Part shown: one piece after another, positions 1-33,315 of the stretch
Layout of the letters: every line of letters begins with the position of its first letter
Numbering within the stretch: the first letter of the stretch is position 1
Source: Oxalobacter sp.
Lineage (GTDB): Bacteria; Pseudomonadota; Gammaproteobacteria; Burkholderiales; Burkholderiaceae_D
Length of the DNA: 33,315 nt
Direction of reading: 5' to 3'
Assembly (NCBI GenBank): GCA_017524145.1
Contig: JAFWUI010000016.1
Location: 1 to 33,315 of the forward strand
Notes under the pieces: generated by a model
Database searches by the model: none
Told to the model about the DNA's origin: nothing
The model's input: only the letters and a program-made list of their open reading frames with translations
Position numbers and translations under genes: made by a program

Positions 1-125
1 AAATAACCATGGAATGGATGGCGGAATACAATGAAATCCGCCCACATGAATCGCTTGGGAACCTGCCTCCACGGGCATTTTTGATGAAAAACAGCGGGAA
101 AATCTCTAATTTAAGTTGTGCCTAA
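1..125 (+). CDS. IS3-family transposase, C-terminal fragment
   Basis: The frame is open from the window edge and stops at TAA 123-125. The visible 40 or so residues include WMAEYNEIRPHESLG followed by LPPRAFL. This is the typical end of the IS3 OrfB integrase (rve) domain, where the YN..RPH.SLG segment lies close to the last catalytic Glu. Transposition would need the DDE core and the upstream OrfA, both outside the window, so whether the element is intact cannot be judged. There is no frameshift or stop in the visible part. The end of the coding region sits next to the terminal repeat, as expected for a 3' end. Confidence 0.75.
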   Translation, partial: ITMEWMAEYNEIRPHESLGNLPPRAFLMKNSGKISNLSCA

Positions 126-141
126 AATGGGGAGGTTTACA
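1..141 (+). mobile_element. Right end of an IS3-family insertion sequence (partial)
   Basis: The window opens inside an insertion sequence. Its transposase frame ends at 125, and the following bases finish at about 141 in GGTTTACA. Read on the other strand, the tip begins TGTAAACCTCCCCATTTTAG. IS3-family elements typically begin TG and end CA, and their transposase often stops within or next to the terminal inverted repeat, as here. The left end and the target-site duplication lie outside the window, so the exact boundary is inferred from the TG/CA rule and from the break in the neighbouring exported-protein gene. Confidence 0.7.
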
Positions 142-327
142 TACGCATTTGAATTTAGCTGAAGCAGGGTCACTTACATAAAAGGATATTGCTTTCTCTG
201 CATCTTTGATTATCTTTGACTTGCTTATTCTGCTGGATTTGTTTTTTATTTTTTCCCCAGCACCAAGAGCTTGAGTTGATAGGCTTGCTACTGAAACCAT
301 CAATATTGCTATGAGTAATTTTTTCAT
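106..327 (-). pseudogene. Small exported protein truncated by the IS end
   Basis: Reading leftward from ATG 327 gives MKKLLIAILMVSVASLSTQA, a clear Sec signal peptide with a probable cleavage site near residues 20-23. A short Lys/Ser-rich mature part follows, ending in a stretch with FYVSDPASAKFK. The D-P-x-SAKF pattern resembles small secreted proteins of unknown function in which the strand continues for several tens of residues. Here the frame runs straight into the IS tip: from about position 141 the codons (C-K-P-P-H-F-R and on to the stop at 106) are IS sequence. I therefore read it as a gene that lost its 3' end to the insertion. A promoter lies at 376-403, so the start at 327 is preferred over the in-frame ATG at 369. 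Function is unknown. Confidence 0.6.
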
Positions 328-375
328 ATGTATTTTTAGCAGGGCAGAAGAAAGGGGTGTTGGTGTCACTGTCAG

Positions 376-403
376 ATTATGCGGTGGGATGGAAAGTTGT
401 CAA
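376..403 (-). promoter_or_regulatory. Sigma70-like promoter of the truncated exported protein
   Basis: On the minus strand there is a perfect -35 TTGACA (403-398), a 16-nt spacer and a -10 CATAAT (381-376). Predicted transcription starts near 369, giving a leader of about 40 nt before ATG 327. This is a prediction from the hexamers only. Confidence 0.5.
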
Positions 404-437
404 CGTTCTGTCAGCCATAGTCAGACTGCATCAGGAC

Positions 438-480
438 AAACAAAAAACCACAGACCTGGAAAATCTGTGGTTTTTTGTTT
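438..480 (-). terminator. Strong bidirectional intrinsic terminator
   Basis: A 17-bp perfect stem (438-454 with 464-480) has a 9-nt loop. The outer stem is A/T-rich, so each strand ends in a T-rich run (TGGTTTTTTGTTT). It would end the minus-strand zapB-zapA transcript with its downstream non-coding stretch. It also insulates the small exported-protein gene whose promoter starts just to the left. Confidence 0.8.
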
Positions 481-658
481 CAAGGAACCATAGTTCCTGC
501 TATCTGATACCAGTATTCTTGCAACCTACATTGACCGGGGTATGGAGGTAACGGCAGGCAGTTGACCGACTTAACACCAACACCAATTCCTTGCAGATTC
601 CGGTTTTCCTGTATCCGTTGTCTTTCAAGGAAAGAATTGGGTTGATGCCTATCGTTTT
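481..658 (-). ncRNA. ssrS: Candidate 6S RNA (positional)
   Basis: This is about 180 nt without a credible protein, lying between the zapA stop and the strong terminator at 438-480. In many Proteobacteria the 6S RNA gene lies directly downstream of zapA on the same strand, and 6S RNA is about 180 nt long. Visible local pairing includes GGAAC/GTTCC (around 484-497) and an imperfect long-range pairing between the segments around 521-535 and 593-605. I could not line it up with the conserved 6S closing stem and open bubble, so the call rests on position, size and terminator. If correct, the RNA would bind the sigma70 RNA polymerase holoenzyme. An ordinary zapA 3' untranslated region is the alternative. 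Confidence 0.4.
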
Positions 659-955
659 TTATGACTGGAAGGCAGAGTCGATGATACGCGTCATGGCATC
701 CACTTTCTGACGGAGTTCAGTCAGTGCTGCTTCTGACAGCGGTGCATCAGGCGATTTAAGCGTCAGCAGTTCAGCTGCCATGCTTAGGCAGACCATGACA
801 GCAATACGGTCCGTTCCGCGGATTCTGCCTGCATCACGGATTGCGCGCATTTTCCCATCGACATAGGCGACAGCTTGGCGCAGCTTGCCTTCTTCTTCGT
901 CCCGGCAGGACAGTCGGTAAGCTTGTCCCATAATGGAAACATCGAGTTGGCTCAT
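659..955 (-). CDS. zapA: Cell division protein ZapA
   Basis: This 98-residue protein matches the usual size of ZapA, which binds FtsZ and promotes bundling of its filaments at the division septum. The N-terminal segment [16 protein letters not shown] is the typical ZapA start, where the V-x-I-x-G-x-x-Y strand opens the FtsZ-binding head domain. The second half (about residues 50-98) is a helix fitting the dimer and tetramer coiled coil. The start ATG overlaps the stop of the upstream zapB-like gene by 4 nt (ATGA), so the two are probably translationally coupled. It stops with TAA just before the 6S RNA candidate and the terminator. Confidence 0.93.
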   Translation of the reverse strand: MSQLDVSIMGQAYRLSCRDEEEGKLRQAVAYVDGKMRAIRDAGRIRGTDRIAVMVCLSMAAELLTLKSPDAPLSEAALTELRQKVDAMTRIIDSAFQS

Positions 956-1164
956 GCTGCGTCACCTCCCGTCTCAGCAGGCAGTCTCTCGATGATGGCA
1001 GCAACTTTCTGACGGGCGGTTTCCATCCTTTCAAGCAGTTGTTGTTTTTCCTGTCTGAGGGACTCAGCCTGAGCTTTCAGGGAAGCGTTTTCCTGCTTGA
1101 GTGTCTGTGTCAGTGTAACAAGGCCATTGATTTTTTCGGCGAGTAAATCCAGTTCTGAAATCAT
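952..1164 (-). CDS. zapB: ZapB-like coiled-coil division protein
   Basis: This 70-residue protein is almost entirely heptad-patterned coiled coil: [13 protein letters not shown], then [11 protein letters not shown] and [12 protein letters not shown]. It ends in a short Pro/Gly/Ala tail. Small proteins of this kind directly upstream of zapA in betaproteobacteria are annotated as ZapB or as a ZapB-like family, thought to work with ZapA at the Z-ring. The 4-nt overlap with zapA and the shared strand support a joint role. The name is less certain than that of zapA because coiled coils carry little diagnostic sequence. Confidence 0.75.
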
Positions 1165-1211
1165 AGTCGGAAATTCCCTTATTGGTTGCCACGGGTACCT
1201 TGCGGGGATAG

Positions 1212-1240
1212 TTGCATGGCAAGGTTGTGTTGTGTACTAT
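1212..1240 (+). promoter_or_regulatory. Possible sigma70 promoter for cmk
   Basis: TTGCAT (1212-1217), a 17-nt spacer and TACTAT (1235-1240) lie in the divergent zapB/cmk gap. Spacing is ideal but both hexamers match the consensus only in part. Confidence 0.3.
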
Positions 1241-1255
1241 CTATATCGGATTTTA

Positions 1256-1304
1256 CCCTGCCTTTGATGGATATTCTGAATTTTTTTTTAGGCAGGGCTT
1301 TTTT
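1256..1304 (+). promoter_or_regulatory. Terminator-like hairpin in the cmk leader
   Basis: CCCTGCC (1256-1262) pairs with GGCAGGG (1291-1297) across a 28-nt loop and is followed by CTTTTTTC. It sits between the possible promoter at 1212-1240 and the cmk start at 1348. There is no plus-strand gene upstream for it to end, so leader attenuation is conceivable. The loop is long and the stem short. Confidence 0.3.
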
Positions 1305-1347
1305 CAGGTCTGCAGGTTCCAGTCGTTTTCATTTTTGTCTAGTGGTT

Positions 1348-2031
1348 ATGGATTCACAGGAGAATTCCCCTAAAAAAGTAGTTGTCATCACCATTGATGG
1401 CCCAACTGCTTCCGGCAAAGGTACTGTTGCACAACGTGTGGCAGAAAGTCTTGGTTTTCATTATCTGGATTCTGGAGCACTTTACCGTCTGACAGCACTT
1501 TCTGCTTTACAGGCCGACCTGCCGCTTGATGATGTGACTGCCATCGCTGCTTTGGCACAGGAACTGCCCTGTGTTTTCAGGCACGGACGGGTACTGCTTG
1601 CAGGCGAGGATGTGACAGATAAGATCCGGACAGAAGAAGTAGGCAATACAGCTTCAAAGATTGCCGCTTACCAGCCTGTACGTGATGCCTTGAAAGCATT
1701 GCAGGTCAGTTTCCGTCAAGCCCCAGGATTGGTGACAGATGGCAGGGATATGGGAACCGTGATTTTCCCAGATGCTGATTTGAAGGTGTTTCTGACAGCC
1801 GATGTAGCTATCCGTGCTGAAAGACGGTATAAACAGTTGTTGGAAAATGGATTTCCTGCTAATATCGATACTCTTCGCAAAGATTTGGAAGACCGCGATA
1901 AACGTGATTCTGAAAGGAAGTCGTCACCTTTGAGGCCTGCCGCTGATGCAGTGATGTTGGATACGTCATCCTTGGATATCGATGAATCCGTACAGCGGGT
2001 CCTTGATGCTTGCGTAGAGAAAAAGATTTGA
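1348..2031 (+). CDS. cmk: Cytidylate kinase
   Basis: This 227-residue protein is the normal size for Cmk, which phosphorylates CMP and dCMP to the diphosphates using ATP in the cytoplasm. The P-loop is seen as [10 protein letters not shown] (about residues 17-26). Further family signatures are YLDSGALYR and [14 protein letters not shown], which help bind nucleotide. The [16 protein letters not shown] segment is the lid region with the catalytic and phosphate-binding Arg residues. ATG 1348 is preferred because the open frame upstream of it is unrelated to the family. In many relatives aroA precedes cmk; here the divergent zapB-zapA pair does. A terminator and leader hairpins separate it from rpsA. 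Confidence 0.95.
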
Positions 2032-2032
2032 C

Positions 2033-2089
2033 AGCTCCGTCTGGGAGCTTTGTTGGTCCCCAAAAGGCGCAATGTCTTTTGGGTTTTTT
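2033..2089 (+). terminator. cmk terminator
   Basis: A short hairpin AGCTCC/GGAGCT (2033-2049) just after the cmk stop is followed by a stronger one, CCCAAAAG (2059-2066) with CTTTTGGG (2076-2083), then TTTTTT (2084-2089). The second has classic intrinsic-terminator form, suggesting that rpsA is at least partly transcribed separately from cmk. Confidence 0.7.
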
Positions 2090-2097
2090 AACCTGAC

Positions 2098-2121
2098 CCG
2101 GCTGACCTGCAAGGTCACCGG
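2098..2121 (+). promoter_or_regulatory. Hairpin in the rpsA leader
   Basis: CCGG-CTGACCT (2098-2108) pairs with AGGTCA-CCGG (2112-2121), with one bulged base and a tiny loop, ending 20 nt before the rpsA ATG. There is no purine-rich Shine-Dalgarno sequence between it and the start. In E. coli, rpsA also has a weak Shine-Dalgarno and uses leader hairpins for S1-dependent translation and autorepression, so a similar role is plausible here. Confidence 0.4.
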
Positions 2122-2141
2122 CTTTTCGTACTATATTGAAT

Positions 2142-3710
2142 ATGCCTACTGCATCTGTTCCAGAAAAGGAAAGTTTTGCCGCTTTATTTGAAGAATCCCT
2201 CGCACGTCATGACATGCGTTCGGGTGAAGTTATTTCAGCTGAAGTTGTCCGCATCGACCACAATTTTGTAGTTGTCAATGCGGGCTTGAAGTCTGAAGCA
2301 TTCATTCCTATTGATGAATTCAAGAACGACATCGGCGAAATCGAAGTCAATGTCGGTGATTTCGTTTCTGTTGCCATTGAATCCCTTGAAAACGGTTTCG
2401 GTGACACAATCCTGTCCCGTGACAAGGCCAAACGCCTGGCTTCTTGGCTGGCACTTGAAAAAGCCATGGAATCTGGCGAAATCGTTACCGGCGTTGTCAA
2501 CGGCAAGGTCAAGGGAGGCTTGACCGTCCTGACCAATGGCATCCGTGCTTTCCTTCCTGGTTCCCTGGTCGATACCCGCCCAGTGAAAGACACCACCCCT
2601 TATGAAGGCAAGACCCTTGAATTCAAGGTCATCAAACTCGACCGTAAACGTAACAATGTTGTCCTGTCCCGCCGTGCTGTTGTTGAAGCATCTATGGGCG
2701 AAGAACGTGCAAAACTGATGGAAAGCCTGAAGGAAGGTACCATCATCACCGGTATCGTCAAGAACATCACCGACTATGGTGCATTCATTGATTTGGGTGG
2801 TATTGATGGTCTGCTGCACATTACAGACCTGGCATGGCGCCGTGTCCGTCATCCATCTGAAATGCTGACAGTTGGTCAGGAAATCCAGGCAAAAGTCCTG
2901 AAATATGACCAGGAAAAGAACCGTGTTTCCCTGGGCGTCAAGCAGTTGGGCGATGATCCATGGACTGGACTGTCCCGCCGTTATCCTAAAGGTACCCGTC
3001 TGTTTGGAAAGGTCACCAACCTGACCGATTATGGTGCGTTTGTTGAAGTCGAACAGGGTATCGAAGGGTTGGTTCATGTTTCTGAAATGGATTGGACCAA
3101 CAAGAATGTTGCTCCAGGCAAGGTTGTCAAACTGGGTGATGAAGTCGAAGTCATGGTACTTGAAATCGACGAAGAACGCCGCCGCATCAGCCTGGGCATG
3201 AAGCAGTGCAAACCAAATCCATGGGAAGAATTTGCAGAAACCCATAAGAAGGGGGACAAGGTCAAAGGCGCCATCAAGTCCATTACTGACTTTGGTGTTT
3301 TCATCGGACTGCCAGGCAATATCGATGGTTTGGTCCATCTGTCTGACCTGTCTTGGACTGAACCAGGTGAAACAGCTGTCCACAATTTCAAGAAAGGCGA
3401 TGAACTGGAAGCTGTCGTTCTGGCCATTGATGTTGACCGTGAACGCGTTTCCTTGGGCGTCAAGCAGTTGGAAGGCGATCCATTCAGCAATTACATTGCA
3501 ATGAATGAACGTGGTTCCATTGTGACCGGTACTGTCAAATCTGTTGAACCCAAAGGGGCTGTCATCCAGTTGACAGACGATGTCGAAGGTTACCTGCGTG
3601 CTTCTGAAATCTCCAGTGACCGTGTTGAAGATGCGGGATCCCAGCTGAAAGAAGGACAGTCTGTCGATGTGATGATCATCAATATTGACCGTAAGTCCCG
3701 TACCCTGTAG
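2142..3710 (+). CDS. rpsA: Ribosomal protein S1, ended early by an amber codon
   Basis: S1 binds mRNA on the 30S subunit and helps start translation. Starting at ATG 2142 (a TTG lies 6 nt upstream), the frame encodes 522 residues with six S1 repeats. The repeats are marked by phrases such as [41 protein letters not shown] and [21 protein letters not shown]. It stops at TAG 3708-3710, right after NIDRKSRTL. The same frame then continues without interruption for 43 codons to TAA 3840-3842 with a normal S1 ending. An intact protein would be 566 residues. The stop removes the last strand of the sixth S1 repeat and the tail. CAG to TAG would be a one-base change, but the original residue is not known. 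A sequencing error is equally possible. Confidence 0.93.
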
Positions 3711-3842
3711 CTGTCTATCAAAGCCAAGGACCAGCAGGAAACCCAGGCCGCCATCAAGAAGATTCAGGACGATTCTTCCGCAGCTTCTGGCATGACCAGC
3801 CTGGGGGCTCTGTTGAAAGCAAAATTCGACAACAAGCAGTAA
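3711..3842 (+). pseudogene. rpsA: Conserved rpsA 3' end beyond the amber codon
   Basis: This is 43 sense codons in the rpsA frame followed by TAA. The translation begins LSIKAKDQQETQ and ends SLGALLKAKFDNKQ. Both are typical of the C-terminus of proteobacterial S1, where LSIKAKD closes the sixth repeat and LGALLKAK forms the end. There is no start codon or ribosome binding site for separate expression, so it is either the untranslated end of a mutated gene or a readthrough extension. Confidence 0.85.
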
Positions 3843-3854
3843 TCAGGAAAGAAG

Positions 3855-4148
3855 ATGACAAAATCCGAATTGATCATCTCCCTCGCCAACAGCTATCCAC
3901 AGCTGTTGGCAAAAGATGCTGAACTGACGGTAAAAACCATCTTGGAAGCCATGGCTCAGGCTTTGGCGGATGGTAAACGCATTGAAATTCGGGGTTTTGG
4001 CAGTTTTGCACTGAGTGTCCGTCCACCACGGGTTGGGCGCAATCCGCGTTCTGGGGAAAAAGTGATGGTCGCTGAAAAACGCGTACCTCATTTCAAACCT
4101 GGCAAGGAACTGCGGTACCGTGTGGATATGGGCGTCAAGTCAAAATAA
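3855..4148 (+). CDS. ihfB: Integration host factor subunit beta
   Basis: This 97-residue protein of the HU/IHF family pairs with IhfA to bend DNA sharply at specific sites, supporting recombination, replication and sigma54 transcription. The family signature is seen as [22 protein letters not shown] (residues about 43-64), which includes the beta arm whose Pro intercalates in the minor groove. The beginning MTKSELI and the end FKPGKELR are typical of IhfB rather than HU. A ribosome binding site (AGGAAAGAAG) lies just before the ATG, 12 nt after the full-length rpsA end. The order rpsA-ihfB is conserved in Proteobacteria. Confidence 0.95.
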
Positions 4149-4171
4149 TCTGATTTCTTCAGATTCAGCAG

Positions 4172-4200
4172 AAAAGGGTGTCTTTTGGACGCCCTTTTTT
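4172..4200 (+). terminator. ihfB terminator
   Basis: AAAAGGGTGTC (4172-4182) pairs with GACGCCCTTTT (4188-4198) around a 5-nt loop and runs into a T tract. It would separate rpsA-ihfB from lapB. Confidence 0.8.
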
Positions 4201-4307
4201 ATATCGTGAAAACGTTTTTCCTTTAAAATATCTGTTCCTTGGGAATTTTTCTGGAAGGTCAGGCAGGGGTCTGACTGAAAGTCAAGGTTTGTTGATGACA
4301 TCATCTT

Positions 4308-5480
4308 ATGGAATTTGAAGTCTGGTGGTTGGTTGGCATTCCCATTTTCTTTGGTCTTGGATGGGTTGCTGCACGTATTGATATCAAACAGTTGCTGTCT
4401 GAATCCCGCAATTTGCCAAAAGGGTATTTCAAAGGGCTGAATTTCCTGCTGAATGAACAGCCTGACAAGGCGATTGATGCATTCATTGAAATCGTCAAGC
4501 TTGATCCTGAAACAGCTGAGCTGCATTTTGCATTGGGTAATCTTTTCCGCCGCCGGGGGGAAACGGAGCGTGCTATCCGTATGCACCAGAATCTGCTCCT
4601 GCGGCCAGACCTGCCGCAGGAGCAGCAGATGCAGGCACGTTTTGAACTGGGGCAGGATTACCTGAAAGCGGGGTTGCTTGACCGTGCAGAGGATGTTTTC
4701 CAGGAATTGACGGAAACCCCTTATTCCATGCGGGCACGCCGTGCATTGCTGGAGATTTTCCAGCGTGAAAAAGAATGGCGTCAGGCAATCAATGCGGCAG
4801 AAGCGCTTCAGAACATGGGGGCAGGGAACCGGAACCGTCAGGTTGCACAGTTCTATTGTGAACTGGCGGAAAACCAACTGGTCCGGACACATCCTGAAAA
4901 AGCATTGCCTTTGCTTGAGCAGGCATTGACCATAGACAGGATGTGTACCCGTGCGACCATACTGACCGGTGATGCCTGCAAGGCAATGGGGGATATCGAG
5001 AAGGCATTGGATACCTGGCGTAGGGTTGAGAAACAGAATATCCAACATACCATCTTGATTGCCCGCCGCCTGATGGACGGTTATGAAGAAGTCGGACGTC
5101 CAGAAGAGGGGATCAATCTTCTGAAATCGTATCTGACGGAAATCTCTTCCATTGATATACTTGATGTGCTGGTCAAGGCGATGGTGAAACTGCAAGGCGC
5201 AGAGAATGCAAATGCATTGGTGCGGGAAGAGTTGCGTAAGACGCCGACATTGTTGGGGTTGGACCGGTTGCTCGAGGCACAGCTGTTGGTTGTTCCGCCA
5301 GAAGTCCGTCAGGAAATTTCCAATATCCGGACGCTGATCCAGCGTTATGCCCATAAGCTGTCCCATTACAAATGTCATCAGTGTGGGTTTGAGGCGAGGC
5401 AGTTTTACTGGCAATGTCCTGGATGCCATGAATGGGAATCCTATTCACCCAAGCGGGTGGAAGAAGAAAATTTTTCCTGA
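4308..5480 (+). CDS. lapB: Lipopolysaccharide assembly protein LapB (YciM)
   Basis: This 390-residue protein is the usual size for LapB, an inner-membrane protein that controls LPS synthesis by presenting LpxC to the FtsH protease. Residues about 5-23 form one membrane helix (WWLVGIPIFFGLGWVAARID), and the rest faces the cytoplasm. TPR repeats follow (for example DKAIDAFIEIVKLDPETAELHFAL and ERAIRMHQNLL). The C-terminal rubredoxin-like knuckle has CHQCGF and CPGC, giving the four metal-binding Cys. The partner gene lapA, commonly between ihfB and lapB, is missing: the 159-nt gap holds only a terminator. No clear Shine-Dalgarno precedes the ATG. Confidence 0.92.
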   Translation: MEFEVWWLVGIPIFFGLGWVAARIDIKQLLSESRNLPKGYFKGLNFLLNEQPDKAIDAFIEIVKLDPETAELHFALGNLFRRRGETERAIRMHQNLLLRPDLPQEQQMQARFELGQDYLKAGLLDRAEDVFQELTETPYSMRARRALLEIFQREKEWRQAINAAEALQNMGAGNRNRQVAQFYCELAENQLVRTHPEKALPLLEQALTIDRMCTRATILTGDACKAMGDIEKALDTWRRVEKQNIQHTILIARRLMDGYEEVGRPEEGINLLKSYLTEISSIDILDVLVKAMVKLQGAENANALVREELRKTPTLLGLDRLLEAQLLVVPPEVRQEISNIRTLIQRYAHKLSHYKCHQCGFEARQFYWQCPGCHEWESYSPKRVEEENFS

Positions 5481-5522
5481 TTGGCAATTGAACCTTTATT
5501 TTCGATTTCAACAAGTCATATC

Positions 5523-6446
5523 ATGAGCAGCAAATCAGCAGGACCTTATATCCTGATTGTCGGTGATGTCATGCTTGACCGTTACTGGTTTGGCGATGTA
5601 AACCGTATTTCGCCAGAGGCGCCGGTTCCGGTTGTCTTGATCAACCGCAATGAAGAACGTTTGGGTGGTGCTGCCAATGTTGCCCGTAATGTTGCTGCAC
5701 TGGGGGCAGATTGCAGCCTGATGGGGATTGTCGGTGATGATGAGGCCGGCATGATTGTTGAGAGTTTGTTGAATGAGGCGGAAATTGTCCCCCATCTCCA
5801 TGTTGCTGAAGAAATCTCGACAATTGTAAAGCTCCGTGTCATCGGTCGTCAGCAGCAGCTGCTACGGCTTGATTTTGAAAAACGTCCCCCGCAGGATGTC
5901 CTTGACAATGCGATGCGGCATTACAGGACATTGCTGGCTTCGCATGATATTGTGGTTTTTTCTGATTATGGCAAAGGGGCATTGGATAATGTTGCAGGGA
6001 TGATTGCCGCAGCTAAAGCGGCTGGTAAAACCACATTGGTTGATCCGAAAGGTGAAGATTTCACCAGATACCGGGGGGCAACATTCTTGACGCCGAATAA
6101 ATCAGAACTCCGGCAGGTGGTCGGCAGTTGGCAGGATGAAGAAGAATTGGCTGAAAAAGCCCGTAACCTGCGTAGGCAACTTGATATCGAGTGGCTTTTG
6201 TTGACCCGTTCTGAAGAAGGGATGTCTCTGTTTGGTGAAAAAGAAACCATCCATATTCCAACAGTTGCCCGGGAAGTCTTCGATGTTTCAGGTGCAGGGG
6301 ATACGGTCATTGCGGCATTGGCAACCATGTTGGGTTATGGCAAGCCGGTTGCTGAGGCAATCGACATTGCCAACAGGGCAGCTGGCATTGTTGTTGGTAA
6401 ACTGGGGACCGCAACAGTGACTGCTGAAGAACTCTTTCCTCAGTAA
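5523..6446 (+). CDS. hldA: D-glycero-beta-D-manno-heptose-7-phosphate kinase
   Basis: This 307-residue PfkB-type sugar kinase phosphorylates heptose 7-phosphate at C1 for the inner core of LPS. Visible signatures are VGDVMLDRYWFGDV and ISPEAPVPV near the start, RLGGAANVARNVAALG (PfkB signature 1), and FDVSGAGDTVIAALA (PfkB signature 2 with the catalytic Asp). It ends after the kinase domain, so it is the single-domain HldA/RfaE1 type rather than the bifunctional HldE with an adenylyltransferase domain. The ATG at 5523 fits the family start; a TTG at 5481 would add an unlikely 14-residue extension. It lies 42 nt after lapB and probably shares its transcript. Confidence 0.92.
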   Translation: MSSKSAGPYILIVGDVMLDRYWFGDVNRISPEAPVPVVLINRNEERLGGAANVARNVAALGADCSLMGIVGDDEAGMIVESLLNEAEIVPHLHVAEEISTIVKLRVIGRQQQLLRLDFEKRPPQDVLDNAMRHYRTLLASHDIVVFSDYGKGALDNVAGMIAAAKAAGKTTLVDPKGEDFTRYRGATFLTPNKSELRQVVGSWQDEEELAEKARNLRRQLDIEWLLLTRSEEGMSLFGEKETIHIPTVAREVFDVSGAGDTVIAALATMLGYGKPVAEAIDIANRAAGIVVGKLGTATVTAEELFPQ

Positions 6447-8744
6447 TCACCGGTGTTCCAGTTTGGCAATGGTCAGGTCCAGAAGTTTCATACCGGCTCT
6501 GCCAAAATTGATGTTTGCCCTCTGCGGACCGTCAAAGCCGACGATGACCCCTTCACCGAATTTCGGATGATAGACAGTTTCGCCGATATGCCAACCACTG
6601 TTTCTGGCTGGAGATAATGCTGTGGAAGGGGACATTGCTGGCAGTTTCCTGCTCTGGGAACTGCCCAGGTTGCTTCCGCGGTGGAAGGTACCAGTTCCCC
6701 ATTCAGCGTAATCGATGCTGATGCTTTTCTTCGGCAATAAGCGTTTGATGTTTTCTTCAGGCAGTTCGTCAATGAAACGTGAAGCAATGTTGTAGCGTAT
6801 ATGGCCATGCAGCATACGGGTCTGTGCGCTGCTTAGGTAAAGCCGTCTTTTTGCACGGGTCAATGCGACATACATCAAACGCCGTTCTTCTTCAAGTCCA
6901 TCTATTTCACTGGCGCTGTTTTCATGTGGGAAAAGTCCTTCTTCAAGTCCAGTGATGAACACAGCTTCAAATTCCAATCCTTTTGCGGCATGGACTGTCA
7001 TCAGTTGGACAGCATCTTCATTTTCATTGGCTTGTGCATCACCGGCTTCGAGTGAAGCATGGGACAGGAAAGCTGACAAAGGAGACATGCTGAGCGGTAA
7101 GTCAGCATCGGCGTTGAGGATATCCGGTGTTCCGGCCAACAGGTCAGCCGTATCATCCCTGTTTGGCAAGGCTATGGCAGTCAAGGCTGGTTGGTTGTAA
7201 TCAAAGCCTTCTTCGGAAAGGAACAAGGATGCGGCAGAAACCAGTTGTTCCAGGTTCTCCAGACGGTCAGCGCCTTCTTTTTCTTTCTGGTAATGCTGTT
7301 CAAGGCCACTTTTCTGAAGGATGGCGGCAATAAGGTCAGGCAGGTTCAAGTGGAGGGTTTCTGACCTGCCGCTTTCAATGATACGGGCGAAAGCCATCAG
7401 TAACGTTTTTGCCCTGCCAGACATCAAGGGAATGGCAGCATACAGGGAACAGTGGTTTTCTTCGGCTTGATGCTGTAGCTGTTCTATTGTCCGTGCACCG
7501 ATACCGCGGGGTGGAAAATTGGCGACACGCAGGAAAGCAGCATTGTTGTCTGGATTGCCAATCAGTTGAAGATAGGCAATGGCGTGCTTGATTTCCGCAC
7601 GTTCAAAGAACCGGAGGCCGCCATAGACCCGGTAAGGGATTCCTCTGCTGAAAAAACCATGTTCAATCACTCGTGACTGGGCATTGGAGCGGTAAAGGAC
7701 AGCGATTTCCTGATAAGGGATACCTTCTCTATGAAGATGCTTGATTTCCTCTTGGAGCCATTCGACTTCACCTGTATCGGAAGGCAATTCCAAGACCCGG
7801 ACGGGCTCACCGTCGCCAGCATCTGTCCGCAGGTTTTTGCCCAGCCGTTTTTCATTGTTGGCAATAAGGGTATTTGCTACTGCCAGGATATTGCCTTTTG
7901 AACGGTAATTCTGTTCCAGACGGATGAGGTTCTGAACCTGGAATTCACGTTGGAAAGATTGCATGTTCCCAACATTGGCGCCACGGAACGCATAGATGCT
8001 CTGGTCGTCATCGCCGACCGCGAATACAGCAGTTTTTCTGCCTGCAAGCAACTTCAGCCAGCGGTATTGCAGGTCATTGGTGTCTTGGAATTCATCGACC
8101 AGGATATGTTGGAAACGGTTCTGGTAATGCTCTCGGAGGGGTTGGTTGCGTTCCAACAGCTCACAACTGCGTAACAGCAGTTCAGCAAAATCGACAACCC
8201 CTTCATGCTGGCACTGGTCTTCATACAGTTGGTAGAGGGATGCCATCTGCATTTCATAGTCATCATGTGCATGGACTTCACCAGCCCGTAGCCCCTTTTC
8301 TTTTGCAGAGTTGATGAAGTTCACCAAAGACTTTGGAGGATAGCGTTCAGTATCTACATTGGTGGTTTTCATCAGACGTTTGACTGCTGAAAGCTGGTCT
8401 TGTGCATCAAGGATATTGAACGTCTGGGGCAAAGCGGCATCCTGCCAATGCAGGCGGAGCAGCCGGTTGCATAATCCATGGAAGGTTCCAATCCATAAGC
8501 CACGGAGATTGACAGGTACCATTGTTCCAAGGCGGGCTGTCATTTCTTTGGCGGCTTTGTTCGTGAAAGTTACTGCCAGGATACTGTTTGTCGAGACTTG
8601 ACCGGTCTTAAGCAGCCAGGCAATGCGGGTGGTCAATACCCGGGTCTTGCCAGAGCCTGCGCCTGCGAGAATCAATGCCGATTGCGCTGGCAGGGTCACA
8701 GCAGCCAGTTGCTCGGCGTTCAGGTTGTTCAATAAGGGATCCAT
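6447..8744 (-). CDS. uvrD: UvrD/PcrA-type 3'-5' DNA helicase
   Basis: This 765-residue superfamily 1A helicase unwinds DNA in repair and at stalled forks. From ATG 8744 the Q-motif LNAEQLAAV is followed by the Walker A loop AGAGSGKT (about 27-34), motif Ia AVTFTNKAAKEM, motif II VDEFQDTN, motif III GDDDQSIYAFRGA, motif IV EQNYRS, motif V TVHAAKGLEFEAVFI and motif VI YVALTRAKRRL. The C-terminus has the basic Tudor-like fold of UvrD (GETVYHPKFGEGVIVGF). An upstream in-frame ATG at 8840 exists but the family starts near MDPLLNNLN. It converges with hldA: the stop codons abut with no space for a terminator. UvrD fits best; Rep is possible but lacks this tail. Confidence 0.93.
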   Translation of the reverse strand: MDPLLNNLNAEQLAAVTLPAQSALILAGAGSGKTRVLTTRIAWLLKTGQVSTNSILAVTFTNKAAKEMTARLGTMVPVNLRGLWIGTFHGLCNRLLRLHWQDAALPQTFNILDAQDQLSAVKRLMKTTNVDTERYPPKSLVNFINSAKEKGLRAGEVHAHDDYEMQMASLYQLYEDQCQHEGVVDFAELLLRSCELLERNQPLREHYQNRFQHILVDEFQDTNDLQYRWLKLLAGRKTAVFAVGDDDQSIYAFRGANVGNMQSFQREFQVQNLIRLEQNYRSKGNILAVANTLIANNEKRLGKNLRTDAGDGEPVRVLELPSDTGEVEWLQEEIKHLHREGIPYQEIAVLYRSNAQSRVIEHGFFSRGIPYRVYGGLRFFERAEIKHAIAYLQLIGNPDNNAAFLRVANFPPRGIGARTIEQLQHQAEENHCSLYAAIPLMSGRAKTLLMAFARIIESGRSETLHLNLPDLIAAILQKSGLEQHYQKEKEGADRLENLEQLVSAASLFLSEEGFDYNQPALTAIALPNRDDTADLLAGTPDILNADADLPLSMSPLSAFLSHASLEAGDAQANENEDAVQLMTVHAAKGLEFEAVFITGLEEGLFPHENSASEIDGLEEERRLMYVALTRAKRRLYLSSAQTRMLHGHIRYNIASRFIDELPEENIKRLLPKKSISIDYAEWGTGTFHRGSNLGSSQSRKLPAMSPSTALSPARNSGWHIGETVYHPKFGEGVIVGFDGPQRANINFGRAGMKLLDLTIAKLEHR

Positions 8745-8906
8745 GCCGGTATTATCCAACAACTTGGATTGTCCTGTCTTGGGCTTTTCTCTTTGAAGGC
8801 AGGAAGAAACCTCCCGGTGAAATTGGATCATCGCCATCAATCATGCTTTCCTGCATTTCAATGGGGTTGCCTGTTGCAGTTAAAATACAAAAAACAGGAA
8901 ACAAAA

Positions 8907-8934
8907 TGAGAATAATTCCTATTTATGTTATCAT
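8907..8934 (+). promoter_or_regulatory. Possible Fur box upstream of the porin
   Basis: TGAGAATAATTCCTA (8907-8921) resembles the 7-1-7 Fur pattern TGATAAT-N-ATTATCA, with the left half good and the right half poor. A second half-like TTATCATT follows at 8928-8935. The lack of a clear -10/-35 pair nearby and the degenerate match keep this tentative. Confidence 0.25.
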
Positions 8935-8980
8935 TTTCCCTCCTTGGTTTTTCATTTTGATTTCCCCTTTTGAACATATC

Positions 8981-10093
8981 ATGAACAAGAAAGCACTCAT
9001 TGCCGCCCTGCTTGGCCTCGCCGGCACAGCGGCTTATGCACAGACCAATGTCCAGATTTACGGGACGGTGGACACCGGTTATGTCAAGGAAACCGGTACG
9101 GACATCCGTATGGATGAGAATGAAGACAATGTCATCGGCTTCAAGGGAACAGAAGACCTTGGGGGTGGGTACAAAGCGACCTTCCAGTTGGAAAAACAGT
9201 TCCAACTCTACGATGGTGGCTATAAGGACAGCGAGGCTTTCCATGATGCCTTGGCTGCACGCCTCAAGGGGGAACAGCATATTGACTGGCTTGGAGCCGC
9301 CAATGCTGGCATCAAAGGGGATTTCGGCCATATCCGCCTCGGACGTGTCAATGAGATGTCCGTTGAGTATTTCAAGGAAATCGACCCGTTTGAACAGCTG
9401 TCGACGGGTTCTGGCCTGTCGAAGTACAACCTGACCCGTTCCGAACAGATTTCCAATACGCTCCGTTATGACTCACCGGAATGGTCCGGTTTCTCTTTCG
9501 GTGCGACCTATACCCTGGGTACTGACACCCATCAGCGTGTTGAGAATGAGGATGGCTCATTCTCCCATAAACGGGGTGTCCGCAATGACGGGTTCGGTGC
9601 TTCCCTGCGCTATGACAATGACGACCTGTTCCTGACCGCCAACTTCACCCGTGTTGCGGATTCCTGCAAGTCGTGGGTGTGGAATGTCGGTGGTGCCTAT
9701 TCCATCGGGGATTTCCGGGTTTCCCTGGGTTATCAGAAGTCCCAGGTCAAGGACCTGAGTGACTGGCGTCTGGGTGAAGAGGATGACTTTGTCGAAAGCA
9801 CGGGCATCAACCAGCAGGAATGGGAAATCGGCCTGGCTTATGGGTTTGGGGCAAGTACCGTCAAGTTTGCGTACAACCGTGCCCTGATGGATGGCAATGA
9901 TTATCTCAAGGGCGGCAACGCCAACAAATATGCGTTGGGCTATACCTATGACCTGTCCAAGCGCACCCAGCTGTATGGGATGGTTTCGTACACCGACAGC
10001 AGCAATGATGATGTCGGCTCCATCTACAACAACAATGGCGTGGCAAGTGATTCCGTCACCGGTATCCAGGTTGGGATTATGCACAACTTCTGA
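8981..10093 (+). CDS. General trimeric porin (betaproteobacterial type)
   Basis: This 370-residue outer-membrane porin lets small hydrophilic solutes diffuse across the outer membrane. The signal peptide is MNKKALIAALLGLAGTAAYA (1-20), with AYA|Q as the cleavage site. The mature start NVQIYGTVDTGYV is the hallmark first strand of the gram-negative porin_4 family. GFKGTEDLGGGYKATFQLE and FGHIRLGR are the usual second and third strand phrases, and the protein ends in HNF, the terminal Phe recognised by BamA. It stands alone between uvrD and feoA. The start at 8981 is fixed by the signal peptide; the upstream open frame is meaningless. Ion selectivity cannot be read from the sequence. Confidence 0.93.
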   Translation: MNKKALIAALLGLAGTAAYAQTNVQIYGTVDTGYVKETGTDIRMDENEDNVIGFKGTEDLGGGYKATFQLEKQFQLYDGGYKDSEAFHDALAARLKGEQHIDWLGAANAGIKGDFGHIRLGRVNEMSVEYFKEIDPFEQLSTGSGLSKYNLTRSEQISNTLRYDSPEWSGFSFGATYTLGTDTHQRVENEDGSFSHKRGVRNDGFGASLRYDNDDLFLTANFTRVADSCKSWVWNVGGAYSIGDFRVSLGYQKSQVKDLSDWRLGEEDDFVESTGINQQEWEIGLAYGFGASTVKFAYNRALMDGNDYLKGGNANKYALGYTYDLSKRTQLYGMVSYTDSSNDDVGSIYNNNGVASDSVTGIQVGIMHNF

Positions 10094-10139
10094 TTGGGAT
10101 GGTTTTTCCAGATGATGAGGGAAACGCTGTCCAGAACAG

Positions 10140-10151
10140 TCCTTATAAGGA
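10140..10151. repeat. 12-bp perfect palindrome before feoA
   Basis: TCCTTATAAGGA in the porin-feoA gap, 21 nt upstream of a TATAAT (10172-10177) that could be the feo -10 element. It could be an operator or chance; it does not match a Fur box. Confidence 0.3.
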
Positions 10152-10201
10152 TTTCTTGATGGTGCCTGGTTTATAATATCTGTTTGATTGGAGGAAGATG
10201 G

Positions 10202-10423
10202 ATGTTACCTCTGTTGCTTGCAGAAAAAGGAAGCCCCTTAAGGATTGGACGGATTACCGGCAAAGAAGAAACCAGGCGTTTTCTGGAAAATCTGGGTTTT
10301 TCGGTTGGTGAGGTGATTACGGTCGTGAGTGATATGAACGGCAGCTTGATTGTCAAAGTCAAGGATTCCCGTATTGCGCTTGGCAAGGATGTGACTGGAC
10401 ACATTCTGGTTTCAAAGGAATGA
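10202..10423 (+). CDS. feoA: FeoA-domain protein, first copy
   Basis: This 73-residue SH3-like FeoA protein is a small cytoplasmic partner of FeoB in ferrous iron uptake. The phrase FLENLGFSVGEVITVVSDMNG is the FeoA core, and SRIALGKDVTGHILV closes the barrel. GGAGGAAG at 10190-10197 is well spaced for ATG 10202. An earlier ATG at 10198 is in another frame and soon stops. Its stop TGA overlaps the ATG at 10420 of the second feoA. The missing M-R-T-L-x-D beginning and divergence from the second copy suggest an old duplication with separate roles. Confidence 0.85.
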   Translation: MLPLLLAEKGSPLRIGRITGKEETRRFLENLGFSVGEVITVVSDMNGSLIVKVKDSRIALGKDVTGHILVSKE

Positions 10424-10653
10424 CAGGCATGAGAACCCTGAAAGATGTTGCAGTTGGTGAAACCGTTACCGTGAAAAGGCTCCATGGTGAAGGGGCAACC
10501 CGACGCCGCATGATGGATATGGGGATTATCAAAGGTGCCGTTATCCATGTTGTCAAAGTTGCACCATTGGGAGACCCGATTGAGGTTTCTGTCAGGAATT
10601 ACCAGCTTTCTTTCAGGTCAGCGGATGCTGGGATGATTGAGGTTGAAGAATAA
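10420..10653 (+). CDS. feoA: FeoA, second copy
   Basis: This 77-residue FeoA protein has the typical beginning MRTLKDVAVGETVTVKRL and a centre RRRMMDMGIIKGAVIHVVKVAPLGDP in two adjoining phrases, the strongest FeoA signature. It ends with a strand and IEVEE. The start overlaps the first feoA stop (ATGA at 10420). An alternative ATG at 10429 has AAAGGA about 9 nt upstream and would give the commoner N-terminus. It lies 34 nt before feoB, so feoA-feoA-feoB is one transcript. Two FeoA proteins beside one FeoB are known from other bacteria and may form different complexes with it. Confidence 0.92.
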   Translation: MTGMRTLKDVAVGETVTVKRLHGEGATRRRMMDMGIIKGAVIHVVKVAPLGDPIEVSVRNYQLSFRSADAGMIEVEE

Positions 10654-10687
10654 GAGACCTGTCGTTTTTTATCTGTAAAGCAAAGAC

Positions 10688-12838
10688 ATGGGAATCCGTA
10701 TTGCGCTTGCCGGAAATCCGAACTGCGGCAAGACAACATTGTTCAATGCACTGACAGGACTGCGCCAGTCAGTCGGCAACTGGCCGGGCGTCACTGTTGA
10801 GAAAAAGGAAGGCCGTCTGAAAGGGCATCCTGATGTCTCCGTGACGGACCTGCCGGGTATTTATTCCCTTTCTCCTTATTCCCCTGAAGAGATTGTTGCC
10901 AGGACTTATCTGGTTGAGGAAAAACCTGAAGTCATCCTGAATATCGTCGATGGAACCAATCTTGAGCGTAACCTGTATCTGACGACCCAGCTGATTGAAC
11001 TGGGAATGCCGGTTGTGGTTGCAGTCAACATGCTTGACCTGCTGCAGAAGAATGGCGATGTCCTTGATACTGGAAAACTTTCTGAAAAACTGGGGTGCCC
11101 TGTCGTTGCCATTTCTGCATTGGAGGAAATGGGGATTGAAGAAGCGGTGTCCCAGACACTGCATGCAGCAGACAACATGCCGAAAGTTGCCCGGCACCAT
11201 TACAGTGGCGCCTTGGAACATGCATTGGCGCATATCGAAGAAAGGGTTCTTCACGAATTACCTGAAAATATCCAGCATTGGTATGCCATCCGTCTGTTTG
11301 AGCGTGACCGTAAGATTGCGGATAAGCTGGGATTGACGCCTGAACAGCTTGCACATATCGAAAAAGACATCATTGCCTGCGAAGAAGAACTGGACAATGA
11401 CAGCGAAAGCATCATGTCAATGGAACGCTATGACTGGGTTGGCAAACTGGTTGCCGCCAGCCTGCATGCGGCTCCAAGGCAGGTTTCCACTTCCGATAAG
11501 ATTGACCGTGTTGTCACCAACCGTTTCCTGGCGTTGCCGATATTTGGTCTGGTGATTACCGGTATCTATTATGTTGCAATGCATTCCATCGGAGCTTTCA
11601 TCACCGATTGGATGAATGATGACCTTTTTGGCGGAATAGTGCCTGAAGTGGTTGGAAGCTGGCTGGAAAACATGGAAGTCGAGGAATGGCTGTCTGGCTT
11701 GATCCTTGACGGGATTGTTGCCGGTGTTGGTGCTGTCTTGGGGTTTGTTCCCCAGATCCTGCTGTTGTTTATCATGCTGGGCATTGTCGAAGCCTGTGGC
11801 TATATGGCACGTGTCGCATTTATCCTTGACCGTATTTTCCACAAGTTCGGGCTGTCAGGTAAATCGTTCATTCCTATCTTGATTGGTACCGGCTGCGGTA
11901 TTCCAGGTGTCATGGCATCAAGGACTATCGAGAACGAAGCAGACCGCCGGATGACTGTGATGACTACGACATTTATCCCATGCAGTGCTAAGCTCCCGAT
12001 TATCGCAATGTTTGCTGGTGCCATTTTCAATGATGCATGGTGGGTGGCGCCCGCGGCTTATTTCACAGGTATCGCCGCCATCATCATCTCAGGGATTATC
12101 CTGAAGAAAACCAGGATTTTTGCAGGTGATCCTGCTCCATTTGTCATGGAGCTGCCGCCATACCGTTTCCCGCGTATCGGTGCACTTGCCCGGACGACTT
12201 GGGAACGGGGTTTCAGTTTCATCAAGAAGGCCAGTACCATCATCCTGCTGTCCACTATCCTGATCTGGTTCATGTCTTCCTATGGTTGGTCAGAGGATGG
12301 ATGGGGCATGGTTGAGGAAATGGAGGACAGTGTCCTGGCAGTTGTCGGGAATGGTATGAACTGGCTGTTTACCCCACTTGGCTGGGGAGACTGGAAAGCG
12401 GTTGTTGCGACCATTACGGGTCTGATTGCGAAAGAAAACCTGGTTGGCACCTTTGGTATCCTCTATGGATTTGAAGAAGTTGAGGAAACCGGTAATGAAA
12501 TCTGGGCACAGCTTGCCGTCAGCTATACAGGACTTTCTGCCTGGTCACTGTTGGTTTTCAACCTGTTGTGTGCCCCTTGCTTTGCTGCAATGGGAGCAAT
12601 CCGTCGCGAAATGAACAACTGGAAATGGTTCCTGTTTGCCATTGGTTATCAATGTGTTTTCGCATGGTGTGTTGCCCTCTGTTTCTATCAGATTGGCATG
12701 TGGTTCACAACAGGGGTGTTCGGGTTCTGGACAGCGGTTGCCTGTGCATTGGTTGTCTTTGCCGTTTACATGCTTTTCCGTAAGGGGTATGTTGAGAAAG
12801 CGGTGAAAGTGGTCAGTGAAGAACAACAGGTATCTTGA
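10688..12838 (+). CDS. feoB: Ferrous iron transporter FeoB
   Basis: This 716-residue inner-membrane Fe(II) transporter has an N-terminal GTPase domain. G1 is GNPNCGKTTLFNAL (residues 8-21), G3 is DLPGIYSLSPYSPEE and G4 is NMLD. A helical GDI-like domain follows, then a polytopic core in two Gate halves: GLVITGIYYVAMHSIGAF, LGFVPQILLLFIMLGIVEA, IPILIGTGCGIPGVMASR with the conserved Cys, and later a second repeat. Family members are about 700-770 residues. The following gene encodes a Cys-rich partner, 18 nt downstream. Expression is expected to be iron-repressed through Fur, but no convincing Fur box is seen before the operon. Confidence 0.96.
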   Translation: MGIRIALAGNPNCGKTTLFNALTGLRQSVGNWPGVTVEKKEGRLKGHPDVSVTDLPGIYSLSPYSPEEIVARTYLVEEKPEVILNIVDGTNLERNLYLTTQLIELGMPVVVAVNMLDLLQKNGDVLDTGKLSEKLGCPVVAISALEEMGIEEAVSQTLHAADNMPKVARHHYSGALEHALAHIEERVLHELPENIQHWYAIRLFERDRKIADKLGLTPEQLAHIEKDIIACEEELDNDSESIMSMERYDWVGKLVAASLHAAPRQVSTSDKIDRVVTNRFLALPIFGLVITGIYYVAMHSIGAFITDWMNDDLFGGIVPEVVGSWLENMEVEEWLSGLILDGIVAGVGAVLGFVPQILLLFIMLGIVEACGYMARVAFILDRIFHKFGLSGKSFIPILIGTGCGIPGVMASRTIENEADRRMTVMTTTFIPCSAKLPIIAMFAGAIFNDAWWVAPAAYFTGIAAIIISGIILKKTRIFAGDPAPFVMELPPYRFPRIGALARTTWERGFSFIKKASTIILLSTILIWFMSSYGWSEDGWGMVEEMEDSVLAVVGNGMNWLFTPLGWGDWKAVVATITGLIAKENLVGTFGILYGFEEVEETGNEIWAQLAVSYTGLSAWSLLVFNLLCAPCFAAMGAIRREMNNWKWFLFAIGYQCVFAWCVALCFYQIGMWFTTGVFGFWTAVACALVVFAVYMLFRKGYVEKAVKVVSEEQQVS

Positions 12839-12856
12839 CGGTAGAGGGGAAACAGC

Positions 12857-13072
12857 ATGGGAACCATCATTGTCGGCGGCGGATTGGTGATTGTTGTTGG
12901 GTTGGTCATCCTCAGCATGGTCCGTAGATATCGTCAGGGAAAATCCATTCTCTGTGATGGTGTGGATTGCAATGCCTGTGGTTCAAATGCTGCCTGCCAG
13001 GCTGGTTGCATGCCATCCAACAGAACCGTTGGCGAAGAAAAGACAGTCCGTTTTTTCAAGCGGGTTCCTTGA
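12857..13072 (+). CDS. FeoB-associated Cys-rich membrane protein, copy 1
   Basis: This 71-residue protein has one membrane helix (about residues 4-21, beginning MGTIIVGGGLVIVVG), a basic stop-transfer stretch RRYRQGKS and a short Cys-rich tail with Cys at 33, 38, 41, 47 and 51. Proteins of this form encoded just after feoB belong to the FeoB-associated Cys-rich membrane family and are presumed to help Fe(II) handling; their mechanism is not established. GAGGGG precedes the ATG. The first 30 nt of the gene are identical to those of the next gene, showing a tandem duplication. Confidence 0.8.
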   Translation: MGTIIVGGGLVIVVGLVILSMVRRYRQGKSILCDGVDCNACGSNAACQAGCMPSNRTVGEEKTVRFFKRVP

Positions 13073-13084
13073 TAAGGAGAGACT

Positions 13085-13321
13085 ATGGGAACCATCATTG
13101 TCGGCGGCGGATTGCTCATTGTTGAGGCATTGATTGTCTTCAATATGATCCGCAGGGCACGGCAGGGTAAATCCGCTTTCTGCACCAGTAGCAGTTGTGA
13201 TTGCAGCTGTAGTGCCGGGGTATTCTGCCAGCCTCATCAAAAAACGCAGGAAAAAGAAACATCATCTCCATCCTGTTGCTGTAGTGGCCATGACCCTCAT
13301 CAGAGGCATGCCAAACGGTAG
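13085..13321 (+). CDS. FeoB-associated Cys-rich membrane protein, copy 2
   Basis: This 78-residue paralogue of the preceding protein has the same helix and RR-x-RQGKS stretch, but its tail has diverged. It holds eight Cys (33, 38, 40, 42, 48, 64, 65, 66) with CDCSC and a closing SCCCSGHDPHQRH rich in His. It starts 12 nt after copy 1 with a good ribosome binding site (AAGGAGA) and ends in TAG, a rare stop in this window. The extra Cys/His tail looks metal-binding, an inference. It probably closes the feo transcript; no strong terminator follows. Confidence 0.78.
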   Translation: MGTIIVGGGLLIVEALIVFNMIRRARQGKSAFCTSSSCDCSCSAGVFCQPHQKTQEKETSSPSCCCSGHDPHQRHAKR

Positions 13322-13447
13322 CCTGCTTCTGTAAGGGGGTTATGGAAAGGCAGTTCTTACAGTCAAGTTGCTGTGTTTGTCTTTTCAGGATTTCCCGCAG
13401 AAAGCCTGAAATCAAGGATTTCCTTGAAAATTTATTTTCCCTTTGCC

Positions 13448-13477
13448 CTTGAAATCCCCAGACCCCGCCCATATACT
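13448..13477 (+). promoter_or_regulatory. Overlapping sigma70 and sigma32 promoters of groES-groEL
   Basis: TTGAAA (13449-13454), a 17-nt spacer and TATACT (13472-13477) form a near-ideal sigma70 promoter. The same bases read as a heat-shock sigma32 promoter: CTTGAAA (13448-13454), 12 nt, then GCCCATAT (13467-13474), one mismatch from the CCCCATNT pattern. Transcription would start near 13484, inside the CIRCE operator. Confidence 0.8.
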
Positions 13478-13503
13478 TAGCACTCGTTGAGGGAGAGTGC
13501 TAA
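13477..13503 (+). promoter_or_regulatory. CIRCE operator (HrcA binding site)
   Basis: A perfect inverted repeat, TTAGCACTC (13477-13485), 9-nt spacer, GAGTGCTAA (13495-13503), is the exact CIRCE consensus. It overlaps the predicted start of groES-groEL transcription, where bound HrcA would block the polymerase. The repressor gene hrcA is at 28205-29251 in the same window. Confidence 0.97.
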
Positions 13504-13609
13504 CAGCTGCTTCTGTTCCTGTTCTCCAGATTGAAAAGAAATGTTCATCCATACGGCTTGACCGGATGGATTGATTAGATAAATTTCATAGATTTTATAA
13601 GGAATTGTT

Positions 13610-13900
13610 ATGAAACTTCGTCCTTTGCAAGACCGTATCATCATCAAACGTATTGAACAGACAACCACTACGGCTTCTGGTCTGATTATTCCGGATGCAG
13701 CCGCAGAAAAACCAGATCAGGGTGAGGTTCTGGCTGTCGGCAATGGCAAGGTACTGGAAGATGGCAAGGTACTGCCACTTGATGTCAAGGTCGGTGATTT
13801 TGTCCTGTTCGGCAAGTATTCCGGCCAGGCTGTAAAGGTGGATGGCGAAGAGCTGCTCGTCATGCGTGAATCCGATGTCATGGCTATCATCGAGCAGTAA
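13610..13900 (+). CDS. groES: Co-chaperonin GroES
   Basis: This 96-residue protein forms the seven-fold lid of the GroEL folding chamber. The start [17 protein letters not shown] is typical, and the mobile loop that contacts GroEL is [17 protein letters not shown] (about 17-33). [21 protein letters not shown] forms the dome and core strands. AAGGAATTGTT precedes the ATG. It is followed by groEL after 49 nt and is transcribed from the CIRCE-controlled promoter. The leader from the predicted start is about 125 nt and holds no other clear signal. Confidence 0.97.
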
Positions 13901-13940
13901 TCGACAGGTCAATATTCATCGTATATTAAAAGGTTTTTAG

Positions 13941-15569
<1,629 letters not shown>

Positions 15570-15601
15570 TCATTTCCGTCTTGGATTTACCCCTAATCAA
15601 G

Positions 15602-15635
15602 AAAGACCTGTAGTTGAAGCTGCAGGTCTTTTTTT
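15602..15635 (+). terminator. groEL terminator
   Basis: AAAGACCTGTAG (15602-15613) pairs with CTGCAGGTCTTT (15620-15631), 12 bp with one G-T pair, around a 6-nt loop and followed by a T run. Confidence 0.93.
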
Positions 15636-15715
15636 GTACAGGAAGCTGGTGCTTGATAGACCTTTATACGAATCGATAAAATAAACATTCGCGAATAGCT
15701 CCTGTCATTTCAGTC

Positions 15716-17245
15716 ATGTCTTTCCATTTTGACCCATCATCCAAGCGTGACAAGCGGATTCTGGCTCAGAAGACCGCACGTACTTGGCGTCAGATGGTGA
15801 CCTGGGTATTGGCTCCACTGCTGATTGGTATTGCTGGTGTCAGTATGGCGAACATCAGCCGTATCTGCTATGGGATCAATCAATGGATTTATGGGCATCT
15901 GGGATGGGGGGCACTGGTCTATATGCCGGTGGGCTATGCATTGCTGATTTTTGTCAGCCGCCGGTTTTTCCCGGGAACGCAGGGTAGCGGGATTCCCCAG
16001 GCGATTGCGGTGCTTGAGGATCATGATGGAACCAAGAAATCGAACCTGTTGTCTGTCCGGATAGTGATTGGACGGGTACTGTTGCTGATAGGGGGGTTGG
16101 TTATCGGAGCATCAATCGGTCATGAAGGGCCGATGGTGCAGATTGGCGGTTCCATCATGCATATATTTTTCGGTTATGGAACCTTGAAAAGGGCGGAACA
16201 CCGCCAGATGCTGGTATTGGCAGGCAGTGCTGCGGGGATTGCGGCAACATTCAATACACCGATTGGCGGGATTATGTTTGCCATGGAAGAGATGGCAAAG
16301 AAATATGTGTACCGGGGACATAACCAGACAATCTTTACCGTATTGATGTCGGGTTTGGTGTCGCTGGTCATTATGGGCAGTTACACCTATTTCGGTAAGT
16401 ACCATGTTGACTTGGATTTCATCACGCATGTTCCGGCCATTCTGGTATGTGGTTTTGTCGGTGGTCTTTTTGGGGGTGTTTTCAGTCTGTTGGCACAGAA
16501 AACGCCGGATGGATTGCCAGGAAAACTGCGGCGGTTCCTTGCACATCATCCAATGGCTTTTGCAGCGTGCTGTGGTTTGTTGATGGCATGCTTGAGTTTG
16601 GCAACGGATGGTTTGGTCAATGGCACAGGTTATGTGCCGACAAAGATGGCGCTGGAAAGCGAAACTGCCACACATGTCTGGTTCTATGGACCGGCAAAAT
16701 TCATCGGGACATTGCTGACAGCATTATGTGGTCTTCCTGGCGGGTTGTTTGCGCCAACCTTGGCAGTCGGTGGTGGTTTGGGCGATATGGTTTCGCATAT
16801 GCTGCCGGATATAGCACCACACCGGGCGTTGATTATCTTGGTTATGGTTGCGTATCTTTCAGGCCTGACGCAGTCACCGTTGACTGCTTTTGTGATTTCA
16901 ATGGAAATCACAGGCAGTTACGAAATGCTGTTGCCGATGATTGCTGTCTCATTGGTTGCAAATGCAGTTTCAAAGATAGTATGTCCGACATCGTTCTATC
17001 ATAAATTGGCATTGCGGTTTGAAAAAACAGCAGGACCGGCAGGAACAGATGGGGAAGGGGACAAGGAAAAAGCCCATACCGAAGTGACAACAGCCAATCC
17101 TGGACAAGCAGGGGAGACCAATGCAGGAAACCTGCAGGAGGATGAAGATGGCGCGCAGCCTGAACAGGGAGGCACTGGCTTGGATATGAAGGGAACGGGT
17201 ACATCTGCTTCCCAGGAACCGCCAGACCATAGACAGGCAGGATAG
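15716..17245 (+). CDS. ClC-family chloride channel/antiporter
   Basis: This 509-residue polytopic inner-membrane protein moves Cl- and, in most bacterial members, exchanges it for H+. Chloride-binding signatures are GTQGSGIPQA (the GSGIP loop), GASIGHEGPMVQIG (the GxEGP loop with the gating Glu) and LPGGLFAPTLAVGG. MFAMEEM carries a Glu placed like the internal proton-path Glu of E. coli ClcA, favouring an antiporter. After the last helix a tail of about 70 residues from KTAGPAG onward is Gly/Glu/Thr-rich, looks disordered and has no CBS domain. It ends in TAG. It lies after the groEL terminator and converges with fur. Confidence 0.9.
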   Translation: MSFHFDPSSKRDKRILAQKTARTWRQMVTWVLAPLLIGIAGVSMANISRICYGINQWIYGHLGWGALVYMPVGYALLIFVSRRFFPGTQGSGIPQAIAVLEDHDGTKKSNLLSVRIVIGRVLLLIGGLVIGASIGHEGPMVQIGGSIMHIFFGYGTLKRAEHRQMLVLAGSAAGIAATFNTPIGGIMFAMEEMAKKYVYRGHNQTIFTVLMSGLVSLVIMGSYTYFGKYHVDLDFITHVPAILVCGFVGGLFGGVFSLLAQKTPDGLPGKLRRFLAHHPMAFAACCGLLMACLSLATDGLVNGTGYVPTKMALESETATHVWFYGPAKFIGTLLTALCGLPGGLFAPTLAVGGGLGDMVSHMLPDIAPHRALIILVMVAYLSGLTQSPLTAFVISMEITGSYEMLLPMIAVSLVANAVSKIVCPTSFYHKLALRFEKTAGPAGTDGEGDKEKAHTEVTTANPGQAGETNAGNLQEDEDGAQPEQGGTGLDMKGTGTSASQEPPDHRQAG

Positions 17246-17269
17246 GAATCCATAATGTCTATGGATTCC
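17245..17269. terminator. Hairpin between convergent clc and fur
   Basis: A perfect 10-bp stem, GGAATCCATA (17245-17254) with TATGGATTCC (17260-17269), and a 5-nt loop start at the last base of the clc stop. Neither strand has a T run, so it may stabilise the 3' end or act as a weak shared terminator. Confidence 0.45.
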
Positions 17270-17292
17270 TGAGTTAGGGAAAAGGGATACAG

Positions 17293-17712
17293 TTATTTTT
17301 TCCGGCACTCACGGCACCGGCCGTAGAGGGCAAGGTTATGGTCAACGAGCTCATAGTCCATACGTTTGGCAACTTCCTGTTGATGGCGCTCGATTTCTGC
17401 ATCTTGGAATTCTTCAACCCGACCACAGCTGACACAGACAATATGGTCATGATGGGTACCTTCGTTGAGTTCGTAAACCGCTTTACCTGTTTCAAAATAA
17501 TTGCGTGATAATATGCCAGCCTGTTCAAATTGTGTAAGGACACGGTAAACCGTAGCGAGCCCGATGTCTTGGTTTTCCGCCAGTAATCGACGGTAGACAT
17601 CCTCCGCACTGAAATGGCTTGAAGCATTTTTTTGGAAGATGTCAAGGATTTTCAATCGGGGCAAAGTTGCTTTGAGCCCGCTTGCTTTCAGGTCGCTGGG
17701 TTTGATGGACAT
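17293..17712 (-). CDS. fur: Ferric uptake regulator Fur
   Basis: This 139-residue Fe(II)-sensing repressor of iron uptake genes has a winged helix spanning about 15-85, with [12 protein letters not shown] and the recognition helix [16 protein letters not shown]. The metal site [16 protein letters not shown] (His 87, 88, 90; Cys 93, 96) and the C-terminal CRECRKK (Cys 133, 136) give the structural Zn ligands. The ATG at 17712 gives the canonical length and has GAAAGG upstream; earlier in-frame starts would add unrelated residues. It is divergent from bamE, as usual in Burkholderiales. Likely targets in the window are the feo operon and perhaps the porin. Confidence 0.95.
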
Positions 17713-17740
17713 TATTTTGATGGACCTTTCCGTTTCAAAA

Positions 17741-17769
17741 TTGGTTCTTTGCAGTTTCTGCTTTATCAT
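17741..17769 (+). promoter_or_regulatory. Promoter of bamE
   Basis: TTGGTT (17741-17746), a 17-nt spacer and TATCAT (17764-17769). Predicted start is near 17776, about 37 nt before the bamE ATG. Its -10 overlaps the opposing fur -10. Confidence 0.5.
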
Positions 17770-17793
17770 ATAGCTTTTGCAGAATCTGCTCAA
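17765..17793 (-). promoter_or_regulatory. Promoter of fur
   Basis: On the minus strand, TTGAGC (17793-17788), a 17-nt spacer and TATGAT (17770-17765). Predicted start is near 17758, giving a leader of about 45 nt. It faces the bamE promoter and shares five -10 base pairs with it. Confidence 0.5.
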
Positions 17794-17812
17794 TAAATTG
17801 CTGTTAAGGGTC

Positions 17813-19399
17813 ATGTTCGACATACGTGAAAAACGAGATAATCTGTGGCGTTGCATCCGGGCGTTTTTATTGCTGGCTTCAGCAGTAACCGTGCTGTTTG
17901 GGTGTGCGTCAAGGAATCCCCTGATAGATGAAGATTCCTCAGTCGATGATGACAAGGTGATAGCTGCTATTGAAGCAGATGAACGGAAGCTGCGTGAAGA
18001 ACAGGCTTTGGAAGAACGCCGTGAAAAAGAGCGAGCCTTGGAAGAAGCCAATAAACGGGCTGAAGAAAGGATGCGGACCCAGGCGTCCCAGAAACCTGTC
18101 TTGGAAAGTCATCCTGTGGCGGAACTTCCAAAGGATGTGGAGGGGAAGGCTGTTGGACAGTCATCTCCAGTACCTGTTGTTCCAGAACAGACAGAGTCTA
18201 TCCTGAAGACTGTCGAACCAGAGCATGTCAGTACTGACATCCCTGAAGTGAAAGAAGTGGATGCTTCAGCATCTGGAGAAAGGAAACGTCTGGAAATTGT
18301 CCCTGAATTCCATGCACCTGAACGCCGCTCCATCACTTACAGTGCTTATGGTAATGTTGACAGGGGTGAAAAAGAGGAGGTCCTGCTGAATTCTCCACCA
18401 CGCCCAGTCGAAAAATGGATGGTGTTTTTCACACCTTACCGGGTAAACCGGCAACAGGGCAATTTCATTTCTGCTGAAATGCTCGGACGGCTGCAGCCGG
18501 GCATGACGAAAGATCAGGTGCGGTTTGTATTGGGAACACCGTTGCTGATGGATATGTTCCATGCAAACCGTTGGGATTATCCTTTCCGCTTGTTGAAGAA
18601 GAATGGTGCGTTGACTACATACCGTGTAGCAGTTTTCTTCAATCAGGATGGTGTCGTTGAAAGCGTCAAACATGACAGTCTGCCAGACGAAATTGAATAT
18701 CTGAATCAGATTACTGCTGATGAAGACTCAATGGATAAGCCAAAGAAAGAAGGTCTGGCGACAACAAACCAACATATGACCGGCGATTTCCAGCCAGGCA
18801 GTTCCCCTTCGCCGCTTGAAGCAGGTGCTTCCGGGGCACCATCGCCAGAAGAGCTTGAACGTCAATTGCCGGCGATTGCGCCTGTTCGGACAACAGGAGG
18901 TGAGCCTGATGTCCATAAACCGGATTATATTCCAGGACGGGTTTCAAAGGGCGGTAAGCCATCCCGTCCATTGCCAGGCGTGAAACCAGTTTCCCGCCAG
19001 GCATGGACACCTAAGGATATTGCGATTGCAGTACCGGAAATCAAAGGGGATGACGGGCCGGAACAGGTTGTGGATTATCAGAGTCTGCCGTCTTACCGTA
19101 CAGGGACCTATGGCAGTGGACAGCCCGGGGCTCTTCGTCCTATCAGTGCATTCAGGCCTTCAATGGTCAGGGAACCTATTGAGGGGGCTGTTTCTGAAGA
19201 AAAACGTTCCGAGTGGATGGCTAACCGTGATGCGATGCTGCGGGCGTTGCATGCTTATGACGATACTGAAGAAGGCGAGGGTGTCAAGAACCTGACGTAT
19301 GACAGCATCAAGAAGTTTGAATCCATCAGTATCCCTCGGCGCACGGATAAGATGGTTCCTGAATCACCAAACCTTAAACACATCGGAAATATCCAATAA
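17813..19399 (+). CDS. bamE: Outer-membrane assembly lipoprotein BamE, greatly extended
   Basis: BamE is a small lipoprotein of the BAM complex that inserts beta-barrel proteins in the outer membrane; it is normally about 110-180 residues. Here the frame is 528 residues. From ATG 17813 the lipoprotein signal ends in LFGC (Cys 31). Residues about 45-90 are a charged helix ([20 protein letters not shown]), probably coiled coil, and 91-200 are Pro/Glu/Val-rich linker. The BamE (SmpA/OmlA) domain occupies about 205-293: [31 protein letters not shown] and NRWDYPFR. The last 235 residues are Pro/Gly/Ser-rich with no family I recognise. Position between fur and dapB confirms orthology. Coding quality is even throughout, with no frameshift seen. 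Confidence 0.88.
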
Positions 19400-19401
19400 A
19401 G

Positions 19402-20208
19402 ATGAATAATATGAAAATTGCTATTGCCGGGGCAAATGGCCGGATGGGACATATGTTGATTGAAGCCGTCCTTGATGCGGAAGATGCCGATCTTACAGGT
19501 GCATTGGATGTGCCGGGTTCGCCTGCTATTGGAAAGGATGCAGGTATGTTTCTGGGACAGCAGACTGGAATACAGGTTGAATCTGATATGGCCAAGGCAT
19601 TTACCGGTGCTGGATATGTCATTGATTTCACCCGCCCAGCAGGGACCTTGGAACATCTGGCTTGGTGTGTGGAACACGGTGTCAAGATGGTTATTGGGAC
19701 AACAGGTTTTGACGATGCTGGTAAACAGGCGATTGCTGACGCAGCTAAAAAGATTCCAGTTGTTTTTGCACCGAATATGAGTGTGGGTGTGAATGTGACG
19801 ATGAAACTGCTGGCCATTGCCGCCAAGCATTTTGCCAAAGGTTATGACATTGAGATTATTGAAGCCCACCACCGTCATAAGATGGATGCGCCATCTGGTA
19901 CTGCTCTCCGGATGGGGGAAGTCATTGCAGATGCTGTTGGACGGAATCTGAAAGAATGTGGTGTTTTTGCCAGGGAAGGGATTACAGGGGAACGTGATCC
20001 TTCTTCAATTGGTTTTTCTACAATCCGTGGTGGCGATATTGTGGGAGACCATACCGTTCTCTTTGCAGGAACAGGGGAAAGGATTGAGATTTCCCATAAA
20101 TCAGCAAGCCGCGCATCTTACGCGCAGGGAAGCCTGATTGCCTGCCGTTTCCTTGCAGGTAAGACAGAAGGCCTTTATGACATGCAGGATGTCCTGAACC
20201 TGAAGTGA
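19402..20208 (+). CDS. dapB: 4-hydroxy-tetrahydrodipicolinate reductase
   Basis: This 268-residue NAD(P)H-dependent enzyme reduces the dipicolinate precursor in lysine and diaminopimelate synthesis. The nucleotide-binding loop is [17 protein letters not shown] (about 5-21). [19 protein letters not shown] and the signature [16 protein letters not shown] include the catalytic His and Lys. The ATG at 19402 lies 2 nt after the bamE stop; ATG 19411 (MKIAIAG) is an alternative. It is probably in one transcript with bamE. The C-terminal [16 protein letters not shown] is typical. Confidence 0.96.
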
Positions 20209-20247
20209 ATTGCTATGGACCTGACAGTATAGGGCAGGTCTGGCTGA

Positions 20248-22935
<2,688 letters not shown>

Positions 22936-22951
22936 CTGACAGGAACTGTTT

Positions 22952-23578
22952 ATGGAATTCATACAAAGTCCCCGTTTCCGTTTCATCGCCCGTTGGTTTG
23001 CTGTCATTGGGCTTGTTTTCATGCTGGCTGCGTGTGGATTCCATTTGCGGGGAGATTTCAAATTCGATTTCCGGTCAATGTATGTCGATCCTCAAGGTTC
23101 TCCGCTCTTCCGGCTGATTAAACGCTTGAACAGGGGAATGCAGATGACCGAGATTGTCCAGAATCCCAAGGAGGCAGAAGTCATCCTGTCAATTACCCAG
23201 GAAAGGGAGAAACAGAAAACCCTATCCTATGACAATCATGGGGATGCCCGGGAATATGCGCTGTTTTACCGGGTGACATATTCATTGCGGACCCAGAAGG
23301 GGAAGGAATTGGTTGCGCCGACAACCATTACCCTGCGTCGGACAATGACCTATGATGATTCGGAAGACTTGGCAAAAGAGCGTGAAAAACGGATGTTGTA
23401 TGCTGATATGCAGCAGGATATTGCCAATCAGATCCTACGCCGTCTGAGCAAGGTTTCGATGGATGGATCAGACCGTTTGCCAGAGGTGACAGAAGCCGAT
23501 GATGGAATGCCTCAGAATCAGAATGCAGAAATGCCTGGGGGTATATTCCAGATTGAGCCTGATACGGGCAGTCAATGA
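22952..23578 (+). CDS. lptE: LPS-assembly lipoprotein LptE
   Basis: This 208-residue outer-membrane lipoprotein plugs the LptD barrel and helps deliver LPS to the cell surface. The signal peptide ends in the lipobox LAAC with Cys 28, followed at once by GFHLRGDF, the typical LptE mature start. The middle part (about 60-160) has the strands and helices of the family, with YRVTYSLRT and MLYADMQQDIANQILRRL. The last 40 residues are a polar, Gln/Asp-rich tail. It lies 16 nt after leuS and 24 nt before holA, the conserved leuS-lptE-holA order. Confidence 0.92.
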   Translation: MEFIQSPRFRFIARWFAVIGLVFMLAACGFHLRGDFKFDFRSMYVDPQGSPLFRLIKRLNRGMQMTEIVQNPKEAEVILSITQEREKQKTLSYDNHGDAREYALFYRVTYSLRTQKGKELVAPTTITLRRTMTYDDSEDLAKEREKRMLYADMQQDIANQILRRLSKVSMDGSDRLPEVTEADDGMPQNQNAEMPGGIFQIEPDTGSQ

Positions 23579-23602
23579 TTCCAACGCTGATGGCGTAAAG
23601 AT

Positions 23603-24619
23603 ATGCAGCTGCGATATGAAGCGCTTGAAACCCATCTGAAAGGAGGGCTTTCGCCGTTGTATGTGCTGACTGGTGATGAATACCTGTTGGTGCAGGAAGC
23701 GGTAGACCTGATTCGTGCAGCAGCCCATGGACAGGGTTTCACGGAACGTCAGGTTTTTACGGTTGAACGGGGTTTCAAATGGGAAGACTTGTATCTTGCA
23801 GGCAATGCCTTATCCTTGTTTGGTGACCGTAAACTGATTGAATTACGGATTCCTTCAGGGAAACCAGGCAAAGAAGGATCACAAGCCCTCCAACAATATA
23901 TATCAGGGTTGTCCCCGGATAATGTCACCTTGATTACCCTTCCCCAATTGGACTGGAGTACCCGGAAATCCGGGTGGGTTGCAGCATTGCAGAAGCAGGC
24001 AGTTTATATTGAAGTGAATCCAATCAATATTGCCCAATTGGGAGGATGGATTGCCGCCCGTCTCCGGAAACAGCATCAACAGGTGGACCAGGCATCCATC
24101 CGGTTCTTGGTTGAACGGGTTGAAGGCAACCTGTTGGCTGCATGGCAGGAAATCCAGAAACTGGGTCTCCTGTATCCGGAAGGGATGCTGACGGAAGAGC
24201 AGGTACGGGGGGCTGTTCTTGATGTTGCCCGTTATGATGTTTTCCAGGTCAATGAAGCAATGCTCGGACGTGATACTGCCCGATTCATCCGTATGATGGA
24301 TGGCCTGAAGGGGGAAGGGACGCCTTTACCATTGCTGTTATGGGTGTTTGTTGATGGAATCCGGATGCTGCTCCGTTGCCGGCAGGCGTTGGATGCAGGT
24401 ATGCCGTCATCAGAAGTTGCACGTACCAACCGGCTTCGGGGATCCCGTGAGCGTCTGGTAATGGGTGCCTTGCGTCACCTGGATCAGGGAAAACTGATAA
24501 AAGCGTTGCAACAGGTTTCAGATATTGACCGTATGGTGAAAGGGCTCGACTCCAGACAGGGGCAGGGTGATGCTTGGGATGCCCTGACACAGTTGGGGAT
24601 TTCATTTTCCCAACCTTGA
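23603..24619 (+). CDS. holA: DNA polymerase III subunit delta
   Basis: This 338-residue clamp-loader subunit opens the beta clamp ring. The N-terminal phrase [23 protein letters not shown] (about 16-38, in pieces) is the usual start of HolA and precedes the clamp-binding helix. The rest follows the AAA-like fold with a degenerate nucleotide site and a C-terminal collar domain, where [17 protein letters not shown] is typical. No Walker A is expected in delta. The start at 23603 follows the lptE stop by 24 nt. Its stop is 52 nt before proA. Confidence 0.93.
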
Positions 24620-24671
24620 AAAATGCCATGGGAAGGAACAGCCTTCTCCTTGTAGATTGGATAGGAAAATC

Positions 24672-25937
24672 ATGGAAATCAAAGATTATATGACCCGTAT
24701 CGGGAAACAGGCGCGCGAAGCTGCAGAAGTGATGGCAAAGGCTGATACAGCTACAAAGAACAGGGCATTGCTGTTTATTGCGGAAGCTATCCGCCGTGAA
24801 GTACCGCTGTTGCGTGAAGCCAATCAGAAGGATTTGGCGCTTGCCCGTGAAAAAGGGCTGGAGGCAGCATTGCTTGACCGTTTGGCATTGTCGGATAAGG
24901 CGATTGAAACCATGGCAGTTGGTTTGGAGCAGATTGCCGCTTTAGCAGACCCGATTGGCGCAGTTTCCAATCTACGGTTCCAGCCATCGGGTATCCAGGT
25001 AGGGCAGATGCGGGTACCGCTGGGTGTAATCGGGATTATCTATGAAGCCAGGCCGAATGTAACTGTTGATGCGGCAGGATTGTGTATCAAGAGCGGTAAC
25101 GCAACAATCTTGAGGGGAGGGTCAGAAGCCATCACCTGCAACCAGGTTCTTGCTGGTCTGGTAAAAGAAGGGCTACGGAAAGCAGGATTGCCGGAAAATG
25201 CTGTCCAGGTTGTTGAAACGGTTGACCGTGCTGCAGTCGGTGAACTCATCACCATGACAGAGTATGTCGATATCATCGTCCCACGGGGTGGGAAAGGGTT
25301 GATTGAACGTCTGATGCGTGAATCACGGATTCCAATGATCAAGCATCTGGATGGTATCTGCCATATTTATATTGATGATGAAGCAGATCCTCAAAAAGCC
25401 CTGGATATCTGTTTCAATGCAAAATGCCAGCGTTATGGGACCTGCAATACGATGGAGACATTGCTGGTGGCTGAGGATGTGGCAGACATCATCCTGCCAG
25501 AACTGGCGGAACGTTATGGAACTGAAACAGTTGAACTGCGTTGTGATGACCGGTCTTATGGCATCTTGAAAGGTTACCCTTATCTGAAAAAAGCTGTTGA
25601 AGCTGACTGGTCAACTGAATACTTGGCACCGGTACTTGCCATCCGGGTGGTTGATGGTGTGGAAGCGGCTATTGCCCATATCAACCGTTATTCATCCAAG
25701 CATACAGAAGCCATCATTACGGAAAATTACAGCAAATCTTTGAAATTCCTGCGGGAAGTCGATTCCTCATCAGTCATGGTGAATGCTTCCACCCGTTTTG
25801 CAGATGGCTTTGAATATGGGCTTGGTGCAGAAATCGGTATTTCAAACGACAAGTTGCATGCCAGGGGACCGGTTGGTCTGGAAGGGTTGACATCCATGAA
25901 ATATGTCGTGTTTGGACATGGCGAAGTCCGTCGGTGA
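24672..25937 (+). CDS. proA: Gamma-glutamyl phosphate reductase
   Basis: This 421-residue NADPH-dependent enzyme makes glutamate 5-semialdehyde in proline synthesis. It belongs to the aldehyde dehydrogenase superfamily. Signatures are [42 protein letters not shown] and the catalytic Cys in [14 protein letters not shown]. It ends with [18 protein letters not shown] 24672 follows AGGA and is preferred to an in-frame TTG 15 nt upstream. No proB is seen nearby, in keeping with the separate placement of proA beside holA in betaproteobacteria. Confidence 0.96.
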
Positions 25938-25962
25938 TTGTTGATTTGAAAAGGAGTGGTTT

Positions 25963-27195
25963 ATGCCGGCAGCCTATTCTTTTTTCTGTCCCTGCCCAAG
26001 AGGGCTTGAAGAAGTCTTGTCCCAGGAACTGCATGAAATTGCCACAAAAAGTACAACATTGAAAATCCATCGGGCTGTTCCGGGGGGAGTGCATTGTTCC
26101 GGCAGCCTTGAAGATGGCTGGCTGTTGAACCTGCATACCCGGATTGCCTCCCGTATCCTGCTCCGGTTTGCCCAATCAAGTTACCGGAATGAAGATGATA
26201 TCTACAGGTTGGCTGTCAAACAACCATGGGAGCAATGGTTTGAAGTCAGCAATACCATCCGTATTGATGTAGCAGCCATCAAGTCACCGCTGAAGAGCTT
26301 GAATTTTGCGGTATTGCGCGTAAAGGATGCCATTGTTGACCGTTTCCGTAGCCGGTTGCATGAACGTCCAGATGTCGATACCCGTAACCCGGACATCCGT
26401 GTTTCGGCATTTCTCGATGCCCATAATGTTACGTTGTATCTGGATACTTCCGGCGAAGCATTGTTCAAACGGGGATGGCGTACAGAAACCGGGGAAGCGC
26501 CATTGCGCGAAAACCTGGCTGCTGGATTGATCAGGATGACCGGTTGGAAGCCCGGTAAGCCCTTGTTTGATCCCATGTGCGGTTCAGGAACCATCCTGAT
26601 TGAAGCTGCCCAGATGATGGCAGGCATTCCGCCAGGAATCAACCGCCATTTTGCCTTTGAGCGGATGCAGGGGTTTGACCGGGAATGGTGGCAGTCGATG
26701 AAAGAGCAGGCAAAGCGTACTGCCATTAAAGAGCCACCGATGCTCTTCGGCAGTGATATTTCCACAGCGATGCTGGCAAAAGCCAAGAAAAACATCGCCA
26801 ATGCCGGGATTCCTTTTGAGATACCGCTCCAGCAGGTTGAAGCACAGGAAATCAGGCTGCCGGTGGACAGGCCAGGAATCATCCTGACCAATCCTCCTTA
26901 TGGGGAACGTATCAATGTCCGTGGCAACCGCAGTCTGGAGAATGAAGACAGGGCACCGCATTTCTACCAGTTGTTCAGCACAACACTGAAACAGCGTTTT
27001 GCCGGCTGGTCTGTCTATCTGTTTACAGCCGACCTGTCAGTGCCGAAAATGATGCGGTTGAAAGAATCCCAACGGACACCTTTGTTCAACGGTGCCATTG
27101 AATGCCGTCTATTCCGTTTCGATATGGTATCAGGCTCTAATCGGGGAAAGGAGCCACGGGTTTTCAGAAGGATGCCTGCACAAGGGGACCAATGA
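25963..27195 (+). CDS. RlmL-type 23S rRNA guanine-N2 methyltransferase
   Basis: This 410-residue protein has an N-terminal THUMP domain (about 45-155) and a Rossmann methyltransferase domain. It resembles the first half of E. coli RlmL, which makes m2G2445 in 23S rRNA. The start FFCPCPRGLEEVLSQEL is typical. GEAPLRENLAAGLI and the AdoMet-binding DPMCGSGTILIEAA lead to the catalytic TNPPYGERI. The RlmK half of the E. coli fusion is absent, so this is a stand-alone enzyme. AAGGAG lies before the ATG, 25 nt after proA. Older databases call such proteins N6-adenine DNA methylases, which the THUMP domain argues against. Confidence 0.87.
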   Translation: MPAAYSFFCPCPRGLEEVLSQELHEIATKSTTLKIHRAVPGGVHCSGSLEDGWLLNLHTRIASRILLRFAQSSYRNEDDIYRLAVKQPWEQWFEVSNTIRIDVAAIKSPLKSLNFAVLRVKDAIVDRFRSRLHERPDVDTRNPDIRVSAFLDAHNVTLYLDTSGEALFKRGWRTETGEAPLRENLAAGLIRMTGWKPGKPLFDPMCGSGTILIEAAQMMAGIPPGINRHFAFERMQGFDREWWQSMKEQAKRTAIKEPPMLFGSDISTAMLAKAKKNIANAGIPFEIPLQQVEAQEIRLPVDRPGIILTNPPYGERINVRGNRSLENEDRAPHFYQLFSTTLKQRFAGWSVYLFTADLSVPKMMRLKESQRTPLFNGAIECRLFRFDMVSGSNRGKEPRVFRRMPAQGDQ

Positions 27196-27274
27196 AATAA
27201 GGGCAATCTGACAACTCGTTTTTCAGGTTGCCAGCAGGTAAAATATCCCTATCGTGTATCAATGGGAGTGGACA

Positions 27275-28105
27275 GTGACTTTTATCGAAAAACTGACTGC
27301 CGCATGGCAGAAAAACAATTCCCTGCTGTGCGTAGGGCTTGACCCGGCAATTGGCCGTTTTCCTGTCCATCTGCAAGGTAAGCCTGATGCCATTTATGCT
27401 TTCTGTAAAGGCATTGTTGATGCAACGGCTGATTTGGTCTGTGCTTTCAAACCGCAGATTGCCTATTTCGCAGCGGAGAAAGCGGAAGACCAGTTGGAAG
27501 CAATCTGCGCTTACATCCATGAACAGTATCCTGGTATCCCTGTCCTGTTGGATGGGAAACGGGGGGATATCGGTGCAACAGCGACCCAATATGCCCGTGA
27601 AGCATTTGAACGTTTCAATGCAGATGCTGTGACATTGAGCCCATATATGGGATTTGATTCCATTGAACCTTATTTTGAATACCCTGACCGTGGCACCATC
27701 CTGCTGGTCAGGACTTCCAATCCTGGGGGCTCTGACCTGCAGGCGTTGGATGTCTTGGTCGATGGCAAGGCTGTTCCCCTGTACCAGCATGTTGCCCGTC
27801 TGGTTGCGCAGAAGTGGAACAGCCATGGACAATGCGGCTTGGTGGTTGGGGCGACCTACCCTGCCGAAATTGCCGCTGTGCGTCAGATTGTCGGGGATAT
27901 GCCCCTGCTGGTGCCGGGTATCGGTGCGCAGGGGGGGGATATCCAGGCAACTGTAACTGCAGGGAAGACAACTGCTGGAACAGGCATGATGATCAATTCT
28001 TCCCGGGCAATCCTCTATGCGGGGGAAAAGGAAGGGGAAAACTATGCAGCCTTCTCCCGTGAAGCCGCAATCAAGACACGGGATGCCATCAACCAATACC
28101 GTTGA
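27275..28105 (+). CDS. pyrF: Orotidine 5'-phosphate decarboxylase
   Basis: This 276-residue enzyme of the type 2 PyrF family converts OMP to UMP, the last step of pyrimidine synthesis. The catalytic Asp-x-Lys motif is [18 protein letters not shown] (about 85-102). [13 protein letters not shown] near the start and VVGATYPAE toward the C-terminus are family phrases. GTG 27275 is chosen because GGGAG lies 7 nt upstream and the result TFIEKL matches relatives; a GTG at 27254 would add seven unlikely residues. It lies 79 nt after the methyltransferase and is followed by a terminator. Confidence 0.95.
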
Positions 28106-28144
28106 GGAACAGGCCACATCCAGACGATTGTGTTCCTGATAGGA

Positions 28145-28192
28145 AGACAGCCTGACATTGATGATATTGCGATGCTTAGGCTGTCTGTTTTT
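28145..28192 (+). terminator. pyrF terminator
   Basis: AGACAGCCT (28145-28153) pairs with AGGCTGTCT (28178-28186), 9 bp across a 24-nt loop, followed by GTTTTTG. It lies between convergent pyrF and hrcA, ending 13 nt from the hrcA stop. Confidence 0.7.
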
Positions 28193-28204
28193 GAAAAAGG
28201 AGCA

Positions 28205-29251
28205 TCAATCCTTGGCGATTGAAGAATGGCTCAGTGCGTTTGACAGCAGGCGGGAAGTGACATCCACGATATGGATGACTTTCTGGTAAGCCATCCGGGT
28301 CGGTCCAATCACACCAAGCGTGCCGACAAACTGTCCATTGACCTGATAGGGGGCGGTGACAACGCTGATGTCTGGGGTCGGGACAAGATGGGAATCTCCT
28401 CCGATATAAATCTGGATGCCGCTGGCACGGCTTGAGATGTCCAGAAGCCGCATCAGCTCCGTTTTCTGCTCAAACAATGTGAAAAGCCGTCGCAGGGAGC
28501 CGATGTCATAAGTGAAGTCTTTCACATTCAGCAGATTGTTTTCCCCCGCAATGACTACTTCTGAGGTGTTGTTGGATAGTGTTTCGTCGCCTACCTCAAT
28601 GGCTGTCTTCATCAATTTGGACAGGTCAGAATGGATTTCCCGGAGTTCGCTTTGCAGCTTTGCCCGGATTTCATTGAAACTCAGTCCTGTATAGTTGGCA
28701 TTGATGTAATTGGCGGCCTCTGTCAGTTGCGAAGCCGTATAATCCACATCGGTCAGCAGCAGGCGGTTCTGGACATCACCGTTTGGCGTGACGATGACCA
28801 ACAGGATACGTTTCTCAGAAAGCCGCAGGAATTCAATCTGGGAAAAAGCAGACTCATGCTGGGGGGCCATGACAATTCCTGCGAACTGGGTCAGTGATGA
28901 AAGCATCTGTGCAGCATCAGAAATGGTTTTCTGGGGTTGCCCGATTTGGGGATGCAGTTTGAGTCCCGGTTCAAGGGGTACCTTTTTTTTCCGGTCAACA
29001 GCTGTTGTGGTCAGCAGGGTATCGGCAAACATCCGGAATCCGCGAGGCGTCGGGATACGTCCGGCGGAAGTATGGGGACTGGCGACAAACCCCATTTCTT
29101 CGAGGTCAGCCATGATGTTCCGGATAGTGGCAGGAGACAGGTCAAGGTTTGACAGTTTGGAAAGTGCCCGTGACCCCACAGGCTGACCTTCTGCGATATA
29201 CCGCTCAATCAGTGTTTTCAGCAGGACCTGTGCACGGGGTTCGATTTTCAT
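28205..29251 (-). CDS. hrcA: Heat-shock repressor HrcA
   Basis: HrcA binds CIRCE and represses chaperonin genes; GroEL keeps it folded, which gives feedback. From ATG 29251 the protein has 348 residues. The winged helix is [20 protein letters not shown] and [18 protein letters not shown], with [19 protein letters not shown] just after it. The GAF-like dimer and inserted domains follow. An alternative ATG at 29269 would lie only 6 nt past a possible sigma32-like -10, so the later start is preferred. It is divergent from nadK. The target operator is at 13477-13503; no CIRCE is seen before hrcA itself. Confidence 0.93.
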
Positions 29252-29274
29252 GTTTCCAGGAAATTGCATTTCGG

Positions 29275-29302
29275 CGATAAGGTATTGTAATCAATTTTCA
29301 AG
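29275..29302 (-). promoter_or_regulatory. Possible sigma32-like promoter of hrcA
   Basis: CTTGAAA (29302-29296), a 13-nt spacer and CCTTATCG (29282-29275) on the minus strand. The -35 is exact and the spacing equals that of the grpE and dnaK promoters, but the -10 matches CCCCATNT poorly. Confidence 0.3.
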
Positions 29303-29494
29303 GGGGTTTCATGCCTCTGGTAGGGACTGTGGATAGGGCTGGGAAAAAAGGGTCTTTTTGGGGGAAAGTTGTCAGATGGTTTGTGGTGGATGCGGACAAG
29401 AATCAGGAGATTCAGGGCTTATCTGCTTATAAGAGGTGTGAAAAGGTCATTTTTAGTGTAATCTGCAATCATTGATTGATTTTTCGGATTTTCC

Positions 29495-30379
29495 ATGCCG
29501 ACGACCAAGAAAATCTTTGCACTTGTTGCCAGGGTCTATGCACCAAACATCATCCAGTCTTTGGACAAGGTCGCCAATTTTCTGAAAGATGCCGGGCATG
29601 AGGTCGTCTATGAAGCGCAGACGGGCGCAAATGTCCCGTTCCAGGACATCCGGACAATGAAACTGGAAGAAATCGGGGCGAAAGCCGCTGCGGCGATTGT
29701 ATTGGGAGGGGATGGGACAATGCTGGGCATTGCCCGTCAGTTGGCTCCCTACAGTGTCCCGTTGATTGGCATCAACCATGGACATTTGGGGTTCATCACT
29801 GATATTCCACTGAACAGGATGCTCTTGGTACTGGATAAGATGATCAAGGGCAGGTATGTTTCTGAACAGCGTTTCTTGGTTGAAGGGACTATCACCCGTG
29901 AGGGTGAAGTCATCAGCAAGGCTGTGGCATTCAATGAAGTGGTGATTTCCCGTGGTGCCGGTGCCGGGATGATTGACCTGCGTGTACATGTGGACGGTCA
30001 TTTCATGTATCAGCAGCATTCTGATGGCATGATTATTTCCACCCCGACAGGTTCAACAGCCTATTCCTTGTCTGCCGGTGGTCCTATGCTCCATCCAAAT
30101 CTTGGTGGGATTGTCTTGGTTTCCATTGCACCGCATACCCTGTCAAACCGTCCGATTGTCATTCCTGACACCAGCGAAATCGTGGTGGATGTCGTCAATG
30201 CCCGCCAGCCAAGCATCAGTTTCGATTCCCAGTCTTTTGCCAACCTGCAAAGTGGAGACCAAGTCACAGTCCGCCGTGCACCACATGTCGTGACATTCCT
30301 GCATCCAGTTGGCTGGAGTTATTACGATACCTTGCGCAACAAGCTGCATTGGAATGAAGTTTCCAGGAAGCTCGATTGA
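29495..30379 (+). CDS. nadK: NAD kinase
   Basis: This 294-residue enzyme phosphorylates NAD to NADP. The catalytic GGDGT motif is at residues 71-75 (VLGGDGTMLG). GINHGHLGFITD and the diagnostic STPTGSTAYSLSAGGP follow, with FNEVVISRG between them. The C-terminal beta-sandwich is complete. It begins 243 nt from the hrcA start on the other strand; that gap carries hrcA's possible promoter and no other signal I can defend. recN follows after 48 nt, the usual nadK-recN order. Confidence 0.96.
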   Translation: MPTTKKIFALVARVYAPNIIQSLDKVANFLKDAGHEVVYEAQTGANVPFQDIRTMKLEEIGAKAAAAIVLGGDGTMLGIARQLAPYSVPLIGINHGHLGFITDIPLNRMLLVLDKMIKGRYVSEQRFLVEGTITREGEVISKAVAFNEVVISRGAGAGMIDLRVHVDGHFMYQQHSDGMIISTPTGSTAYSLSAGGPMLHPNLGGIVLVSIAPHTLSNRPIVIPDTSEIVVDVVNARQPSISFDSQSFANLQSGDQVTVRRAPHVVTFLHPVGWSYYDTLRNKLHWNEVSRKLD

Positions 30380-30427
30380 GGGATCCTGTCAGACTGAAAG
30401 ATACGCCTTATGGAAAGGTGAAGGAAA

Positions 30428-32101
30428 ATGCTGCAAGCCCTGTCAATCCGGGATTTTGTCATTGTCGATGCCCTTGACCTCGATTTCACATCTGGGTTCT
30501 CTGTCATGACCGGTGAGACAGGTGCCGGTAAATCCATCCTGATTGATGCGCTTCAGCTGGCGTTGGGGGGCAGGGGGGATGCTGCCATGGTGCGGGAAGG
30601 TGCAAAGAGGGCGGATATTTCAGCAGAATTTTCCTTGGATGGACCAGCAGCTGCATGGCTTGCCCTCAACGATATCGATAATGATGATGGAACGGTACTG
30701 GTCCGCCGGACGATTGATGCTGCCTCGGGGCGTTCCCGTTTTTTTGTAAATGGGGTTGCTGTTACTGCCGTACAGGTACGGACATTGGGCGCATTGCTGG
30801 TAGATATCCATGGACAGCATGCCCACCAACTGCTGATGAAGGCGGGGGAACAGCGGCTGTTGCTTGACCGCCATGCCGGACTTGGGCAGGAAGTGGCTGA
30901 ACTGGGCAACCGGTTCAGGGTATGGCAGCAGTTGGAACAGAAAATAAAAGAAGCTGAAGCCGATGCAGGGCGGGTTCAGGAAGAATGTGAACGGTTGGCA
31001 TGGCAGGTCGGTGAATTGGAGAAAGTGCAGCCGCAGGCTGGGGAATGGGAACAGGTCAATCAGGATTATGACCGGCTTTCCCATGCAGCAAGCCTGTTGG
31101 AAGGCATTGGCAATGCTGTGAACGAACTCTCTGAGGCTGACCATCCTATTGTGTCCCGTTTAAGCAGCATGGTTCAGACCATGACAGGATTGGCAGGCAT
31201 TGACAAGGGGCTTGAACCCGTTGTGGAACTGCTGGAGTCATCCAGGATCCAGCTACAGGAAGCCGTCTATACTCTCCGGGATTATCTTGCCCATACCGAC
31301 TTGGATCCAGAACAGCTTCAGGCTGTAGGGAAGCGCATGGAAAGCCTGCATACCATTGCCCGCCAGTTTAGGGTTCCGCCAGAAAGCCTTCCTGAAGAAT
31401 GGGAAAAACGCAAAGCCCAGTTGGCTCAGTATGAAGAGGACAACAATCTGGAATCCTTGAAAGCACAGGCGGTAGAGGCAGAAACCAGTTACAGGACCTT
31501 GGCGGAACAGGTTTCCAAGAAACGCCGGCAAACGGGACAGGAACTGGGTGAAGCGGTAACAGCAATCATGCAGGAACTGCATATGGTTGGTGGACGTTTT
31601 GCAGTTGGGATCCATGAATGTAGTCCGTGTTCCCATGGTATGGATACTGTTGAGTTTCTGGTCTCTGGCCATACGGGGGCTGCCCTTCGGCCACTTGCGA
31701 AAGTGGCATCTGGTGGGGAACTTGCCCGGATTTCATTGGCGGTTTCAGTCATTGCTTCAAATGCAACCGCAACACCGACACTGATTTTTGATGAGGTGGA
31801 CGCTGGTGTTGGCGGAGGAGTTGCTGAGCTGGTTGGCCAGTTGTTGAAGCGGCTGGGGGTAGACCATCAGGTCTTGTGTGTCACCCATTTACCGCAGGTT
31901 GCATCCCAGGCGGAACAGCATTTCCAGGTCAGTAAACAGGCTGTCGCAGGTATTGCCCATCCTGTTTCCCGGATTACACGCCTGTCTGATGAAGGGCGGG
32001 TCACCGAGATTGCCAGGATGCTTGGTGGAGCAGTATTGACTGAAACAGCCATTGACCATGCCCGCGAAATGCTTGGGCAACCATTGTTCAGGCTGACTTG
32101 A
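30428..32101 (+). CDS. recN: DNA repair protein RecN
   Basis: This 557-residue SMC-like ATPase acts on double-strand breaks, holding broken DNA together for RecA repair. It begins [20 protein letters not shown] and has Walker A GETGAGKS at residues 29-36. Two coiled-coil arms span about 150-375, without the zinc hook of Rad50. The ABC signature appears as [15 protein letters not shown] and the Walker B as [13 protein letters not shown], followed by the [10 protein letters not shown]-loop. AAGGAAA precedes the ATG. No LexA box was recognised upstream; it is probably co-transcribed with nadK. Confidence 0.96.
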
Positions 32102-32116
32102 AAAAACGTTTTTTCA
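32099..32116. terminator. Palindrome at the recN stop
   Basis: TGAAAAAACGTTTTTTCA is a perfect 18-bp palindrome starting with the recN stop codon. The stem is nearly all A-T with a T run in its right arm, so it may work as a weak terminator between recN and the grpE promoter. Confidence 0.4.
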
Positions 32117-32126
32117 TTATCCATCT

Positions 32127-32154
32127 CTTGAAAACGGTTTTATCATCCCCATTT
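32127..32154 (+). promoter_or_regulatory. Sigma32 heat-shock promoter of grpE
   Basis: CTTGAAA (32127-32133), a 13-nt spacer and CCCCATTT (32147-32154), an exact match to the sigma32 pattern. Transcription would start near 32161, about 29 nt before the grpE GTG. Confidence 0.88.
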
Positions 32155-32189
32155 CTACAGAATTGCAAGAAATCCATAGGGAGAAAACC

Positions 32190-32750
32190 GTGTCAAATCC
32201 AAACCCAGAAAACGAAAACCTGAATCCAGAAACCGTTGAAACACCTGTGGAAACAGATGCGGTGGCTGAAGAAACGCCGGTTCAGGAAGAAGAGTCACTG
32301 GAATCCAGGTTGGCTGCAGCAGAGCAGAAAGCAGCAGAAATGCAGGATGCTTTCCTGCGCGCAAAGGCAGAAGGTGAAAATATCCGCCGTCATGCACAGG
32401 AAGACATTGCCAAAGCCCATAAATTTGCCGTTGAGAATTTCGCCAAAGCCATGCTGGCAGTCAAAGACAGCATGGAAATGGCAATCAAGACTGATGCGCC
32501 TACTGTCGAAAGCATCAAGGTTGGAGTGGAAGCCACCCTGCGTCAGTTGACACAGGTGTTTGAGCAGAACCGGATTGTTGAGATTGTGCCGGCGCAAGGG
32601 GAAAAACTGGATCCCAACAAGCACCAGGCAATTTCTACCGTTGAAGCGGATCAGGAAAACAATACGATTGTCACTGTTCTTCAGAAGGGCTACACACTGT
32701 CAGACCGCTTGTTGCGTCCAGCAATTGTCACGGTAGCAAAAAAAGCATGA
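32190..32750 (+). CDS. grpE: Nucleotide exchange factor GrpE
   Basis: This 186-residue cytoplasmic dimer releases ADP from DnaK. The N-terminal 45 residues are acidic and disordered, rich in Glu/Thr/Pro. A long helix follows with [31 protein letters not shown] in two adjoining phrases, the paired helix of GrpE. The C-terminal beta-wing carries the family signature near [12 protein letters not shown] and ends [25 protein letters not shown] 32190 is chosen because GGAG lies upstream and the result SNPNPENEN is a usual GrpE start; an in-frame TTG at 32163 is less likely. It has its own sigma32 promoter and is followed by dnaK. Confidence 0.95.
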
Positions 32751-32757
32751 AAGCCTG

Positions 32758-32785
32758 CTTGAAATCTGAAAAGGTATCCCTATTT
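32758..32785 (+). promoter_or_regulatory. Sigma32 heat-shock promoter of dnaK
   Basis: CTTGAAA (32758-32764), a 13-nt spacer and CCCTATTT (32778-32785), one mismatch from the consensus. It lies in the 120-nt grpE-dnaK gap, so dnaK can be induced separately from grpE. Confidence 0.75.
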
Positions 32786-32858
32786 ACAAGCCAGGATAAA
32801 CGGGCGCCGCTGCAGGGCTCAGCTGAGAGCGTCCAAATGAAAAGAATTCAAAGATTGA

Positions 32859-33315
<457 letters not shown>

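Follow-up and report, generated by a model that had tools for sequence, protein, structure and literature searches.

An in-frame amber codon near the end of rpsA in an Oxalobacter draft genome reads as an ordinary lone nonsense change

The rpsA gene of the Oxalobacter sp. genome studied here raises the question of how an in-frame TAG inside the gene for ribosomal protein S1 is to be understood: as a true end of the protein, as a codon that is translated through, or as a change that does not represent the cells. The window, that is, the whole stretch of 33,315 nucleotides analysed (C54:1-33315), belongs to a draft genome whose 55 contigs add up to 1.81 Mb and which is 87% complete. In this sequence rpsA opens with ATG at 2142 and meets the TAG at 3708-3710, its codon 523, within ...CGTACCCTG TAG CTGTCTATC..., and translation of 2142-3842 gives 522 residues, the stop, a further 43 residues (LSIKAKDQQETQAAIKKIQDDSSAASGMTSLGALLKAKFDNKQ) and TAA at 3840-3842. 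Without the stop, the S1 encoded here has 566 residues. The original prediction, which had described this TAG and a frame running on to the TAA, is borne out by the sequence, the translation and an S1 search. Codons 1-522 identify the gene as an S1 equivalog with two profiles (NF004954, 952.7 bits against a cut-off of 727; TIGR00717, 663.7 against 577), and the NF004954 match stops at profile position 514 of 560. The S1 search of the genome places the PF00575 match of the sixth repeat at 3510-3722 with one TAG inside it, and the sixth repeat and the C-terminal tail are not complete before the first stop. No second copy of rpsA was seen: of the S1 matches in this genome, 10 in number, six are the repeats of the rpsA in the window and the remaining four lie within longer frames on other contigs. 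From the TAG to the start of the next gene, presumably ihfB-like by its family, there are 144 bases. The coordinates of these features and of other interrupted genes of the same genome are collected in Table 1.

Table 1. Features of the rpsA locus (positions of the window) and other interrupted genes of the genome (positions preceded by a locus handle)
Feature	Position	Strand	Evidence
rpsA codons 1-522, covering repeats 1-5 and the greater part of repeat 6	2142..3707	+	Translation; NCBIfam S1 equivalog NF004954
In-frame TAG, codon 523; Gln (CAA/CAG) in 12/12 congeners	3708..3710	+	Sequence, S1 search, translation, congener alignment
Sixth S1 repeat match, final four residues, 3' of the TAG	3711..3722	+	PF00575 match 3510-3722 with one TAG within
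43-codon rpsA continuation, conserved C-terminal tail, to TAA 3840-3842	3711..3842	+	Translation; relatives; synonymous-only differences from G006
Next gene, presumably ihfB-like, 97 codons	3855..4148	+	ORF list
argD (acetylornithine transaminase), lone TAG at codon 240 of 418	L177:8439-8441, contig C50	+	Scan, orthologues, NCBIfam
waaF (LPS heptosyltransferase II), lone TAG at codon 97 of 342	L185:1336-1338, contig C5	-	Scan, orthologues, NCBIfam
hsdR (type I restriction), TGA interruption	L196:15855-15857, contig C27	-	Scan, NCBIfam
Short, presumably antitoxin-like gene, TGA interruption and altered end relative to G006	L181:3842-3844, contig C50	-	Orthologue comparison
Presumably glutaredoxin-like gene without about 130 bases including the start, relative to G006	L179:13476-13620, contig C50	+	
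Presumably Sel1-type repeat gene, over 1,200 codons, in-frame TGA near the start	L181:12863-12865, contig C50	-	

Comparison with relatives, which had been proposed as a check on the stop, gives a uniform answer: a glutamine codon and an intact tail in all genomes examined. The collections searched hold one genome per species, and the closest named relatives among the matches listed are Oxalobacter. In all 12 same-genus genomes compared, CAA or CAG is aligned to the TAG, and an intact tail follows it. Among the best 80 of at least 573 relatives (named genomes), the aligned codon is CAG in 63 and CAA in 17, and the tail is conserved to its ...LGALLKAK... end; the two sets overlap by at least two genomes and thus represent at most 90 distinct genomes. 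The stop is shared by none of the 12 congeners and none of the 80 other loci (the best 80 of at least 573), so that the stop at the same place in relatives that programmed readthrough would predict is absent from both sets. We also considered whether the frame 3' of the TAG could be open by chance, and rejected this since its 43 residues align with the relatives in both sets, matching the tails of the 12 congeners and the 80 loci.

How long the stop could have been present is indicated by the changes around it. The nearest sister genome, G006, shares 85% DNA identity over 7.7 kb around rpsA, and G005 served as the outgroup for placing changes on branches. The two rpsA genes differ at 147 codons, comprising 144 synonymous differences, two E/D exchanges and the TAG, and after the TAG all 12 codon differences are synonymous. 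On the branch of the window genome itself, all 54 changes counted before the stop and all 6 counted after it are synonymous; the changes without branch placement are 15 synonymous and 5 nonsynonymous before the stop and 2 synonymous after it. In a neutral tail, six synonymous changes out of six would have a probability of about 0.0004 with transitions weighted 3. Judged from these substitutions, the tail is under purifying selection on the branch of the window genome, and the relaxed selection 3' of the stop expected of a pseudogene or an old truncation was not found on this branch (6 synonymous, 0 nonsynonymous). Such synonymous-only changes imply that the stop arose after nearly all of the divergence from G006, that the cells do not have it, or that it is read through. 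The argument of the original prediction that the tail has not decayed thus holds, and can now be put in numbers (12/12 against G006; 6/6 on its own branch).

Another finding that bears on the rpsA stop is that it has company in the same genome. A codon-usage scan for lone stops was applied to the window and 20 further stretches (433 kb) and then to a second sample of 358 kb, with stretches of G006 and G005 as controls, in which no clean interruption was recognised by eye. The 433 kb scan revealed lone stops inside argD (TAG), waaF (TAG) and hsdR (TGA), in each of which both gene halves match NCBIfam names. The argD site is glutamine in the 10 of 12 congeners in which an orthologue was found, the waaF site is lysine (AAA or AAG) in the five congeners with a close orthologue, and the remainder of both genes is intact; the hsdR site is tryptophan in the one relative that covers it, at 43% identity. 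Judged by position, the stops in argD and waaF should disable both genes. On the branch of the window genome the changes after the stop are 13 synonymous to 2 nonsynonymous in argD and 24 to 1 in waaF, and since these ratios point to constraint on the post-stop parts, both stops are recent or false as well. Because argD and waaF of the same genome carry a similar lone TAG, the rpsA stop is less special than first thought. Three further lesions, in genes that we take to be antitoxin-like, glutaredoxin-like and of Sel1 type, are given in Table 1.

Counting codon usage alone produced many false hits, from neighbouring genes in one frame and from antisense frames, and a later filter missed argD, which limits its sensitivity; for these reasons we relied on orthologue comparison instead, enlarged by a third sample (346 kb) used only for this purpose. 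By manual reading against their G006 orthologues, 4 of 281 genes of the window genome, compared over 99,611 aligned residues, are interrupted by an internal stop, namely rpsA, argD and waaF with TAG and the antitoxin-like gene with TGA, while the reverse comparison gave 0 of 287 G006 genes. The difference is not significant (4 versus 0, Fisher p 0.06; 3 versus 0 without the antitoxin-like gene, 0.12). No internal stop was found in G005 among 128 and 129 genes. These counts were reached from 21 stop lines listed for the window genome and 17 for G006, of which 17 and 17 were dropped by eye, either because they fall no later than codon 102 and were taken for over-extended starts or because they fall among the last six codons. 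One G006 ORF of 454 codons, interrupted at codons 50 and 101, likely has such an over-extended start, because it overlaps a long frame on the opposite strand. A two-frame match taken up as a candidate frameshift was rejected because its start is over-extended and begins within the gene before it, and no frameshift-type error was recognised in the orthologue comparison. No further TAG interruption was recognised by eye in the second 358 kb sample, where the filter is of limited sensitivity, or in the enlarged orthologue set, and none of the 24 ABC-transporter matches of the window genome, a small control, has a stop inside.

If stops of this kind come from base errors, other substitutions might carry a trace of them. 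In the 23 genes with identity of at least 0.92, the ratio of nonsynonymous to synonymous changes is 0.108 on this branch (79 to 729) and 0.125 on the G006 branch (101 to 810), and the lack of an excess in these most conserved genes argues against a very poor consensus. In wider sets the ratio is slightly higher on this branch, at 0.177 versus 0.142 for identity 0.90 (34 genes) and 0.250 versus 0.208 for 0.85 (58 genes), with 1074 to 3142 versus 1004 to 3461 over all 104 shared genes. This slight excess may reflect relaxed selection in faster genes, and it neither shows nor excludes base errors in the window genome. By estimate rather than computation, the base-error rate is limited to roughly below 1 in 1000, with 1 in 10,000 still compatible, and we estimate that errors at about this latter rate would be frequent enough to account for the small number of stops. 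The contigs reach 151 kb, which suggests adequate or fair coverage, and the absence of about 130 bases from the glutaredoxin-like gene suggests that this genome also loses genes in ways that have nothing to do with base errors. Among substitutions in the 104 shared genes polarised with G005, C>T and G>A are commoner and A>G and T>C rarer than on the G006 branch, at fourfold sites too. Since both directions shift, this looks like a difference in base composition rather than damage. The two sister genomes drift toward opposite base composition. The waaF TAG, standing in place of AAA or AAG, is no C-to-T change. A literature search for papers on nonsense errors in draft genomes gave none.

Whether UAG could be translated in this organism was considered from its tRNAs, release factors and use of TAG. 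No CUA anticodon was found among the 38 tRNAs detected, all of whose anticodons were read, in a genome that is 87% complete and in which Trp, Phe, Ile and other ordinary tRNAs are also absent. The genes for RF1 and RF2 are open over 362 and 361 codons with no internal stops, and RF1 bears GGQ and PxT-type motifs, so that the loss or change of RF1 that would accompany amber reassignment is not seen. Of 323 long ORFs sampled over 791 kb, 24 terminate in TAG. In the window TAG terminates one of 24 hand-listed gene frames (clc, 15716-17245) and a small Cys-rich ORF, and both ends agree with the earlier statement that TAG is a working stop of these two genes. The Cys-rich ORF (13085-13321, plus strand) lies downstream of a feoB-like gene. 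The base after the rpsA TAG is C, and a stop followed by C is a somewhat leaky context in bacteria; C also follows 5 of the 24 ordinary TAG stops of long ORFs, which makes this context unremarkable. With the codon usage of this genome and a kappa of 3, about 49% of nonsense changes by a single base are expected to yield TAG, and three of three core-gene stops would be TAG by chance in about one case in eight (0.488 cubed). A 32-base pattern across the TAG site had no match in viral contigs.

On balance, the rpsA TAG is best read as an isolated nonsense change of a single base that serves no function. The most likely source, to which we give about an even chance, is an error of the consensus or a minor variant that is not fixed. 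We infer that it does not represent the cells, and that in this species most of them would go on making S1 at its full length of 566 residues. This reading is favoured by the glutamine codon and intact tail in all 12 congeners and all 80 loci, by the constraint on the tail along its own branch, and by the similar lone stops in argD and waaF, with 4 of 281 against 0 of 287 genes interrupted. Against an error speak the lack of significance of this difference (p 0.06), the lack of a nonsynonymous excess in the 23 most conserved genes, the contigs of up to 151 kb, the lack of frameshift-type errors and the real gene loss suggested by the glutaredoxin-like gene. Somewhat short of an even chance, we consider it quite possible that the stop is a real and very recent nonsense allele, at which RF1 would end translation, leaving an S1 of 522 residues from which the last part of repeat 6 and the 43-residue tail are missing. 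The open genes for both release factors and the ordinary use of TAG are in line with this, as are the other interruptions in hsdR, the Sel1-type repeat gene and the glutaredoxin-like gene, but the preservation of the tail in all 12 congeners and all 80 other loci implies that its loss should be selected against, and there is no decay 3' of the stop. E. coli remains viable when domain 6 of rpsA is removed, alone or together with domain 5, though with slower growth and cold sensitivity (PMC3858243), which supports both the recent allele and the earlier remark that forms without the sixth repeat are viable there. A cell with a real rpsA TAG allele could thus live at a cost, and by analogy with E. 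coli lacking domain 6 it probably would live and grow more slowly.

Amber suppression, in which a tRNA reads UAG and rpsA, argD and waaF are all translated through, is in our view very unlikely. Its only positive support as recoding is that all three interrupted core genes carry TAG, with post-stop parts that are still under purifying selection, and about 13% of the genome, with part of its tRNA set (Trp, Phe, Ile and others), is unseen. However, none of the 38 tRNAs has CUA, both release factor genes are open, three TAGs of three are not striking when TAG makes up about 49% of the expected changes, TGA interrupts hsdR, the antitoxin-like gene and the Sel1-type gene (3 TAG and 1 TGA among the 281 orthologous genes by manual reading, with TGA also in hsdR), and no further TAG interruption was recognised in the second sample or the enlarged orthologue set. 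Harder still to credit is the more specific proposal that a tRNA for reading UAG is a recent gain of the lineage, encoded in sequence missing from the assembly, by which the TAGs in rpsA, argD and waaF would be tolerated through translation while RF1 stays intact. The least probable of all, in our judgement, is an old or adaptive truncation, or a programmed readthrough, of S1 in this lineage: the leaky C context could be cited for it, but the stop is absent from all relatives examined, after an old truncation the tail would be expected to show nonsynonymous changes and none was found, and programmed readthrough finds no special context here, given the C after 5 of 24 ordinary TAG stops. Thus, of the recent event, error or readthrough favoured by the original prediction, the first two stand, while readthrough has gained no support (0/38 tRNAs with CUA, RF1 and RF2 open, 0/12 congeners sharing the stop).

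What follows from the locus differs among these readings. Should the stop be nothing more than an error or recent mutation, it calls for caution, as draft genomes can hold lone stops in genes of essential type that should not be taken for recoding. If the three core-gene TAGs were truly translated through, this would be natural amber tolerance in a bacterium with RF1, and a new UAG-reading tRNA would be an early step toward loosening the amber codon in a bacterium with intact RF1.

In comparison with known systems, the gene agrees with the six-domain S1 of Proteobacteria (NF004954 and TIGR00717) in identity and six-repeat layout, with a C-terminal tail as in its Oxalobacter relatives, and differs from it by one in-frame TAG inside the last repeat; repeat 6 matches the solved structures of E. 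coli S1 up to the second-last residue before the stop. The engineered E. coli rpsA genes without domain 6 or domains 5-6 (PMC3858243) are alike in that a C-terminal truncation of S1 is compatible with life, but there whole domains were removed in the laboratory, whereas here most of domain 6 stays and the allele is putative. The rpsA stop is an ordinary lone nonsense change. Point-nonsense pseudogenes of the ordinary sort, like base errors in draft genomes, consist of a single base change with an undecayed remainder and are scattered over unrelated genes, and the same pattern is seen here, except that it hits a usually essential gene.
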